Assembly (NCBI GenBank): GCA_019638115.1
Contig: JAHBUK010000002.1
Location: forward strand, 379,867 to 443,866
Direction: 5' to 3'
Length of the DNA stretch: 64,000 nt
Origin: Flavobacteriales bacterium
GTDB taxonomy: Bacteria > Bacteroidota > Bacteroidia > Flavobacteriales_F > PHOS-HE28
Shown here: positions 1 to 64,000 of the stretch, in pieces
Numbering within the stretch: position 1 is the first letter of the stretch
How the letters are laid out: the number at the start of each line of letters is the position of its first letter
Program-made: the position numbers and the translations under genes
Notes under the pieces: model-generated
Told to the model about the DNA's origin: nothing
Databases searched by the model: none
The model's input: the letters and a program-made list of their open reading frames with translations, nothing else

Positions 1-1105
1 GCTTGGCGAGATCGAGCGTAACGGCCTTTTTGTTCAGCGAGCTCTGCGCGATCAAACTGATCATGGCGCCTTCCAGTTCGCGGATGTTGGTGGTGATGCT
101 GTACGCGAGGTACTCCACCACTTCCTTGGGCAGGTCGATGCCCTCCGCATACATCTTCTTCTCCAGGATGGCGATGCGCGTTTCCAGTCCGGGCGTTTGC
201 AGGTCGGCGCTGAGGCCCCACTTGAAGCGGGAGAGGAGACGTTGCTCCATGCCGGCCATTTCCACCGGTGCCTTGTCGCTGGTGATCACCAACTGCTTGC
301 CGCTCTGGTGCAGGTGGTTGAACACGTGGAAGAACACGTCCTGCGTTTTCTCCTTGCCAGCGAGGAATTGCACATCATCAATGATGAGTACGTCCATCAT
401 CTGGTAGAACTGCGTGAAGTCGCCCACGGTGTTGTTCTTCACCGCTTCGATGAATTGCTGGGTGAACTTCTCGGCAGGAACGTAGAGGATGGTCTTGTCG
501 GCGTGGTGCTTCTTGATCTCGATGCCGATGGCATGGGCGAGATGGGTCTTGCCAAGTCCGACGCCCCCATAGATCAGCAGCGGATTGAAGGCGGTGCCTC
601 CGGGCTTTTGGGCCACGGCATAACCGGCACTGCGGGCCAATCGGTTGCAGTCCCCTTCGATGAAGTTGTCGAAGGAATAGTTGGGGTTGAGGTGACTTTC
701 GACCTTGATCTTGCGCAGGCCGGGAATGATGAACGGGTTCTTGATGGGGCTGTTGGCCACATCGATCGGCAGGTTCACGGAGGGGTTGCGCACATCGCGT
801 GCATTGCTGGTGGGCACCTTCACCGTGTATGGGTTGGCGCTTTGGAAACCGTTCTCCATGATGATGGAGTATTCCAAGCGTCCGTCAGGGCCGAGCTCCT
901 TGCGGATGATCTTCTTCAGCAATCCGATGTAATGCTCCTCGAGCCATTCATAGAAGAACTGCGAGGGTACCTGGATGGTAAGCACATGGTCGTGCAGCTT
1001 CAATGCCTTGATCGGTTCGAACCAGGTCTTGAAGCTTTGCTCGTTGACGTTGTCCTTGATCACGTCCAGACACCGCTCCCAAGTCTTCTCGTGGTCCTTC
1101 TTCAT
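1..1105 (-). CDS. dnaA: Chromosomal replication initiator DnaA (C-terminus beyond left edge)
   Basis: Replication initiator ATPase that binds the origin and opens it. About 368 residues are visible: the N-terminal helicase-interaction domain, a linker, then the AAA+ domain with Walker A (GGVGLGKTH) and Walker B (VLIIDDVQF), followed by the RELEGA segment that leads into domain IV. The DNA-binding domain IV lies off the left edge. I chose the ATG at 1105 because it gives a normal short lead before the conserved WERCL...FKTWFEPI block; in-frame ATGs at 1156 and 1159 would add 17-18 residues. No dnaN or other origin-linked gene is seen to its right. Identity is certain, start moderately so. Confidence 0.96.
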   Translation of the reverse strand, partial: MKKDHEKTWERCLDVIKDNVNEQSFKTWFEPIKALKLHDHVLTIQVPSQFFYEWLEEHYIGLLKKIIRKELGPDGRLEYSIIMENGFQSANPYTVKVPTSNARDVRNPSVNLPIDVANSPIKNPFIIPGLRKIKVESHLNPNYSFDNFIEGDCNRLARSAGYAVAQKPGGTAFNPLLIYGGVGLGKTHLAHAIGIEIKKHHADKTILYVPAEKFTQQFIEAVKNNTVGDFTQFYQMMDVLIIDDVQFLAGKEKTQDVFFHVFNHLHQSGKQLVITSDKAPVEMAGMEQRLLSRFKWGLSADLQTPGLETRIAILEKKMYAEGIDLPKEVVEYLAYSITTNIRELEGAMISLIAQSSLNKKAVTLDLAK

Positions 1106-1528
1106 GGATGGTTCAGCGAGTTGTTGGGTGGTTCCTTGGTGGGTGGTCCGTTGCATCATCACGCGTGTTCTTTACGACACATGGTGTGGTGTAACGGGTG
1201 GCAAATATGGACTGAAGAAAGTGAACAAAAAAATGAAGGGGGTACTTGACGGGACCAAAAATTTTACTTGCGAACAACATCCACCCAACCTTTCTGTAAC
1301 CCTTGCTGGACAAGGCTTCCTGCGAATTTGCGCAAACTTCGTCCTTGCAGGTTCCACAACTTGTTCGTACCTGTTCCGGTCCCATTTTCCACACTCGGCC
1401 GCGTGATGTTCGGTGACACGGTCCGCACGAGGATGTTCAGTGCTGTTCAACACTCATCGAAGGTAGGTACTTGGGGAGGTGCTTGCAAGCCGCGCTTGGC
1501 TTTCTTTGCTGCTCAACCAGCAACGGCC
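1106..1528. other. Intergenic region upstream of dnaA, no gene seen
   Basis: This 423-base gap separates divergent dnaA and a thioesterase gene. I see no convincing coding region. A patch at 1200-1270 is AT-richer than its surroundings. One sequence close to a DnaA box (TTTTCCACA) lies at 1385-1393. It may carry both promoters and perhaps dnaA autoregulation, but there is no cluster of boxes to call an origin. Confidence 0.5.
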
Positions 1529-1936
1529 ATGTACTCGCACGAGACCTCCTTCCGGGTGCGCTATGGAGAGACCGACCAGATGGGCTTCGTCTACTACGGC
1601 AACTACGCTCAATACTTCGAGGTGGGACGCGTGGAAGCCTTGCGGCACCTGGGTTTTCCGTACCGGAAGCTGGAGGCTGAAGGGGTGATGTTGCCAGTCC
1701 ATGACCTGCAGGTGCGCTATCACCGGCCGGCCTTGTATGATGATCTGGTGACCTTGCGCACAAGCATTGTTTCGATGCCCGGTGTGCGGATCGTGTTCGC
1801 CTACGAGTTGCGCAACGAGCAGGGAGATCTGCTAACGGAAGCGTCCACCACACTGGTCTTTGTGAACAGCACGGACAAGCGCCCTTGTCGAGCACCGCAG
1901 CCTTTGCTGGATGCGCTTGCGCCCTACTTCCCCTGA
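1529..1936 (+). CDS. Acyl-CoA thioesterase, YbgC/4HBT hotdog family
   Basis: A 135-residue single hotdog-fold protein, the usual length of YbgC-type thioesterases that hydrolyse acyl-CoA or 4-hydroxybenzoyl-CoA esters in the cytoplasm. The family signature is clear near the N-terminus: RVRYGETDQMGFVYYGNYAQYF, with the catalytic Asp of the ETDxMGxVYYxNY motif. I chose the ATG at 1529 because the reading frame is open much further upstream but homology starts at YSHETSFRVRY. Its end overlaps the convergent YigZ gene by 13 bases. Substrate is not predictable from sequence. Confidence 0.9.
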   Translation: MYSHETSFRVRYGETDQMGFVYYGNYAQYFEVGRVEALRHLGFPYRKLEAEGVMLPVHDLQVRYHRPALYDDLVTLRTSIVSMPGVRIVFAYELRNEQGDLLTEASTTLVFVNSTDKRPCRAPQPLLDALAPYFP

Positions 1937-2535
1937 TCTTCCCGGGCGGCTTGGATGCCCTGTGTGCGCCATGCCTCACAGAGTGCTTCAACCCGGCTCA
2001 GTGGCAGTGCCACACGCAGCGTCACCGCATTCGTGAAGCTGCTGTCCAGGACATCCCCACCACTTGCAAGCACGGTGTTGCGGATGCCTTCGAGTTGCGC
2101 GTAAGTGCATGTGATATGCACGTTGTCGCGCAGCACGAGTTCCACTTTCACTGCGGCTTCCAAAGCCAGGCGTGCCGCTTCACCATAGGCCTGGATAAGC
2201 CCTGCTTTGCCGAGCAATGTGCCGCCGAAGTAGCGCAGCACGATCACGCCTGCGTCGCTCAGTCCCGCTGCGCGAATGCGGTTCAGGATCGGCTTACCTG
2301 CCGTGCCTGCCGGCTCCCCATCGTCGTTGGCGCGATGGCGGGTGTTTCTTACGCCGATGGTCCAAGCATAGCAGAAGTGCCGCGCACCATGGTGCTCCTT
2401 CTGCAGGCGCAGCAGCCGCTCTTTGAACTGCTCCTCATCGCACACTTGGAAAGCGATGCCGATAAAGCGGCTGGCCTTGTCGCGGAAAAGCCCTTCGCCT
2501 TCAGTGCCGATGCTCAGGTAGTGGTCGGGGCTCAT
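1924..2535 (-). CDS. YigZ/IMPACT family protein (UPF0029)
   Basis: A 203-residue member of the YigZ/IMPACT family. The N-terminal UPF0029 domain shows the hallmark HxARHFCYAW segment, then DDGEPAGTAGKPIL and VIVLRYFGGTLLGKAGLIQAYGEAA, and a C-terminal DUF1949-like ferredoxin fold follows. Eukaryotic IMPACT binds the translational regulator GCN1; the bacterial role is unsettled. The start at 2535 overlaps the stop of the upstream transporter by four bases (ATGA), which suggests translational coupling. The frame stays open upstream, but residues before MSPDHYLSIG are out of family. Confidence 0.92.
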   Translation of the reverse strand: MSPDHYLSIGTEGEGLFRDKASRFIGIAFQVCDEEQFKERLLRLQKEHHGARHFCYAWTIGVRNTRHRANDDGEPAGTAGKPILNRIRAAGLSDAGVIVLRYFGGTLLGKAGLIQAYGEAARLALEAAVKVELVLRDNVHITCTYAQLEGIRNTVLASGGDVLDSSFTNAVTLRVALPLSRVEALCEAWRTQGIQAAREDQGK

Positions 2536-3386
2536 GCCTCCACATTGAGGATGAGCACCAAGGCGACCACCGCACATGCGATGCCCACATACTGCACCAC
2601 ACGTGGCCGTTCCTTGAAGAGCAGCATGCTGAGGGCTGTGCCGAAGAGGATCACCCCGATGTTGATCAATGGGTAGACGCTGCTGCTCGGCAGTCCGCCG
2701 CGTGCAAGTGCCTTCACCACGAAGTACAGGGCTGCATAGTTGGCAAGTCCGAGCACCAGGCCGCCTATCCATACGCCCGGTGTCGCGAACTGCTGGCGCG
2801 ATCCACCACGCAGCGTCCAGAGCACGCCGAGCATGCCTGCGCAAGCGAATACCAGCGTTGGGAACACGGCTTCCGTGGCTTCCGTCAAGCGCATACGCTG
2901 CACCCAGTTGATGCCGATGTCGATCACCGCATTGCCCAGGAAGAGTGTTGCAGGCAGCAACCATTCACGACCCGTTGCGCCGCGTTCACGTACCCAGGAG
3001 GCCAGCACGACACCCACCACCGCAAGGGTGATCCCGGACCAGCCGATCCAGCCGGGCTGCTCATTGTAGAGGTACACCGCGAAAAGCACGGTGAGCACCA
3101 GGCTCATCTTGCTGGCCACCGTGGTAGCGGCCACTCCCGCGCGTTGTGCGGAAAGGCCGGTGAGGTAGAAGATGGTGATGAACAGGAAGCCGAGCAGTAC
3201 GCTGGGTAGCAGCAAGTGCGACAAGTCGCCCGCTTGCCATGGTGTGGACACCAACATACCGCAAGCGGAAGCCGCGAAGTAGTTGACCACGATGGCCGGG
3301 AAGAGGGCCACGTTGCGTTGCTCGAAGATCTTGAAGAGCAGGAACAGGACCGCCATGAAGAAGGCGGCAGCGATCACCAGGGCCAT
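2532..3386 (-). CDS. DMT/EamA family transporter
   Basis: A 284-residue integral membrane protein with about ten hydrophobic helices in two repeated halves, as in the EamA drug/metabolite transporter superfamily. The first helix starts directly at the N-terminus (ALVIAAAFFMAVLFLLFKIF). The last helix is followed by a short tail. It lies between ribD and yigZ, overlapping ribD by 13 bases and yigZ by four, so the three are probably one transcript. Its substrate is unknown; co-transcription with ribD makes a flavin-related metabolite conceivable but unproven. Confidence 0.88.
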   Translation of the reverse strand: MALVIAAAFFMAVLFLLFKIFEQRNVALFPAIVVNYFAASACGMLVSTPWQAGDLSHLLLPSVLLGFLFITIFYLTGLSAQRAGVAATTVASKMSLVLTVLFAVYLYNEQPGWIGWSGITLAVVGVVLASWVRERGATGREWLLPATLFLGNAVIDIGINWVQRMRLTEATEAVFPTLVFACAGMLGVLWTLRGGSRQQFATPGVWIGGLVLGLANYAALYFVVKALARGGLPSSSVYPLINIGVILFGTALSMLLFKERPRVVQYVGIACAVVALVLILNVEA

Positions 3387-4456
3387 GTGGGGTCGGGTAG
3401 GGGGAAAGGTGGTTGGTCCCGGAGTGGGGCAAGGTGGTGGGTCATTTCGTCGGTACCGATGGTGCTCGCTCTCAATGCAGGGATACTCAACTCCGGAGCT
3501 GCAGTGCCGGCGCCGAACAGCACGCGTCCGGTGATCACGCGTGCTTCATCCCACAAGCCCGCCCGAAGGAAGGCCTGCAGCAATGCTCCACCACCTTCCA
3601 CCAGCACGGAGCGCACTTGCCGTTGGTGCAGTGCATCGAGTAGTGTGTTCAAAGGGGACGCATCGGGGGGCATCACCACTTGTTCTGCTGAGATGTCGTT
3701 CCGGAGCGCGTTGGTGAAGAGCAGGGTCGGGGCTTCGCTGTTGTACACCTTAGAGGCTGCTGGCGTAATGCCGGAGCGGTCCAGCACAACTCGTATCGGC
3801 GACTTGCCTTCCACGTGTCGCACGGTCAATGCGGGATCATCGTTCAGCACCGTGCGGCTACCTACCAGTATGGCCTGTTCCTCGCTGCGCCACTGGTGTA
3901 CCAAGGTGTTGCTCGCTGCTCCACTGATGCGTTGCACCGCTCGTGCTGTTCGCGGGTGCCGGTCCAGGAAGCCATCCGCCGAGCGGGCCCACTTCAGGAT
4001 CACGTAGGGTCGGCCGAGTTGAACGGAGGTCAGGAATCGCCTGTTCGTCCAGCGCGCTTCGGCTTCGCACACACCGATGCTCACCTGTATGCCTGCATCG
4101 CGCAATCGCTGTATGCCGCGCCCGGCCACCTGCGGGAAGGGATCTTCATGCGCGATCACCACATGACGTACGCCACGCGCTATGAGCAGGTCGGCGCAAG
4201 GTGGCGTTCTACCGTGGTGGCTGCAGGGTTCGAGGCTCACGTACAGCGTCGCATCCGCAGGCACCGGTCCATCGCCGAAGTTGCGGAGGCATTCCACTTC
4301 GGCGTGCGGGCCACCGGCGCGCTGGTGCCAGCCTTCCGCAAGCACTTGATCGCCTTGCACCAGCACCGCGCCCACCAGTGGGTTGGGTGCGGCCGAACCA
4401 GCGCCAAGACGGGCCAGTTGCAGAGCACGTCGCATCCAGGTGCTGTGGTCGGGCAT
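3374..4456 (-). CDS. ribD: Bifunctional riboflavin biosynthesis protein RibD
   Basis: Makes two steps of riboflavin synthesis: deamination of diaminohydroxyphosphoribosylaminopyrimidine and reduction of the ribosyl group. At 360 residues it has the family length. The N-terminal deaminase domain shows zinc ligands in GGPHAEVECL and EPCSHHGRTPPCADLL; the C-terminal RibD reductase domain (from about residue 150) includes VEGGGALL. I chose the ATG at 4456 because PDHSTWMRRALQLA matches the usual start and an upstream ATG at 4492 would run into the divergent prmC promoter. It heads the ribD-transporter-yigZ run. Confidence 0.95.
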   Translation of the reverse strand: MPDHSTWMRRALQLARLGAGSAAPNPLVGAVLVQGDQVLAEGWHQRAGGPHAEVECLRNFGDGPVPADATLYVSLEPCSHHGRTPPCADLLIARGVRHVVIAHEDPFPQVAGRGIQRLRDAGIQVSIGVCEAEARWTNRRFLTSVQLGRPYVILKWARSADGFLDRHPRTARAVQRISGAASNTLVHQWRSEEQAILVGSRTVLNDDPALTVRHVEGKSPIRVVLDRSGITPAASKVYNSEAPTLLFTNALRNDISAEQVVMPPDASPLNTLLDALHQRQVRSVLVEGGGALLQAFLRAGLWDEARVITGRVLFGAGTAAPELSIPALRASTIGTDEMTHHLAPLRDQPPFPLPDPTWPW

Positions 4457-4505
4457 GGCCGCAAAGTTGGCGATACCGATCACCTGCTGCACCTTGCTTG
4501 TCCGC

Positions 4506-4513
4506 TACTTTTG
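4506..4513 (+). promoter_or_regulatory. Bacteroidota-type -7 element for prmC
   Basis: TACTTTTG matches the TAnnTTTG -7 consensus of the primary sigma factor in Bacteroidota. Only four bases separate it from the ATG at 4518, so the transcript is predicted to be leaderless or nearly so. No clear -33 TTG is seen at the expected spacing. Confidence 0.65.
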
Positions 4514-4517
4514 CGCG

Positions 4518-7959
<3,442 letters not shown>

Positions 7960-7981
7960 ACCAGCCCCAAGGGCAGATCAC

Positions 7982-8875
7982 ATGGACGAACGTTTCCGCG
8001 GCCTTGGGGTCGCACTGGTAACCCCCTTCCGTTCCAACGGCCAGATCGACTACGCCGGCCTGGAGAAGCTCATCGAACACCAGATCACCGGTGGTGTGGA
8101 CTACGTGGTGAGCATGGGCACAACGGGCGAAAGCGTCACGCTCTCCAAGGCGGAGAAGCATGAGCTGCTGGCACAGACCATCGGCTTCGTGCGCAATCGG
8201 GTGCCGGTGGTGCTGGGCGTGGGGGGCAATCATACCGCGGAAGTGGTGGATACGCTCGGCGGCTTCGAGATGGACGGTGTGGATGCCATCCTCAGTGTGA
8301 GCCCATACTACAACAAACCCACGCAGGAGGGCATCTACCAGCATTACAAGGCCCTGGCCCAGGTGGCACTGCGGCCCATCATCCTGTACAACGTACCTGG
8401 ACGCACCGGCAGCAACATGACCGCCGACACCACGCTGCGGCTGGCCAAGGACTTCAAGAACATCATCGCCATCAAGGAAGCCAGCGCCAACCTGGACCAG
8501 ATGGGTCGCATCCTCAAGCACAAGCCGAAGGACTTCATGCTCATCAGTGGCGATGATGCGCTCACCCTGCCCATCATCGCCATGGGCGGCGAAGGCGTTA
8601 TCAGCGTGGTGGGCAATGCACTGCCGAACGAATTCAGCACGCTGGTGCAAGCCGCCTTGAAAGGCGACTTGGTGAGCGCCCGACGCGAACACCTCCGCCT
8701 GATCGAGGTCATCGACCTGCTCTTCGCTGAAGGCAACCCCGGAGGTATCAAGCACGTGTTGAAGGTGCTTGGCATCTGTGGCGATCACATGCGCCTGCCC
8801 TTGGTGAACATCAGCGAAGCCATTGCCAACAAGCTCTACAAGGCGCTGGCGGATGCGGAAGTGGTGAAGCTGTAG
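7982..8875 (+). CDS. dapA: 4-hydroxy-tetrahydrodipicolinate synthase DapA
   Basis: Condenses pyruvate with aspartate semialdehyde, the first committed step of lysine and diaminopimelate synthesis. The 297-residue TIM barrel shows the GTTGES motif, the catalytic tyrosine region LYNVPGRTGSNM and the Schiff-base lysine in IAIKEAS, all at the usual positions. It follows the prmC-ligA-DUF6913 run by 22 bases and may share that transcript. A hairpin with arms at 8874-8880 and 8907-8913 begins at the stop codon. Confidence 0.97.
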   Translation: MDERFRGLGVALVTPFRSNGQIDYAGLEKLIEHQITGGVDYVVSMGTTGESVTLSKAEKHELLAQTIGFVRNRVPVVLGVGGNHTAEVVDTLGGFEMDGVDAILSVSPYYNKPTQEGIYQHYKALAQVALRPIILYNVPGRTGSNMTADTTLRLAKDFKNIIAIKEASANLDQMGRILKHKPKDFMLISGDDALTLPIIAMGGEGVISVVGNALPNEFSTLVQAALKGDLVSARREHLRLIEVIDLLFAEGNPGGIKHVLKVLGICGDHMRLPLVNISEAIANKLYKALADAEVVKL

Positions 8876-8916
8876 GATCTCCGGAGGTCTTCGCAGCCCC
8901 TTTGCAAGATCCTGCG

Positions 8917-8955
8917 TGGCTGGAAATTCGCCACGCCGTGGCGAATTTCCAGCCA
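8917..8955. repeat. 39-base perfect palindrome (copy 1)
   Basis: Two 19-base arms around a single C at 8936, reading TGGCTGGAAATTCGCCACG on the left and its exact complement on the right. It lies immediately beyond the stop codon of the DUF4143 ATPase gene. Its inner 29 bases recur with one change at 10240-10268 on the other side of that gene. It could act as a terminator for dapA or the ATPase, or be a REP-like element. Confidence 0.9.
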
Positions 8956-8956
8956 T

Positions 8957-10192
8957 CTACCATTCCCACAAAGCGCTCAGCGGCACCGCGTGGATGTCCT
9001 TGTCGAATGGTGTGATGCCCAGTCCCGGGTGTAGCAGCAGGCCCCGCAGCCACTTGTCCCCGGCCACTTCCCGCAGGTGCTTCAGACCGGCCACATCGTT
9101 GCTTCCCACGGCCATGGCGGCCTTCACTTCGATACCCACGATGCGGCCCTTGTTGTCCTCCAGCACGATGTCCACCTCGCGACCGGCCTCGGTGCGGAAG
9201 TGGTAGGACTTCACCCGCAGCTTGCTCCAACCGGCCAGCTTCCGCAGTTCGTTCAGCACGAACGTCTCCAACAGCGGCCCGAACGCGGGGCTGTTCAGGA
9301 TGTCGGCAGCCGTGTCGATGCCGGCCAGGTGTGCCGCGAACCCGCTGTCGGTGAGGTGCAGTTTGGGAGCTTTCACCAGGCGCTTTCCCCGATGTGCATG
9401 CCATGCTTCCAAGGGCGTGCTCAGGAAGGTGGCCTCCAGAAGCGCCATGTACCTGCGCATGGTGCTGTGCGGTATGTCCAGCGTCCGGGACAGGTCGGCA
9501 AGGTTCAACAGGCCGCTGCTCCGCACGGCCAGGGCTTGCAGCAAGCGTGGCAGATCGGTGAGCCCCGTGATGTTGCTGATGTCCCTGACATCGCGTTGCA
9601 GGATACTGGTGATGTACGCGCTGTACCACGCATCGCGCCGGGTGGGATCCTTCCGCGTCATCACCTCCGGGTATCCCCCCGCTATCACCCGTGTGGCGAT
9701 CTGCTTGCGCTCCAAGGCTTGCGGGTCGCTCATTTTCGGCCGCGCCGCGAACACCTGGTCGATGAAGCCGCTTTTCCTCCCTTGCAACTCGTCCTGCGCA
9801 AAGGGGAAGAGCGGGAGTATCTCCATACGGCCGGCCAGTGAGTCGCCGAGCCTGGGAAGCACCAGCACATTGGCACTGCCGGTAAGCAGGAAACGCCCCG
9901 GCTTGCGTTCGCGGTCCACGGATGCCTTGATGGCCCGGAAGATGTTCGGCGCGTTCTGCACCTCGTCGATCACGGCCAGTTTGCCAAGCCCCTGAATGAA
10001 CGCCGGCGGATCGGCCAACGCAGCCTCCAGGGTGGGGTGGTCATCAAGGGTCACGTACTGTGCTCCGCGCTCTTTTGCAATGGCCTTCACCAGCGTGGTC
10101 TTGCCGGTCTGCCGCGCACCATGGAGCAGCACCACAGGGGTGTCCTTCAGCGCAATATCCACGGCATGCCTCAGGTTCCTCGACTTTTCCAT
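8957..10192 (-). CDS. AAA_14/DUF4143 ATPase
   Basis: A 411-residue protein of the archaeal-type AAA_14 plus DUF4143 family, which is common, patchily distributed and functionally uncharacterised. Walker A is at about residues 24-32 (GARQTGKTT), Walker B near LAVIDEVQNAP, then LLTGSANVLVL; the DUF4143 domain occupies the C-terminal half, including a nuclease-like stretch near GREVDIVLED. It stands alone between dapA and an exonuclease gene on the opposite strand and is bracketed by two near-identical palindromes. A weak -7-like TAGTTTCG lies just before the start. Looks like an inserted accessory gene. Confidence 0.9.
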   Translation of the reverse strand: MEKSRNLRHAVDIALKDTPVVLLHGARQTGKTTLVKAIAKERGAQYVTLDDHPTLEAALADPPAFIQGLGKLAVIDEVQNAPNIFRAIKASVDRERKPGRFLLTGSANVLVLPRLGDSLAGRMEILPLFPFAQDELQGRKSGFIDQVFAARPKMSDPQALERKQIATRVIAGGYPEVMTRKDPTRRDAWYSAYITSILQRDVRDISNITGLTDLPRLLQALAVRSSGLLNLADLSRTLDIPHSTMRRYMALLEATFLSTPLEAWHAHRGKRLVKAPKLHLTDSGFAAHLAGIDTAADILNSPAFGPLLETFVLNELRKLAGWSKLRVKSYHFRTEAGREVDIVLEDNKGRIVGIEVKAAMAVGSNDVAGLKHLREVAGDKWLRGLLLHPGLGITPFDKDIHAVPLSALWEW

Positions 10193-10239
10193 GATGCGAA
10201 ACTACGTCTTGATGGTTGGATATCCGCCACAAGGTGGTG

Positions 10240-10268
10240 GGAAATTCGCTACGCCGTGGCGAATTTCC
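10240..10268. repeat. 29-base palindrome (copy 2)
   Basis: Arms of 14 bases around position 10254, with one G-T wobble. It matches the core of the palindrome at 8917-8955 in 28 of 29 positions. GATATC occurs on either side of it (10219-10224 and 10269-10274), and a smaller CCAC/GTGG hairpin precedes it. It lies in the gap between the ATPase gene and the exonuclease gene. Confidence 0.9.
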
Positions 10269-10342
10269 GATATCAGAACACCGTGGTCGAGCACCATTTC
10301 CGATCGTTGGTGCGATCTTCGAGCCTACCTTTCACCACCACC

Positions 10343-10948
10343 ATGGACTTCCTTGCCCTCGACTTCGAGACCGCCACTGCGCAGCCGGACAGCCCCTGTG
10401 AGTTGGGCATTGCCGTGGTGCGCGGCGGCGTGGTCCGCGAGGTTCGCAACTGGCTGATAAAGCCCCCGCAGTGGCCCTACTTCAGCCCTTACAACATAGC
10501 GGTGCACGGCATCACGCCCCAGGATGTGGCCGGAGCACCGCGCTGGCAACAGATATGGAACGAGGTGTCCGACCTGCTTCACGAGCAGGTGGTGGTGGCC
10601 CACAACGCGGCCTTCGACATGAACGTGCTCCGGAGCACCCTGGCCGCGCACGGTCTGGCTCACCCCACGTTCGAGTACTTCTGCAGCGTAAGTATGTCCC
10701 GCAAGGTCTGGCCGGGGCGCGCTTCCTATGGTCTTCGCCCCATGTGCGACATGCACGGCATCAGCTTCAAGCACCACCGCGCGGGAAACGATGCTGAAGC
10801 CACGGCCGAACTGGTGCTGCGTGCCACGGACCTGCGGCCGTCATTCGACATCACGCAGTTCCTGCTGGACCTGAAAGTGAAACGCGGGGCATTCTACCCG
10901 GAAGGGCACCGCAGCCCCAGCGGCAAAGTGGTTTCAGCTGTGATCTGA
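10343..10948 (+). CDS. DnaQ-like 3'-5' exonuclease (DEDDh)
   Basis: A 201-residue single-domain nuclease. The first metal-binding motif is right at the N-terminus (FLALDFETA), motif II is in VVAHNAAFDMNVL, and motif III is in FKHHRAGNDAEATAELV, giving the DEDDh set. It resembles the epsilon or PolC proofreading exonuclease family without a polymerase or helicase attached. The ATG at 10343 was chosen because the conserved motif starts within four residues of it. Possible proofreading or repair role; no partner gene nearby. Confidence 0.88.
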   Translation: MDFLALDFETATAQPDSPCELGIAVVRGGVVREVRNWLIKPPQWPYFSPYNIAVHGITPQDVAGAPRWQQIWNEVSDLLHEQVVVAHNAAFDMNVLRSTLAAHGLAHPTFEYFCSVSMSRKVWPGRASYGLRPMCDMHGISFKHHRAGNDAEATAELVLRATDLRPSFDITQFLLDLKVKRGAFYPEGHRSPSGKVVSAVI

Positions 10949-10978
10949 GGCAGCACTGCCAGTGCCTGCCTGCACCGA

Positions 10979-11326
10979 TCAGAGGTGCATGAACTCCTTT
11001 TTGGCCAGGAGTTGCTCTTTCGTCTCGCGGTGATCCGGGTCGTCCACGCAGCAGTCCACTGGGCAAACAGCAGCGCATTGCGGCTCATCATGGAAACCGG
11101 TGCATTCGGTGCACTTGTCCGTAACGATGTAGTACACGTCCATGGCCACCGGCTGCTGCGTGGCATCCGCATCGTAGCTATTGCCCATGGGCGTGGTCTG
11201 CGCGCCGTGCAGGGAGGTGCCATCCGAAAGCCGCCATTCCACCCCGCCCTCATAGATCGCGTTGTTCGGGCATTCGGGCTCGCAGGCGCCGCAGTTGATG
11301 CATTCGTCGGTGATGGTGATGGCCAT
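10979..11326 (-). CDS. 4Fe-4S dicluster ferredoxin
   Basis: A 115-residue electron carrier with two cysteine clusters: [13 protein letters not shown] at the N-terminus and [22 protein letters not shown] later, separated by an insertion of about 40 residues, as in YfhL-like bacterial ferredoxins. The start at 11326 places the first cluster at residues 9-19, which is normal; a longer frame to 11410 would overlap the divergent promoter. It is transcribed away from an acyl-CoA reductase gene 70 bases to its right. Confidence 0.92.
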
Positions 11327-11337
11327 GGCTGGTGGTC

Positions 11338-11345
11338 TACTTTTG
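11338..11345 (+). promoter_or_regulatory. -7 element for acyl-CoA reductase gene
   Basis: TACTTTTG fits the TAnnTTTG consensus and lies 51 bases before the first in-frame ATG at 11397, in the gap between two divergent genes. No clear -33 element. Confidence 0.6.
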
Positions 11346-11396
11346 TCCAATGAACGCTGCACTCCGCATACGGTTCGATGCAGCGGCCGCAAAGAT

Positions 11397-12494
11397 ATGC
11401 CGATGAACATGGTGGAGAAGGATCCAATGGGAAGTCCCGTGCACGATCAACAGCTATCCGGCCTGGTGCAACTGGGACGTGTGATGACCGCCGTTGGTGC
11501 AGCCCAGCCTTGGCCTGGTCATGCCATCGGTCTTTCTGAAGGGGAGTACGAGCAGCTCGACCGCCTCGTGCTACAGGCACACATCGCCAACGGTTGGGCC
11601 ACGGAAGAGAACGTCCGTCATGCTTTTGCCGCATGGGGCGCCACGCTGGTGCAGGAGGATATCGCCCGTTGGTTGGCGGCATATCCGGAACTGGCGCAAG
11701 GGCCTGCTTCGGTCCGTACGGTGGGCCTCATTCTGGCCGGCAATGTTCCGCTGGTCGGCTTGCATGATCTGCTCTGTGTATGGATCAGCGGCCATAAGGC
11801 CCGTGTGAAGTGCTCTTCCCAAGAGCCCGATCTCCTGCCTGCGCTGGTCGGCGTATTGGACCACTTCGTGCCGGGTACCAAGGAGCGCATTGCCTTTGCA
11901 TTGGACAAGCTCGGCGAAGTGGATGCCGTGATCGCCACGGGCAGCAACAACACCGCACGTTACTTCGAGCACTACTTCGGCCATTTGCCGCGCATAGTGC
12001 GCAAGAGCCGGGTGAGCGTTGCCGTGCTCGATGGAAGCGAGACCCCGGAAGAACTGGCACATTTGGCCGAGGATGTGTTCCGCTACTTCGGCCTGGGCTG
12101 CCGCAACGTCTCCAAGGTCTACATCCCGCAGGACTTTGACATCGATCGGATCTTCGGGGCTTTCTTCCCGTGGAAGGACATTGTCAACCACAAGAAGTAC
12201 GGCAACAACTACGACTATACCCGGGCCTTGTGGATGCTGGATGGCGTGCCCTTTCTGGAGAACGGTTTCTTCCTGATCCGCGAAGCGGAAGCCCTGCCGA
12301 GCGCTGTGGCCACCATGCACGTGGAGCGCTACACCGATCGCGCTGCGGTTACCAGCGCCTTGGAGTCACATAAGGAGGACATCCAGTGCATCGTGGGCCA
12401 CGGACATGTACCCTTCGGAGAAGCCCAGCGTCCGGGACTGGCGGATTACGCCGATGGGGTGGACACGCTGCGTTTCCTGCTGGATCTGAAGTAG
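11397..12494 (+). CDS. LuxC-like acyl-CoA reductase
   Basis: About 365 residues, matching the acyl-CoA reductase family related to LuxC, which reduces acyl-CoA to aldehyde with NADPH. Visible features include the nucleotide-binding stretch [13 protein letters not shown] and [17 protein letters not shown], and [17 protein letters not shown] containing the likely active cysteine. There is no luxD/luxE partner; in Bacteroidota this family is usually found beside the same ferredoxin type, as here. ATGs at 11397, 11403 and 11409 are all possible starts. The physiological product is unknown. Confidence 0.85.
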
Positions 12495-12543
12495 TACCGG
12501 GTCGAGGTACAACAGCGAGGCTCTGATCGTTCGCTCAGGCAGC

Positions 12544-14088
12544 TCAGGGGCACCACTCGAAGCAGCCCAGGTCTACGAACCCACTGGGGTCATTGTCGCA
12601 ATTCCTAAAGTCTCCCTTCAGGTCCCTAATGGCCTCACTATTCCCGGGCACTGGGATGGCCTTGTTACGGGCAAAGGAGCCTTCGGTCAGCCTGAAATCG
12701 CGGTCGGAAGTGCTCACGAAGCCGGGGTTCTGGTTGCGGTAGATGCGCTCCTGGAAGGGGAACCAGCTATCGTTGCTGGTGTTCTGGTCGGTGCGCAGCA
12801 TGAAGCGGTCGAAGGTGAACTGCGGGGTCAGTTCATTGGCGAACTCCAGTTGGAACTCGTTGGTGTTGCTGCCATGGATGATGCCGTTCACGAACTGGCT
12901 GGCCAGGATGTCGCGGACCTGGATGGCGCCGGTGATGTCCTGGTAGGTGTTGGTCATTATGAACGCGGGCGTCTGGCGGATGCCGTAGCTCCAATAGTTG
13001 GCCACCGTGGTGTGGTTGAAGAAGTACTCGCCGCCACCGGTGAGTGCCACGGCGTACTGGCCGCAATCGCCCACCAGCAGGTTGTTGCTATCGATCCGGT
13101 AGTTGCGGCTCAGGATACCGGCCGCGCTGCAGTTGCGGATACGCACGTTGTTCAGGACCACCTTGGCAGCACTGGTGGGGGCTTGGGGTTGCAGGGGCCA
13201 GGTCTCGCACTGCACGCCGATCAAGGCGTTCTTCACCACCACGTTCTGCAACACGTTGTCGGCACCGGCCGGCCCGTCGTTTATCCAGATCCGGTCCCAT
13301 TGGCCGGGCAATTCGGCATAAAAGGGCTCCAAGCGGTCGCTTTGGAAGGTGATCGGCTGTTCCAAGGTGCCTTCCGCCAGGATCCTGCCCCAGCGGTAGA
13401 TCCACAGGCCACCACCGCCGTGCACATGCACCCGAACGCCGGGGTCGATGCGCAGGGTGCTGCACGAATCCACCACCGCATAGCCATAGATCACATAAGG
13501 CTTGTCGTTCGGCCAGGTCACGGTCTCGCAGATACTCTGGCCCTGGTCGTTCACCCCGGCAATGATCTGGAATGGTGGGAAGCCTTGAATGGCCCGGTTG
13601 GGGAAGAAGAAGTGCGCATCCTGCCCCCAGGCCACCAGCAGCACGCTCTGTTCGGTCCCATTGGTGTTGAACAGGATACGGTCCTCATGGATCAGCGGGC
13701 TGTTCTGGTTGGCTTGGTCCAGCGAGGCCTCCACGAACACGTAAACGCTGTCGCCGGGCCCGATCTCCACGTTCTCGAAGGCTACCCCTGAAGCACCGTC
13801 CACATTGATCCGGAAGGGGGAGGGGCTGCCTCCTTCCAGCGCGATGTTCACCCGCACGGCACGGTTCTCCGGATTCCGGGCCACAAAGCGCTTGGTCACC
13901 GAGAAGGGCACCGTGGTGAAGATCGTGTCGAACAGCACGGTGTCCTTGCTGAAATTCAGGCGCACTCCGGGCGAATCCGTGAACAGGTTGTCCCGTCGGC
14001 AACTGTACAGGAGCAACGTGGTGAGCAGCAGGAGGGGTAGGGTGAGGCGGCGGTTCAAGGCGTGCAAAGATGGACCAAGCGATGACAT
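12544..14088 (-). CDS. Secreted lipoprotein with right-handed beta-helix
   Basis: A 514-residue lipoprotein: a hydrophobic segment ends in a lipobox (LLLYSC), giving a lipidated cysteine at about residue 29. The middle has repeated short valine/asparagine-rich strands (VVLNNVRIRNCSAAG, NHTTVANYW) typical of a parallel beta-helix, and the C-terminus (VDLGCFEW) resembles the end of choice-of-anchor beta-helix proteins. Likely surface or periplasmic, possibly polysaccharide binding. No T9SS sorting domain is evident. It stands alone, divergent from the L31 gene. Confidence 0.8.
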   Translation of the reverse strand: MSSLGPSLHALNRRLTLPLLLLTTLLLYSCRRDNLFTDSPGVRLNFSKDTVLFDTIFTTVPFSVTKRFVARNPENRAVRVNIALEGGSPSPFRINVDGASGVAFENVEIGPGDSVYVFVEASLDQANQNSPLIHEDRILFNTNGTEQSVLLVAWGQDAHFFFPNRAIQGFPPFQIIAGVNDQGQSICETVTWPNDKPYVIYGYAVVDSCSTLRIDPGVRVHVHGGGGLWIYRWGRILAEGTLEQPITFQSDRLEPFYAELPGQWDRIWINDGPAGADNVLQNVVVKNALIGVQCETWPLQPQAPTSAAKVVLNNVRIRNCSAAGILSRNYRIDSNNLLVGDCGQYAVALTGGGEYFFNHTTVANYWSYGIRQTPAFIMTNTYQDITGAIQVRDILASQFVNGIIHGSNTNEFQLEFANELTPQFTFDRFMLRTDQNTSNDSWFPFQERIYRNQNPGFVSTSDRDFRLTEGSFARNKAIPVPGNSEAIRDLKGDFRNCDNDPSGFVDLGCFEWCP

Positions 14089-14125
14089 TTACGCAGCAAG
14101 CGGTTGATCATTGTACCCCAGCCAC

Positions 14126-14155
14126 TTGCGCCTACCAAAAAGGATCGTACATTTG
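14126..14155 (+). promoter_or_regulatory. Complete Bacteroidota promoter for L31
   Basis: A TTG at 14126-14128 and TACATTTG at 14148-14155 are separated by 19 bases, which is the spacing expected for the -33/-7 pair of Bacteroidota primary sigma. The L31 ATG is 23 bases downstream. Confidence 0.75.
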
Positions 14156-14178
14156 CGCTCCTGAAAGCAAGCACTGCA

Positions 14179-14442
14179 ATGAAAAAGGATATCCACCCGA
14201 GCAGCTACCGTTTCGTGGTGTTCAAGGACATGTCGAACGAGTACATGTTCCTGGGCAAGAGTTGCGCGAACACCAAGGACACCGTTCAATGGGAGGATGG
14301 CAACGAATATCCGCTGATCAAGCTGGATATCAGCCACACCTCGCACCCCTTCTACACTGGTAAGATGATGCTCGTGGACACCGCCGGTCGCGTGGACAAG
14401 TTCAAGAAGCGTTTCGCCAAGCACCAGGAGAAGAAGGGCTAG
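14179..14442 (+). CDS. rpmE2: 50S ribosomal protein L31 type B
   Basis: An 87-residue ribosomal protein of the large subunit. It begins MKKDIHPSSYRFVVFKDMS and contains ISHTSHPFYTG, as in type B (zinc-free) L31; it lacks the CxxC zinc motif of type A. A well-formed promoter precedes it and a strong terminator follows, so it is a single-gene unit. In organisms with two L31 genes the type B copy is zinc-repressed; Bacteroidota often carry only this form, so no zinc control is inferred. Confidence 0.95.
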   Translation: MKKDIHPSSYRFVVFKDMSNEYMFLGKSCANTKDTVQWEDGNEYPLIKLDISHTSHPFYTGKMMLVDTAGRVDKFKKRFAKHQEKKG

Positions 14443-14463
14443 TCCCGCTTCGATCCCCTTTAG

Positions 14464-14500
14464 CAAGCCCCTGTATCTCCGGATGCAGGGGCTTGTTCGT
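14464..14500 (+). terminator. Terminator after L31
   Basis: Ten-base arms CAAGCCCCTG (14464-14473) and CAGGGGCTTG (14486-14495) with a 12-base loop, followed by a short T-rich tail, 21 bases beyond the L31 stop. Confidence 0.85.
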
Positions 14501-14608
14501 TCCAGGCCGGTCCGTCGGTCCAATGGTCAATTCCAGCACGCGCCAAATCCACTCCGGCCAAGGGCGCCAGGGTCAGCTCCAAGCAGGAATTAGGAAGTAG
14601 CAGGGCGA

Positions 14609-15217
14609 TCAGCCCACTTTCTGGATGTCCCCTTGGGTACGGCCCTCCCGGATCATTTCCAGGGCTTTCGCAATGCGGCGCTTGCGGGTCTCGTCCTGCT
14701 TGGCGTCGGTGATCCACTCCAAGTACTCCCGCTTGTGGCTGGGGGCCAACTTGGCCCACTTGCTTTGGGCATCTCCGTCGTTCGTGAGCACTTGCTCCAA
14801 CTCCGCCGGAAGCTCCAGCACCTTGCGTTGCGGTTTGGACTCGGTTTCCGCCGGGCGAGCCTTGCTTTGTTTGAAGTACTGTTGAACCAGGTCCACGAAG
14901 GCTTTCTCGTTGATGGCATCCCCCTCGTGCAGCTTGTACTTGCGGAGTTCACGCTCGTTGTCCTTCTCGCTGGGTTGGAAAAGTCCATGGCTATCCTTCA
15001 GGGCAGCGCCTTTGGGGAACCAAACGCTCACGCAGGTCTTCAGCGCGTGCATGCCGATGCACCGGTCACCGAGCTCGAAATGCGGGGCTGATGCCTTCCA
15101 GCACTCCTCGATGTTCTCATCCACTGGATGGACCAGTTGACGGACACGGACCAGCAATTTGCGCTGCCATTCAGGCTGTTCGGCGATGTACAGATTGATC
15201 TGTTCAGGAGCGTTCAT
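14609..15217 (-). CDS. YdeI/OmpD-associated family protein
   Basis: A 202-residue cytoplasmic protein. The N-terminal half matches the DUF1801 fold (INLYIAEQPEWQRKLLVRVRQLV...ECWKASAPHF), and the C-terminal half is the OmdA-like helical region (WAKLAPSHKREYLEWITDAK) ending in a basic tail. The family is linked to stress and outer-membrane protein regulation in enterobacteria, but the biochemical role is unclear. The ATG at 15217 begins MNAPEQINLYI. It lies downstream of the thiolase gene with a 62-base gap. Confidence 0.85.
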   Translation of the reverse strand: MNAPEQINLYIAEQPEWQRKLLVRVRQLVHPVDENIEECWKASAPHFELGDRCIGMHALKTCVSVWFPKGAALKDSHGLFQPSEKDNERELRKYKLHEGDAINEKAFVDLVQQYFKQSKARPAETESKPQRKVLELPAELEQVLTNDGDAQSKWAKLAPSHKREYLEWITDAKQDETRKRRIAKALEMIREGRTQGDIQKVG

Positions 15218-15279
15218 GGCGGAAGGATCTGGGACGAAAGTAACACCGCGTGAAAAGTACGGGAACGTTTTGGCGGGTA

Positions 15280-16485
<1,206 letters not shown>

Positions 16486-16504
16486 GGGAGGAAGTGGAGT
16501 TGTG

Positions 16505-16633
16505 TTGCTTCGCTTTGCTCGCAATGACAGATGTCAAGATGTGGAGATATGCTGCTTCGCTTTGCTCGCAATGACAGATGTGGAGATGTTTTCCTTCGCT
16601 TAGCTCGGAATGACAGATGTGGAGATGTCAAGG
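16505..16633. repeat. Three tandem copies of a ~40-base repeat
   Basis: Copies start near 16505, 16551 and 16593. Each contains CTTCGCTTTGCTCGCAATG or a close variant, followed by ACAGATGTGGAGATGT. The core resembles a dispersed GCTTCGC...GCAATGACA repeat I recall from many bacterial genomes. No coding potential. Confidence 0.85.
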
Positions 16634-16723
16634 TGTGGACCCGTTCATGCGCTCGATGGGCCTCTGGAAAGCTGCGCGGGTTGCATGGCGAACAAGGTGT
16701 GGCATCAAGCTCTCAGATGGGAC

Positions 16724-16786
16724 CATTCACCATTCACCATTCACCATTCACCATTCACCATTCACCATTCGCTATTCACTATTCAC
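16724..16786. repeat. Heptanucleotide CATTCAC array, nine units
   Basis: Six perfect CATTCAC units (16724-16765) are followed by three degenerate ones. The array runs into the stop codon of the paaI gene at 16783. Length changes would not alter the protein except at its last codon. Confidence 0.95.
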
Positions 16787-17214
16787 CCTTCTTGTCCTTC
16801 AGGGAACCAAGCTTTGCCGGTGCGGTACACAGTGCCCTTGAAGAGCGCGACGGTTTCTTCACGCTGGTTGGTAACGGTGATGTGGTAGATGCCGATGCTG
16901 CGCGTAAGGCTCATCTCCTCGCTCGTGGCGGTAAGCACATCACCGTCCTTCACTGCTTTGGTGTGGCTGATGCTGGTCTCCACGCTCACGCTTTGGATGC
17001 CGTGGCTGTTGGCCGCGAAGGCGAGGCAGCTGTCGGCCAGGCTGTAGGTGATGCCTCCGTGGGCGATCGCGAAGCCGTTCAGCATCTCGTGCCGTACGGT
17101 CATGCGTAGCGCACACTTGCCCTGTTCCACCACCACGCGCTCGATCCCCAGCCAGATGCTGAAGGGGTCGTTGTCGTACATACGGGCTACGACGCGTTGG
17201 GCGAGGGTGGGCAT
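16783..17214 (-). CDS. paaI: Phenylacetate-pathway thioesterase PaaI
   Basis: A 143-residue hotdog thioesterase that releases stalled CoA esters in phenylacetate catabolism. The family motif is NGFAIAHGGITYSLADSCLAFAANS, with HGG and the catalytic aspartate, then SVETSISHTKAVKDGD. The start MPTLAQRVVARMYDNDPF at 17214 is typical for PaaI; the longer frame to 17250 is not. It belongs with the paa genes to its right but is separated from them by Ogt, DUF2461, VapBC and YceI genes. Confidence 0.9.
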   Translation of the reverse strand: MPTLAQRVVARMYDNDPFSIWLGIERVVVEQGKCALRMTVRHEMLNGFAIAHGGITYSLADSCLAFAANSHGIQSVSVETSISHTKAVKDGDVLTATSEEMSLTRSIGIYHITVTNQREETVALFKGTVYRTGKAWFPEGQEG

Positions 17215-17250
17215 GGGGTGGCGAAGGTATTCGGTCCAGAACATTCGCAA

Positions 17251-17296
17251 GTCGACCCGATGGGTCGACGCTACGGTTGCGGATCCTCAACCGTAG
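17251..17296. terminator. Two adjacent hairpins after ogt
   Basis: GTCGACCC (17251-17258) pairs with GGGTCGAC (17262-17269), and CTACGGTTG (17271-17279) with CAACCGTAG (17288-17296). They fill the gap between the ogt stop and the paaI start on the minus strand and could terminate the ogt message, though no T-run follows. Confidence 0.6.
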
Positions 17297-17312
17297 CGCA
17301 TGGTCTACGACA

Positions 17313-17825
17313 TCAGAACATCTCCTTGGTCAACACCCCTTCGTGCTCCAACAACCACTTCTTCCGCCACAAGCCGCCCACATAGCCGGTAAGTAACCCA
17401 TCGCTGGCGATCACCCTGTGGCAGGGCACGATGATCGGGATGGGGTTCGATCCACAGGCATTGCCCACGGTGCGCGCGATGGCCTTGCCGCCTATGCGGT
17501 CCGCGATGGCCTGGTAGGTGCGCGTGTCGCCGAAGCGGATATCGTCGATGGCCTCCCACACCAGCTTCTGGAAACGCGTGCCGGTCCGTTGTAGCGGCAG
17601 GTCGAAATGTTTCCGCTTGCGATGGAAGTAGGCATCCAGCTGCTTCCCCGCATCCACCAACACCTTTGGGGGTTTCGCGTGCCGCACCTTAAGCGCCTCG
17701 AAGGATACCCGGGTGATGAGCTCGCCATCGCTCTCCACCCATACCTTTCCTACCGGACTCTCCACCACCAACACGTGGAAGTGGGCGAACAGTTCGGGCT
17801 CCTTCACGTTGCGTTTTGGTGCCAT
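17313..17825 (-). CDS. ogt: Methylated-DNA-protein cysteine methyltransferase
   Basis: A 170-residue suicide DNA repair protein that removes alkyl groups from O6-alkylguanine. The acceptor cysteine lies in PIIVPCHRVIASDG, with the preceding GNACGSNPIP helix and the arginine-finger region YQAIADRIG. The N-terminal ribonuclease-like domain is short but present. Start at 17825 is the only ATG before the conserved region. Divergent from DUF2461, no operon partner. Confidence 0.94.
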   Translation of the reverse strand: MAPKRNVKEPELFAHFHVLVVESPVGKVWVESDGELITRVSFEALKVRHAKPPKVLVDAGKQLDAYFHRKRKHFDLPLQRTGTRFQKLVWEAIDDIRFGDTRTYQAIADRIGGKAIARTVGNACGSNPIPIIVPCHRVIASDGLLTGYVGGLWRKKWLLEHEGVLTKEMF

Positions 17826-17858
17826 TGGTAAGTTTTACCCCCGAAAATTACAGCAGCC

Positions 17859-18524
17859 ATGCCTTGGTTCACTCCGGACTTCAACCGCTTCTTCATCGAT
17901 CTCGCGCCCAACAACAACAAGGAGTGGTTCGATGCCAACCGCAAGCGCTACGAGCAGAGCGTGAAGGAACCCTTCGAGTCCTTCGTGGCCGAGGTGATCA
18001 AGCGCGTCGCCAAGGTGGATCCCAAGGTGTCGATCACCCCACGTGAGGCCATCTTCCGCATCAACCGCGATGTGCGCTTCAGCAAGGACAAAGCGCCCTA
18101 CAAATCGCGCATGTCGGCCGTGGTTGCCGTCGGTGGTCGAAAGGACCACAGTACCGGTGGCATCTACTTCGAGTTGGGTCCGGAGAACGTGGCTTTCTAT
18201 GGCGGCCAGTACATGCCGGACAAGGAACAGCTCCAACTGATCCGGGAGCACATCGCGGGTAACCTTGCACAGTTCAAGAAGCTGCGCACGGCCAAGGCCT
18301 TCGTGGACCGCTTCGAGGAGATCCAAGGCGAGAAGAACAAGGTTCTGCCCAAGGAATTCAAGGAGGCCATGGCCAAGGAACCGCTCATCGCCAACAAACA
18401 GTTCTACTTCATGGCCGAGCTTCCGCCCAAGACCGTTACCGACCCCAAGCTGGTGGACATTCTAATGGAGCACTACAAAGCCATGAAGCCGATGAACGAC
18501 TTCCTGGCGGCGGCGCTGCGGTAG
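17859..18524 (+). CDS. DUF2461 family protein (TIGR02453)
   Basis: A 221-residue cytoplasmic protein of unknown function. It shows the family start (WFTPDFNRFFIDLAPNNNKEWFDANRK), then FRINRDVRFSKDKAPYKS and GGIYFELGPENVAFYGGQY. It is full length and ends MNDFLAAALR. Its last 36 coding bases plus three more recur downstream of the neighbouring toxin-antitoxin pair (19207-19245), where they would encode MNDFLADALR and a stop. That makes this gene the intact partner of a duplicated gene end. Confidence 0.93.
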   Translation: MPWFTPDFNRFFIDLAPNNNKEWFDANRKRYEQSVKEPFESFVAEVIKRVAKVDPKVSITPREAIFRINRDVRFSKDKAPYKSRMSAVVAVGGRKDHSTGGIYFELGPENVAFYGGQYMPDKEQLQLIREHIAGNLAQFKKLRTAKAFVDRFEEIQGEKNKVLPKEFKEAMAKEPLIANKQFYFMAELPPKTVTDPKLVDILMEHYKAMKPMNDFLAAALR

Positions 18525-18527
18525 GGG
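18489..18527 (+). repeat. Direct repeat copy 1 (DUF2461 3' end)
   Basis: The final 36 coding bases of DUF2461, including the stop, and three following bases. It matches 19207-19245 at 35 of 39 positions. The two copies bracket the VapBC-like pair at an offset of 718 bases. Confidence 0.9.
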
Positions 18528-18561
18528 CTTGGTCTACGCTTCCAACTGTTCTGCCGATCAG

Positions 18562-18939
18562 TTAAGCGAACTCAAGTCCATCGATGAAGGAAACGTGCTT
18601 CTTGTTCAAAGTACAGAGCGGCATTCCGGCGGCAATTGCAGATGCGGCGATCTGATAGTCCACCAGGTGAACACCACGGTGTGGGCCATGCTTGATGAGT
18701 ATCTCCCGAAAGATCCTTGAGGAGCGGTCATTGGCACCGAGCCACATGAAATTGTCCTGCAGATGCCTGAGTAGAACGTAGAACTCCTGTTTGTTCCGAG
18801 CACCAGCGAGTAGTTCTCCGATGACGCCATCCGTAACAGCTTTTGGGCGCCCCTTTATCTTTTCAGCGAGTCGAAGTGCGTTCTCGTGCATCCGAAGAAC
18901 CCCGATGATAACTGAGGTATCGATCAGGACCGGCTCCAT
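18562..18939 (-). CDS. PIN-domain toxin, VapC-like
   Basis: A 125-residue PIN-fold ribonuclease. The first acidic residue is in VLIDTSVIIGVL, a second in DGVIGELLAGAR, and the C-terminal pair in VHLVDYQIAASAIAAGMPLCT, giving the usual metal-binding set for VapC toxins, which cut tRNA or rRNA when free of antitoxin. It overlaps the antitoxin reading frame by 16 bases and is second in the pair. Base composition is more AT-rich than the flanking genes. Length normal for VapC. Confidence 0.92.
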   Translation of the reverse strand: MEPVLIDTSVIIGVLRMHENALRLAEKIKGRPKAVTDGVIGELLAGARNKQEFYVLLRHLQDNFMWLGANDRSSRIFREILIKHGPHRGVHLVDYQIAASAIAAGMPLCTLNKKHVSFIDGLEFA

Positions 18940-19148
18940 GCTTTGGCACGCAAGTCTTCCAGCGTTATCTCACGATCCTTCCAAAGCCCTGCAAGTGCAA
19001 GCAGAGGATCTTCCGTGTCCGACATTCGCAATACCCATTCCTCGAACATGCGAGATACGCTCTGTTTGCGTCGGCGTCCCAGAGCACGAGCCTTACGCGC
19101 AACATCCTTACGGACGGTCAGGGTCAGCTTGTCTTTTGTCTCGGCCAT
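18924..19148 (-). CDS. VapB-like antitoxin (DUF6364-like)
   Basis: A 74-residue small basic protein directly upstream of and overlapping the PIN toxin. The N-terminal half (DKLTLTVRKDVARKARALGRRR) resembles a ribbon-helix-helix DNA-binding segment as in DUF6364 antitoxins; the C-terminal half would neutralise the toxin. A perfect -7 promoter element ends four bases before its ATG, so the pair appears autonomously expressed, probably self-repressed as is common for such modules. Confidence 0.85.
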   Translation of the reverse strand: MAETKDKLTLTVRKDVARKARALGRRRKQSVSRMFEEWVLRMSDTEDPLLALAGLWKDREITLEDLRAKAWSRS

Positions 19149-19152
19149 GACC

Positions 19153-19160
19153 CAAAGTTA
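19153..19160 (-). promoter_or_regulatory. -7 element for the VapBC pair
   Basis: CAAAGTTA on the plus strand is TAACTTTG on the minus strand, a TAnnTTTG match, ending four bases before the antitoxin ATG at 19148. A leaderless message is predicted. Confidence 0.65.
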
Positions 19161-19206
19161 GGCGCTCGCTGTGTCACTTGTGAATGCAAGGTTTGATACC
19201 ACACTT

Positions 19207-19245
19207 CCGATGAACGACTTCCTGGCCGACGCACTGCGGTAGGGG
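19207..19245 (+). pseudogene. Duplicated stub of the DUF2461 3' end
   Basis: A 39-base copy of the end of the DUF2461 gene with four mismatches, encoding PMNDFLADALR and a stop in the same strand and frame but with no upstream gene body. It lies on the far side of the VapBC pair. Best read as a remnant left when the pair was inserted, or the end of a second DUF2461 copy whose body was lost. Confidence 0.85.
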
Positions 19246-19258
19246 TATGAAAGCGGAA

Positions 19259-19290
19259 AGGCGCCCACCTTGCGGTGGACGCCCTCCCTT
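19259..19290 (-). terminator. Terminator after YceI gene
   Basis: A hairpin with arms GGCGCCCACC and GGTGGACGCC (one mismatch) and a four-base loop, about 20-50 bases beyond the YceI stop on the minus strand, followed by TTTCC. Confidence 0.6.
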
Positions 19291-19307
19291 TTCACCAAAC
19301 ACGGCGT

Positions 19308-19964
19308 TTACTGGGCGATGCTACCGGTGAGGGCGATCTCCAGTTCAATGATGTCGTTGAGCACAGCGTCCTTGGAACCGCTGCTCCAAGCCACACCGTA
19401 CTTCTGACGGTCGAAAGCGAGCTTGCCGGTAGCGCTGATCGCACCGTTCTCGTCGGTCACCACGATGTCGGTCACCTTCTCTTCGTTGGTAACGCCACGC
19501 ACGGTGAGGTTACCGGTGGCGGTGTTGCCTTGAACGCTGGTGATCTCGAAGGTGGCATTGGGGTGGTTGGCCACATCGAAGAAATCACCGGACTGCAAGT
19601 GGCCCACCAGCATGGAACGGGTTCCTTGCTTGGCATCATCGGGTGCGTATGCATCATCCAAAGGCTTGATGCTGCTCAGGTCCACGGCGAAAGAACCGGC
19701 AGTGACGGAGGGGCCTTTCACGGTCAACTTGGCGTCGGTAAGAGCAACCGTGCCGTTGTGGCTCTTGATGCCGAGCATGGTGCCTTTCCAGTTCACGGTG
19801 CTTGCGGCTGCATCGATGGCTACGGTGCGCTCGGTGGCGGCAATGGTGGCCAGGCTATCGGCGGTTGCCTTTTCCTTGGCGGCTTTGATCTCGGCTTCGC
19901 TGGGACCGCATGCCACCAGGGCTACGGTTGCGATGCCTACGAATGCGAGGGCTTGGATCTTCAT
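19308..19964 (-). CDS. YceI-family lipoprotein
   Basis: A 218-residue envelope protein: signal peptide with lipobox (TVALVAC) then an alanine/glutamate/lysine-rich linker and a YceI domain from about residue 45. The domain shows STVNWKGTMLG, GSFAVDLSSIKPLD, LVGHLQSGDFFDVANHPNATFEI and GNLTVRGVT, an eight-stranded barrel that binds isoprenoids or other lipids in this family. The ATG at 19964 gives the short signal peptide and lies just downstream of a promoter element, which rules out the longer frame to 20048. Confidence 0.92.
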   Translation of the reverse strand: MKIQALAFVGIATVALVACGPSEAEIKAAKEKATADSLATIAATERTVAIDAAASTVNWKGTMLGIKSHNGTVALTDAKLTVKGPSVTAGSFAVDLSSIKPLDDAYAPDDAKQGTRSMLVGHLQSGDFFDVANHPNATFEITSVQGNTATGNLTVRGVTNEEKVTDIVVTDENGAISATGKLAFDRQKYGVAWSSGSKDAVLNDIIELEIALTGSIAQ

Positions 19965-19993
19965 GTTGGTGTTGGGATGGTTGTTAAGGAGCG

Positions 19994-20001
19994 CAAAAGT
20001 A
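19994..20001 (-). promoter_or_regulatory. -7 element for YceI gene
   Basis: CAAAAGTA on the plus strand is TACTTTTG on the minus strand. It lies 29 bases before the YceI ATG and supports that start. Confidence 0.65.
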
Positions 20002-20068
20002 TGCGGGAGAAATTTCCCATGGAAACAATTGTTGTGAAAATTCATCAACGATCGTTCCGCCGCGCGGT

Positions 20069-21232
20069 TTAGAACAGCCGCTTTCTCCCGCGTGCTGCGT
20101 GTTTGAGCAGGGGCGAAGGCCGATAGCGGTCCTCACCGTATTCCGCCTGCAGCCCTTCCAGCACGCTCAGCCAGTGTGCTGCACCCTGCTCATCGGCCCA
20201 GGCCAGCAGGCCCTTGGGGTAGTTCACACCCTTGGTCATGGCCAGGTCGATGTCCTCGGCGCTGGCCACCTGCCAGAAGAGCGCATCGGCCGCTTCGTTG
20301 ATGAGCATGGCGAGGATGCGTTCGATGATGGGTGCTGCCACCGGGGGTGCGACATTCGGGAATGCCGGTCCGGCACCGTCCGAGTAGCTATAGTACCCCC
20401 GCCCGCTCTTCCTGCCCAACCTTCCACTCTCCACTTGCCGCTGCTGGGTGAAGCTCGGCTTATAGCGCGGGTCGAAGAAGAAAGCCTCCCAAACGGTCTT
20501 TGTCACTGTGAAGTTGATGTCGTTGCCGATCAGGTCCATCAGCTCGAAGGGTCCCATCCGGAAACCGACGCTCTTCATGGCGGCATCGATGGTGGGCATG
20601 TCGGCAATACCTTCCTCATAGATGCGGATGGCCTCGCCGTAGAAGGGCCGTGCCACGCGGTTCACGATGAAGCCGGGCGTGTCCTTGCACAGCACGGGCA
20701 CCTTGCCCCAGGCGGTCATCAGGGTCACCATGCGGCTGCCGAGGTCGGGCTCGGTGGCCAGGCCGGGCACCACTTCCACCAAGGGCAGCAGCGGAGCGGG
20801 GTTGAAGAAATGCAGACCCACCATGCGTTCCGGATGCTTCAGTCCTCCGGCGATGGCCGTCACCGATAGGGAAGAGGTGTTGGTGGCAAGGATGGTGTCC
20901 GTGGCCACGATGCCTTCCAAGTCACCGAAGAGCTTCTGCTTGATGCCGAGGTCCTCGATGATCGCTTCGATCACCAGTCCGCTGCCCGCAAGATCCTTCA
21001 GGTCGCTGGCCGGGGTGATGCACCCGTGGATGCCATCGGCCTGTTCGGCGGTGAACTTGCCTTTCTCCACCAGACGGTCCAATGTCTTCCGCAGTCCGGT
21101 CAGGGCCTTGTCCACGGCTTCGCGGCGGGTGTCGAACAGCACCACCTTGTGTCCGGCTTGCGCAGCCACTTGGGCAATGCCGCTGCCCATCGTCCCTGCG
21201 CCGATCACGGCGACGTTCATCGAGGTATCCAT
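20069..21232 (-). CDS. paaH: 3-hydroxyacyl-CoA dehydrogenase, PaaH type
   Basis: A 387-residue NAD-dependent dehydrogenase that oxidises 3-hydroxyadipyl-CoA in phenylacetate catabolism. The Rossmann motif is VAVIGAGTMGSGIAQVA, then GLVIEAIIEDLGIKQ, TNTSSLSVTAIAG and the catalytic histidine in MVGLHFFNPAPLLPLVEVV. A duplicated C-terminal dimerisation domain follows (GVNYPKGLLAWAD). Start is 21232, or 21220 if the family-like MNVAVIGAG is used. Next to paaG, separated only by the inserted TonB-domain gene. Confidence 0.9.
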   Translation of the reverse strand: MDTSMNVAVIGAGTMGSGIAQVAAQAGHKVVLFDTRREAVDKALTGLRKTLDRLVEKGKFTAEQADGIHGCITPASDLKDLAGSGLVIEAIIEDLGIKQKLFGDLEGIVATDTILATNTSSLSVTAIAGGLKHPERMVGLHFFNPAPLLPLVEVVPGLATEPDLGSRMVTLMTAWGKVPVLCKDTPGFIVNRVARPFYGEAIRIYEEGIADMPTIDAAMKSVGFRMGPFELMDLIGNDINFTVTKTVWEAFFFDPRYKPSFTQQRQVESGRLGRKSGRGYYSYSDGAGPAFPNVAPPVAAPIIERILAMLINEAADALFWQVASAEDIDLAMTKGVNYPKGLLAWADEQGAAHWLSVLEGLQAEYGEDRYRPSPLLKHAARGRKRLF

Positions 21233-21283
21233 GTGTTGTCCGCCGAAGCTTGTGCGACGGCGTGGGCGCGAAGATCGAGCACG

Positions 21284-21321
21284 GATCAGAAGATCAGACG
21301 ATCAGATGATCAGAAGATCGG
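21284..21321. repeat. Inverted repeat, left copy (GATCAGA units)
   Basis: Five GATC-containing units spaced seven or eight bases apart. It is the inverted partner of 21747-21777: the two differ by one extra eight-base unit and one mismatch. It lies between the TonB-domain gene and the paaH start. Confidence 0.88.
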
Positions 21322-21335
21322 GCGGGACCTAATGA

Positions 21336-21695
21336 TCAACGCGTTAGCTGGAACCGGACCGGGATCAATACAGATCCAGGAGAGCACTGCTTCATATCTC
21401 GAATAAGATGAAGCTCGAATTGCTTGTCTACCAAGTTGAGCGCTGCTTCATGGAGACCATGATCTGGTCCATCAACAACCCGCTTACTTGAGATCGTGCA
21501 ATTCGTATCGACCTGGACCTCGAGTAAGACGACCCCTTCAATACCCGCATCCTCCGCAGCTTTGGGGTATTTCTCTAAGGTCCTGGTCAAGTAGAACTCC
21601 TTCGCCACACGCTCATCACCGCTGGTCTGGCCAAGAGCGTTCGTTGTTCCGAAAGCCACAGAACAGAGTAACAACAAGGCATTGTGCAAGGACAT
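21336..21695 (-). CDS. Secreted TonB C-terminal-domain protein
   Basis: A 119-residue exported protein with a signal peptide (LLLLCSVAFGTTNALGQ) and a TonB_C-like domain: TRTLEKYPKAAEDAGIEGVVLLEVQVDTNC is the familiar YP..A...GIEGxVxLxxxVDxxG pattern, then a shortened C-terminus. It lacks the N-terminal membrane anchor and proline linker of true TonB, so it is unlikely to energise transport itself. The start at 21695 gives a compact signal peptide; 21743 is possible. It is bracketed by inverted repeats and is AT-richer than paaG and paaH on either side, suggesting insertion. Confidence 0.75.
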   Translation of the reverse strand: MSLHNALLLLCSVAFGTTNALGQTSGDERVAKEFYLTRTLEKYPKAAEDAGIEGVVLLEVQVDTNCTISSKRVVDGPDHGLHEAALNLVDKQFELHLIRDMKQCSPGSVLIPVRFQLTR

Positions 21696-21746
21696 GCTTC
21701 CTCTCAGAATGGCGCTTCGGGTTATTCTGGAAGGCATTTCCATTGT

Positions 21747-21777
21747 CCGATCTTCTGATCCTCTGATCTTCTGATCA
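21747..21777. repeat. Inverted repeat, right copy (GATCAGA units)
   Basis: Complement of the left copy at 21284-21321, with four GATC units. It overlaps the stop codon of paaG at 21775-21777. Confidence 0.88.
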
Positions 21778-22554
21778 CTCCCCTTTGTACACCGGCTTCC
21801 TCTTTTCCAGGAACGCCTTCACCCCCTCATTGTAGTCGTGGCTGCGGCCGGCGATGCTCTGCAGTTCGTTCTCGATGTCCAGTTGCTGGTCGAGGTTGTT
21901 GAAGCTGCTGCGGTTGAGGGCGTCCTTGGTGAGGGCGATGGCCTTTGTGGGCATGGTGGCCAGCTTCTTCGCGAGGGTGGTGGCCTCGTTCATCAGCTCG
22001 GCATCGGGCACGGCCTTCCAGATCATGCCTTGGGCCTCGGCCTCCTTGGCGCTCACCTTGGGGGCCAGGATCATCTGCCCGAAGGCGTGTTGCATGCCCA
22101 CGAGGCGGGGCAGGGTGAAGGTGCCGCCGCTATCGGGTATCAATCCGATGTTGATGAAGCTCTGGATGAAGTTGGCGCTCTCGGCCGCCAGCGTTATGTC
22201 GCAGGCGTAGGCGATGTTGGCCCCGGCACCGGCCGCCACACCGTTCACCGCGCACACCACCGGCTTGGCCAGGTTGCGGATGCGCCGCACAATGGGGTTG
22301 TACTGCGTACTGATGATCTCCTCGATCTTGGTGCCTGGCGCAATGGCCTCAGCCAGGTCCTGCCCCGCGCAGAAGGCCCGCCCTTCGCCGGTGAGCAGCA
22401 CGGCCCGCACGTTCGCATCGTCCTTGCAGCTTTCCAGCGCGGCGATGGTCTCCAGCGCCATCTCCCGATCGAAGCTGTTGAGCTTGTCCGGACGGTTCAA
22501 CGTGATGGTGGCGACGCCATCGGCGACGGTGAAGAGGATCTTGGTGTAGGACAT
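21775..22554 (-). CDS. paaG: Ring epoxide isomerase PaaG (enoyl-CoA hydratase family)
   Basis: A 259-residue crotonase-fold enzyme that isomerises the phenylacetyl-CoA epoxide to the oxepin form. GRAFCAGQDLAEA provides the oxyanion-hole region, VNGVAAGAGANIAYACD the second, and LIPDSGGTFTLPRLVG carries the aspartate typical of PaaG rather than the glutamate of true hydratases. Start at 22554 (MSYTKILFTV). It is separated from paaD by an orphan secreted-protein gene. Could alternatively be the hydratase PaaF, but the DSGGTF motif argues for PaaG. Confidence 0.87.
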   Translation of the reverse strand: MSYTKILFTVADGVATITLNRPDKLNSFDREMALETIAALESCKDDANVRAVLLTGEGRAFCAGQDLAEAIAPGTKIEEIISTQYNPIVRRIRNLAKPVVCAVNGVAAGAGANIAYACDITLAAESANFIQSFINIGLIPDSGGTFTLPRLVGMQHAFGQMILAPKVSAKEAEAQGMIWKAVPDAELMNEATTLAKKLATMPTKAIALTKDALNRSSFNNLDQQLDIENELQSIAGRSHDYNEGVKAFLEKRKPVYKGE

Positions 22555-22578
22555 GGGGTAAAGATCGCTTCGTTACTC

Positions 22579-23274
22579 TTACGGCGAGAGCATGATCTCC
22601 GCGTGGTAGGTCCAAACCGGCATCCTGCTGTCGAAACAGATGTACTTGCACTTGCGTCTGGTGAATCCATCGGCGGCGCCAGAACCGCAGTCCGTTGGTC
22701 TGTAAGCATGACCTACAGTGATCTCGTCAAACAGGTGCTTGCGGTTGAGCGCAATGTGGAATTGTTCACCGTTGATGATTAGTGAGAGCGTATGGACCTT
22801 CTTCGGCCGCCTCGCCGGGACATGCTTGACGAAAGAGCGGATGTCCTTCGACCGCATGGGAACAATGCTGGTATCGTTCACATGATACCAGGTCTTCCGT
22901 GTGTAAACCGTGTCCTTCCACCATGGTGCGAAGACTTCGAAATGAGGGATCCGGATCGTATCGAGCTTGGATCCTGCCGGCCATCGAATAAGTAGTTCAC
23001 CTCCATCTTCATCCAACGCGATCCTCAAGCCATTGGCATCCCGGTGAACATGCATGATCACATTGGGGAACTCGTTCCAGCCGGAAAGCGACGAATAGGT
23101 GGTAACACGGTCGCTGGTGTCATTGGTCCACCACGATGAACCCTCCTCCTGAGCATTTATCGGGAACCCGTCCGATGGCGTCACGACTGTATCAATGATC
23201 AGAACGAGGACGTTCTGTGCTCCAGCATTGAGCACGTAGAGTTGTAGGATGATAGATAGAACAGCCCTTCGCAT
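22579..23274 (-). CDS. Secreted protein of unknown function
   Basis: A 231-residue protein with a signal peptide (AVLSIILQLYVLNAGAQN). The rest is a soluble, tryptophan- and aspartate-containing domain with no motif I recognise; two cysteines occur near the C-terminus (DCGSGAADGFTRRKCKYIC). It interrupts the paaG-paaD order and is visibly AT-richer than its neighbours, so it looks like an accessory insertion. Only 24 bases separate it from paaG, so it may now be co-transcribed with the paa genes. Confidence 0.7.
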   Translation of the reverse strand: MRRAVLSIILQLYVLNAGAQNVLVLIIDTVVTPSDGFPINAQEEGSSWWTNDTSDRVTTYSSLSGWNEFPNVIMHVHRDANGLRIALDEDGGELLIRWPAGSKLDTIRIPHFEVFAPWWKDTVYTRKTWYHVNDTSIVPMRSKDIRSFVKHVPARRPKKVHTLSLIINGEQFHIALNRKHLFDEITVGHAYRPTDCGSGAADGFTRRKCKYICFDSRMPVWTYHAEIMLSP

Positions 23275-23334
23275 TCATTCCAAAGATGACTGATCGGGCA
23301 AGATCGCACAAGCGAACATTACCGCTTCTACTCC

Positions 23335-23820
23335 TCACAAACACTTGAACTGATCAAACGGCTCCAAACAATCCTGGCACTTCCACAGCGCCTTGCAGGC
23401 CGTGCTGCCGAAGAGGGAGAGCATCACGGTATTCGTGGATCCGCATTGCGGGCAGGCCACCACGGGTTGTTCGCCTTTCAGCGCGCGGATGTCGGCGCTC
23501 ATCTCCGGCGGGGCGATGCCGTATTCCTTCAGCTTGCGTTTGCCCTCGTCGGTGATCCAGTCGGTGGTCCAGGCGGGGGAGAGGGTCAGCTTCACCTCCA
23601 CCTCGGGCACGCCGGCCTCCAGCAGTTCCTTCTTGATGTCGGTCGCCATCACATCCATGGCCGGGCAGCCGGTGTAGGTGGGGGTGATGGTGATGATGGC
23701 CTTGCCGCTCTCATCCACCTCCACGCCGCGCACCACGCCCAACTCCAGCACATTGATCACCGGGATCTCCGGGTCCTTCACGTAGTCGAGGAGCTCGAGG
23801 ATGCGGTGTTTGGTGATCAT
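23335..23820 (-). CDS. paaD: Phenylacetyl-CoA epoxidase maturation factor PaaD
   Basis: A 161-residue MIP18-family protein needed to mature the phenylacetyl-CoA epoxidase. The N-terminal domain shows DYVKDPEIPVINVLELGVVR and TYTGCPAMDVMATDI; the C-terminus is a zinc-ribbon-like region with cysteines in CPQCGS and CKALWKCQDC and the family ending FDQFKCL. The ATG at 23820 is preferred; a GTG at 23829 overlaps the HEPN gene stop. Its first 96 bases after codon 3 are duplicated at 24563-24658, across a toxin-antitoxin pair, so its present start is probably a rebuilt one. Confidence 0.9.
   Translation of the reverse strand: MITKHRILELLDYVKDPEIPVINVLELGVVRGVEVDESGKAIITITPTYTGCPAMDVMATDIKKELLEAGVPEVEVKLTLSPAWTTDWITDEGKRKLKEYGIAPPEMSADIRALKGEQPVVACPQCGSTNTVMLSLFGSTACKALWKCQDCLEPFDQFKCL
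23715..23810 (-). repeat. Direct repeat copy 1 (paaD 5' end)
   Basis: 96 bases of the paaD coding start, matching 24563-24658 at 90 positions. The copies lie 848 bases apart and bracket the MNT/HEPN pair. Confidence 0.93.
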
Positions 23821-23825
23821 GGTGT

Positions 23826-24224
23826 TCACTCCTTGTCAGTGATCATGGCTTTGATCGTGCCGATCATCATCACGGTGTGCTCCCGTAGCTGGACCACCAC
23901 GTCACCTTCCACGCTGACGAAGTCGTCATAGTCGCCGCTGTGCCGACGCTCGAACAACTCTGAATACGCCAGGCCAAGATCCTCCGGGATCTTTCCTGTG
24001 GACAGGAAAAGGAGGCTGAATTGTTGGCGAACGCCTTTGTGGGTCTTGGGGTGGATGCCTTGTGTGGCAAGCAAGGCCACGGCCGCATAGAACATGGCAT
24101 AATACAGCCTGTTCACGCTGCCCCGCCACAGCTCCTGATCGATTAGTAATGCAGCCTCGGTCAGCGCTTCGTGAGCACGTTCCATCCGGTATCGAACCAG
24201 TTCCTCGCGCTCCTCGGGCCTCAT
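23826..24224 (-). CDS. HEPN-domain toxin, HepT-like
   Basis: A 132-residue all-helical protein of the HEPN family. RMERAHEALTEAALLIDQELWRGSVNRLYYAMFYAAVALL is the characteristic double helix with the R..N-R-LYY motif, and HKGVRQQF and RRHSGDYDD follow. Partner of the nucleotidyltransferase encoded just upstream with a four-base overlap. In characterised MntA-HepT pairs the HEPN protein is an RNase toxin that the partner inactivates by AMPylation. The ATG at 24224 is set by that overlap. It ends six bases from paaD. Confidence 0.9.
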   Translation of the reverse strand: MRPEEREELVRYRMERAHEALTEAALLIDQELWRGSVNRLYYAMFYAAVALLATQGIHPKTHKGVRQQFSLLFLSTGKIPEDLGLAYSELFERRHSGDYDDFVSVEGDVVVQLREHTVMMIGTIKAMITDKE

Positions 24225-24538
24225 AGCGATACTGCTTCCCGCTGCACGTTGTAGAAGAAGGGCGTGCCTTTGTGCCGCTCCAGCCACTCCTTACGGGTGT
24301 ACACCAGCGGGCTGATCATGGTGCCAGTGCTCCACTCCAAGCGATACAACGGCGATTTGATGCGCATCCCCTCGTCGTAGCTAACCTTGTCGCCCTCGGG
24401 CAGCAGGATGAGCAGGTCAACATCCGATTCCGGGCCTTGCTCGCCGCGCGCGTACGAGCCGTACACCAGCACCTGCGCACTGGGCTCCACTTCGGCCACG
24501 CGGCGTTTGATCTCAAGAAGGATATTAGGGGCGGTCAT
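24221..24538 (-). CDS. MNT nucleotidyltransferase antitoxin, MntA-like
   Basis: A 105-residue minimal nucleotidyltransferase. The catalytic motif is VLVYGSYARGEQGPESDVDLLIL, i.e. GSxxRG...SDxDL, complete, so AMP-transfer activity is likely. Upstream partner of the HEPN protein; overlap ATGA. A perfect -7 promoter element ends seven bases before its ATG, so the pair has its own promoter inside the paa cluster. The promoter and ATG lie within the decayed end of the duplicated paaD stub. Confidence 0.92.
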   Translation of the reverse strand: MTAPNILLEIKRRVAEVEPSAQVLVYGSYARGEQGPESDVDLLILLPEGDKVSYDEGMRIKSPLYRLEWSTGTMISPLVYTRKEWLERHKGTPFFYNVQREAVSL

Positions 24539-24683
24539 GATGTACCAAAGCTACGATTCGGGCCACCTCCACGCCGCGCTCCACGCCCAACTCCAACACG
24601 TTGAACACCGGGATCTCCGGGGCCTTCACGTAGTCGAGGAGTTCGAGGATGCGGTGTTCGGATATGTGCGTCTTCGGATCCAT
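24525..24683 (-). pseudogene. Truncated 5' copy of paaD
   Basis: Starts with its own ATG at 24683 and reads MDPKTHISEHRILELLDYVK, then APEIPVFNVLELGVERGVEV, after which homology to PaaD stops and the frame ends at 24525. Ninety-six bases are 94% identical to the start of intact paaD. Position directly after paaC makes this the likely original paaD start, cut off by the toxin-antitoxin insertion. Its last codons overlap the antitoxin gene. Amino-acid changes (D to A, V to E) suggest it is no longer selected. Confidence 0.88.
24546..24553 (-). promoter_or_regulatory. -7 element for the MNT/HEPN pair
   Basis: CAAAGCTA on the plus strand reads TAGCTTTG on the minus strand, matching TAnnTTTG, seven bases before the antitoxin ATG at 24538. 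Confidence 0.65.
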
Positions 24684-24694
24684 GGTGGTAGGTC

Positions 24695-24772
24695 GACCCT
24701 GCTTCGACTCCGCTCAACAAGGGTCTCCGCGGTAGGTGCTTCGATCGAGGGCAGGCGGTCTTCAAAAGACCA
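24695..24772. repeat. Two hairpins after paaC
   Basis: GACCCT (24695-24700) pairs with AGGGTC (24720-24725) around a loop containing CTTCGACTCCGCTCA, a motif I recall from dispersed bacterial repeats. GGTCTT (24757-24762) pairs with AAGACC (24766-24771) one base from the paaC stop. They may reduce read-through from paaC into the inserted pair. Confidence 0.65.
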
Positions 24773-25525
24773 CTACCAACTAACGCCCGGATACGCCCGT
24801 GTCACATGCTGCATCTCCGCCAGGATGAAGCCCATGTGCTCGCTGTGCAGCCCCTTGCGGCCGCCGGTGGCCATGAAGCCGTCCTCGGGGCGTTTCAGGG
24901 TGGCTTCGGCCAGCACCTCGTCAATGGTCTTGCTCCACGCGGCTTTCACGGCGGTCATGTCGGGTGCGATGCCGGCCTTGGTCATCTCCTCCAGCACGAG
25001 GTCGTTCTCGAAGAGTTCACCTGTGAAGGTCCACAGGTTGTCCAACGCAGCTTGGGCGCGTTGGTGGCTCTCCTCGGTGCCATCGCCAAAGCGGATGATC
25101 CACTCGCTGCTGGCGCGCAGGTGGTAGGTGGCCTCCTTCACGCTCTTGCCCGCGATGGCCGCGAGTTGTTCGTCCTTGCTTTTGGTCAGCGCCTGCATCA
25201 GCGGCAGGTGGTAGGCATCGAAGAGGAAGCTGCGCACCATGGTGTGGGCGTAATCGCCGTTAGGCTGTTCCACCAGTTTCACGCTGGTGTACTGGCGTTC
25301 CATCCGCAGGTAGGCGAGGTCGTCCTCGGTGCGCCCCTTGCCTTCCACTTGTCCGGCATAGGTCAGCAGGTTGCGTGCTTCGCCAAGGTGGTCCAGTGCG
25401 CGGTTGGTAAGGGCGATATCCTCCTCCAGGATCGGTCCATGTCCGCACCACTCACCCAAGCGTTGGCTCAGGATGAGGATGTCGTCGGCGAGGCGGAGGG
25501 TGTAGGTGAAAAGTGCTTGGCTCAT
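24773..25525 (-). CDS. paaC: Phenylacetyl-CoA epoxidase subunit PaaC
   Basis: A 250-residue ferritin-like structural subunit of the phenylacetyl-CoA 1,2-epoxidase, pairing with PaaA. Seen: LRLADDILILSQRLGEWCGHGPILEEDIALTNRALDHLGEARNLL, LLTYAGQ, FLFDAYHLPLMQAL and the end FILAEMQHVTRAYPGVSW. The start MSQALFTYTL at 25525 is typical; the longer frame runs into repeat DNA. It is separated from paaB by a 186-base repeat-filled spacer and from paaD by the inserted pair. Confidence 0.93.
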   Translation of the reverse strand: MSQALFTYTLRLADDILILSQRLGEWCGHGPILEEDIALTNRALDHLGEARNLLTYAGQVEGKGRTEDDLAYLRMERQYTSVKLVEQPNGDYAHTMVRSFLFDAYHLPLMQALTKSKDEQLAAIAGKSVKEATYHLRASSEWIIRFGDGTEESHQRAQAALDNLWTFTGELFENDLVLEEMTKAGIAPDMTAVKAAWSKTIDEVLAEATLKRPEDGFMATGGRKGLHSEHMGFILAEMQHVTRAYPGVSW

Positions 25526-25711
25526 TGCTATTGCAGGTTGAGAGTTGGAGGTTGGAGGAGTTGGGGGTTGGGCGGCAATTCTCAAACTTCCTCAACGATG
25601 AACCCTCAGTATTTCAAGGATACTCAAGGGTTGGCAAGTTGGGAGTTGGAGGAGTTCGGTGTTGGCAGCAACACTCAACCCCCGCCAACTCCCAACATCT
25701 CTCAACCCTCT
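25526..25711. repeat. GTTGGAG-type repeat spacer with inverted arms
   Basis: The whole paaB-paaC spacer is built from variants of GTTGGAG and GGGTTG. A block at 25536-25572 recurs directly at 25628-25665 and in inverted form at 25672-25709, so a long imperfect hairpin can form. No coding content. Confidence 0.85.
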
Positions 25712-26008
25712 TCAAATGTATTTCGCACCCTCAGGCATCGTGTAGAACGTGGGGTGGCGATACACCTTGTCATCCGCCGGGTCGTAGAAGCTTTCGGCGT
25801 CCTCGGGGCGGCTGGCGTGGATGTGCTCGCTCTTCACCACCCAGATGCTGTTGCCTTCCTGGCGGCGGGTGTACACATCGCGTGCGTTCTCGATGGCCAT
25901 GTCTGCATCGGCGGCGTGCAGGCTGCCCACGTGTTTGTGGTCGAGGCCACGCTTGCTCTGGATGAAGATCTCCCAGAGGGGCCAGTTGTTCGGGTTTTCT
26001 GAACTCAT
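25712..26008 (-). CDS. paaB: Phenylacetyl-CoA epoxidase subunit PaaB
   Basis: A 98-residue subunit that bridges the PaaAC catalytic units. The family pattern is clear: WPLWEIFIQSKRGLDHKHVGSLHAADADMAIENARDVYTRR, then IWVVKSEHIHAS and the C-terminal YDPADDKVYRHPTFY. Full length. It lies between paaA and paaC on the minus strand, with a repeat structure on both sides. Confidence 0.95.
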   Translation of the reverse strand: MSSENPNNWPLWEIFIQSKRGLDHKHVGSLHAADADMAIENARDVYTRRQEGNSIWVVKSEHIHASRPEDAESFYDPADDKVYRHPTFYTMPEGAKYI

Positions 26009-26043
26009 TAGTTTGTGGTGTCGGCGATACTATTGGTCGGGCT

Positions 26044-26134
26044 GGGTAGTCGTAAGTGATCAGTCGTTAGTGGTTAGTGGCCAGTACCGCGACTTGGCCA
26101 CTAACCACTAACGACTAACGACTAGCGACTACCC
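26044..26134. repeat. 41-base inverted repeat between paaA and paaB
   Basis: Arms 26044-26084 and 26094-26134 match at 34 of 41 positions around a nine-base loop. Both arms consist of repeated AGTCGTTAGTGGTTAGTGG-type units. It nearly fills the 130-base spacer and ends five bases from the paaA stop. It could stabilise or attenuate the polycistronic message. Confidence 0.92.
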
Positions 26135-26138
26135 ACTA

Positions 26139-27080
26139 TCATGCGGCTTTGCGTTTGGCTTTCTTGGCGGCGTAGGCCACGGCTGCTTCGCGCACCCAGG
26201 CACCCTCATTGTGGGCCTTGTTGCGAGCCGCGAGGCGTTCCTTGTTGCAGGGTCCGTTGCCGGCCACCACATTGTTGAATTCGGTCCAGTCGATGGTGCC
26301 CCAGTCGTAGTGCTTGGTCTCTTCGTTCCACTTCAGGTCGGGGTCGGGTATCGTAAGGCCGATCACTTCCGCCTGTTGCACGGTGCGGTCGATGAAGGTC
26401 TGCCGCAACTCATCGTTGCTCTGGCGCTTGATCTTCCACTTCATGCTCTGCGCGCTGTGCGGGCTGTTGGCGTCTGTGGGGCCGAACATCATCAGGCTGG
26501 GCCACCACCAACGGTTCAGGGCATCCTGAGCCATTTCCTTCTGTTCGGGGCTTCCTTTGGCCAGTACGGCCATGATCTCGTAGCCCTGACGCTGGTGGAA
26601 GCTCTCCTCCTTGCAGATGCGCACCATGGCACGGGCGTAGGGGCCATAGCTGGTGCGGCAGAGCATCACCTGGTTCATGATGGCGGCACCGTCCACCAAC
26701 CAGCCCACTGCACCGATGTCGGCCCAGGTGAGGGTGGGGTAGTTGAAGATGCTGCTGTACTTGGCCTTGCCGCTCAGCAGGTCGTCGATGGTCTGCTCGC
26801 GGCTGGTGCCCATGGTCTCCACAGCGCTGTAGAGGTAGAGGCCATGTCCGGCTTCATCCTGCACTTTAGCAAGAAGTATGGCCTTGCGCTTCAGGCTGGG
26901 TGCGCGGCTGATCCAGTTGCCTTCGGGCAGCATGCCCACCACCTCGCTGTGCGCGTGCTGGCTGATCTGGCGGATCAGATTCTTGCGGTAGGCATCGGGC
27001 ATCCAATCCTTGGGTTCGATCTTCTGTTCGGCGTCGATCTTGGCTTGGAAGATGTCCTCCAGATTCTTCACGTCGGTCAT
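26139..27080 (-). CDS. paaA: Phenylacetyl-CoA epoxidase catalytic subunit PaaA
   Basis: A 313-residue diiron monooxygenase subunit that epoxidises the aromatic ring of phenylacetyl-CoA. The four-helix metal site is visible as [17 protein letters not shown] and [15 protein letters not shown]. Also [19 protein letters not shown] basic lysine-rich tail ends the protein. The ATG at 27080 ([11 protein letters not shown]) is the family start; the frame continues upstream without similarity. First gene of the minus-strand paa run and divergent from paaE. Confidence 0.95.
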
Positions 27081-27207
27081 GATGTGCCTTTCGTTTTGCG
27101 GTTGGCTAAGATAGGAGAGCGATCTGCTCGCTTCACTGATATCGGTCACTTCGCGAACGATCCTGGGGCTTCTCTGGTTCACTGGCACCCACCTTTCGTG
27201 GGACTTC

Positions 27208-27215
27208 TATTTTTG
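27208..27215 (+). promoter_or_regulatory. -7 element for paaE
   Basis: TATTTTTG matches TAnnTTTG and ends 11 bases before the paaE ATG at 27227, so the message has a very short leader. Confidence 0.6.
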
Positions 27216-27226
27216 CGCCCCCTATC

Positions 27227-28324
27227 ATGACCACAACCCGGATGGCTCGCTTCCACACCCTTACCGTATCGCACGTTCACGCTGAGACCGCGAACAGCAT
27301 TGTGGTCGGATTCAAGATCCCCTTGGAACTCCGCGAGGATTTCCGCTTTGTGCATGGGCAGTACCTCACCTTGAAGCTGACGGTGAATGGAGAGGAACTG
27401 CGCCGCAGCTACAGCATCTGTAGCAGTCCCCTTGACCCCGATGAGATCCGCATCGCGGTTAAAAAGGTGCCCGGCGGAAGGGCTTCATCGGTTCTGGTGG
27501 ACAAGCTTCAACCGGGTATGACCTTGGACGTGATGACACCCATGGGCAATTTCACGACCGCCTTGATACCTGGTGCTCAAAGGCATTTCGTGGCGTTCGC
27601 AGCGGGTAGTGGAATAACGCCGATCCTCAGCATTCTGAAAACGGTTCTGCGCACTGAATCCGAAAGCCGATTCACCTTGTTCTACGGTAACACCGATGTG
27701 GATCGGATCATCTTCCGCGAGAAGCTGGAGGAGCTAAAGGCTCAATATGGCGACCGACTGGGGGTGCACCATATCCTGACCTGCGGAACCAACGAAGACA
27801 TGCTCTTCAACGGGCGGATAACCAGGGAGAAGGCAGCCCAGCTATTGGGGCGCTTTGTCAGCGACAGCCTCGATAAGGAGTACTTCATCTGTGGGCCGGA
27901 ACAGATGATGGTGAACGTAAGTGAAGCCCTCGAGGACCAGGGCGTGGAGAAGAAACGCATCCACGTCGAACTATTCACCACACCGGTGACCAGCGACGCC
28001 AAAGTTGCCCCAGTGGCCGTTGGGGATGGGGCATTCACAGGGATCTCCAAAGTGAAGGTCATCATTGACGGCCGCGAGTCCGTTCTGGACATCCCCGCCA
28101 GTGGCGACCCGGTATTGGATGTGGCACTGGATGCCGGTCTGGACGTGCCGTACGCATGCAAAGGCGCGGTTTGCTGCACTTGCAAAGCACGAGTGGTGGA
28201 AGGGCAGGTGGAGATGGCCATGAATTACGCCCTTACCGATGAGGAAGTGGAAGATGGCTATGTGCTGACTTGTCAGACACACCCACGCTCGGCGAACGTA
28301 ACGATCGACTACGACCAGCACTAA
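27227..28324 (+). CDS. paaE: Phenylacetyl-CoA epoxidase reductase PaaE
   Basis: A 365-residue reductase passing electrons from NADPH to PaaA. Domains in order: FAD-binding barrel (RRSYSICSSP, KKVPGGRASS), NAD-binding domain (VAFAAGSGITPILSI, FICGPEQMM) and a C-terminal plant-type 2Fe-2S domain with four cysteines in YACKGAVCCTCKARV and VLTCQTHP. Faces away from paaA with 146 bases between. Start at 27227 follows the promoter element; an ATG at 27242 is possible. Confidence 0.95.
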   Translation: MTTTRMARFHTLTVSHVHAETANSIVVGFKIPLELREDFRFVHGQYLTLKLTVNGEELRRSYSICSSPLDPDEIRIAVKKVPGGRASSVLVDKLQPGMTLDVMTPMGNFTTALIPGAQRHFVAFAAGSGITPILSILKTVLRTESESRFTLFYGNTDVDRIIFREKLEELKAQYGDRLGVHHILTCGTNEDMLFNGRITREKAAQLLGRFVSDSLDKEYFICGPEQMMVNVSEALEDQGVEKKRIHVELFTTPVTSDAKVAPVAVGDGAFTGISKVKVIIDGRESVLDIPASGDPVLDVALDAGLDVPYACKGAVCCTCKARVVEGQVEMAMNYALTDEEVEDGYVLTCQTHPRSANVTIDYDQH

Positions 28325-28328
28325 GGAA

Positions 28329-28410
28329 GAAGATGTGGAGATGAAGTGGATGTGAAGATGTGAGGGGCTCATCTCCACATCTTCACATTCCGGCATTTCC
28401 ACATCTCACT
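28329..28410. repeat. GATGTGGA-type inverted repeat after paaE
   Basis: Imperfect inverted arms (28329-28364 and 28368-28410) made of GATGTGGAGATG and GATGTGAAGATG units. It starts four bases beyond the paaE stop and precedes a conventional terminator hairpin. Confidence 0.85.
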
Positions 28411-28418
28411 AAAAGGGA

Positions 28419-28450
28419 GAGGCGGGCTTACGGGCCCGCCTCGTCTTTAC
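28419..28450 (+). terminator. Terminator after paaE
   Basis: Arms GAGGCGGGC (28419-28427) and GCCCGCCTC (28434-28442), six-base loop, followed by GTCTTTACT. Confidence 0.75.
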
Positions 28451-28510
28451 TCCGTTCCCGGTCGTTCGTTGCTTTGGTTAGTTGCGGGAGCGGGAGATCG
28501 TGTTCCTTGG

Positions 28511-29059
28511 TCAGAATGTGGCGCTTGCGATACCGGCCAGGCGCGTTTGTATGTGCGAGAGGTAGTGCTCACTGTGGTAGAAGCCTCCCATCTCATCGCT
28601 CCACTTCACAATGGCGGAAGGAAAGTCGGTGTAGAAGGGGTCGGCCAATTGGGCCTGGGCGGGCTGGAGGTTGACGTAGCACTCATAGTCCGGGTACTTC
28701 ACCAGGTCTTGTGGCAGGCGCGTGTCCACATAGATCATCTTGGGCTGGCAGCCAGGGGAAGTGATGTACAAAGTGAACATCTGGTCGATGTCCAACTCCA
28801 ACTCGAACCGTCCTTTCTTGGTTGCCACCTTCCCAAGCTCAACATTGTCCTTGAACAAGGTGAGCTCGAACTTCTCGGTCTTCTTGCCTTCCACGAACAC
28901 GAAGCCGTGAACCGGTAAATACCATCCTTCAGCTTGTTCGCGGCTATCGACCAAGGTCTTTTGCGCACTGGCCGTGGAAGCTGTGAGCAGCGAGAACAGC
29001 GTGACAACAAGCCCTGTTTTCAGGCTGCATTTCACGGGAGAGTGAGTGAATGCGTTCAT
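28511..29059 (-). CDS. Exported protein of unknown function
   Basis: A 182-residue protein with a signal peptide ending ASTASAQ. The mature part begins with a small beta-rich domain (FVFVEGKKTEKFELTLFKDN) like a carboxypeptidase-regulatory fold, then ITSPGCQPKMIYVDTRLPQDLV and PDYECYVNLQP, a pattern I associate with uncharacterised Bacteroidota envelope proteins. Stand-alone gene between the paaE terminator and the sensor-kinase operon. Confidence 0.75.
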   Translation of the reverse strand: MNAFTHSPVKCSLKTGLVVTLFSLLTASTASAQKTLVDSREQAEGWYLPVHGFVFVEGKKTEKFELTLFKDNVELGKVATKKGRFELELDIDQMFTLYITSPGCQPKMIYVDTRLPQDLVKYPDYECYVNLQPAQAQLADPFYTDFPSAIVKWSDEMGGFYHSEHYLSHIQTRLAGIASATF

Positions 29060-29118
29060 GATCTTCGTATTACTGTGGTGTTCCTACGGCGAAGGCATCC
29101 TCCGAGTTACGTTGCCCC

Positions 29119-30660
29119 TCAGGCGACCTTGAATAGCGGTGAGTGGGCGGTCGCTGCCTTTTGCATCGGCAGTGCAACGAAAACGGTCGTGCCGACACCT
29201 GGGGCGCTTTCAGCCCAAACACGTCCGCCATGCTTGCCTACCACGCGCTGCACAATGGCCAATCCAACACCGGTCCCTTCAAAGTGATCGGGGGCGTGCA
29301 GTCTCTTGAAGATCCCGAAGACTTGGTCGTTGTGTTTGCTGTCGAACCCCACGCCGTTGTCTTTTACATGGAGCACATGCATGCCATCCTTTTCGCAAGC
29401 TCCGATCTCGATCCTCGGCAGGCTTTCCTCCCTGGTGAATTTCAACGCGTTTGAAAGGAGGTTGTGCAGCACCACCTTCAGCATGGGGGCATCCGCCTGA
29501 ATGAGGCAATTGCCGGGTATGTCCACGATCAATTGGTCACGCCGTTCTTCGGGCACTTGTTCCTCGATCGTTGTGGCGATGAGGTCGGCCAGCAGGACAT
29601 CGCGCAGTTCCAGTTCACGCGTATTGGTCTGCGAAAAGCGCAGCAGGTCATCAACCAATTCCACCAGTCGCTGCGCCCCCTTTTGGATGCGCTGGGTATA
29701 AGCGGCTCCCTCCGTGTCCTTATGCTCCAGCGAGTGCATTTGAAGCATGTCGCTGAGCGCAATGATGTTCTTCAACGGAGAACGAAGGTCATGTGCAACA
29801 GTGTACGAGAAAGAGCCCAGGTCCTCCAATGCTTCAAGCAATTGACTTGTACGGACGGCCACCCGCTTATCAAGGTCGGAGTTGAGCTTCATCAAGCGTT
29901 TCTCCTCTTGTTTTCGGTCTGATATGTCTTTGATGATCGCTTGGAACAACTCGCGACCATCGGCATGTTTGCCCAGGTAGTTGGCTGTCATCAAGCAATC
30001 GATCAGGTCGCCTTTCTTGTTGCGCAAAGTCAGGTCGACGTTCACGAATTGATCACCTTCTCGTCGCTGCTTCAGAGACCTTACCAGTCCCCTGGGGTCT
30101 TGCAGGTGGTCGCCGAAGCGGGTCGTTAGTAGATCCTCGCGGGAGATGGCAAGAAGTCTTGCGCAGGCTTTGTTCGCATCGTGTATGGCGCCTCTTTTAT
30201 CCACGATCACGATCGGATCACCGGATGCCTCGAACACCTGTTTGAACTGGTGTAGCAGCTTGTCCTTGTCCTCCCTGAGCTGTTGTATCTCATAGGCCTG
30301 CTCCACGCGAAGTTTAAGGTCGTTGGCATCCCATGGCTTCGTTGCGTAAGCATAGATGCCGCCTTCGTTCACCGCTTGTACCACTGCTTCGAGGTCGGCG
30401 TATCCGGTCAGCAGCATGCGCATGACCTGCGGAAACCGCTTTCGGGCAATTGCAAGGAACTCCGAACCGGTCATGCCAGGCATGCGCTGGTCGGAAACGA
30501 TGATGTGAACGGACTCGCGTTCGAGCAGTTCAAGTGCCTCGGGGCCGGAAGCCGCAATGAACACCTCCCAGTCTCGGCGGAAAGTGGACCTGAAAGCTTT
30601 CAGGTTCCCTTGCTCATCGTCAACGAAAAGGACGCGGATACGATCGGAACTCATGGTCAT
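29119..30660 (-). CDS. Receiver-PAS-histidine kinase hybrid
   Basis: A 513-residue cytoplasmic signalling protein. Order: receiver domain (residues about 8-125; VLFVDDEQGN, phospho-acceptor in IIVSDQRMPG), PAS sensor domain (about 140-260; GDPIVIVDKRGAIHDANKAC), HisKA with the histidine in VAHDLRSPLKN, and HATPase (NLLSNALKFT, DNGVGF, GTGVGLAIV). A receiver at the N-terminus of a kinase suggests it is itself controlled by an upstream kinase, probably the 7TMR kinase 18 bases upstream in the same operon. No DNA-binding output. Confidence 0.92.
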   Translation of the reverse strand: MTMSSDRIRVLFVDDEQGNLKAFRSTFRRDWEVFIAASGPEALELLERESVHIIVSDQRMPGMTGSEFLAIARKRFPQVMRMLLTGYADLEAVVQAVNEGGIYAYATKPWDANDLKLRVEQAYEIQQLREDKDKLLHQFKQVFEASGDPIVIVDKRGAIHDANKACARLLAISREDLLTTRFGDHLQDPRGLVRSLKQRREGDQFVNVDLTLRNKKGDLIDCLMTANYLGKHADGRELFQAIIKDISDRKQEEKRLMKLNSDLDKRVAVRTSQLLEALEDLGSFSYTVAHDLRSPLKNIIALSDMLQMHSLEHKDTEGAAYTQRIQKGAQRLVELVDDLLRFSQTNTRELELRDVLLADLIATTIEEQVPEERRDQLIVDIPGNCLIQADAPMLKVVLHNLLSNALKFTREESLPRIEIGACEKDGMHVLHVKDNGVGFDSKHNDQVFGIFKRLHAPDHFEGTGVGLAIVQRVVGKHGGRVWAESAPGVGTTVFVALPMQKAATAHSPLFKVA

Positions 30661-30678
30661 TTGATGCGCTAATGGGAC

Positions 30679-32817
30679 TTAAGCCCGTTTCAAGGCGATG
30701 TTCTGCTGGCGAAGGGGCAGGGTAATGCGGAATTCGGACCCGGCTCCTGGCATGGACTCCACCTCGATTTGTCCATGGTGGTCCTGTATGATGCCGTACA
30801 CGATCGCCATACCCAGCCCGGTTCCTTCGCCTACGGCTTTGGTGGTGAAGAATGGGTCGAACATCCGAGCCTTCACTTCTTCGGTCATACCGATGCCATT
30901 GTCGGAAATGCGGATGCTTACGTAACCCTGGGTGCAGCTGGTGTGTACCCGAACTACGCGCTCCTTCAGATCTGGCCGCGCAAGGGTGGCTTGAACAGCA
31001 TTGGTAAGGATGTTCATGAAGACCTGGTTCACTTTGCCCGGGTAGCATTCTACCATTGGCAGCTCTTCCAAGGTCATATCGAACTCGACCTGATCGCGGT
31101 ATTGGGGAGCCAGAACGGTCAACGTACTGCGCAAGCCAAGGTTGATGTCCGCATCTTTCAGGTCGTTCTCATCAAGGCGCGAGAAGTTCCGTAAGCCACG
31201 CACGATCTCGGCAGTACGCGACGAACCTTCGGCTATGCTGCCAATGATATCGTCCAGCTCGGCAATGGACTCATCGAGCCCGAGCCGATCCGCCCGACCG
31301 CGCAATTCGGCCAGTTGTTCCGCAGCACGTTCCACCTCAATGCTCCGATATCCTTCCATCATGGATACGATATCCTCGATGTTCCTGCGGAGCGGTGCCA
31401 CATTGCTGGTGATGAAGTTGATGGGGTTGTTGATCTCGTGCGCAATACCAGCAGTGAGCTGACCGAGTGAAGCCATCTTCTCGGCGTTCACCAGTTGGGT
31501 CTGTGTACGCTTCAGGTCATCGTTACTGGCCTGAAGTGCTTGGGTACGTTCCTTCACTTTGGTCTCTAGTATCGCGTTCTGCTCGCGAATGATCCGCTCA
31601 TTCTCCAAGGAAGCGGCAAGAGCTTGTGCCTGTGATGCCTCCTTCTCACGCCGCAGTACGTTTATGCGATCGGCCAGACCGAAGGAGAGGAGAACGCCTT
31701 CGATGGCGGAACCGATAGGCATGGTGTATAAGGTCCAAGCGTTGTATGGCAATATGCCTATGTCCTTGAGCACAAAGACCACTGTTCCGATCAAGAACAC
31801 ACTCCATGCTACCAAGAAGAACCCTGCTTGACGTGAGCCCTTTCTCCAAACGGTGAAGACCAGATAGAGAAGGAAGGATGCATAAACCCCGGATATCAAC
31901 TGCGTGAGTAGATATGCTATGATGGAGGCTCCCGATATCTGTAGAACTATGCAGATCGTGAAGAGCAAATAGAATGGTCTTACGACCCTATCCAAATGAG
32001 GGGCAAAGGCACGTGGTTGAATGAACGTGCGAGTAAACTCTGTGGCTAGAATAGCCGTAAGTATGGTAAGCAAAACTGTAGCCTTGGTCGCCAACCAGGG
32101 CAGGTCTGGCCATAGGTAGAATGGCGCAGTTCCGCTGAAAGCCAATTGGGTAAGTCCTACGGAAAGTATGTATACAACATAGAGCAGATAGCTCTTGTTT
32201 CTCATTGAGAGATAGATGAAAAAGTTGTACAGAGCCATGACGAACATGATGCCTAGGAACATCCCCAGATAGAGGTTCCTCGTCATTCGTCCCTGGGCAT
32301 GGATGGTTGGCGTTGAAAGAACTATCGGAACTTGAAGTTGCTTGTCACTTCTTACCCGAATTAGTGCGCCAGCAGTCGTGCCCGGATCGATACGTAGTCT
32401 AAACGATAGCTCCTTGTCCTCCTGAATACGATCGGCCAAGGGTAATGCCAAACCGGATTTTCCGACCAATAGAGGTCCGGATGTTGAGCCATCGATTTGG
32501 TATACCTCGATCTCGTCGATGTCCGCATGAGATACGTGCAAAACGATGTCAGCGTCCACACCATCGTTCACGACGTTCAATCGAAGCCAATAATAGCTGC
32601 TGCTCAATCCAAGATTAGGAACCTCGGTTTGGAAATAGGGGAGACCTTCAAGCTTGGCGGCCGAACTAGGGGACAAGGTGCCTTCCACGTCCTCTATGTA
32701 GGTGACGTGTCGACCAAGTGGAATAGAGGATCCTTTTCCATCGAAGTGGAAAGGGCCTTGGGCGGAAACCCATAAAGGGGCAAATAGGACCCCAATAGAC
32801 ACACTGCGGAGCAACAT
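30679..32817 (-). CDS. 7TMR-DISM sensor histidine kinase
   Basis: A 712-residue membrane sensor. Signal peptide (residues 1-19), extracellular 7TMR-DISMED2 jelly-roll domain (about 25-165), seven transmembrane helices (about 185-395), a coiled coil, then HisKA with the histidine in LTAGIAHEINNPINFI and HATPase with NILTNAVQAT, DNGIGM and GTGLGMAIV. The extracellular domain in this family is thought to bind carbohydrate or small ligands. The sensor half is visibly AT-richer than the kinase half. Lies between the acyltransferase-like gene and the hybrid kinase. Confidence 0.94.
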   Translation of the reverse strand: MLLRSVSIGVLFAPLWVSAQGPFHFDGKGSSIPLGRHVTYIEDVEGTLSPSSAAKLEGLPYFQTEVPNLGLSSSYYWLRLNVVNDGVDADIVLHVSHADIDEIEVYQIDGSTSGPLLVGKSGLALPLADRIQEDKELSFRLRIDPGTTAGALIRVRSDKQLQVPIVLSTPTIHAQGRMTRNLYLGMFLGIMFVMALYNFFIYLSMRNKSYLLYVVYILSVGLTQLAFSGTAPFYLWPDLPWLATKATVLLTILTAILATEFTRTFIQPRAFAPHLDRVVRPFYLLFTICIVLQISGASIIAYLLTQLISGVYASFLLYLVFTVWRKGSRQAGFFLVAWSVFLIGTVVFVLKDIGILPYNAWTLYTMPIGSAIEGVLLSFGLADRINVLRREKEASQAQALAASLENERIIREQNAILETKVKERTQALQASNDDLKRTQTQLVNAEKMASLGQLTAGIAHEINNPINFITSNVAPLRRNIEDIVSMMEGYRSIEVERAAEQLAELRGRADRLGLDESIAELDDIIGSIAEGSSRTAEIVRGLRNFSRLDENDLKDADINLGLRSTLTVLAPQYRDQVEFDMTLEELPMVECYPGKVNQVFMNILTNAVQATLARPDLKERVVRVHTSCTQGYVSIRISDNGIGMTEEVKARMFDPFFTTKAVGEGTGLGMAIVYGIIQDHHGQIEVESMPGAGSEFRITLPLRQQNIALKRA

Positions 32818-32862
32818 GGCCCCGTGATACGGCTATGTCCGTAGCACGGTTGCAACATTACT

Positions 32863-33612
32863 TCACGCGGAATGTCGCAGGCGTTCGGCTTCAATATTCT
32901 GATACGCGTGCAGGTCTATGGTATTCTCGTTCATCTGCATATCGTAGTGTACCTCGAATTCTTGGTTCGCTGGTACTTCACTACGCACCTGTCGAGGACG
33001 TAGCCTCAGGCTGTAAAGTAGCTGGCGTTGCTCCATAGATGCATGCGGAAGCAACATCGTGTCGGGGTTTAGCATTGCCACTGCGGTAATCGTAGGGATA
33101 GGGTAGATGAAGGTTCCCTTGTCTCCGATCTCTTCCATAACGATGAACCCGTTCCGCTTGGGATGCCGTTGGGTGTAGGTGGCGACCAAACAGACCATGC
33201 GCCGCACTGAGACCATCGTAGCCATTGCTGTCACAGCTTGGCTTAGCAACACGGTTACTCCTTTCTGCGCATACCGGTTAGCGTTCCAAAGGCTGCAAAC
33301 CTCTCCGAGACCTTCTTCGACCATCGAGTCCAATTCGGTCTTGATACGGGGATCCAACTTGCCGATCGCCGATTCCATCGGAAGCGGCTCCTCATGAGTA
33401 GCGATCTGAAGTCTGATACCACCGACCATTCCGAGGTCATCGTGTAGGGCCACGATCAAGCAGGCATTCGGGTCTTTCAGCCAGCTCTCGGAGTTCGTGG
33501 TCACATTGGCAATGCCAAAATCCTCCAAGACACGTCGGTGTTCTTGCAAGAATTCTGCAGCCAGTGACGGGTTGTTTGGTGCCCTGAAGGCTTTGAGCGT
33601 AATCTTTTCCAT
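32863..33612 (-). CDS. Putative N-acyltransferase (GNAT/FeeM-like)
   Basis: A 249-residue cytoplasmic protein. ACLIVALHDDLGMVGGIRLQIAT looks like the central GNAT beta-strand motif seen in FeeM N-acyl amino acid synthases and acyl-homoserine-lactone synthases, and EVCSLWNANRYAQKGV and AMATMVSVRRMVCLVATYTQRH follow where those families place the next helices. Fold assignment is tentative. Start at 33612 follows the ThiF-like gene by 13 bases, so the two are co-translated or nearly so. The neighbouring kinases suggest the product could be a signal. Confidence 0.6.
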   Translation of the reverse strand: MEKITLKAFRAPNNPSLAAEFLQEHRRVLEDFGIANVTTNSESWLKDPNACLIVALHDDLGMVGGIRLQIATHEEPLPMESAIGKLDPRIKTELDSMVEEGLGEVCSLWNANRYAQKGVTVLLSQAVTAMATMVSVRRMVCLVATYTQRHPKRNGFIVMEEIGDKGTFIYPIPTITAVAMLNPDTMLLPHASMEQRQLLYSLRLRPRQVRSEVPANQEFEVHYDMQMNENTIDLHAYQNIEAERLRHSA

Positions 33613-33625
33613 GGCTAAATGGATT

Positions 33626-34783
33626 TCAGATTTCCAGAGTTCTGTCTTTGACAGCTTTGGATGGTTCCAAAGCTGTAACGGGACTGATTTGAACATCCAA
33701 GTCGGTCCACCAGCGACCGGAGCAATTGAGCTCGTTCAGGGCGATTCGTTTCCAGGCATCGCCAACTAATGCACCACCTAGCACAACTCCGCTGGCCAAC
33801 TGAGGCCACGTTACAATGCTCTTCCCCAACTCGGGCAGTGAGGCTTTCATGCGGTGACTCAAGGTGTCCATCCCCACCATCTGGGCCAGGAAGGGAAGCT
33901 TTTCCTCATTCGTCATGGGACGGTCTTCAGGCACCGGTGGCAGGTCCTCGATAAGGCCGTGCAATAAAGGCCGGTCCGGCTCCAGGTCGAAACGTTCTAC
34001 ATCGACAAGGCCACGGTCGCTGGTATCCATGATCACTGGGATCTTGAACTTCTTGGCACACTGCCGCGCGAAGATCTTCACATCCACACTGTCGCACTCC
34101 TCAATAAGCACGTCCAACTTCCCACCTTCGGTGAGGAATGCATCGATGTTGTCACGATCTATTCCCTCCTTGTAGATGGTCACCATAAGGAAGGGGTCCA
34201 ACTCGACGATCTCCCGTGCGGTGTTGATCACCTTGGGCACGCCCATTTCGTGAACGCCGCTGCGGATACGATTCAGGTTGCTTAGCTCCAGCGTGTCGAA
34301 GTCCGCCAAGCGGATCTCTCCGAAGCTGCGCTCCAGGGCCATTGTGAGACTCACGCTTTGGCCTACGCTCAGGCCGATCACGCCAACTTTCTTGGTAGCC
34401 AGAATGGCCTGCTCCTCGCGCGTGATCTTGTTGCGGTTCCGGTCGGTGCGGACCATGGCGAACTCGGCCTCGTCCAACAGGTGCACCAGGCGGAAGTTCC
34501 AGGGGTAATAAACCCAAACGCCATATTCGGCAGACGGTATGCCCTTTAGGTGGGCATGTGCGGCCTGGTCCAACTCATCCTTGCTGAACTTGGTGGCAGG
34601 GTGGAGCGAACGGACCAACTCGGTGAGCTGGCCATGGAGCGTGTCGTGCACGATCACACGCGGTTCGCGCTTCAGCAAAGCCTCCATCCTGTCCTTGTCC
34701 ATGGGCAGGCGGAAGAACTCCGGCCGGTAGGTCTCCCGGTCGGTTGCTGAAGCGCCTTGAAGGGCTTCGAGCAGAGCGGTCAT
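33626..34783 (-). CDS. ThiF/E1-like enzyme (Rv1355c-type N-terminal half)
   Basis: A 385-residue protein with an E1/ThiF adenylation domain at about residues 125-330: KKVGVIGLSVGQSVSLTMAL is the nucleotide-binding loop, then IRLADFDTLELSNLNRI with the conserved aspartate and arginine, and IVELDPFLMVTIYKEGI. It resembles Rv1355c-family proteins, which carry an additional nitroreductase domain; here that domain is absent. No CxxC zinc pairs and no obvious catalytic cysteine. The start at 34783 is fixed by a complete promoter between it and an in-frame ATG at 34852. Confidence 0.82.
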   Translation of the reverse strand: MTALLEALQGASATDRETYRPEFFRLPMDKDRMEALLKREPRVIVHDTLHGQLTELVRSLHPATKFSKDELDQAAHAHLKGIPSAEYGVWVYYPWNFRLVHLLDEAEFAMVRTDRNRNKITREEQAILATKKVGVIGLSVGQSVSLTMALERSFGEIRLADFDTLELSNLNRIRSGVHEMGVPKVINTAREIVELDPFLMVTIYKEGIDRDNIDAFLTEGGKLDVLIEECDSVDVKIFARQCAKKFKIPVIMDTSDRGLVDVERFDLEPDRPLLHGLIEDLPPVPEDRPMTNEEKLPFLAQMVGMDTLSHRMKASLPELGKSIVTWPQLASGVVLGGALVGDAWKRIALNELNCSGRWWTDLDVQISPVTALEPSKAVKDRTLEI

Positions 34784-34824
34784 GAAGAGTGTCGAGTGAG
34801 CTGTCCAAGGTTCTCTCGCAGGGT

Positions 34825-34854
34825 CAAATGTATACAACCGCGACTTATTCACAA
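34825..34854 (-). promoter_or_regulatory. Complete promoter of the ThiF-kinase operon
   Basis: On the minus strand TTG (34854-34852), 19 bases, then TACATTTG (34832-34825), the Bacteroidota -33/-7 arrangement. It lies 41 bases before the ThiF-like ATG. Confidence 0.75.
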
Positions 34855-34928
34855 GTTTTCAACAAAATATCAATAAGAAAGTGCCGGAACCTTTCCTGTA
34901 TGGCTTCGTTCCAGTGGTCCACAACTCC

Positions 34929-35429
34929 ATGCGTACGACCATGAGTGCAGCAACTCCGATACCCTATCTGGCGCCTAAGCCCAACGTGGTTTTCGTGGAC
35001 GACGACGCAGGGAACCGCCAGGCTTTCCTATCCAGCTTTCGCACGTCCATGAACGTGTTCACAGCATCCTCTTTGGATGAGGTGATGGCGCTTCTGGAGA
35101 GCCGGACCATTCATGTTGTAATAGCCGACCAACGAATGCCAGGCACACGCGGCAGTGAATTGTTGACCCTGGTGAAGGAGCGCTTCCCGAACGTGCGGCG
35201 TATGTTGGTAACGGCATACGCCGACCTTGAAGCGATCATAGAAGCCGTGAATAGTGGAGGGGTTACCAAGTACTTCTCCAAACCATGGGTTCAAGAACAG
35301 ATCGTGTCCGCAGTGGATAAGGCCTATGAAGAGCACGAAGCGGAAAGCGAGCGTGAGGAACGCATGAAGCGCTTGGAGGATGCCAACAGGCAATTGGAGT
35401 TCGCCCTGCGTCAACGCTTGTTATCATAG
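34929..35429 (+). CDS. Stand-alone response regulator receiver
   Basis: A 166-residue protein that is almost all receiver domain: NVVFVDDDAGNRQAFLSSF, the phospho-acceptor in HVVIADQRMPGT, LVTAYADLEAIIEAV and the conserved lysine in YFSKPW, then a short coiled coil (EREERMKRLEDANRQLEF). No output domain. It is closely similar to the receiver of the hybrid kinase in the divergent operon, so it is probably a phosphate sink or relay partner. Starts at 34929 or 34941. Confidence 0.88.
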   Translation: MRTTMSAATPIPYLAPKPNVVFVDDDAGNRQAFLSSFRTSMNVFTASSLDEVMALLESRTIHVVIADQRMPGTRGSELLTLVKERFPNVRRMLVTAYADLEAIIEAVNSGGVTKYFSKPWVQEQIVSAVDKAYEEHEAESEREERMKRLEDANRQLEFALRQRLLS

Positions 35430-35454
35430 CTGTAGAGCACCCCGGCTTATTCGA

Positions 35455-35492
35455 GAAGCGCCGCGTCACTCCGACCGCGGCGCTTTTCTTTG
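35455..35492 (+). terminator. Terminator after response regulator
   Basis: Arms AAGCGCCGCG (35456-35465) and CGCGGCGCTT (35476-35485) followed by TTCTTTG. It ends a few bases before the ATG of the next gene. Confidence 0.85.
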
Positions 35493-35496
35493 TCCC

Positions 35497-37365
35497 ATGA
35501 TCGATCCATCGTACGGCCGCCTTTTATTTCTGCTGATAGCCTCGTTCTCCGTATCCGCAGTGGAAGCTCAATGTGATCGCTGGCAACAGCGTGTCCGGTA
35601 TACCATGGACGTTGCGCTTGACGTGAAAGAACACCGGTACAATGGCAACGGGACTTTGACGTACATGAACAACAGCCCGGATACCCTGCGTGAGTTGTTC
35701 TTCCATTTGTACTTCAATGCCTTTCGGCCGGGAAGCGAGATGGATGTAAGGTCGCGGACGATAGAAGATCCGGATAGCAGGGTGGGGGCGAGAATAGCGG
35801 AACTGAAGTCCACCGAGGTGGGCGAGCTGGTGGTGGCCCGCATGAGCCAGCAGGGTAAGCCGGTCGTTCTGGAGCACCTTGGTACCGTACTGCGTGCCAC
35901 GCTTCCGCAAGCCTTGTTGCCGGGCAAGAGCACTACGCTCAATTATGAATTCACTGGCCAGGTACCCGTGCAGATACGCCGCAGTGGGCGCAACAGCAGC
36001 GAGGGTGTTGCGTACAGCATGACGCAGTGGTACCCCAAGTTGGCGCACTACGACCAACGTGGCTGGCATGCGTACCCGTATGTGGGACGTGAGTTCCATG
36101 GGGTGTGGGGCGATTTCGATGTGAAGCTGACCATGGATAGTGCCTACACCATTGCAGCCACCGGAGTGCTCCAGAATCCCGAACAGATCGGCCACGGCTA
36201 CCCTGCGAAGAAGGCCTTGAAACGCCCTGCGGGAGATAAGCTCACTTGGCGCTTCATGGCCAAGGACGTGCATGACTTTGCTTGGGCCGCCGATCCGGAC
36301 TACGTCCATTTCATCGAAACAGTGCCCAACGGGCCCACGCTACACTTCTTCCACAAGAACGACCCCGAACTCGCTGCCGTTTGGAAGGACCTGCCCGGCC
36401 ACATGGTGAAAGCGCTCCGGTACATGAATGAGCATTTCGGCACTTACCCTTGGCCGCAGTACAGCTTTGTGCAAGGTGGCGATGGTGGCATGGAGTACCC
36501 GATGCTCACGCTCATTACCGGTAAGCGTCGGATAGGAAGCCTGGTGGGTGTGAGCGTACACGAGTTCGTACACAGCTGGTACCACGGCATGCTCGCCAGC
36601 AACGAGGGGCGCTTTCCATGGATGGATGAAGGGATGACCCAGTACGCCAGCAGCAAGGTGATGCAGCACCTATTTCCCCGGAGCGAGGCGCCACACGCCA
36701 GTGCATATCGAGGCTACGAGGCGCTGGTGGCAAGTGGCAAGCACGAGCCGCCCATCATCCATGCGGACCACTTCGCCACGAATATGGCCTACGGTGTGAC
36801 GGCCTACAACTTCGGGGAGCTGTTCGTACACCAACTGGGTGCGGTGATCGGGGAGGAGAACCTGGCCGCCGGCATGTTGCGCTATACCAAAGCCTGTGGT
36901 TTCAAGCATCCGGAGCCCATCGACTTCGAGCGCGTTATGGAGAAGCAGAGCGGGCTGGAGCTCGATTGGTACTTCGATCAATGGATCAACACCACCCGCA
37001 CGCTTGACTACGGTATCAGAAGCATCATGGAAGTGGATGGCGAACTGCGCATCACCCTGGAGCGGAAAGGGGAAATGCTGATGCCAGTGGACGTGGTGGT
37101 CGAAAAGCACGACGGGAGTAACGTTGCTTACCACATACCACTAACACTCATGCTCGGCGCCAAGCCCGCAGGTGGGGAGTCCTGGTCATTCACCGCATTG
37201 CCTGCTTGGCAATGGACGGATGCGACTTACACTTTTGCGGTGCCTGGCCGTATCGGCCAAGTGTCTGCCGTTACGATCGACCCGCTGGACCGCACCGCGG
37301 ACATCGACCGCAGCAATGATCGGGTGGTGTTTCCCGCAGGGGCGGGTGGCTTCGTGAAGCCATAA
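35497..37365 (+). CDS. Secreted M1-family metallopeptidase
   Basis: A 622-residue exported aminopeptidase. Signal peptide ends near SVSAVEAQ. The N-terminal beta domain includes YNGNGTLTYMNNSPDTLRELFFHLYFNAF; the exopeptidase motif region is GGDGGMEYP (the GAMEN equivalent), and zinc binding is VSVHEFVHSWYHG with the downstream glutamate in FPWMDEGMTQY. The C-terminal helical and beta parts follow; there is no T9SS sorting domain. It probably trims peptides in the periplasm. Confidence 0.92.
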   Translation: MIDPSYGRLLFLLIASFSVSAVEAQCDRWQQRVRYTMDVALDVKEHRYNGNGTLTYMNNSPDTLRELFFHLYFNAFRPGSEMDVRSRTIEDPDSRVGARIAELKSTEVGELVVARMSQQGKPVVLEHLGTVLRATLPQALLPGKSTTLNYEFTGQVPVQIRRSGRNSSEGVAYSMTQWYPKLAHYDQRGWHAYPYVGREFHGVWGDFDVKLTMDSAYTIAATGVLQNPEQIGHGYPAKKALKRPAGDKLTWRFMAKDVHDFAWAADPDYVHFIETVPNGPTLHFFHKNDPELAAVWKDLPGHMVKALRYMNEHFGTYPWPQYSFVQGGDGGMEYPMLTLITGKRRIGSLVGVSVHEFVHSWYHGMLASNEGRFPWMDEGMTQYASSKVMQHLFPRSEAPHASAYRGYEALVASGKHEPPIIHADHFATNMAYGVTAYNFGELFVHQLGAVIGEENLAAGMLRYTKACGFKHPEPIDFERVMEKQSGLELDWYFDQWINTTRTLDYGIRSIMEVDGELRITLERKGEMLMPVDVVVEKHDGSNVAYHIPLTLMLGAKPAGGESWSFTALPAWQWTDATYTFAVPGRIGQVSAVTIDPLDRTADIDRSNDRVVFPAGAGGFVKP

Positions 37366-37370
37366 CGACA

Positions 37371-37405
37371 ACGCCCCGAACACTTCTGGACAGTGTGCGG
37401 GGCGT
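37371..37405. terminator. Shared terminator between convergent genes
   Basis: Arms ACGCCCCG (37371-37378) and CGGGGCGT (37398-37405), with an inner ACACT/AGTGT pairing. It sits between the stops of the M1 peptidase and the EF-G2 gene and can serve both. Confidence 0.8.
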
Positions 37406-37425
37406 AGTACCGAGTCGGGGGCTAT

Positions 37426-39555
37426 CTATATGGTCACGCCTTCCTCCTTGTGCTCCATTACCAGCCTGTGCTGCAATTCAGAAGGTACCTGTTGGTATGT
37501 GTGGAACCGTGCAGTGAAGGTGCCGCGCCCTTGGGTGAGGCTGCGCAGCGTAGTGCTGTAACGGTCCAGTTCGGATAGCGGTGTGTAGGTCTTGATCACT
37601 TGCGAACGACCATCGCTAACCATGCCCATTACCATACTTCGGCGCCCCTGCAGGTCGGTCATAACATCTCCCATGAGCTCGGTGGGTACGCGTACCTCCA
37701 ACTCGTGGATGGGTTCCATGAGCTGCGGGTCGGCGTTCTCGAAGGCTTCCTTGAAGGCCATCATGCCGGCGATCTTGAAGCTGATGTCGTTGCTGTCAAC
37801 CGGGTGCATCTTGCCATCGTACACCATCACGCGGATGTCGCGCGCAGGAGATCCAGTGAGCGGGCCACGCTCCATCTTCTCCATGATGCCCTTGAGGATG
37901 CTGGGCATGAACTTGTTGTCTATGACGCCACCCACGATGCAGTTGTAGAACACCAGCTTACCACCGGTCACCAGATCGTGTTCTTCCTTGCCGCGCAAGG
38001 GCATGCCTTCCGGCTCGGGAATGCCTTCGTACCACGGCTCGATCTTCAGGTGCACCTCGGCGAACTGCCCGGCGCCGCCGGTCTGCTTCTTGTGGCGATA
38101 GCTGGCCTCGGCTGGCTTCCGGATGGTCTCGCGATAGGGGATGCGCGGGCTGCCGAACACCGGCTCCACCTTGTAATGGTGCTCCAACTTCCACTTCAAC
38201 AGGTTCAGGTGCAATTCGCCTTGTGCGCCGATGAGCTGTTCGCTGGTCTCGCGGTCGTATTTCAGCACGATGGTGGGGTCCTCCTTCTGCACCTCCAGCA
38301 GCGCAGCGTGCAGCTTCTCCTCCAGCTTCTGGTCGGAGGCCTTCAAGGTCTGCCACAGGCGCGGGGCGGGGAAGTCGATGGGCCGTAGCTTCACGCTCAC
38401 GCCCGGGCTGTGCAGGGTGTGCGCCGTGGCAGTGTCCTTCAGCTTGATGGTGCCGCCGATGTCCCCTGCGGCCAACTGCTTCACGGACTTGCGCTCCCTG
38501 CCGTCCACGATGAAAAGCTGGTTGATGCGCTCGGTGGTGCCGGTGTTGTCGTTCACCAGGTCCTGGCCCTCCTTCAGTTCACCGCTCATCACCTTGAAGA
38601 GCGTTATGTGGCCTGCTCGCGGCTCGATGATGGTCTTGAAGGTGAAGAGCACTGTGGGGCCATCGGCTTTGCGCTCCAATGTGCCGCCATCGGCTAGGCG
38701 CGCGGGCGGCATCTCGATGGAGCAGGGGGCCACGTTGTCGATGAAGCCCATGAGGCGACCGCTGCCCATGTTGCGCAACGCGCTCAGGCAGAACACCGGG
38801 AAGCAGCTGCGCGCCATCATGCCTTTGCGCAGGCCGATCCGCATGTCGTCCTCGTTGAGTTCGCCGCTCTCGAAGTACTTCTCCATCAGCGCCTCGTCGT
38901 TTTCGGCGGCCTTCTCCACCAACTCCTTGTGCAGGGTCTCGGCGCGTTCCTTCTCGCTGTCGGGAATGGGCTGCTTCTCGGGCTTGCCACCATCGTCCTT
39001 GAAGACGTACATCTTCATCTTCAGGAGGTCGATGATGCGGTGGAAGCCTTCGCCCTGCTCCACGGGGTACTGCATTACGGAGACCGCGTTGCCGAAGGTC
39101 TCCTTCGCCTGGGCCACGGTGCTCTCGAAGTCCGCGTTGGGGTGGTCCAAGGCGTTCACACCGATGATCACCGGTCGATCGTATCGTTGCATGTGCTCCC
39201 AGATGAGCTCGCTGCCCACCTCCACGCCGTGGTGTGCGCCCAACAGCAGCACGCAGGTATCGGCCACGCGCAGCGCCGGGATGGTCTCGCCCACCAGGTC
39301 ATCAAGACCCGGCGTATCGATGATGTTGATCTTGTAGTTGCGCCACTCGGTATGGAGCACGTGGCTGTACACGCTGCTGCCGCGTTCGTGTTCCAGCTCG
39401 TGGTGGTCGCTCACCGTATTCTTGTCCTCGACCCGGCCGCGGCGTGTTATAAGACCCGCTTCGAAGAGCATCGTTTCGGCCAGCGTGGTCTTGCCGCTTC
39501 CGTGGGATCCCAGCAGGGCGATGTTCTTGATGTGTTTCGCATCGAAGGTGTTCAT
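37426..39555 (-). CDS. fusA2: Elongation factor G-like protein EF-G2
   Basis: A 709-residue EF-G paralogue. The G1 loop is GSHGSGKTT rather than the canonical AHIDAGKTT, G3 is DTPGLDD, and G4 is NALDH instead of NKMD, as in the FusA2 branch of Bacteroidota. ENDEALMEKYFE and the C-terminal domains IV-V (GQFAEVHLKIEPW, VRVPTELMGDVMTDLQGRRS) match. The Bacteroides EF-G2 has been described as a GTPase-independent translocation factor used in starvation; the changed loops here are consistent with that group. The ordinary fusA is not in the window. Confidence 0.9.
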   Translation of the reverse strand: MNTFDAKHIKNIALLGSHGSGKTTLAETMLFEAGLITRRGRVEDKNTVSDHHELEHERGSSVYSHVLHTEWRNYKINIIDTPGLDDLVGETIPALRVADTCVLLLGAHHGVEVGSELIWEHMQRYDRPVIIGVNALDHPNADFESTVAQAKETFGNAVSVMQYPVEQGEGFHRIIDLLKMKMYVFKDDGGKPEKQPIPDSEKERAETLHKELVEKAAENDEALMEKYFESGELNEDDMRIGLRKGMMARSCFPVFCLSALRNMGSGRLMGFIDNVAPCSIEMPPARLADGGTLERKADGPTVLFTFKTIIEPRAGHITLFKVMSGELKEGQDLVNDNTGTTERINQLFIVDGRERKSVKQLAAGDIGGTIKLKDTATAHTLHSPGVSVKLRPIDFPAPRLWQTLKASDQKLEEKLHAALLEVQKEDPTIVLKYDRETSEQLIGAQGELHLNLLKWKLEHHYKVEPVFGSPRIPYRETIRKPAEASYRHKKQTGGAGQFAEVHLKIEPWYEGIPEPEGMPLRGKEEHDLVTGGKLVFYNCIVGGVIDNKFMPSILKGIMEKMERGPLTGSPARDIRVMVYDGKMHPVDSNDISFKIAGMMAFKEAFENADPQLMEPIHELEVRVPTELMGDVMTDLQGRRSMVMGMVSDGRSQVIKTYTPLSELDRYSTTLRSLTQGRGTFTARFHTYQQVPSELQHRLVMEHKEEGVTI

Positions 39556-39777
39556 GACAGTACAGGGGTTTGGTGGGACATGAGTTCATGCCACCGTGGA
39601 GGTCCCTGTCCGACGCGGTATCGGAACACCCACACACCGTTGCGAACACGGGACGCGCGGAGGATGCGTTGAAGGTAAGTCCGTCCGGGGGGCGTTTCCA
39701 AGAACGATCGTCAATGGATCCACCTTGAATGAAGAACCCCGCTTGTGGCGGGGCTCGTCGTGCATCGTGCGTGGATC
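39556..39777. other. Spacer with a minus-strand terminator
   Basis: No gene seen. ACCCCGC (39736-39742) and GCGGGGC (39748-39754) form a hairpin with a T-rich tail in the minus direction, suitable to end the small gene that stops at 39778. Confidence 0.55.
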
Positions 39778-40005
39778 TCAATTCATCGATCCGGTGTTCC
39801 TTCCGTTCTGCAACCTGTTGAAGCGGCTCACCACCTCTTCGTAGCTCTTCGGCAGGTTCAGGTCCAACATCGGGTCGAACGCAAGATCCTTCACATCGTA
39901 TGTGTCGGCCTCGTGCCCCGCGGTCACAACTTCTTCCAGACCTTCTGCTGGCTTGGTACTCTTTGTTCCAGACATCACGGGACTTTGGCTGTGCGATTTG
40001 CTCAT
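39778..40005 (-). CDS. Small hypothetical protein
   Basis: A possible 75-residue acidic protein beginning MSKSHSQSPVMSGTKSTKPA and containing TYDVKDLAFDPMLDLNLPKSYEEVVSRFNRLQ. No known domain. Support is modest: codon use is compatible with coding, a terminator-like hairpin follows the stop, and no other gene fills the gap. No promoter element is evident. Confidence 0.45.
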   Translation of the reverse strand: MSKSHSQSPVMSGTKSTKPAEGLEEVVTAGHEADTYDVKDLAFDPMLDLNLPKSYEEVVSRFNRLQNGRNTGSMN

Positions 40006-40167
40006 CGTTGCGGTGATCGGGAATGGAACGCTTAACAAGACCAAAGCGTTCACTCAGGGGGGCAAGGTAATCATCCAGCAATGCCTTGGTAAAGCCTTGG
40101 ACATGCTTTGCCATTTGGGACCGCGTCCGATATTTGGCATAAGTTGCCATCCTAAGCCCCTCTGAAC

Positions 40168-40821
40168 ATGAGAGCGATCTTCCTCCTTTGGGTACTTTCC
40201 ACAGCTACCCTCGCCACCGCGCAATACAACAGCAAAGGCAAGTTCCATGTGGCCATTGGTGGTGCCTTGGGAGGCCATGGCACAGCGGTCGAACAGCGCT
40301 TTACGCTGTTCGGCCTGCAATGGTCGCAGGTCAAAAATGGCAGTGCTGCTACCACTTCGCTCCCTGTTGAAATTGGCTTTGGTCTGGGACAGCGCTTCAG
40401 TTTGGGACTGATACTGGAACCTGGGCGATATGTGAACGATTCAGCAAAAGCACAGGTGCGGAACAACGCACTGGCAGTAGTGGCTCTGCAACCACGTTTC
40501 TACTTGGTCAACAAAGACCGCTTTGCGTGGTCGGCCTCTTTACAGCTCGGATCCGCCGCACTGCGTATTCTGGATGAGACACCTGGGGCAAAGACCGATG
40601 AGCGCTACTCCGGACCCGCATGGGGCATGGGCTCGGGCGTGGCGTTCGGGCTGGGAGACAAAGTAGGTTTGGAGTTCCACCTGCGCTACTTGGCCACACG
40701 CATGGAATTGCGCGCCCGGGAGTTCAACAGCCTAAGTACCATGGAGGTGTACAATGCTACTCTGAGCACCAGTGGAGTTGTCGCGCAATTGTCCCTGGCC
40801 TTCCGCTTCGGCGGTAAGTGA
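40168..40821 (+). CDS. Outer membrane beta-barrel-like protein
   Basis: A 217-residue exported protein: signal peptide ends LATAQ, then alternating hydrophobic strands such as FHVAIGGALGG, VEIGFGLGQRFSLGLILEP, FAWSASLQLGSAALRI and a final strand VVAQLSLAFRFGGK ending in an aromatic near the C-terminus, as in small outer-membrane barrels of Bacteroidota. No specific function. Confidence 0.75.
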   Translation: MRAIFLLWVLSTATLATAQYNSKGKFHVAIGGALGGHGTAVEQRFTLFGLQWSQVKNGSAATTSLPVEIGFGLGQRFSLGLILEPGRYVNDSAKAQVRNNALAVVALQPRFYLVNKDRFAWSASLQLGSAALRILDETPGAKTDERYSGPAWGMGSGVAFGLGDKVGLEFHLRYLATRMELRAREFNSLSTMEVYNATLSTSGVVAQLSLAFRFGGK

Positions 40822-40967
40822 GCCGAGAGTGATCTTGATAGCTGAAGTGTAGGGTTCTTGGGCCCCCAAGTCGGGGTGGTCCGCCGGATTGTGAAGAACA
40901 TGGTGGGTGACCGCTTGGCGAGATGCGCAATAGCTCTGGCCACGCACCGTACATAAGCCGCAACCAT

Positions 40968-40975
40968 TACATTTG
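40968..40975 (+). promoter_or_regulatory. -7 element for tRNA-Thr
   Basis: TACATTTG matches TAnnTTTG and lies 53 bases before the tRNA. Confidence 0.6.
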
Positions 40976-41028
40976 CCGCCCATTGGAGCGGGTCCGTGTT
41001 CACGTGCGGCCTGCCTTCAGCGGTATTG

Positions 41029-41100
41029 GCCTCCTTAGCTCAGCGGTAGAGCAGCTCATTCGTAATGAGCAGGTCTTCGGTTCAAATCCGAAAGGAGGCT
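41029..41100 (+). tRNA. tRNA-Thr (anticodon CGT)
   Basis: Cloverleaf fits fully: acceptor GCCTCCT/AGGAGGC, D stem GCTC/GAGC, anticodon stem GCTCA/TGAGC with loop TTCGTAA (anticodon CGT at 41061-41063, reading ACG), T stem TTCGG/CCGAA. Discriminator T at 41100; the 3' CCA is not encoded. Confidence 0.97.
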
Positions 41101-41104
41101 CACA

Positions 41105-41137
41105 GAAAGGGATCACCGTGCGGTGGTCCCTTTCTTG
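41105..41137 (+). terminator. Terminator after tRNA-Thr
   Basis: Arms GAAAGGGATCACC (41105-41117) and GGTGGTCCCTTTC (41122-41134), four-base loop, then TTGG. Confidence 0.88.
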
Positions 41138-41327
41138 GTTCAAGGCGCCTGGGAGGTGGACCATCAGATGGCCAACCCCGGACCGCGGACATTAATTGTT
41201 CGGTACCACGGCTCTATGAGGCCCTTTTATAGCACGTGCTGCTTGGCGGCGGCTTCTGCGTGATGGTCCAATTATGCAAGGGGTGAAAGCACGTTGGAGA
41301 TCGAAAACGGACATATATCTCGGAGCG

Positions 41328-42479
41328 CTACTTCAGCAGTTCTGCCGCATTGCGTGCCACACGGATGCCGATCGCCACCCCCATGCCGCTGAGGCCGGCA
41401 GCTATGACCATACGTTCGCCGCGACGCTCCACCAGGGGCGACTTGCCCGTCGTGCGGAAACCCATAATTCCGCTCCAGCGTTGCGCAATGCGGTATGAGC
41501 GACCAGGTAGTATGACCTCCTGCAATACCTCTTCAAGACGGTCCTGGATCAATGATGTAAGGCCGTCCTCGGATGTTGTTTCCCCGGCCACGTCCAGATT
41601 TCTCCCTCCGCCCAACAATACTCGACGTGGGCTTCCCGGAGCATCGCCCATAAGTGCCACATCCCGGAAGTAAAAGAAGCCCTCATCCAGGTGGAACGTG
41701 CCTCGCAGGCCGAGCCCGGGAATGGGGTCCGTGACCAGAACTTGACCACGCGCTGGCCGCAGGTCCGTGCCGGATATTAGTCCCGGCGTGTATCCATTGG
41801 TGGCCAAGAGCACTCTATCCGCAGCGATCACCTCGCCAGTGGACAATGTGATAAGCACACTTTCAGGTAGTTCCTTCAGCCCCTGAACTTCAGCGCCACC
41901 ACGGAACACCACACCAGACTCTTGCGCTTTACGCAACAGGGCCATGGCCATGGCCCCACTGTCCAGCGCTCCTTCCAATTCCGTTCGGGTCAAGCAATAT
42001 CCAGGGTGAAGTCCCATTTGCTTCAAGGCGCTTTCATCCCATTGGAAAGGAGGAGCACCGAAAATGTGCGACAATGACTTGTTGAGCCCATCGAACGCTT
42101 CAGCTACCCGGGTGTACAGGGGGCTGTTCACCGGAAGCAGTTCATGCCCTCCACTGGGATCATACCCGATGTTCACGTCTCCCAGTTCCGTTCGCAATTC
42201 CAGAAGTCCCTTCCACCGTTCCTCCACGCGTACGAGCATGGCCTCCTCTCCCTCAACTGCACGGTCTGCCAGCAATTCACTTGGACTGCCGAAGCAGGCA
42301 AAACCTGCGTTACGGACCGTAGCGCCGCTGGGGAAAGCCCCTCGTTCCAGCACAAGTACATGGTGGGCGGGATGCTGGCGTTTATGGAACAACGCTGCAA
42401 AAAGTCCGGTAATGCCGGCGCCGATCACCACTACCTGTGGACGACGATGGAAATGACCGCTTTCCCAGATGCTCAGCAT
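41328..42479 (-). CDS. FAD-dependent amino-acid-oxidase-like enzyme
   Basis: A 383-residue DAO-family flavoprotein. The dinucleotide-binding motif is VVVIGAGITGLFAALFHKR near residue 15, followed by FPSGATVRNAGFACFGS, as in glycine oxidase and gamma-glutamylputrescine oxidase; the C-terminal FAD contact is AAGLSGMGVAIGIRVA. The ATG at 42479 gives the usual short lead. Substrate not predictable. Divergent from the large repeat protein gene, 69 bases away. Confidence 0.88.
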   Translation of the reverse strand: MLSIWESGHFHRRPQVVVIGAGITGLFAALFHKRQHPAHHVLVLERGAFPSGATVRNAGFACFGSPSELLADRAVEGEEAMLVRVEERWKGLLELRTELGDVNIGYDPSGGHELLPVNSPLYTRVAEAFDGLNKSLSHIFGAPPFQWDESALKQMGLHPGYCLTRTELEGALDSGAMAMALLRKAQESGVVFRGGAEVQGLKELPESVLITLSTGEVIAADRVLLATNGYTPGLISGTDLRPARGQVLVTDPIPGLGLRGTFHLDEGFFYFRDVALMGDAPGSPRRVLLGGGRNLDVAGETTSEDGLTSLIQDRLEEVLQEVILPGRSYRIAQRWSGIMGFRTTGKSPLVERRGERMVIAAGLSGMGVAIGIRVARNAAELLK

Positions 42480-42548
42480 CGCCAGGTGGATAAGTGCGCC
42501 GACCAACTTCGGGGCGTGCGCCAAAGTTGTCGTATTTTGCGGCTTCTC

Positions 42549-45500
42549 ATGGCCTCTTCGAAAGCTCTTGTCAGCACGCGCAGTGTCCTTGGTGCACACC
42601 TGTACGCTGGGCTCTTCTTCGCCTTTCTGGCGTTCCTGCTGAATTCAGCATCCTTGTCCGCACAAGACAAGGTGATGGTCTATGGTACCGTTAAGGACAT
42701 GGGCTCGGCCAAAAAGCTGGACGGCGTTGTGGTCACGGTGTTCAAGAATGGCGCGAAGCTCACTGAAGTGGTGACCAATGCCAGTGGCAAGTATGAGGTC
42801 TATTTGGATTATGGCGCCGATTTCAAGGTGATGTGTTCCAAGCCCGGTTTCGTAGGCAAGAACATCAGCATCGATACCCGGAACGTTCCCGAGGAAGAGC
42901 GCATCGGTGGGCATGGTATGAACATCGACTTCACCATGATGGTGGAGATACAAGGTGTGGACTACTCGGTACTGCAGCAGCCTTTCGGGATGGCCAATTA
43001 CGTGAAGGCCAGTGGGAATTTCGAATGGGACATGGAGTACACCTCCCGCATGCGCGACGCCCAAGCCCGCTTGTTGAAGGAGTACGAGGAGCGCAAAAAG
43101 CGGGAAGCCTCGTTGGAAGCGGATTTTGCCAAGCAGATGCAAGCCGGTGACGCCGCCATGAAGGCCGCCGACTTCAAAAAAGCCGTTGCAGCATATACGT
43201 CAGCTTTGGACCTGAAGCCCAAGGAGCCGGTGGCCACGGCCAAATTGAGCGATGCGCAGATGCGCCTCAGCGAGCAGGATGGATCCAAGAAGATGGCCGA
43301 AGAGTATGCTGCGCTGATCAAGGAAGCGGATGCGCAGTTCACCAAGAAAGAGTACGAGGGTGCCAAGACCAAGTATGAGGCAGCATTGGTGCTTCGGGAT
43401 GAGGTTCATCCCAAGAACCGCCTGCGGGAGATAGAGGCAATATTGGCCGACCTGGCCAAGAAGGCGGAAGATGAGCGGCTGGCCAAGGAGCTTCAGGAGA
43501 AATATCAAGCCGCTATTGCCGCCGCGGATGCAGCGTTCAAGGCCAATGGCTGGGATCAAGCGACGGCGAAGTACACCGAAGCCAGTGATCTGAAACCGGG
43601 GGAGAAGTACCCAAGGGACCAGCTCGCTTTGATCGTGAAGAAGAAGGAAGAAGAAGCCAAGCGAGCTGCTGACGAAGCAGCCCAGAAGGAGTTGGATGCC
43701 AAGTACCAGGCAGCCATCACTGCTGCCGATGCTGCGTTCAATTCAGGAAATTGGGACGCGGCCACCGCCAAGTACAACGAAGCCGCTGGTGTGAAACCTG
43801 CGGAGAAGTATCCAAAGGACCAGTTGGCGGCCATTGTGAAGAAGAAGGAAGAGGAGGCCAAACGTGCCGCCGATGAAGCGGCCCAGAAGGAGTTGGATGC
43901 CAAGTACCAAGCCGCCATAAGTGCTGCCGATGCGGCGTTCAACAGTGGCTCTTGGGATGCCGCAACGGCGAAGTACACGGAAGCAAGCGGCATAAAGCCT
44001 TCGGAGAAGTACCCCAAGGACCAGATGGCCGCCATCGTGAAGAAGAAGGAGGAGGAAGCCAAACGGGCCGCGGATGAAGCTGCCCAGAAGGAGTTGGATG
44101 CGAAATATCAAGCCGCCATCTCCGCTGCCGATGGAGCATTCAATAGCGGGGAATGGGATGCAGCCTCAGCGAAGTACACCGAAGCCGGTGGGTTGAAGCC
44201 TTCGGAGAAATACCCCAAAGACCAGTTGGCAGCCATCGCCAAGAAAAAGGAGGAGGAAGCCAAACGCGCTGCTGATGAGGCGGCCCAGAAAGATCTGGAT
44301 GCCAGGTACCAGTCCGCCATCAGTGCCGCTGACGCCGCGTTCAACGATGCCTCTTGGGATGTAGCAGCCGCGAAATACACTGAGGCTGGTGGATTGAAGC
44401 CCTCGGAAAAATACCCCAAGGACCAGTTGGCGACGATCGCCAAGAAAAAGGAGGAGGAGGCCAAGCGCGCTGCTGATGAGGCCGCCCAGAAAGAGTTGGA
44501 AGCCAAGTACCAAGCTGCCATCACTGCCGCTGACGCCGCCTTCAATAGTGGTTCTTGGGATGCCGCAGCTGGAAAATACACGGAAGCAAGTTCCTTGAAG
44601 CCTGCCGAGAAATACCCCAAGGACCAGTTGGCTGCGATAGCGAAGAACAAGGAGGAGGACGCCAAGCGCGCACAGGACGAAGCTGCTGCCAAGGACCTGG
44701 AGCAGCGTTACAACTCAGCGATATCCGCAGCGGATGCTGCCTTCAACGCGGACAGACTGGAGGAGGCCAAGGCGAAGTACACGGATGCTTCCGGCATAAA
44801 GCCACAAGAGTCATATCCGCGAGATCGGATCGCTGAGGTGGAGGCGCGCATGGCCCAGCGCGCCAAAGACGCCGAGGATGCCCGTAAGCGGGATGAGCTC
44901 GAAGCGCGATACAACACCTTGATCGCACGCGCCGACAAGGCGTTCGATGCATCCAACTGGTCCGCTGCATTGAATGATTACAAGGATGCTTTGGGGGTAA
45001 AGCCTGGCGAAGCGCATCCCACATCGCGTATAGCCGCCATCGAGAAGGAAATGGACGCAGCGGCCCAAGCAAAAGCCGAGGCTGACAGGCTTGCCCGTGA
45101 GAAACAGGACCTTGACAAGCGCTACGCGGATATTATCGAAGCGGCCGATCGCGCATTCAGTGGTAGCGACTACGCAACAGCCGAGCAAGGCTATCGTGAA
45201 GCCCTCGATATGAAAGCCGGTGAGCGCCATCCGCAGAGCCGATTGGATGAGATCAAACGCAAGCGCGATGAAATGGCAAAGCAAGCGGCCGATGAGCTTG
45301 CGGCCGCCCAACGGGAGGCTGAGGAACGCGCCCGAAGGGAGGCCGAAGAACGGGACGCCGCACAGCGCGCAGCAGATGAAAAGGCACGCCGTGAAGCGGA
45401 AGAGCGAGAAGCAGCGCAGCGGGCAGCCGAGGAGCGCGCACGACTCGAAGCCGAGGAGCGTGCACGTCGTGAAGCGGAAGGTGCCGTTGAAGCACAGTAT

Positions 45501-47108
45501 GGGAATCTCATTGCAGCAGCGGACAAACTCTATTCAGACCAGGTGCTGGAAGCTGCGCGCAGCAAGTACGAGGAAGCATTGGGTGTGAAGCCTGGGCAAA
45601 AGCACCCGAGCGATAGGATAGCTGCCATTGATGCTGAACTGGAGCGCAGGCGGAATGCCGCACTTGCAGCAGAGCGTGATGCGGAAGAACGTCGTCGTGC
45701 CGACGAAGAACGCCGCCGGCGCGAGCAACAAGAAGCCGAAGACGCTCGTTTGGCCGCCCTACGTGCCAAAGAAGCGGAGGAAGTGGAACGCCGTCGTTTG
45801 GCAGAGGCTGAAGCGGAGGCGCGCAGGGCCGAGGAAGAGCGACAGCGCCAAGCACGGGAAGCCGCCAGCGCATTGGACGAACGCTACCGGAACACCATTG
45901 CACGGGCTGATGAGGCATTCAGCGCTTTGGAGTACAAAGAAGCCCGTGGGCTTTTCGCCGAAGCGCTTGACCTAAAACCGCAGGAGACCTATCCGCCCAC
46001 CAAGATCGCCCAGATCGACATGCTCTTGGCCGAAAAGCAGCGCCAAATGGAAGAGCTGGAAGAGAAGGCGCGGCGCGATGCTGAAAGGCGTGAAGCGGCT
46101 CGTGCGCGCAACAGCTCAACGGTGGATACCCGCAAGGAGATGGAGGCCGAGGATTTCATGCGTGCGGCCCGTGAGCGTGAGGAGGCGGAGAAGTATGAGC
46201 GCATCCGAAAATTCAGGTCGGACCTTGAAGCGGAACAATTGGCCAAGGAGCAGGCTGCTGAAGAACGACGCAACGGTAACCGCACCCGGAACCAACAAGT
46301 GGAGCGCGACGTGGCCGGCCTTTACACCGGAGACGATGCCCGACGTGGACGGAATGCGGATGAGATCGACGCGTATCGCAATGCACTGGAGCGCGAAGAA
46401 TCCGAACGCGCCCGTCAGGCCGGGGATGTGCGGTCTACGAGCTATGCTGAGAAATTGAGCTCTGAGCGGACTGAACAGGACCGTACGCGAACGGCTGCTG
46501 ATCGCCAGACACAACAGAACCGGGAGGTTGAGCGCTTTGCAACGGATGTGCGTCGCCAGGAAGCGGAACGCGTGAGTACCGCTCAAGAACGGGATCGCGA
46601 GACACACAGTGCCATCATGGAACAGAACCAGCGCGATGAGGCAATGGTTCGGGCGGGGAACGCAAGTGTTGAAGCCCAGCGCCGCAAAGTGGAGGAGGAG
46701 AAGCAGCAGGAACAGGCACGCCAGGCCGCAGCACCGGGCAATGCGGCCATTGAGGCGCAGCGCAGAAGGGTGGAGGAGGAGAAGCGACAACAGCAGGCCC
46801 GCGAAGCCGCACTGGCCCGCGCCAGCGAGCGCCAACGTAGCGTCACCAAGGATGAACTGGGTGCCATTCCGGTGAACCAACCTCGCGATCTGGCCGACTT
46901 GAACAGGTCCCAACTGGCCATGGACTATCCTCCTGGGGTTACCGAAGAGAGCCTCACCGAAGGCAACAAGGTGATCATCCGTCGCGTGGTGGTGAACGGT
47001 AACAAGGCGGATGAGTACAGCAAGGTCATCGCCAAGTGGGGCACGTTCTACTTCAAGAACGGCCACAGCATCTCCGAGGCCATCTGGAGCCAGGAGACCG
47101 AGCGTTGA
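42549..47108 (+). CDS. Exported 1,519-residue repeat protein
   Basis: Signal peptide ending SASLSAQ, then a carboxypeptidase-regulatory-like domain (about residues 35-130; VYGTVKDMGSAKKLDGVVVTVF), then about thirteen units of a TPR-like repeat. The central six units are 67 residues each and nearly identical: each has DAAFNSGSWDAAAAKYTEA or close, KPSEKYPKDQLA and a charged helix KKKEEEAKRAADEAA. The later units are spaced by long Arg/Glu/Ala-rich coiled coils. It ends in a conserved-looking domain (VIIRRVVVNGNKADEYSKV) with no sorting domain. Probably a periplasmic scaffold. Start at 42549 gives the signal peptide. Confidence 0.88.
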   Translation: MASSKALVSTRSVLGAHLYAGLFFAFLAFLLNSASLSAQDKVMVYGTVKDMGSAKKLDGVVVTVFKNGAKLTEVVTNASGKYEVYLDYGADFKVMCSKPGFVGKNISIDTRNVPEEERIGGHGMNIDFTMMVEIQGVDYSVLQQPFGMANYVKASGNFEWDMEYTSRMRDAQARLLKEYEERKKREASLEADFAKQMQAGDAAMKAADFKKAVAAYTSALDLKPKEPVATAKLSDAQMRLSEQDGSKKMAEEYAALIKEADAQFTKKEYEGAKTKYEAALVLRDEVHPKNRLREIEAILADLAKKAEDERLAKELQEKYQAAIAAADAAFKANGWDQATAKYTEASDLKPGEKYPRDQLALIVKKKEEEAKRAADEAAQKELDAKYQAAITAADAAFNSGNWDAATAKYNEAAGVKPAEKYPKDQLAAIVKKKEEEAKRAADEAAQKELDAKYQAAISAADAAFNSGSWDAATAKYTEASGIKPSEKYPKDQMAAIVKKKEEEAKRAADEAAQKELDAKYQAAISAADGAFNSGEWDAASAKYTEAGGLKPSEKYPKDQLAAIAKKKEEEAKRAADEAAQKDLDARYQSAISAADAAFNDASWDVAAAKYTEAGGLKPSEKYPKDQLATIAKKKEEEAKRAADEAAQKELEAKYQAAITAADAAFNSGSWDAAAGKYTEASSLKPAEKYPKDQLAAIAKNKEEDAKRAQDEAAAKDLEQRYNSAISAADAAFNADRLEEAKAKYTDASGIKPQESYPRDRIAEVEARMAQRAKDAEDARKRDELEARYNTLIARADKAFDASNWSAALNDYKDALGVKPGEAHPTSRIAAIEKEMDAAAQAKAEADRLAREKQDLDKRYADIIEAADRAFSGSDYATAEQGYREALDMKAGERHPQSRLDEIKRKRDEMAKQAADELAAAQREAEERARREAEERDAAQRAADEKARREAEEREAAQRAAEERARLEAEERARREAEGAVEAQYGNLIAAADKLYSDQVLEAARSKYEEALGVKPGQKHPSDRIAAIDAELERRRNAALAAERDAEERRRADEERRRREQQEAEDARLAALRAKEAEEVERRRLAEAEAEARRAEEERQRQAREAASALDERYRNTIARADEAFSALEYKEARGLFAEALDLKPQETYPPTKIAQIDMLLAEKQRQMEELEEKARRDAERREAARARNSSTVDTRKEMEAEDFMRAAREREEAEKYERIRKFRSDLEAEQLAKEQAAEERRNGNRTRNQQVERDVAGLYTGDDARRGRNADEIDAYRNALEREESERARQAGDVRSTSYAEKLSSERTEQDRTRTAADRQTQQNREVERFATDVRRQEAERVSTAQERDRETHSAIMEQNQRDEAMVRAGNASVEAQRRKVEEEKQQEQARQAAAPGNAAIEAQRRRVEEEKRQQQAREAALARASERQRSVTKDELGAIPVNQPRDLADLNRSQLAMDYPPGVTEESLTEGNKVIIRRVVVNGNKADEYSKVIAKWGTFYFKNGHSISEAIWSQETER
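43497..44702 (+). repeat. Six tandem 201-base coding repeats
   Basis: Six in-frame 201-base units starting at 43497 encode the near-identical 67-residue repeats of the large protein. More diverged units continue on both sides. High identity at DNA level suggests recent duplication or gene conversion. Confidence 0.88.
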
Positions 47109-47383
47109 GCGTTCCCCCCGATCGAGTAGCGACTATCTCGGTCAACAAGGCAGCGGCCAACCCTGTACTTCTGGAATGCACTTGCCGAGGACCTTGCGCG
47201 CTGTTCGTCGATCACCGCAGTGAAAGCGAACGCGGCATGGACCGGCGAAAAGGAGGTCGTGGTCCGATGTTCCGCTTACTGCGCTGACCAGGGTGCGATG
47301 CACATGGGCATAGGATAGGCCATGTATCCGCCGAAGGCCAGGAGGCCAAAGCAATTCAGGTGAGCCTGATCTCAGGTGGCCTA
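47109..47383. other. Spacer between convergent genes, no gene seen
   Basis: 275 bases between the large repeat protein and the DUF5106 protein. No convincing reading frame, repeat or strong hairpin. Confidence 0.5.
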
Positions 47384-48889
47384 CTATTTCGCCTTGCGCG
47401 CCTTCAACTGCTTTACCAGATCTCCGATCTGCTCGGCGTTGAGCTGTTTGCCCACGAAGCGCCGTTCGCCGTCCACCACGAACAGTTTGGGCGTGCTGTA
47501 AACGTCGTAGGTCTCGGCATAGTTGAGGCTTTCCAAGGTGGTTAGCCGGGGCACGAACTGCCGGGCATCCTGCTTGGCAGCTTCATAGACGTTCTTCCCC
47601 AGCCCCACGTTCACCCAGTCCAGGCCGTTCTCGCGAATGAACTTCTTCCAGTCGCGCAGCAAGCTCTCATCCACCGCCTTGGCCACGCAGAACACACCTA
47701 CGCCAAGGTCTTTCAAGGTGCTGGTATACGCCTTGTAGATCTCTGGGAGTTCCTTCTTGCAAACCCCGCAGTGCGGGTCCCAGAATACGATCACCACATA
47801 TTCCTGGGGCATATCGTACAGCCCGATCCACTGCTGCTCGGTGGTATCGGTAAGGATGATGTTCGGTGCTTTGCGGCCCAAGGTGAGCGGCCATATCTTG
47901 CGAGCACGCTCACAGAGTTTGCTCAGCTTATCGTCCTCCATCCACCAAGCGCGGCCTGGTTGGCCGTTCCTGGGGCAGTAATAAGTGAGGGCCATGTGGG
48001 CGAACACCGCGTCCATGCCCATGATCTCACTCGTTTCGTACTTGTGCGTGAGCGTATGCACGGAGTACTTGAACAGCTCATCAGTGCCCAGGCGGGCAAT
48101 GAAGGCATCGGCTTGTGTCGTTATACTGTCCGGGATCTGCGGCACCACCCGCAGGAAGTACTCCTCGAACTTGTTCGCGAATACAGGTACGCGCACGTTC
48201 CAATCCTTGTTCAGGTCGAAATTGTCCCAGAAGTGCGCCCGGTACTGGTAGTAGGCAGCTGCCGAGTCCAAGGTGCCGTCAGCTTTGCGGGGCTCCGGAA
48301 GTTCAACCGCCATGCTCATTTTCACCAGGGCTGCGGCCAGTGTCCCCGGATCGCTGGCGATCAGGTTCTTTTGGTATTCCTTCACGGCTTTGTCGAGTTC
48401 CTCCAAACGAGCCTTACTGGTGGCTTTGGTGATCGGGTCCGCAGCGCTTTGGCTACGCAAAGCATCGCCCTCCACTTTGCGTGCGTTCAAGAAACGGATG
48501 TACTCGATGAATAACTTGTTTTCCTCGGACTTGATGAATTCCAGCCTTCCCAGAAGGTCCTTCTTATCCGTGGCCAGTTCGATCTGTGCTTCGTTCACGA
48601 CCATTTCGAAGTAGGCCGGCCCGGGAACGACCACGGCGTAAACCCCGGAATGATAACCGCGGGGCTTGTTGAAGACCACCACTCCCTTGGCGTCAGCTAC
48701 GGCGGTGTCGCTGTAGAACAGCTTGTTGCCGTAATAGTTGGCCAAGTAAATGGTGTCCTTGGCGCATCCTTCTATACGCACTTTGATGGTGCGCTTTGGG
48801 GCCTCCGGTTCAGGTCTGGTTTGAGCGGGCAGCAGGTGAGAAATGGCCAAAAGGCCGAGCAGCAGAGCGGAACGGAAGTTACTCAACAT
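47384..48889 (-). CDS. Thioredoxin-fold protein, DUF5106/TlpA-like
   Basis: A 501-residue exported protein. Signal peptide ends SHLLPAQ; a DUF4369-like beta domain (VRIEGCAKDTIYLANYYGNKL) is followed by a helical DUF5106 region and a C-terminal thioredoxin domain with the redox pair in FWDPHCGVCKKELP and the cis-proline in VYSTPKLFVV. Likely a periplasmic thiol-disulfide protein. The start at 48889 is set by a -7 element five bases upstream, ruling out the longer frame. Confidence 0.88.
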   Translation of the reverse strand: MLSNFRSALLLGLLAISHLLPAQTRPEPEAPKRTIKVRIEGCAKDTIYLANYYGNKLFYSDTAVADAKGVVVFNKPRGYHSGVYAVVVPGPAYFEMVVNEAQIELATDKKDLLGRLEFIKSEENKLFIEYIRFLNARKVEGDALRSQSAADPITKATSKARLEELDKAVKEYQKNLIASDPGTLAAALVKMSMAVELPEPRKADGTLDSAAAYYQYRAHFWDNFDLNKDWNVRVPVFANKFEEYFLRVVPQIPDSITTQADAFIARLGTDELFKYSVHTLTHKYETSEIMGMDAVFAHMALTYYCPRNGQPGRAWWMEDDKLSKLCERARKIWPLTLGRKAPNIILTDTTEQQWIGLYDMPQEYVVIVFWDPHCGVCKKELPEIYKAYTSTLKDLGVGVFCVAKAVDESLLRDWKKFIRENGLDWVNVGLGKNVYEAAKQDARQFVPRLTTLESLNYAETYDVYSTPKLFVVDGERRFVGKQLNAEQIGDLVKQLKARKAK

Positions 48890-48894
48890 GGGTG

Positions 48895-48902
48895 CAAAAA
48901 TA
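48895..48902 (-). promoter_or_regulatory. -7 element for DUF5106 protein
   Basis: CAAAAATA on the plus strand is TATTTTTG on the minus strand, five bases before the ATG, predicting a leaderless message. Confidence 0.65.
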
Positions 48903-48952
48903 ATTGGCCGGGCGCAGCGCCGAGGCAAGTACCGTACCGTAAACCGCAGCGC

Positions 48953-50551
48953 TCAGGACGATATGGCCGTCTTGAATTCGCTGGTGGTGTGGAACGTGAT
49001 GGCGGGATTGTTCCTGCGTTCCAGGTCGAGCATATAGGCGCTCGGTGCCATGAACACCGGATTGCCGTCCTTGTCCTGCACGATCTGTTGGGCCTTCATG
49101 CGGATGAACTGGTCCAACTGTGCCTGGTCGGTGGTGGTCATCCAGCATGCCTTGTGCGCTGCTATTTGCTGGAACGCGCATTTGGCGCCGTATTCGTGTT
49201 CCAAGCGATACGCGATCACTTCGAACTGAAGATCCCCCACGCAGCCCACGATCTTTTTGTTGCCCGGCTGTTGGGTGAAGAGCTGGGCCACACCTTCATC
49301 GGTAAGCTGGCGGATACCCTTGTCCAACTGCTTGGTCTTCATCGGGTCCATGTTCACCAGTTCGCGGAAAAGCTCCGGACTGAAGGCCGGAATGCCTCGG
49401 AATTGGAACTTGGCGCCATCGGTGAGCGTGTCGCCGATCTTGAAATTGCCTGTATCGAACAACCCTATTACGTCACCGGGCCAAGCTTCCTCAACGATGG
49501 TCTTAGCCGCAGCAAGAAAGTTGGTGGGTGTTGCGAAACGTACTTGCTTCTCCGAACGCACATGGTGGTAGTACGTGTTTCGCTGGAAACGGCCGGAGCA
49601 TACCCGCAGGAAGGCGATGCGGTCCCGGTGGTTGGGGTCCAGGTTCGCGTGGATCTTGAAAATGAACCCGCTGAACTTGGGGTCATCCGGTGCCACCTCT
49701 CCTTGGTCGGTAGGTCGGGGGCCAGGTGGCGGAGCGATCCCGGTGAACGCGTCGAGCACCTCCTTCACGCCGAAATTGTTGAATGCGCTGCCGAAGAATA
49801 CGGGTGCGATCCCGCCAGCCCGATAGCGGGCAACATCCAGCGGGTCGTAAACGCCTTCCACCAGGTCCACGTGCTCGCGCAACTCAGCTGCGGCATCGCT
49901 GCCGATCAACTCCTCCAAAGCCGGGTCGTGCACATCGCTGATCTGTACGCTGCTTTCTTCCACCTTGGTCTTGCCGGGCTCGAACAGGCGCAGGCTCTTG
50001 CTGTACAGGTCGTACACCCCTTTGAAGGTTGCGCCGATGCCAATGGGCCAGCTCATGGGGCGCACCTTGATGGAGAGCTTCTCCTCCAGTTCGTCCAACA
50101 GGTCGAAGGCATCACGCCCCTCCAGGTCGAGCTTGTTGATGAAGACGATCACCGGGGTGTTCCGCATCCGGCATACCTCCATCAGGCGTTCGGTCTGTGC
50201 TTCCACACCCTTCACGCAATCGATCACCAGCACCACACTGTCCACAGCTGTGAGCGTTCGGTAGGTGTCTTCGGCGAAGTCCCTGTGCCCCGGAGTATCC
50301 AGTAGGTTGATCAGTTTTCCGGCATATTCAAAGGTCATCACCGAGGTGCTTACGGAGATACCGCGTTGGCGCTCGATCTCCATGAAGTCGCTGGTGGCAC
50401 CACGCCGGATCTTGTTGCTCTTTACGGCTCCTGCGGTCTGTATGGCCCCCCCGTACAGCAGGAATTTTTCGGTCAACGTGGTTTTGCCCGCGTCCGGGTG
50501 GCTGATGATGGCGAAGGTGCGCCGGTGTTCGATCTCTTCCTTGAGTGCCAT
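48953..50551 (-). CDS. prfC: Peptide chain release factor 3
   Basis: A 532-residue translational GTPase that recycles class I release factors. G1 [10 protein letters not shown]3 DTPGHRDF, G4 NKLD and the RF3-specific C-terminal region ([24 protein letters not shown]) are intact. Start at 50551 ([17 protein letters not shown]). A promoter element lies 33 bases upstream, back to back with that of the divergent sugar-dehydrogenase gene. Confidence 0.96.
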
Positions 50552-50584
50552 CGCTTTGAACTACCCGCGGCAGTTGCGGGGCGC

Positions 50585-50592
50585 CAAAAGTA
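50585..50592 (-). promoter_or_regulatory. -7 element for prfC
   Basis: CAAAAGTA on the plus strand is TACTTTTG on the minus strand, 33 bases before the prfC ATG. Confidence 0.62.
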
Positions 50593-50647
50593 GGGGCCTT
50601 CGGGGAACCCTGAGGCTCAAGACGGTCTTCGTGCTTTTTTGGGCGGT

Positions 50648-50655
50648 TACCTTTG
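50648..50655 (+). promoter_or_regulatory. -7 element for the sugar dehydrogenase gene
   Basis: TACCTTTG matches TAnnTTTG and ends 21 bases before the ATG at 50677. Confidence 0.62.
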
Positions 50656-50676
50656 GACCATACCTGCAACCACATC

Positions 50677-52287
50677 ATGAAAAAACTTGCTTTCCTCGCA
50701 CCCTGGGCTCTATCCGGTGCGATAGCCGTGGCCCAATCACCGGTTACGGTGCAGTTGGTGCCTGTAGCCACCGGCCTCACCCGTATCACGGATATCGTTC
50801 ACGCCGGCGATGAGCGCATCTTTTGCGTGCTCCAAGCGGGGAGCATTCGTATCGTACAACCCAACGGCACCGTACTGCCCACGCCATTCCTAAGCATCCC
50901 GGTCAATTCCTCGGGCAATGAGCAGGGGCTTCTCGGTATGGCCTTCGACCCGGACTATGCCAACAACGGGTTCTTCTACGTGTATTACACCACCGGAAGC
51001 GGTGCTGGTTCCAGCCGCGTTTCCCGATTCTCGGTGAGCAGTGATCCGAACGTGGCCGACGCATCGAGCGAATCGATCATTTACACACTGAGCCAGCCCT
51101 ACACCAACCACAACGGTGGCGACCTCACGTTCGGGCCTGATGGCTATCTCTACATCGGGTTCGGTGATGGGGGCAGTGCCGGTGACCCTCAGAATTACGC
51201 GCAGAACATGAACTCGGCCTTGGGCAAGATGGTACGCATCGATGTGAACGGCGGAAGTCCCTATGCTGTGCCTGCTGACAACCCCTTCGTAGGCACGGCA
51301 GGCGTACTTCCGGAGATCTGGGCGAGCGGTCTTCGCAATCCTTGGCGTTTCGGGTTTGATGCACTCACCGGCGATCTATGGATCGGGGATGTGGGCCAGA
51401 ACGCATGGGAGGAAGTGGACTTTTGGCCGGCTGGCGATAACAGTGGCCCCGATTTCGGGTGGCGTTGTTACGAGGGCTTAGTAACGTTCAATACAAACGG
51501 TTGCGGTCCGGCAGCGGATTACGTTCCTCCCGTGCAGGTTCATACCACATCCAGCAGTCAATGGTGCTCCATCATCGGAGGTCGGGTTTACCGCGGGCAG
51601 GAGTTCGCTCGTTTGTATGGGCGGTACATCTACACCGACTACTGCTTGGGTCGCTTCCACTCTTTGCGCCCCGATGGTCAAGGTGGGTGGATCAACGATC
51701 TCTTGCTCACCCCCGGTTCTTTCGGTATCTCGTGCATCGGCGAGAACAGCGCACTGGAGCTCTATGCGGGCAATAGCAACAACGGTACGCTCTACCGCAT
51801 TGTGGATCCTTGTCCCAATGCGGCCCCCATCATCTCGCAAGCGGAGAATGTGCTCACCAGCTCGGAGGCACAGACGTACACGTGGTATCTGAACGGTGAG
51901 TTGATCCCGAATGCCACAGGCCAGGAGTACGAGGCGGTGGCATCAGGCACATACACCGTTCTGGCCGGTTTCGGGAGCAACTGCACCGTGCTTTCAGAGC
52001 CGATCTATGTATCGCTGGTCGGGGTTGATGAGGTGAATGCCAACCCGGTACGCGTGCATCCGGTGCCGGCCAATGATGTGCTGAACGTGGACGGACTACC
52101 GGCTTCGGCTCGTGTGATCCGTCTGGTGGATACCGCCGGTCGCACGGTCCTCACCCAGCAGGTTTCTCGCATTGACGGTCCGGTTCAGGTGGATGTGAGC
52201 GGCTTGCCCGCTGCGCAGTACCTGATGCTGGTCGATGATGACGCTGGCGCGGTATTGGTCCGTATGAACGTCAGCGTGCTACGCTGA
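50677..52287 (+). CDS. T9SS-exported PQQ-type sugar dehydrogenase-like protein
   Basis: A 536-residue secreted protein. After a signal peptide (ending AIAVAQ) comes a glucose/sorbosone dehydrogenase beta-propeller (about 30-375): GLLGMAFDPDYANNGFFYVYY, HNGGDLTFGPDGYLYIGFGDGG, ASGLRNPWRFGFD. Then an Ig-like domain and a type IX sorting domain from about residue 455 (VHPVPANDVLNV...). PQQ binding cannot be confirmed from sequence alone. The start at 50677 gives a normal signal peptide; 50653 overlaps the promoter region. Confidence 0.9.
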   Translation: MKKLAFLAPWALSGAIAVAQSPVTVQLVPVATGLTRITDIVHAGDERIFCVLQAGSIRIVQPNGTVLPTPFLSIPVNSSGNEQGLLGMAFDPDYANNGFFYVYYTTGSGAGSSRVSRFSVSSDPNVADASSESIIYTLSQPYTNHNGGDLTFGPDGYLYIGFGDGGSAGDPQNYAQNMNSALGKMVRIDVNGGSPYAVPADNPFVGTAGVLPEIWASGLRNPWRFGFDALTGDLWIGDVGQNAWEEVDFWPAGDNSGPDFGWRCYEGLVTFNTNGCGPAADYVPPVQVHTTSSSQWCSIIGGRVYRGQEFARLYGRYIYTDYCLGRFHSLRPDGQGGWINDLLLTPGSFGISCIGENSALELYAGNSNNGTLYRIVDPCPNAAPIISQAENVLTSSEAQTYTWYLNGELIPNATGQEYEAVASGTYTVLAGFGSNCTVLSEPIYVSLVGVDEVNANPVRVHPVPANDVLNVDGLPASARVIRLVDTAGRTVLTQQVSRIDGPVQVDVSGLPAAQYLMLVDDDAGAVLVRMNVSVLR

Positions 52288-52310
52288 TCCGATCGTGAAC
52301 AGTTAGAAGG

Positions 52311-52335
52311 AAGCCCTCTACGGAGGGCTTTTTTC
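52311..52335 (+). terminator. Terminator after sugar dehydrogenase gene
   Basis: Arms AAGCCCTC (52311-52318) and GAGGGCTT (52323-52330) then a run of five more T. Confidence 0.92.
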
Positions 52336-52680
52336 ATGGGGCTTGTTTCGATGGGTGGGAATGGTCACGTTCTGCTGAACTATGTAAGAGGTCTATTGTC
52401 CGAGGACCGCTCATAGCTCATCGCGCCATGCCGACTCCATCCTGCGTGCCGTTGGATGATGTACTTCAGCGCATTGCAACCATGGACCTATTGGGTGCCC
52501 CTGTTGCCATTGGCGCGGCCTTGCCTGGTGGAATGTGGTCGTAACAGGTATCACCCGCGGTCATCCACCTGGGCGGGATGCGGCTGAGGGCCTTACGGCA
52601 AGCGCCGGATAGGGGCCACCGCGCCAGACTGAGCTTGATGCAAGGACGCCCTTGTGGTTCTTGAATTCCCTTCATGCAAG
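52336..52680. other. Gap between convergent genes, no gene seen
   Basis: About 345 bases between two terminators. Short open frames occur but none has a plausible start, composition or domain. No repeat found. Confidence 0.5.
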
Positions 52681-52710
52681 AAGCCCCGCCCCGGTGAAGG
52701 GGCGGGGCTT
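52681..52710 (-). terminator. Terminator of the first giant protein gene
   Basis: Perfect 12-base arms AAGCCCCGCCCC (52681-52692) and its complement (52699-52710), ending 36 bases beyond the stop on the minus strand. The same structure recurs at 58823-58852. Confidence 0.92.
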
Positions 52711-52745
52711 CCGCAAAAGGTAGGTCAGAGTCGGTGCCAGCAGGC

Positions 52746-55700
52746 TCAGGGCTGGATCACCAAGCGCTGCACGTATTGTGTTTCACCGGCGGTCACGGTT
52801 ACCATGTATATGCCTGCGGCGAGGTCACCGTTCAAGGGCAGTGCGGTGAGGAGGCTACCGTCCTGCGTGGGCAGGATGCGGGCGCTCACACGCTTGCCCG
52901 TCAGGTCGTGCATGTCAACCGTAACGGTCTCGATGTTGGCGTCGATACCCTCCAAGCTGATCCACACTTCGGTGCCGTTGTTGGGGTTGGGCCACATGGC
53001 CAGGGCACCATCGGCGCTGAGGCTCATGTTCTGGTTGCCAGCCACAGCGGGCGGGGTACCGATGGTGAGGTTGCAGATATCTCCCCAAGGCTCGCCACCA
53101 TAACCGCACCAAGTGAGCCCGCCATCGCGGCTGGCACGTACATCCACCTCGTAGGTCTTGCTGTTCTCAAGCGGAGGTGCAACCAATGCGGTCCAGTTGA
53201 GGTTCAGGAACACAGTGGTGCTGGTGCGAATGATCTCCACGTTCTCCGCTTCGATACGGAAACGCCATTGATAGAGGTTGGCGCCGGTAATTGGGCGTGC
53301 ATGGATGCGTGAACCTGCCACACCGAACTGGCGGAACTGGTTGCAGCTCAGGAACTGGTTCTCGGGCAGGTCCATCAGCTTGGTGGGCGGGCAAGCCGCC
53401 AGGGCCTCGTCGCGGATGAAGCGACAGGCGGTACCCCAGCCGGAGTTTACACCGCTTACACGGCTGCGCACACGCACGTTCATCAAGTCGAACTGTGGAA
53501 TGTGGTTGGCTGCGGCCCAGTTGTTCACCTTCAGGTGGCAGGCGCGGGTTGCACCCACATTGCCGAAGCCGTCGCTCACGTTGTGCGGACGGAACTTGCG
53601 GAAGCTGTAGCCACCATTGGGGTTGTAGAACCAGAACTCGTAGCCCGTGTTCGCGCTCTGCACGCTGTTGGCACCGCCTTCAATCCACAGGGCGCTCACA
53701 GCAGCGTTCTCAGCAGCCACGATGTACTCGTTGGTCCTCCACCAGAGCTTATCGCAACTGGTGTAGATCAGCTCGTTGTTGCTAACAGGCAGCGAGAAGC
53801 TGTAGGCATTGCCAGTGATCTCGCTGGTACCGATACCCAAGTTGTCCTGGTTGTCGATCATTCGGGCCTGAGTGGGCGTATAGCGAAGCTGGTAACCGCT
53901 GGCACCATCACCGATATCGGTAACCCGGAGTTTGTAGCTGCGATCGTTGGGCAGGCAGTAGTTCCAAGGGAACGTGGCATCACCTGGCATCATGAAGCCC
54001 TGACCTTCGTACAACAGCGCACTCGTCTCAGCGTCTTCGATCTGCCAATTCACATCAGCCGGTACCTGGGTGGTGTAGAACTCCAAGGTAACGTTCTCAC
54101 TGCCCACGGCGAAGTACCCTGGGGTGCGTGCACTTTCGCAATCGAAGCCATCGCAGGCCATCCAGAAACTGTAGAAGCCGTCCGCAGTGGTGGGTACCAG
54201 ACCTTCGGCCACGGGGTTGAAGGAAGTTCCGGAGTAGACCAGGTTACCACCGGTCGGAGCATCGTACCAACGGGCCACGGCGGGGAAGCCGAAGTCCACT
54301 TCGATCGAGGCACTGGCAACGCGACCGTCGGGATTCAGGTTATCAGCGATCTCCACACCGAACAAGGTGGTGACCCCATCGTTGAAGGTCTCACGCAAGC
54401 GGAGGTTCACCAGACCACCTCCCACTGGGTAGGAACCGGCAGGGATATCGATAACCACTTGGCTTACCGAACCACTGGCATTCACCGCCGATATCTGCGT
54501 CTCAGCCAATGTGATCACACCGGTGGTCGCCACGCGGATCTCGCTCAGGTAGGAGGGGGACAAGGCTTGAATGCCGTTCAGCACCAGACGAGCAGCAACA
54601 GGGGTTGCGCCGGGAGGAAGTGCGGGTACGTTCACCGTGGCCACCGTTTGGAAAGCCGTTGCAATACCGCCAGGATTGCCCAAGGTCCAATTGTTCGTAG
54701 GGTAGTTGCTTTCAGGGAAAGCTGCACCCGTGCTCGCTGTAAAAGGCGGACAGGTAGCGGTCATCGCCTGTCCAGGCGCGTTCACGCAGATGCTGCGATT
54801 GGTCGTGGTGCCTTGGTCCGGGGTGGTACCCACCCGTACTTGGGCCGTGGCCGTATTGATGCAGCCATTGCCGTCCGTGCCGGTCACGGTGTACACGGTA
54901 ATGAACTGTACAGGGTCGGCTATTACGGAACTGCCTGAGGTACCGCTCAGGCCTGCTGCCGGTTCCCAGGAGTATGTATTGGCGCCGCTGGCCACCAAAG
55001 TGCTTGTTGCACCGCTGCAGTTGGTCACCTGGTTCGGGGTCACCTGTACGTTCGGCAGCTGGTTCACGGTCACGTTGCGGTTACCCACAACAATGGAGGT
55101 ACCGCAGGCGTCCGTGACACGCAGGCTGATGGTGGTGCTTCCCAGGGGCTCGAAGTTGACCAGATCGGTGCCGGTGCCGACCACTTCGTTAGCCGCATTG
55201 ATCCACTCATAGGTATACGGCTGTCCACCACCGGAAGCACTGCCGCTCAGGTTCACTGATGAGGTGCCGAAGCAGTACGTGAAGCTGGCGGGGCCGGTGA
55301 CATTGGCCTGGAGCGGTACATCGGTGGCCACCGAAACGTTGGCGCTGTTGGTGCAGCCGGGTGCACTGGAGACCACCACCGTGTATGTGGTGTTCTCATT
55401 AACCACCACGCCGCTGGGGTTCTGCACGGTGCTGCTGAAACCGGCGGGTGCGCTTGACCACTCGTAGGTGACGGGCACCGGCGTGCCGCTCACTGTCACG
55501 TTGTCTATCGCCCAGTACCAGCCAAAATTGCAGAAGTGGTTGAAACGCACTTGCACACTCGGCAGGCCAACATAGGAGCTCAGGCTCACCGAGGCCTGCA
55601 CAAAGGAAGATGATGCTCCCTGCGTGGTCGTATAGGTCTGCACAGTGGTCCACGAACTGCCCCCGTTGGTGCTTACCTGAACACTGGCCTGGTTGTTAAG

Positions 55701-58541
55701 GTGCCGGTAGTAATGCCAGAAAGTGAGGGAAAGGCTCGTGTAACCCTCTGTGCTGAAGGCTGGGGAAGTCAACGAAGCATTGGTGGTGCCGCTGCCTTGT
55801 GCATCGCTATTGCTCAAGTAGAACTGGCTGGCATCGTTGCTGTTGAAAGTGGCGCCCTGGGTGAATGGGCTGGGCCGCAAGGTCCACGCTGCGTTCGCGG
55901 TCGTGCCTCCCGTGGATTGGTTCAGGGTGGTCCAACCTTGGGCTCCGGAGTTGAAGTTGCTCTGCAGCAAGATCGGGCCACTGCCGGTGGAGGACGTGAG
56001 GTCAATGCTGTTGCCTGGGCACAGGAAAGCGGTGCTGCTGCTGGCCGTGACATTCACCGGCGGGGCCACCACGCTAACGCTCACCGTGGAGGCCGGCGAA
56101 GGACAACCATTAGGGCCGTTGCGGGCGATCACCGAATAGGTGCCCGATCGGATGGTCTGCGCGTTGGCTATGGAGGGGTTCTGTGCTGAACTGGTGAAGC
56201 TTTGTGGGCCTGTCCAATTGAACACGGTAGCCGTGGGGCTGCTGGCTGTCAGTTCCAGCGTGTTTCCGGCACAAAGCGGCGACTGAACCACCCCGGCGGT
56301 AACCTCGGCGGCAGGTTGGGTGCAGCAGGTCAGGTTGGCCGTCCAACCAGCCGCAGTATTGGAAAAATCGCTAGTGAACCGGAAGGTAAGACAGCCTGTT
56401 GGGTGTGAACTGCTCACCGTTCCGGGGCTGGTAGTGCCCGAGTAGGTGCCTATCAAGGGAGAAGCGATGGAGGGACCGTTGTAGATGTAAAGGAAATCGT
56501 AGCCGGACTCCGTCGCGAACTGCGTAAAGGCGGCTGTGACCAGGTCGCCGAAGGTGCCCGAGCAGTAGGTAACGGTGTAGTTCTGGTTGTTTGTGTAATT
56601 GCCACCAGCACCCCCCGTATCGTATACCGTGGTACCGCACACATTTGCGCGAGGTGTTGCGCTCAAGCAGATGTTGAACGACCCCGCATTGCCCAAGCCG
56701 GTGTTGGTGAACACGCGGATCCAATATTGGGTGTGCACCGCCAGGTTGTCCACGCTCACCGAGGTGGGGTTGTTCGCATCACATGCCAGTGAGGTGCCGC
56801 CGCAGGCTGTAAGCACCTGCACGCCCCAGTTGGTGGCCGTGCCTGCCGTGATCCCGATCGTTAGCGGTGATTGGTTCCAGCCGCTCATGAACGTGTACCA
56901 CACATCGGCATAGGTGCCTCCCGCCCCACAGACGGGGTTGGTCGTTTCGTTGTTGGCATCGAAGGTGGTGCCGCTCACCGCAGCGCCCATGCACGCACCC
57001 GGTGCGTTCACGGTCAACATCTGGGCATTGCTGCATAGGTCGTTGGCGGGGGGGCAGGGCGTAAGCCGGCCGAAAGTGCCCAGAAAGCTGTTGCACAGTA
57101 CATCACCTTCGTGCAAGAGAGTGATAGCCACAGTGGCAGTGGTGGCGAAGGGCCCGATCTGGTGGATGTCCTCCTCCAGACCCAATACATCCACAGGGCT
57201 TCCTCCATTCACGCTGTAGCGAATACCGGCAGTGCCATTGTAACTTCCATTGGTCTCACCAAGGTCATACAGATCCAATTCGATCATGAAGGTGTTGTTC
57301 CCACAGTCGGAAGGAAGCACGTTGACGTCGGCGGCAGGTGCCATACAGTCCGGGGTACACTTCACCTCGAAGATCCATGGCGCATTCGCTTCACCATCAG
57401 CGCAGCTGCCCGTGGCATTGGCGGCAACTTCGATGGAGAACGTGGAGCCAGGCGAAGTGAACAGCGGAATGTTGGAGAGGTCGCTTCCGAATGGAGGTAC
57501 GCTGATCTGGTTCACGCCAGGCGCTCCATTGTAGAAGTTGATGCCATCGCCTGACACGATCGGGCTGGGGGATAGGAACTGCACATCCACTGTGCCGGCG
57601 GAAGGGTTCACGAACTGCCAGGTGCGATCGTCGGAATTGCGGTAGCAGTACTCGATACTCAAAACTTCGCTGCAATTCAGGATGATCGGGCAGGTGGAAT
57701 AGGCATCTCCCGAAAGCGCCGAACAACCGATGCCTACTTGGGCATTCGTCAATGTGTAGGTAACGAATGCCGAAACCGGGATGGGGAGCGTGGAGAATAC
57801 ACCCGGACCGGTAACCGCGATCGGCGTCTGGGGTACACCATTCACAGAGTAGAGCAATTGTGCGCTCGGGCCTGCTGTGCTAACATCCGCAACAAGCTGG
57901 AAGGTGCCATTGCCGCAGTTCTCCGAGATGCTGAACAAGGCCGCAGGACATTCCAATGCAGCCTGCTGTACGTTAACGGCGTCGAAGTGGTAATGCCTTG
58001 TTGTTGTACTGGTGCTTGCACCACGTTGCATCTCCAGCCGGATGAAGATCGGCGTACCCGCAGGAGGGGTGAAGTTCATGTTGTACGTGTTGCAGTTATT
58101 ATCGGAAACCGTATGGTCCACTTGTGTCCAAGTGGTGCCATTCGTGCTCCAATAGGACCGCAAATAGTTGAAGTTGTTGCTTGCGGATCTCTTGAACTGA
58201 AAGCTGGTCGTGATCGGAAGACCGCTATTCCCTCCGACCGGCGCAAGGTTGGGGGATGTCACTGTCCATGTCATTGAAGTGATCTGAAAGCCCACGGAAC
58301 GATGTGCGCCAAAGGAGCCTTCACATGGTCCTTGCGTGTTGTTCACACCACCAGAGCCGAATGTCCAATCACCCAGGTTGCCATTGGTGTTCCAACCTTG
58401 GAAGTAATTGACCTGCGCCATACTCGTGGTCGACCACAAGAGCATTAAGGCCAAGCTCAGCATCATCGCCAGCCTGGGCCAGCGCGCCGAATACCCGGTA
58501 CGAGATCCGGGGTTACACGAAAGGAGTACAGGTTCGTTCAT
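52746..58541 (-). CDS. Giant T9SS surface protein with CUB domain
   Basis: About 1,931 residues. Signal peptide (LAMMLSLALMLLWSTTSMAQ), MAM/discoidin-like and SprB-type Ig-like segments, a CUB domain near residues 630-745 (CGTTVYDTGGAGGNYTNNQN, LIGTYSGTTSPGTV), PKD-like repeats, a 360-residue module shared with the next gene (from about 1480), and a type IX sorting domain in the last 85 residues (MWPNPNNGTEVWISLEG...GIYMVTVTAGETQYVQRLVI). Likely a cell-surface or secreted adhesin. Start 58541 or 58562/58571. Confidence 0.88.
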   Translation of the reverse strand: MNEPVLLSCNPGSRTGYSARWPRLAMMLSLALMLLWSTTSMAQVNYFQGWNTNGNLGDWTFGSGGVNNTQGPCEGSFGAHRSVGFQITSMTWTVTSPNLAPVGGNSGLPITTSFQFKRSASNNFNYLRSYWSTNGTTWTQVDHTVSDNNCNTYNMNFTPPAGTPIFIRLEMQRGASTSTTTRHYHFDAVNVQQAALECPAALFSISENCGNGTFQLVADVSTAGPSAQLLYSVNGVPQTPIAVTGPGVFSTLPIPVSAFVTYTLTNAQVGIGCSALSGDAYSTCPIILNCSEVLSIEYCYRNSDDRTWQFVNPSAGTVDVQFLSPSPIVSGDGINFYNGAPGVNQISVPPFGSDLSNIPLFTSPGSTFSIEVAANATGSCADGEANAPWIFEVKCTPDCMAPAADVNVLPSDCGNNTFMIELDLYDLGETNGSYNGTAGIRYSVNGGSPVDVLGLEEDIHQIGPFATTATVAITLLHEGDVLCNSFLGTFGRLTPCPPANDLCSNAQMLTVNAPGACMGAAVSGTTFDANNETTNPVCGAGGTYADVWYTFMSGWNQSPLTIGITAGTATNWGVQVLTACGGTSLACDANNPTSVSVDNLAVHTQYWIRVFTNTGLGNAGSFNICLSATPRANVCGTTVYDTGGAGGNYTNNQNYTVTYCSGTFGDLVTAAFTQFATESGYDFLYIYNGPSIASPLIGTYSGTTSPGTVSSSHPTGCLTFRFTSDFSNTAAGWTANLTCCTQPAAEVTAGVVQSPLCAGNTLELTASSPTATVFNWTGPQSFTSSAQNPSIANAQTIRSGTYSVIARNGPNGCPSPASTVSVSVVAPPVNVTASSSTAFLCPGNSIDLTSSTGSGPILLQSNFNSGAQGWTTLNQSTGGTTANAAWTLRPSPFTQGATFNSNDASQFYLSNSDAQGSGTTNASLTSPAFSTEGYTSLSLTFWHYYRHLNNQASVQVSTNGGSSWTTVQTYTTTQGASSSFVQASVSLSSYVGLPSVQVRFNHFCNFGWYWAIDNVTVSGTPVPVTYEWSSAPAGFSSTVQNPSGVVVNENTTYTVVVSSAPGCTNSANVSVATDVPLQANVTGPASFTYCFGTSSVNLSGSASGGGQPYTYEWINAANEVVGTGTDLVNFEPLGSTTISLRVTDACGTSIVVGNRNVTVNQLPNVQVTPNQVTNCSGATSTLVASGANTYSWEPAAGLSGTSGSSVIADPVQFITVYTVTGTDGNGCINTATAQVRVGTTPDQGTTTNRSICVNAPGQAMTATCPPFTASTGAAFPESNYPTNNWTLGNPGGIATAFQTVATVNVPALPPGATPVAARLVLNGIQALSPSYLSEIRVATTGVITLAETQISAVNASGSVSQVVIDIPAGSYPVGGGLVNLRLRETFNDGVTTLFGVEIADNLNPDGRVASASIEVDFGFPAVARWYDAPTGGNLVYSGTSFNPVAEGLVPTTADGFYSFWMACDGFDCESARTPGYFAVGSENVTLEFYTTQVPADVNWQIEDAETSALLYEGQGFMMPGDATFPWNYCLPNDRSYKLRVTDIGDGASGYQLRYTPTQARMIDNQDNLGIGTSEITGNAYSFSLPVSNNELIYTSCDKLWWRTNEYIVAAENAAVSALWIEGGANSVQSANTGYEFWFYNPNGGYSFRKFRPHNVSDGFGNVGATRACHLKVNNWAAANHIPQFDLMNVRVRSRVSGVNSGWGTACRFIRDEALAACPPTKLMDLPENQFLSCNQFRQFGVAGSRIHARPITGANLYQWRFRIEAENVEIIRTSTTVFLNLNWTALVAPPLENSKTYEVDVRASRDGGLTWCGYGGEPWGDICNLTIGTPPAVAGNQNMSLSADGALAMWPNPNNGTEVWISLEGIDANIETVTVDMHDLTGKRVSARILPTQDGSLLTALPLNGDLAAGIYMVTVTAGETQYVQRLVIQP

Positions 58542-58822
58542 CGTGTTGGAGTTTGGGTTCATAGGGGGCACATTAACACCTCAGGTGGCGCAGATAAGCC
58601 AGTGCTGGCGGGTGTCTGGAGGTTCATCGGAAAAGGTTCGCGCCAAAAGGTCCGGTAATGTAGGTTAGCTGTCATCAACTTGTCAAGAGTGATTTATCGA
58701 CGAATGCGGAAATCGCTTCGTTGAGTGAGGTTTAACTACGGTCGAGGGGCGGTCAGGGCCGCACCCAATGTTGATCACTTACCAGTGTCTTTGGTCAATT
58801 GCCGATGGGGCATTCAAGCAAG
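58542..58822. other. Gap between giant genes, no gene seen
   Basis: About 280 bases between the two giant genes. No coding region. It probably holds the promoter of the first giant gene; the best -7-like match (58626-58645 region) has a mismatch, so I do not call one. Confidence 0.45.
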
Positions 58823-58852
58823 AAGCCCCGCCCCAATGAAGGGGCGGGGCTT
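58823..58852 (-). terminator. Terminator of the second giant protein gene
   Basis: Same 12-base arms as at 52681-52710 (58823-58834 and 58841-58852) with two loop differences, in the same position relative to the stop. Confidence 0.92.
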
Positions 58853-58887
58853 CCGCAAGAGTTAGGGCAGGGTTACTGCCGCAAGGC

Positions 58888-61800
58888 TCAGGGCTGGATC
58901 ACCAGGCGCTGCACGTACTGTGCATCACCTGCGATGATCGTTACCATGTACATACCTGCTGCCAGGTCACCGTTCAAGGGCAGTGCGGTGAGGAGGCTTC
59001 CGTCCTGCGTGGGCAGGATGCGGGCGCTCACACGCTTGCCGAAGAGGTCGTGGATGTCCACCGTAACGGTTTCGATGTTGGCATCGATTCCATCAAGGCT
59101 GATCCACACTTCGGTGCCGTTGTTGGGATTGGGCCACATGGCCAGCACGCCGTCGGCGCTCAGGCTCATGTTCTGGTTGCCATCCACAGCGGGCGGGGTA
59201 CCAATGGTCAGGCTACAGATGTCGCCCCAGGGGTCGCCACCCAGACCGCACCACGTAGCACCACCATCCTTGCTGGCACGCACGTCCACCTCGTAAGTCT
59301 TGCCGTTCAGCAGCGGTGCTGCCACGCCGGCATTCCAGTTCAGGTTCAGGAAGTAGCTGGTGCTGGTGCGGATGATCTCCACGTTCTCAGCCTCGATGCG
59401 GAAGCGCCACTCGAACAGGTTGGCGCCAGTGACCGGGCGGGCATGGATGCGTGAACCGGCCACACCGAACTGGCGGAACTGGTTGCAGCTCAGGAACTGG
59501 TTGCCGGGGATGTCCATCAGCTTGGTGGGCGGGCAGGCGGAGAGGGCCTCATCGCGCACAAAGCGGCAGGCGGCACCCCAGCCGGAGTTGACACCGCTCA
59601 CACGGCTACGCACACGCACGTTCATCAGATCGAACTGGGGGATGTGGTTGGCCACGGCCCAGTTGTTCACTTTGAGGTGGCAGGCACGGGTGGCACCCAC
59701 GTTACCGTAACCGTCGCTCACGTTGTGCGGACGGAACTTGCGGAAGCTGTAGCCACCGTTGGGGTTGTAGAACCAGAACTCGTAACCCGTGTTGTTGGAC
59801 TGCACGCTGTTGGTGCCGCCATCGATCCACAGGGCGCTCACAGCAGCGTTCTCAGCAGCCACGATGTACTCGTTGGTCTTCCACCAGTACTTATCGCAGC
59901 TGGTGTAGATCAACTCGTCGGAACCTACAGGCATGGAGAAGCTGTAGGGGTTGCCGGTGATCTCGCTGATGCCGGTACCCAGGTTGTCGAAGTTGTCGAT
60001 CATACGAGCTTGGTCGCTGGTATTGCGCAACTGGTAACCGCTTGCACCATCGCCGTTGTCCGTAACACGCAACTTGTAGTCGCGGCCATTGGGCAGGCAG
60101 TAGTTGATCGGGAACGTGGAGCTGGGCGGCAGCATGAAGCCTTGGCCGTTGTACAACACAGCGTTGGTGGCCACATCCTGGATCTGCCAGCTAAGATCGG
60201 CAGGGTTGTCCGTGGTGTAGAATTCCAACGTAGCGGTATTGTCCCCTACGAAGAAGGGAACACCCGTACGGGGGCCTTCGCATCCGTCAGCAGTGATGCT
60301 GGTCCAGAGGGTGTATACACCACCAACGTTCGCATCCACAGCATTTGCAGCTACGGGGTTGAATGGACTGCCAGTGCCCACTTGGCTGCCACCGGAAGCG
60401 GCGTCGTACCAGTTGATCGCAGCCGGCGCCAGGTAGTTCACCGTAACCGTCCAGCTATTGTTGGGGATGAACTGGTAGGTTGTGTTACAACCACTACCTA
60501 CCGGCCATGTGCGCCAAGCTTGCAACTCGAAGGTGAGCACACCGGTCGGCGTTACACCGTTGGCAATGTTCAGTCCATTGCGGGTGTAGGTCAACGTAGC
60601 TCCAGTATTGCCGCAAGTTCCTACCGCTCCGGACCCGGCAGTGCCGCAGGCAAAGAAACCAGCCTCTGCCAAGCCCGTTTGCTGGCAAGCGAGACGGCTT
60701 TGCTGCTCAACGGTCCATGCTCCACCGAGTGCGGTGAATTGGTAAGTAACGTTCACGCCAAGTACCGTGGCCCCGGGAGGGATGTTCACAGTAAGCGGAG
60801 TGGCCGCACCGTTACATGCTGCACTGTACGAATCCGAGTTGGTCGGGATGTCACCGGCCGTGTAGGTCACGGAAGTAGTTGCCGGTTGCGGTGCATAGCT
60901 GGCGGTCAGACCTTGACCAGCAGGCACCGTTCCACCTTGGCAGATGGCATAGGCACCAGTTGTGGCGGCCGCAGGAGGCAAGGGCTTCACAACCACCGTG
61001 GTCGTGCTGGTCGTGGGGCAGCTGTTGGTTTCGCTGGTCACGGTAACCGTGTACACGCCGGCGTTGGAAGCCGATACATTGCTCACCACGGGGTTCTGCT
61101 CGCTGCTGGAGAAGCCGTTGGGGCCTGTCCAGCTGAAGATCGTGCCTTCGGCAGTGGTGGTGGTCAACTGTACGTTGTCACCGGTGCAGGTCGGACCATT
61201 GTTACCGGCCGTGGCTGCAACGCCGATGCAAACGAAGTTGAGCTTCACGTAGCGGATGGTACCCACATCACCAGTTGCGCTGTCGCAGATGCGCAGGGTC
61301 CAGTTGCCGTTGGCGGTTCCTGTGTTGAAGCCGCTCAGAGGCTGCTCCGGTGCGAAGGTGCCAACCACGTTGTTGGTAGCAGGGATGGTGCTCGCGGCAG
61401 GGAAACCGTCGCGCAGGGTCATCACCTGTGCTGGGCAAGCGGCAGGGTTACCGAAGTTGTCGGCGCTACCACCACGGTTCAATACCAGCGGGATCTCCTG
61501 TTGGCCGGGGCTCACCAGGTAGATACGCATATCACCGTTCCAGGTGTGTTGTACGATCAGCTCAACACTCTCCAAGGCCACGTTGGTACCCATGGTACCG
61601 GCGGGGGCGCCTGCGATCGCGAACGTGCCGTTCGCGAAGTTGTTCGCACCGCATCCGTTGTCAGGAATGGCGAGCGTTTGTCCGCAGGTAGCGTGAGCGA
61701 TGTTCGGGCCAGGACCGTTCAAGCAGATGTTGAAGGAACCTGGAGCACCCAAGCTGCTGTTGGAGAACACACGGATCAGGTAGTTCGTGTTGTTCGCAAA

Positions 61801-64000
61801 GCCCGTTACGTTCACGCTGGGGGTGTTCGCGCAGAAGAGCGATGCACCACCGCAAGCAGAGAAGATCTCCCAGCTCACATGGCCAGCGGAAACCGCATCA
61901 ACAGTAATGGTGATGGGCTGCTGTGCTCCTGAGTTGAAGCTGTACCAGACATCGGAAATGGGGCCTCCAGCACCTTGGCATTGTGGCACAGCGCTTTCCG
62001 TTCCAGCATCCAGGGTAGTGCCCTCGATGGCACTGGCCATGCAGTTGCCGAAGGATTGCACCGTGAGCGGAACAGCGTTCGCGCAGAGGTCGTTGGCACC
62101 AGAGCACAACACGTTCGGGTCACGCACGAAGTTGCCCAGGAAGTTGTTGCAGAGTGCGTTCTGCTCGTTGAGCAAGGTGACCGTCACAACACTGTTGAGC
62201 GGGAAAGGACCGTAGGTGTAGAGGTCTTCCGTCAGTTCCGTGTAGTCGGTGGGAGATCCACCATCAACCACAATGCGGATACCTGCGCTGTTGGGATACA
62301 CGATCTCCTCCTCGTCCTCGTCGTAGATGCCTCCAAGATCATAGAGGTCCACGTTCACGTAGAAGCCAGGGATATCGCAGTCGTTCTCAATGAACACGTC
62401 GGCTTCAGGTTGTGCACAGTTCGGCTTGCATAGGACGCGAATGTTCCAAGGGCCTGCTCCGGCGCCACCATCCGCGCAGCTTCCGCTGGCGTTGGAGGTC
62501 ACCTCAATGGAGAACACATCGCCAGGCGAAGTGATCACAGGCAAGTTGGAGAGATCGCTACCGAAGGGAGGCACGCTGATCTGGTTCACACCAACAGGGC
62601 CATCGTAGAAGTTCACACCATCACCAGCTGCAACCGGGCTGCTGGGGAGGAATTCAACGGAGATGAGGCCCTCGTCCGGGTTGATGAACGTGAATGTGCG
62701 TGTGTCGTTGTTGGTGTAGCAGTGGTACACGATCAGTTCAGAACCGCAATCGAGCTCGATCGGGCAGGTGCTGAAGCCCACGCCGCTCGCCACTCCGCAA
62801 GCGGGCTGACTGTTCGACACCGTCATTTGCACATAGTCCGCGGAGCCGAAAGGACCAATTGCAACTTGGCCGATGGAACCCAAGGGCTGGCTTACCGCAG
62901 TTCCGCCATTCACCGTGTAGGTGAGCATACCGCTTGTTCCCAGACCGAAGTCGGTTACATCCACGTTCACGCTGAATTGGCTGTTATCGCAGTCATCCAC
63001 GGAGGTGAAAGATGCCACGGGTACACCGCACTCGGTCACATTCACGGTGTAATCCTCCACCTGGCCGAAACCGCTCGCACCGCAAGGGGTGTTGTTCCAG
63101 GGTTCGGTGCCAGCGCTGCTATTCAGTTGGCGGATCCGCAAACGGGTGTTACCGCTCAAAGCACCGGCAGGTACTTCGATCGTGCCGCTGATGTTGGCGA
63201 TGTTACCAGGGTCGCCTTCGATCAGAACACCGGTGTCGAACACCAGCTCAGACGGGTCGAAGATCAAGTCCTGGTTCCAGTCCACCCAGATCAGGATCTG
63301 ATCATTGATGAACAGGCTGGAGCGGCTCACCACGAATGAGTAGCTAACACCGGTGAACACCGTTGCCACTTGTGCGGTGAAGTCCTCGTAGCCGCCAACG
63401 GCAGTGGAAGGGTTGGCAATGCCAGCGAATTCGAAGTTCGTGACACCCAAGGTATTGCCGTTTTGGTTGGTGCCGGAAGCTGTGCAGTACTGGGGAGCGC
63501 CTTCCGTAAGGGTCCAGTTGGAGCCGTTCGATGTGTAGTTGTTGTCCCACATGATGATGTAGGTGATACCAGCAGCAGCCTGCCAGCTTACCGTGGATGC
63601 CCAACCATTGGGGTGGCATGCAGTATCACCATCATCGTCGTTGGAACCGATGCAAGTGCCGCCGGAGCAGTTGCTCAGGATCGACAAACGGGTATCCACA
63701 CCTCCGCAGGACTTAACCGTAGCGGTCACGTTCGACGTTGGGGTGTAGCTGTAGTAGCGAGCACCAGTAGCGCCGGTGAGGCAGGTGTTGTTCATGCTGC
63801 CAGCTTGGATCGCAGCATAGGCATAAGCGCCAGGCCCAGGGATGGGTTCGGCGGTCTCGCAGGTGCTACCTCCGCACGACTGAACACCTACTTGCAAGGG
63901 TGTGCTAATACCGGTTTCCGCACCGCAGGTAACCAGGCAGCGGTAGTAGGTGGCCACGGTTTGCGAAGTGATGTAAGTAGCATTGGTGCTCGTGCCTGGT
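58888..64000 (-). CDS. Second giant T9SS surface protein (5' end beyond right edge)
   Basis: At least 1,704 residues; the frame is open to the right edge, so the N-terminus is outside. Order seen: Ig-like segments, a GEVED domain (VDWNQDLIFDPSELVFDTG ... GFGQVEDYTVNV), SprB-like repeats, a proprotein-convertase P domain (HTWNGDMRIYLVSPGQQ, NGNWTLRICDSATGDVG), PKD-like repeats, then a 450-residue C-terminal block nearly identical to the neighbouring giant protein, ending in the type IX sorting domain. A valine codon near 63957 could be mistaken for a start but the upstream residues (TYITSQTVATYYRC) continue the Ig fold. Confidence 0.9.
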   Translation of the reverse strand, partial: PGTSTNATYITSQTVATYYRCLVTCGAETGISTPLQVGVQSCGGSTCETAEPIPGPGAYAYAAIQAGSMNNTCLTGATGARYYSYTPTSNVTATVKSCGGVDTRLSILSNCSGGTCIGSNDDDGDTACHPNGWASTVSWQAAAGITYIIMWDNNYTSNGSNWTLTEGAPQYCTASGTNQNGNTLGVTNFEFAGIANPSTAVGGYEDFTAQVATVFTGVSYSFVVSRSSLFINDQILIWVDWNQDLIFDPSELVFDTGVLIEGDPGNIANISGTIEVPAGALSGNTRLRIRQLNSSAGTEPWNNTPCGASGFGQVEDYTVNVTECGVPVASFTSVDDCDNSQFSVNVDVTDFGLGTSGMLTYTVNGGTAVSQPLGSIGQVAIGPFGSADYVQMTVSNSQPACGVASGVGFSTCPIELDCGSELIVYHCYTNNDTRTFTFINPDEGLISVEFLPSSPVAAGDGVNFYDGPVGVNQISVPPFGSDLSNLPVITSPGDVFSIEVTSNASGSCADGGAGAGPWNIRVLCKPNCAQPEADVFIENDCDIPGFYVNVDLYDLGGIYDEDEEEIVYPNSAGIRIVVDGGSPTDYTELTEDLYTYGPFPLNSVVTVTLLNEQNALCNNFLGNFVRDPNVLCSGANDLCANAVPLTVQSFGNCMASAIEGTTLDAGTESAVPQCQGAGGPISDVWYSFNSGAQQPITITVDAVSAGHVSWEIFSACGGASLFCANTPSVNVTGFANNTNYLIRVFSNSSLGAPGSFNICLNGPGPNIAHATCGQTLAIPDNGCGANNFANGTFAIAGAPAGTMGTNVALESVELIVQHTWNGDMRIYLVSPGQQEIPLVLNRGGSADNFGNPAACPAQVMTLRDGFPAASTIPATNNVVGTFAPEQPLSGFNTGTANGNWTLRICDSATGDVGTIRYVKLNFVCIGVAATAGNNGPTCTGDNVQLTTTTAEGTIFSWTGPNGFSSSEQNPVVSNVSASNAGVYTVTVTSETNSCPTTSTTTVVVKPLPPAAATTGAYAICQGGTVPAGQGLTASYAPQPATTSVTYTAGDIPTNSDSYSAACNGAATPLTVNIPPGATVLGVNVTYQFTALGGAWTVEQQSRLACQQTGLAEAGFFACGTAGSGAVGTCGNTGATLTYTRNGLNIANGVTPTGVLTFELQAWRTWPVGSGCNTTYQFIPNNSWTVTVNYLAPAAINWYDAASGGSQVGTGSPFNPVAANAVDANVGGVYTLWTSITADGCEGPRTGVPFFVGDNTATLEFYTTDNPADLSWQIQDVATNAVLYNGQGFMLPPSSTFPINYCLPNGRDYKLRVTDNGDGASGYQLRNTSDQARMIDNFDNLGTGISEITGNPYSFSMPVGSDELIYTSCDKYWWKTNEYIVAAENAAVSALWIDGGTNSVQSNNTGYEFWFYNPNGGYSFRKFRPHNVSDGYGNVGATRACHLKVNNWAVANHIPQFDLMNVRVRSRVSGVNSGWGAACRFVRDEALSACPPTKLMDIPGNQFLSCNQFRQFGVAGSRIHARPVTGANLFEWRFRIEAENVEIIRTSTSYFLNLNWNAGVAAPLLNGKTYEVDVRASKDGGATWCGLGGDPWGDICSLTIGTPPAVDGNQNMSLSADGVLAMWPNPNNGTEVWISLDGIDANIETVTVDIHDLFGKRVSARILPTQDGSLLTALPLNGDLAAGMYMVTIIAGDAQYVQRLVIQP

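Follow-up and report, generated by a model that had tools for sequence, protein, structure and literature searches.

An AAA_14-DUF4143 (PDC-S01) gene between two matched palindromes, candidate binding sites of its own product

The window (the whole stretch of 64,000 nucleotides that was analysed) contains one AAA_14-DUF4143 gene with a palindrome at each end, set between a dapA gene and an exonuclease-like gene. The features of this locus are as follows.

7982 to 8875, forward strand: dapA, the convergent neighbour and a marker of the site (open reading frame, named by reading its protein)
8917 to 8955, no strand: perfect 3' palindrome of 39 nt, 1 nt past the stop codon, a matched copy of the 5' site
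8957 to 10192, reverse strand: AAA_14-DUF4143 (PDC-S01) gene, 411 aa, identified by Pfam, PADLOC, an AlphaFold2 model and structure comparison
10197 to 10204, reverse strand: -7-like promoter element TAGTTTCG, between the 5' palindrome and the ATG, read from the sequence
10240 to 10268, no strand: 5' palindrome of 29 nt, 47 nt before the ATG, probable operator
10343 to 10948, forward strand: exonuclease-like gene, the divergent neighbour and other site marker (open reading frame, named by reading its protein)

The 3' palindrome has two 19-nt arms, 100% complementary, around a 1-nt centre, and the 5' palindrome has two 14-nt arms that are 93% complementary; the latter differs from the core of the former by one substitution. 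This geometry agrees with the original prediction, which had described a perfect 39-base palindrome after the stop codon, a 29-base version with one difference about 50 bases upstream of the start, and no other copy in the window. With up to 3 mismatches allowed, we found no further copy in the 64 kb (chance expectation 0.00, 100 shuffles), and the whole genome of 4,064,422 bases holds the palindrome at these two places only. It is also absent from genome_contigs (searched as an exact 29-mer with one free centre base) and from viral_contigs. The AAA_14-DUF4143 gene is the sole gene between the palindromes, where a Y1 transposase and TnpB are both absent, and no separate regulator gene was seen beside it. 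The 5' palindrome lies 36 nt upstream of the predicted -7 element, for which we take the consensus to be TAnnTTTG.

Two Pfam domains, AAA_14 (E 5.6e-26) and DUF4143 (E 2.9e-42), are found in the window protein, and the PADLOC profile PDC-S01 covers its whole length (E 1.3e-161, residues 4-410); an NCBIfam search gave no match, and a PDB sequence search returned weak AAA matches only. The domain make-up is an AAA/STAND-type ATPase, a winged-helix region and a PD-(D/E)XK nuclease domain. Residues K31, D76, E77, E309, D341, E355 and K357 are invariant across 59 sequences; they belong to the Walker and PD-(D/E)XK motifs. In the AlphaFold2 model (pLDDT 90.4, 59 sequences), residues 1-290, comprising the ATPase and the winged helix, best match the archaeal ATPase 2qen (Z 15.7, rmsd 4.9, 252 aligned), followed by the archaeal ATPase 2fna (Z 14.4, rmsd 4.7, 251 aligned) and then by the ATPase modules of NLR, CED-4 and Avs5. 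An earlier model from 10 sequences (pLDDT 61) had its C-terminal part resembling the Can2/Card1 nucleases at Z 8.3 and lower, a likeness that comes from this weak model, the match list of the pLDDT 90.4 model being filled by ATPases. Matches to the protein occur in 8 phage records, every one below 60% identity. On sequence grounds the window protein is a single-gene phage-defence candidate of the PDC-S01 type. That the family is widespread, as first proposed, is borne out by the accessible part of a 2026 survey, which puts PDC-S01 in fourth place by frequency among prokaryotic defences (29,494 instances in bacteria and 9,986 in archaea), gives its make-up as an ATPase joined to a PD-(D/E)XK member, and states that most such defence candidates still await experimental validation (PMC12988326).

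We compared the locus across a genus sample of 45 genomes, the window's own included. The protein has a match in 26 of these, and in 13 of the 45 the match reaches 63% identity or more across most of its length or as two fragments. Orthologues are framed by clear palindromes in seven other genomes (G044, G036, G022, G021, G016, G033 and G023), and the palindrome sequence often differs between these loci, yet matches within each locus. For example, all four arms read GGAATTTCGCCAC in G022, where the corresponding arms of the window read GGAAATTCGCCAC, and all four read TAAAATCCGCCAC in G023; in G016 each end carries four half-sites in a 57-nt array, and in G033 each end carries three half-sites. 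In G032, G018 and G030 the 3' boxes are visible too, weaker as palindromes, and the contig of G020 stops at the DUF4143 gene. In a test that used only the 8 loci whose two ends both have a clear palindrome, the mean identity of 5' and 3' copies is 0.85 within a locus and 0.645 between loci (permutation p 5e-5), even with the G033 row aligned out of register (identity 0.28), a fault that weakens the contrast. Judged by their loop bases, the two copies are mostly in direct orientation; those of G036 are inverted.

A search for the core pattern at up to 3 mismatches, which the original prediction had proposed as a check, finds it in 12 of the 45 genomes, always adjoining this gene or dapA; nowhere in the 45 does the core occur away from these two. 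This result bears on the idea, put forward with the original description, that the palindrome is a REP-like dispersed element moved by an outside enzyme. An accessory gene framed by palindromes is what such an element could produce, but there are two copies in the genome and, across the 45 genomes, none away from the gene or the dapA site, and in most relatives the 5' palindrome sits at the promoter; we give this explanation next to no credence. The same counts dispose of a common dispersed terminator.

The history of the site can be read downstream of dapA, which was found in 43 of the 45 genomes. An intact gene with palindromes lies there in five (G000, G044, G036, G016 and G021), a palindrome with a gene fragment in two (G010 and G028), and a palindrome without the gene in three (G011, G041 and G037, imperfect in G037), so that a solo palindrome or a decayed gene stands beside dapA in five of the 43. 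The remaining 33 of the 43 dapA sites have neither gene nor palindrome, and in many of these dapA and the exonuclease-like gene are separated by just 7-60 nt; the exonuclease-like gene is the neighbour of dapA in most relatives. The check for an empty locus in relatives, proposed with the original description, thus finds such sites. Both copies without the gene were found in none of the genomes examined. In G022 the gene adjoins the exonuclease-like gene and dapA sits on a different contig, and in a second species group the gene occupies another common site. The DUF4143 tree conflicts with the dapA tree in places (e.g. G016/G021 and G022), and closely similar DUF4143 genes are seen in distant species and at different sites. 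These conflicts, together with the varied states of the site, indicate a locus that is patchy and sometimes exchanged, mostly staying in place. In the window's family the gene appears to have been passed down largely at its site, without recent transposition, and the solo palindromes fit a deletion through recombination of the two direct copies. Separately, the gap between dapA and the exonuclease-like gene in G020, G023, G024 and G033 contains a different repeat family, in inverted copies GTTGTCAGTTG and CAACTGACAAC.

Beyond the genus, the upstream palindrome proves to be a trait of the family. Counting inverted repeats with a score of at least 9 and at most 75 nt before the start, we found a strong upstream repeat in 38 of 61 DUF4143 genes from other Bacteroidota (1 of 183 control windows) and in 48 of 76 genes of a cross-phylum set (2 of 228 control windows), so that controls reach this level in about 1% of cases; the other 23 of 61 and 28 of 76 genes have no strong upstream repeat. 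The Bacteroidota count covers 61 of 68 loci (5 had no gene found and 2 were too short), and the cross-phylum count covers 76 of 80 loci from the genome_contigs scan, those dropped having an incomplete start or insufficient flank. Cross-phylum positives fall into about ten phylum-level groups, as judged by record title. Inverted repeats downstream of the gene are found in 4 of 61 and 8 of 76 genes, respectively. The palindrome sequences are subfamily-specific, with cores such as GGAATTGAATTCC or TAAAGTTGAACTTTA.

The position of these palindromes relates them to the promoter. Among 146 Bacteroidota loci, TAnnTT[TC]G occurs within 60 nt upstream of the gene in 59, against 9.1 expected, and in 37 of those 59 at -15 to -11; the right edge of the palindrome lies mostly at -20 to 0. 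Taken together, the positions of the -7-like element and of the palindrome's edge indicate that the palindrome overlaps the core promoter in Bacteroidota. The window's own family is an exception, its 5' palindrome lying further upstream, ahead of the -7 element. A palindromic site at the gene's own promoter, as expected of an operator, is thus found family-wide. Among plasmid relatives at ~49% identity, of which we inspected 8 of 415 records, three Azotobacter loci have a 41-47-nt palindrome across the start codon and a Pseudomonas mendocina locus has a weaker form of it. In four alphaproteobacterial plasmid loci (L455, L456, L458 and L459), direct half-sites such as TTTAAATTGGACG replace the palindrome upstream of the start; their best spacing is exactly 22 nt in 4 of 4 loci, significant in 2 of 4.

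Could the palindromes instead act as RNA hairpins, the 3' copy as a terminator and the 5' copy as a leader hairpin? The 3' palindrome does lie directly past the stop codon, between convergent genes, and palindromes persist at dapA where the gene is absent. Against this, no intrinsic terminator (a hairpin followed by a T-run) was found in region 8700-10500 and no Rfam family matched at the locus, the 5' site of the window's family lies upstream of the predicted promoter element, and the two ends vary in concert, something that pairing within each hairpin would not by itself require. Relatives with direct half-sites in place of the palindrome point the same way: half-site arrays, whether inverted or direct, would be natural targets for a DNA-binding protein, and RNA hairpins account for them poorly. 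We consider this explanation improbable.

Turning to the 3' end, we asked how often the downstream copy recurs. The input was 62 genus loci (broken or duplicate rows excluded), 61 from the phylum set and 76 from the cross-phylum set, of which 143 had both a 5' palindrome and enough 3' flank; because the null of 1144 pairings reached 21.0, the threshold was set to 21.5. At this strict threshold a matching 3' copy lies within 120 nt of the stop codon in 14 of the 143 loci (genus 10/41, phylum set 1/45, cross-phylum set 3/57). It recurs in separate subfamilies, namely the window's family and the TTTGGGAATCC family (L105 and L106), and in the single loci L248, L320, L321 and L340; a looser flank comparison adds the pair L034/L140. 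These two, at different sites, align from -38 to stop+105 with 83% identity, and L107 aligns with L025 and L106 from about -45 to stop+48/+30 with 88-89% identity. In several members, then, the unit conserved between different genomic sites stops at the palindromes. At the sites of L026, L036 and L034, the flanks of the available relatives are too diverged for base-exact junctions. A side observation concerns L403 (G036): at the L036 site, a lone hairpin with core TTCTAAAGTTGTACTTTGAAA follows the conserved host gene, with no DUF4143 gene beside it; this core resembles the palindromes of the L036 family.

A conserved unit bounded by palindromes is expected of mobile ends, and raises the possibility that the palindromes are the ends of an autonomous one-gene mobile element, whose ATPase-nuclease would bind both and excise or insert the unit. 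Copies at different sites align from palindrome outer edge to outer edge, the 5' and 3' ends are matched, solo palindromes and empty sites occur at dapA, and closely similar genes appear in distant species. However, selection on operator, gene and 3' site would give much the same conserved unit, and several features do not fit: the ends are mostly direct rather than inverted repeats, none of the genomes examined has multiple copies of one element, the 3' end is absent in most family members, the window's family keeps to two sites over large divergence, and its locus has no target duplication outside the palindromes. We regard such an element as rather unlikely. The original interpretation is supported in part: the symmetry is tied to the gene and recurs around orthologues at a patchy locus, which looks to have been inherited mostly in place.

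Some other DUF4143 genes are flanked in a different way. About a dozen of those in the genus sit between 30-147-nt duplications of the end of a host gene; at L117 (G020), L121 (G032), L128 and L033 (G034), L130 (G021) and L134 (G030), 53-147 nt of the ends of conserved host genes are duplicated. One case resolved to the base is L117, where a 64-nt duplication surrounds the insert, relatives without the gene have one contiguous copy, and the host gene, present in 40 of 45 genomes, has a second partial end copy beside it only in G020. Insertion with long target duplication is a known process (Nobusato et al. 2000, as cited in the accessible part of PMC1643837). Flank repeats occur at 24 of 68 DUF4143 loci (the 68 including a few duplicates and gene fragments, the 24 including palindrome pairs) and at 8 of 304 control ORFs, two of which are themselves DUF4143 genes; this contrast is biased, since the controls are all ORFs of two stretches and by expectation mostly core. 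In a 444-kb scan of the window's own genome, several further accessory inserts proved to lie between gene-end duplications of 77-140 nt. We therefore dropped long target duplication as a DUF4143-specific trait: the process is generic, with nothing special to DUF4143.

These insertions suggest a further explanation, that the window's gene was inserted in the same generic way and that the two palindromes are nothing more than the two copies of its target. The empty-site proof at L117 and the several genus genes between host-gene-end duplications speak for it, but the only repeat shared by the upstream and downstream sides of the window's locus is the palindrome, with no target duplication outside it, and the two copies have remained matched while diverging between species. 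The palindrome also accompanies the gene at two different sites and is absent from the rest of these genomes, and so was not a pre-existing target. We judge this explanation very improbable.

Several other repeats were seen in the same genomes. At ~23715-24661 of the window, a HEPN-like and nucleotidyltransferase-like pair, of toxin-antitoxin type by protein reading, lies between two 99-nt copies of a host-gene end (93%), an insertion with long target duplication. In L003, L110 and L130 the host-gene end is present three times; another small ORF separates the first copy from the second, and the DUF4143 gene the second from the third, the result of repeated insertions at one gene end. Elsewhere in the window's genome, C2:87889-95971 (L197:7889-15971) holds an array of 120-140-nt repeats spaced 1.5-2.5 kb, each framed by CTAAACGCCGGCAGG...CTGCTGGCGTTTAGGTGCTGTT; we take it to resemble integron-type attC sites. 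G033:C1:112299-112866 (L148) contains, by eye, a REP-associated-transposase-like gene among many CAAGGTC...GACCTTG repeats.

What function would account for a private palindrome at the promoter and, in some subfamilies, a matched copy at the stop codon? We favour, with somewhat more than even confidence, the view that both palindromes are DNA-binding sites of the encoded protein, the 5' copy an autoregulatory operator and the 3' copy bracketing the gene. The gene's own product is proposed as the binder because the 5' palindrome belongs to the promoter region in most members from other genera and phyla. From the operator the protein would hold a potentially harmful nuclease low; in the few subfamilies with a matched, mostly direct copy at the stop codon, it could occupy or bridge both gene ends, and recombination between the two copies would delete the gene and leave one palindrome. 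Each DUF4143 protein would recognise its own site, and the 3' site would stay matched to the 5' site because the same protein must bind both. The geometry, its recurrence, the within-locus match, the promoter overlap, the solo palindromes and the gene-less sites are observed; binding, repression, bridging and the action of the nuclease in defence we infer. Own-site recognition is the simplest account of the framing in the genus, the promoter trait of the family and the matched 3' copy taken together.

Several considerations weigh against this proposal. The 23 of 61 and 28 of 76 genes with no strong upstream repeat do not fit it; the 3' copy, the most conspicuous feature here, is present in only 14 of 143 loci, and a simple operator needs no second site; gene conversion, in place of shared recognition, could also keep the ends matched; the winged helix of STAND ATPases often does not bind DNA, so that this region may not be the one that reads the site; and the palindrome-bounded unit conserved between different sites in several members would suit mobile ends as well. 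A bolder version, in which the PDC-S01 gene and its matched ends would form a self-sufficient element whose own ATPase-nuclease loops, cuts out or moves the gene, strikes us as unlikely; if it were true, a very common candidate defence gene would double as a mobile element of a new kind, one that lacks any known transposase. Under the favoured reading, autoregulation by the gene's own product, the private upstream palindrome probably shows which DNA each protein grips. PDC-S01 is very common, and a private palindrome or half-site array before most PDC-S01 genes offers a concrete sequence-level guess at the DNA recognised, which opens ligand, regulation and perhaps activation to direct tests in many members at once.

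It is instructive to compare the locus with known systems. PDC-S01 itself, in the accessible part of its description, shares the whole-length profile match, the single gene and the domain make-up (PMC12988326); the upstream palindromes and matched ends of the window gene go unmentioned in the parts of the PDC-S01 literature found. Our literature search, which left most subscription papers and preprints outside its scope and is weak evidence to that extent, returned nothing on DUF4143 together with palindromes. The ATPase and winged-helix part superposes with 2qen, 2fna and the STAND modules of NLR, CED-4 and Avs5, but the window protein has a C-terminal PD-(D/E)XK nuclease domain where those modules have repeat sensors. 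PATEs and IS605-type elements, in the accessible part of PMC3119063, likewise have palindromes near both ends and on loss of the core leave one palindrome; the window's locus differs in having no Y1 transposase, TnpB or dispersed copies, its gene being an ATPase-nuclease. REP elements or REPINs with a RAYT need many dispersed copies, whereas the window's genome has the palindrome at two places only. Insertion with long target duplication describes other DUF4143 genes of the genus (30-147 nt) and is absent at the window's locus. In autoregulated single-gene or toxin-antitoxin operators a palindrome lies over the promoter, and DUF4143 genes share this: a gene-specific palindrome overlaps the core promoter of a gene whose product is potentially harmful. 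In contrast to toxin-antitoxin operators, the DUF4143 gene is without a separate regulator gene alongside, and some DUF4143 subfamilies add to this arrangement a matched site at the stop codon.

Follow-up and report, generated by a model that had tools for sequence, protein, structure and literature searches.

TrzAS (Rv1356c-Rv1355c) is the tryptazolone pathway of mycobacteria and rhodococci, and its products are N-acyl tryptazolones (PMC12856293). Tryptazolones mostly stay in the cells and hydrolyse easily (PMC12856293), and a diffusible signal is therefore not favoured. In Mycobacterium tuberculosis, trzAS adjoins c-di-GMP genes, and signalling has been mentioned as a possible role on that ground, with the role left open; what acyl-oxazolones do has been named as a major question still to be answered (PMC12856293). 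The tyrazolone pathways TyzABC and OxzAB (PMC10404671) share with the locus described here the logic of N-acylation followed by ATP-dependent cyclisation; they differ in that TyzB and OxzB belong to a ThiF subcluster other than that of TrzS (PMC12856293). In the Phc operon of Ralstonia (phcB-phcS-phcR-phcQ), the signal comes from the methyltransferase PhcB, PhcS is a membrane kinase, PhcR carries both a kinase and a receiver domain, and PhcQ consists of a receiver alone (PMC8578825). The NasY clusters of stieleriacines and thalassotalic acids resemble the present locus in their genes for an N-acyl amino acid synthase, ThiF and a nitroreductase, and differ, as far as the available portion of their description goes, in that sensor kinases are not mentioned (PMC12479983).

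In this study, an operon in a 64,000-nucleotide stretch of Flavobacteriales DNA (hereafter the window) was compared with these systems. The sequence-only reading had known of no described system with this composition. This holds for the kinase-coupled form of the acyl-oxazolone module, of which no description was found in the open-access literature. It does not hold for the biosynthetic half, because the enzyme chemistry of the operon is of a known kind, namely that of the TrzAS, TyzABC and OxzAB acyl-oxazolones (PMC12856293, PMC10404671). The new part is the signalling half, that is, a kinase-coupled, desaturase-variable module in Bacteroidota, and since the combination is conserved across many families of the phylum, it may represent an undescribed chemical signalling system. 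The window locus shares with TrzAS a ThiF cyclase of the same family (458 bits to the Rv1355c model) and an adjacent FeeM-fold acyltransferase. It differs in lacking the desaturase half, in an acyltransferase similarity that is seen at profile level only, and in its 7TMR-DISM kinase; no such kinase is reported for TrzAS, which has c-di-GMP genes as its neighbours. At a Rhodococcus plasmid locus, a GGDEF gene adjoins the acyltransferase.

The four minus-strand genes encode a ThiF/E1-like cyclase (33626-34783), a putative FeeM-like N-acyl amino acid synthase of the TrzA/TyzA type (32863-33612), a 7TMR-DISM sensor histidine kinase (30679-32817) and a soluble receiver-PAS-histidine kinase (29119-30660). 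All lie where they had been placed before, and the successive gaps of 13 bp (33613-33625), 45 bp (32818-32862) and 18 bp (30661-30678) were confirmed. The complete promoter proposed before the operon is also there, as an exact Bacteroidota-type TTG-N19-TACATTTG at 34854-34825 on the minus strand; the pattern has two matches in the whole window with both strands counted, and its exact form stands near the ThiF start in just one of eight same-genus loci examined. A GTG start at 34852, giving a 408-aa ThiF version, falls within this promoter, and most alignments of same-genus ThiF homologues begin at about residue 19-31 (five of ten at query residue 24, which is ATG 34783). Translation therefore most likely starts at ATG 34783, downstream of the promoter, and yields 385 aa. 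A possible fifth operon gene (28511-29059, minus strand) follows 59 bp past the fourth; its apparently exported 182-aa product has no family match in Pfam or NCBIfam, and its position is kept in nearly all same-genus loci and, as far as seen, in the genus of the window only. Beyond it, the region 24773-28324 looks like a gene group for phenylacetate degradation (paa), accompanied by a divergent gene for a ferredoxin reductase, an assignment made by eye only. On the other side, an M1-type peptidase gene (35494-37365) adjoins the divergent receiver gene, a position kept in most loci of the genus.

The ThiF protein scored 57.6 bits with PF00899 (Pfam) and 458.5 bits with the NCBIfam Rv1355c family (NF005901), the latter over residues 36-399 only and model positions 1-349 of 722. 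It thus stays just short of the curated cut-off of 476 bits because the second half of the protein is missing, which agrees with the earlier description of an Rv1355c-like E1 enzyme without the nitroreductase half. The ATP-site motifs GLSVG, ADFDxLELSNLNR, EECDS and TSDRG are common to the window protein and actinobacterial Rv1355c proteins, as for a TrzS-type cyclase, and D231 of EECDS is, by position only, a candidate counterpart of TrzS Asp217. A ubiquitin-like defence E1 was rejected, as no PADLOC E1-E2 model scored above 25.5 bits, compared with 458 for Rv1355c, and the operon has no E2, JAB or UBL gene.

No flavin desaturase half was detected in the window or elsewhere in the 4.06-Mb genome (best E 0.185). 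A desaturase encoded elsewhere was ruled out, since all four nitroreductase-family matches of the genome are unlike the TrzS half. With no fused or adjacent flavin-dependent oxidase, the window locus is a desaturase-less variant and not a full trzAS. Most Bacteroidota relatives keep the fused flavin desaturase, as TrzAS does, and ten other same-genus genomes of the class sample have a frame of about 790 aa here, the fused form. The fusion was present in 85 of 131 loci and ThiF alone in 37, two of which (L126, L128) belong to close relatives; on a quick ThiF tree the forms change into one another about 11 times. One apparent 'desaturase-only' module (L114) was discarded as an assembly break, the gene being cut by the contig end and the ThiF part lying on another contig of the same genome. 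TrzS gives a cyclised, saturated compound under oxygen limitation or with a mutated oxidase (PMC12856293), so cyclisation can stand alone. As the desaturase half is absent from the genome, a saturated oxazolone is therefore the natural prediction for the window species.

The 249-aa product of the second gene matched PF21926 (FeeM) weakly, at 16.8 bits against a gathering cut-off of 27 bits, and had no sequence match in PDB. Comparison of its predicted structure with FeeM/LuxI folds had been set in advance as a test, and the AlphaFold model (pLDDT 92.9) showed this fold, in keeping with the GNAT/FeeM-like assignment. FeeM (2g0b) was the best match (VIA Z 17.2 over 173 residues), a value that does not by itself single out FeeM because ordinary GNATs score within 1 Z unit. 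The AHL synthases BjaI, LasI, TofI and MesI were among the top Foldseek matches, with Z of 15-16 to LasI, BjaI and TofI. The predicted fold is thus shared with FeeM and the LuxI/BjaI synthases, but sequence identity is 8-17%, the PF21926 score is below cut-off and the window operon has no LuxR-type receptor. FeeM and BjaI are likewise the nearest folds of TyzA of M. tuberculosis (PMC10404671). The adjacency of a FeeM-fold acyltransferase to ThiF corresponds to the trzAS arrangement, with a weak profile link to the actinobacterial gene: on actinobacterial Rv1355c loci, a profile of 122 Bacteroidota acyltransferases picked the Rhodococcus gene beside Rv1355c (E 1.3e-4) and, weakly, a neighbouring gene in the Nocardia Rv1355c locus (E 0.025), both standing at the TrzA position. 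A plasmid search by acyltransferase sequence gave no match. Production of an N-acyl amino acid product by the operon is well supported by homology.

Pfam domains of the remaining genes agree with the earlier assignments. The third gene encodes a 712-aa 7TMR-DISM kinase with a DISMED2 ectodomain, 7TM region, HisKA with the active-site His, and HATPase; its HEINNP motif is invariant in 31 relatives. The fourth gene product (513 aa; REC, PAS, HisKA, HATPase) is a soluble kinase rather than a membrane sensor, and the divergent plus-strand gene (34941-35429, about 162 aa) encodes Response_reg only, with no output domain. No DNA-binding output gene or regulator was found among the Pfam domains of the module. 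A fold search with the 7TMR-DISM kinase model was filled by matches to kinase domains, and the sensor half was not resolved. 7TMR-DISM proteins number one to a few per genome, and in each of 11 genomes of the window's genus exactly one PF07695 protein occurs, always in this operon. In a tree, the 84 module kinases were fully separate (support 0.76) from 19 further kinases of the 7TMR-DISM type in the class.

With a receiver-kinase and a lone receiver beside a membrane kinase and a synthase, the window has the Phc-like composition: synthase, membrane kinase, soluble receiver-kinase without a DNA-binding domain and lone receiver stand in the same order, and four Bacteroidota genomes have a SAM methyltransferase as tailoring gene. 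However, the synthase and sensor of the window come from other families, with ThiF where Phc has a SAM methyltransferase as signal synthase, and the resemblance to Phc is an analogy, not homology or membership.

A survey of relatives, proposed at the outset as a check, found that ThiF co-occurs with the kinases in both a class sample and a named genome scan. Among 295 Bacteroidia genomes, the ThiF protein was present in 52 and the acyltransferase in 55, with 21 family codes (about 20 families) represented. In loci with room downstream of the acyltransferase, a 7TMR-DISM kinase of this one clade followed directly in 50 of 51 cases (class sample) and 71 of 73 (named scan), with the receiver-kinase next in 41/49 and 65/70 loci with room, respectively; the oppositely oriented lone receiver was seen in 42/51 and 52/73. 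The receiver-kinase is about 365 aa long in most other families, against 513 aa in the window, and outside the genus of the window an additional small receiver closes the majority of modules. The same gene order was also found outside the class but within the phylum (L257). For a minority of ThiF genes (L100, L104, L115, L141, L195, L201), neither an acyltransferase nor a kinase was detected in the vicinity; L100, L104, L195 and L201 are ThiF-nitroreductase genes, and the L104 genome carries an acyltransferase-kinase pair on another contig (L120). Two records, titled Brevibacillus borstelensis (L167, ThiF alone) and Blastocatellia (L141, fused), hold this ThiF family at 56-57% identity without the kinase module, through transfer or contamination.

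The tailoring enzyme is exchanged in several modules that lack ThiF. A class I SAM methyltransferase lies between the acyltransferase and the 7TMR kinase in L116, L117, L118 and L259, and an ICMT-type methyltransferase does so in L119; these modules possibly make N-acyl amino acid methyl esters. Because the pair is kept when ThiF is replaced, the constant core would appear to be acyltransferase and receptor, with a variable enzyme masking the carboxylate as a ring or ester.

Co-variation between the kinase and the tailoring type was analysed with 115 columns from each part at 87 loci, and fused or short ThiF status was scored as changes on trees. The status required 9.9 changes on trees of the sensor half, against 12.4 for FeeM, 12.8 for the lone receiver, 13.2 for the receiver-kinase and 13.9 for the kinase half, and in these 87 loci the host family agreed less well with the sensor half than with the kinase half. 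A run with 122 kinases gave the same outcome. Resolution alone is not the explanation, since the 7TM part shows the co-variation at a column variability equal to that of FeeM and the receiver-kinase. Linkage alone does not explain it either, because it is missing from the lone receiver, whose gene is often the closest to ThiF. A point against the co-variation is that, within the kinase gene, the sensor half is the part closest to the biosynthetic genes. The effect is modest and the replicates are resamplings of one realised history, so that the tracking of tailoring type by the sensor half, somewhat better than by other parts, is suggestive only. A nearest-neighbour version gave a mixed result and was dropped as support.

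Our preferred reading, to which we give a probability of roughly 45%, is that the operon both produces and perceives a small lipophilic molecule, an N-acyl amino acid derivative read by a dedicated relay. The earlier proposal that an activating enzyme and an acyltransferase make a small molecule was upheld, as a known acyl-oxazolone pathway type; its second part, that the product is sensed, is what the conserved linkage and the suggestive co-variation point to. Substrates, product, binding of the product by the kinase and output of the relay are given here as we infer them. The FeeM-like enzyme would transfer an acyl group, supplied as acyl-CoA or acyl-ACP, onto an amino acid; the analogy to TrzA, TyzA and OxzA makes an aromatic one probable. 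ThiF would then adenylate the carboxylate of the N-acyl amino acid, leading to ring closure to a 5-oxazolone, which would be saturated in the window species after loss of the desaturase half and the 2,3-dehydro form in most sister species. The 7TMR-DISM kinase may bind the oxazolone through its ectodomain or its 7TM region and would then hand on phosphate, with the receiver-PAS-kinase and lone receiver as acceptors.

In the main alternative, the biosynthesis is the same, the kinases respond to an outside cue, such as envelope stress, antibiotics or sugars, and the product whose level they control is no signal but an antibiotic or a membrane lipid. It is a serious possibility, at somewhat below even odds. 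7TMR-DISM kinases elsewhere sense other things, and their ectodomains vary widely, with sugars or ions as frequently proposed ligands. The divergent receiver and the kinases lie in the operon region of the enzymes, as would a local regulator, and oxazolone production is antibiotic-induced in some proteobacteria while N-acyl tyrosines are antimicrobial (PMC12856293). However, the module has no DNA-binding regulator, its kinase remains paired with the acyltransferase where another tailoring enzyme has taken over, and its sensor half follows the tailoring type better than other parts do, as far as the suggestive co-variation goes.

Shared inheritance of neighbours, with no functional tie between product and kinase, could account for the linkage insofar as much of the spread could be vertical and scattered losses can leave adjacent genes side by side. 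A gene order that stays the same across 21 family codes, a pair kept in tailoring swaps and a distinct kinase clade are hard to obtain without selection, and this explanation is improbable. Decay of the pathway in the window species into a non-functional remnant, to which the desaturase loss and the fused form of the other same-genus genomes could point, is very unlikely given intact reading frames, conserved catalytic motifs, recurrent ThiF-only loci and the saturated compound that TrzS gives when desaturation fails.

Reading the operon as one that makes and senses its own molecule extends, tentatively and short of even odds, to a widespread Bacteroidota signalling system, in which an N-acyl amino acid with its carboxylate masked as oxazolone or methyl ester would be read by a co-encoded, product-matched 7TMR-DISM kinase in a quorum-sensing-like role. 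Bacteroidota are major environmental bacteria, and to our knowledge few self-made small-molecule signals have been described for them. The module is carried by, among others, Chitinophaga, Pedobacter, Mucilaginibacter, Parapedobacter, Daejeonella, Arcticibacter and Cryomorpha. Of these, Chitinophaga, Pedobacter, Mucilaginibacter and Daejeonella are culturable, and their biosynthetic genes with a receptor-like kinase alongside offer a direct way to test a signalling role. A record titled Azovibrio restrictus MAG (L202) holds a typical Bacteroidota module. Its genome groups with Bacteroidota, so that it was set aside as a route into Pseudomonadota, the search having covered Bacteroidota again, and the record name is probably wrong.
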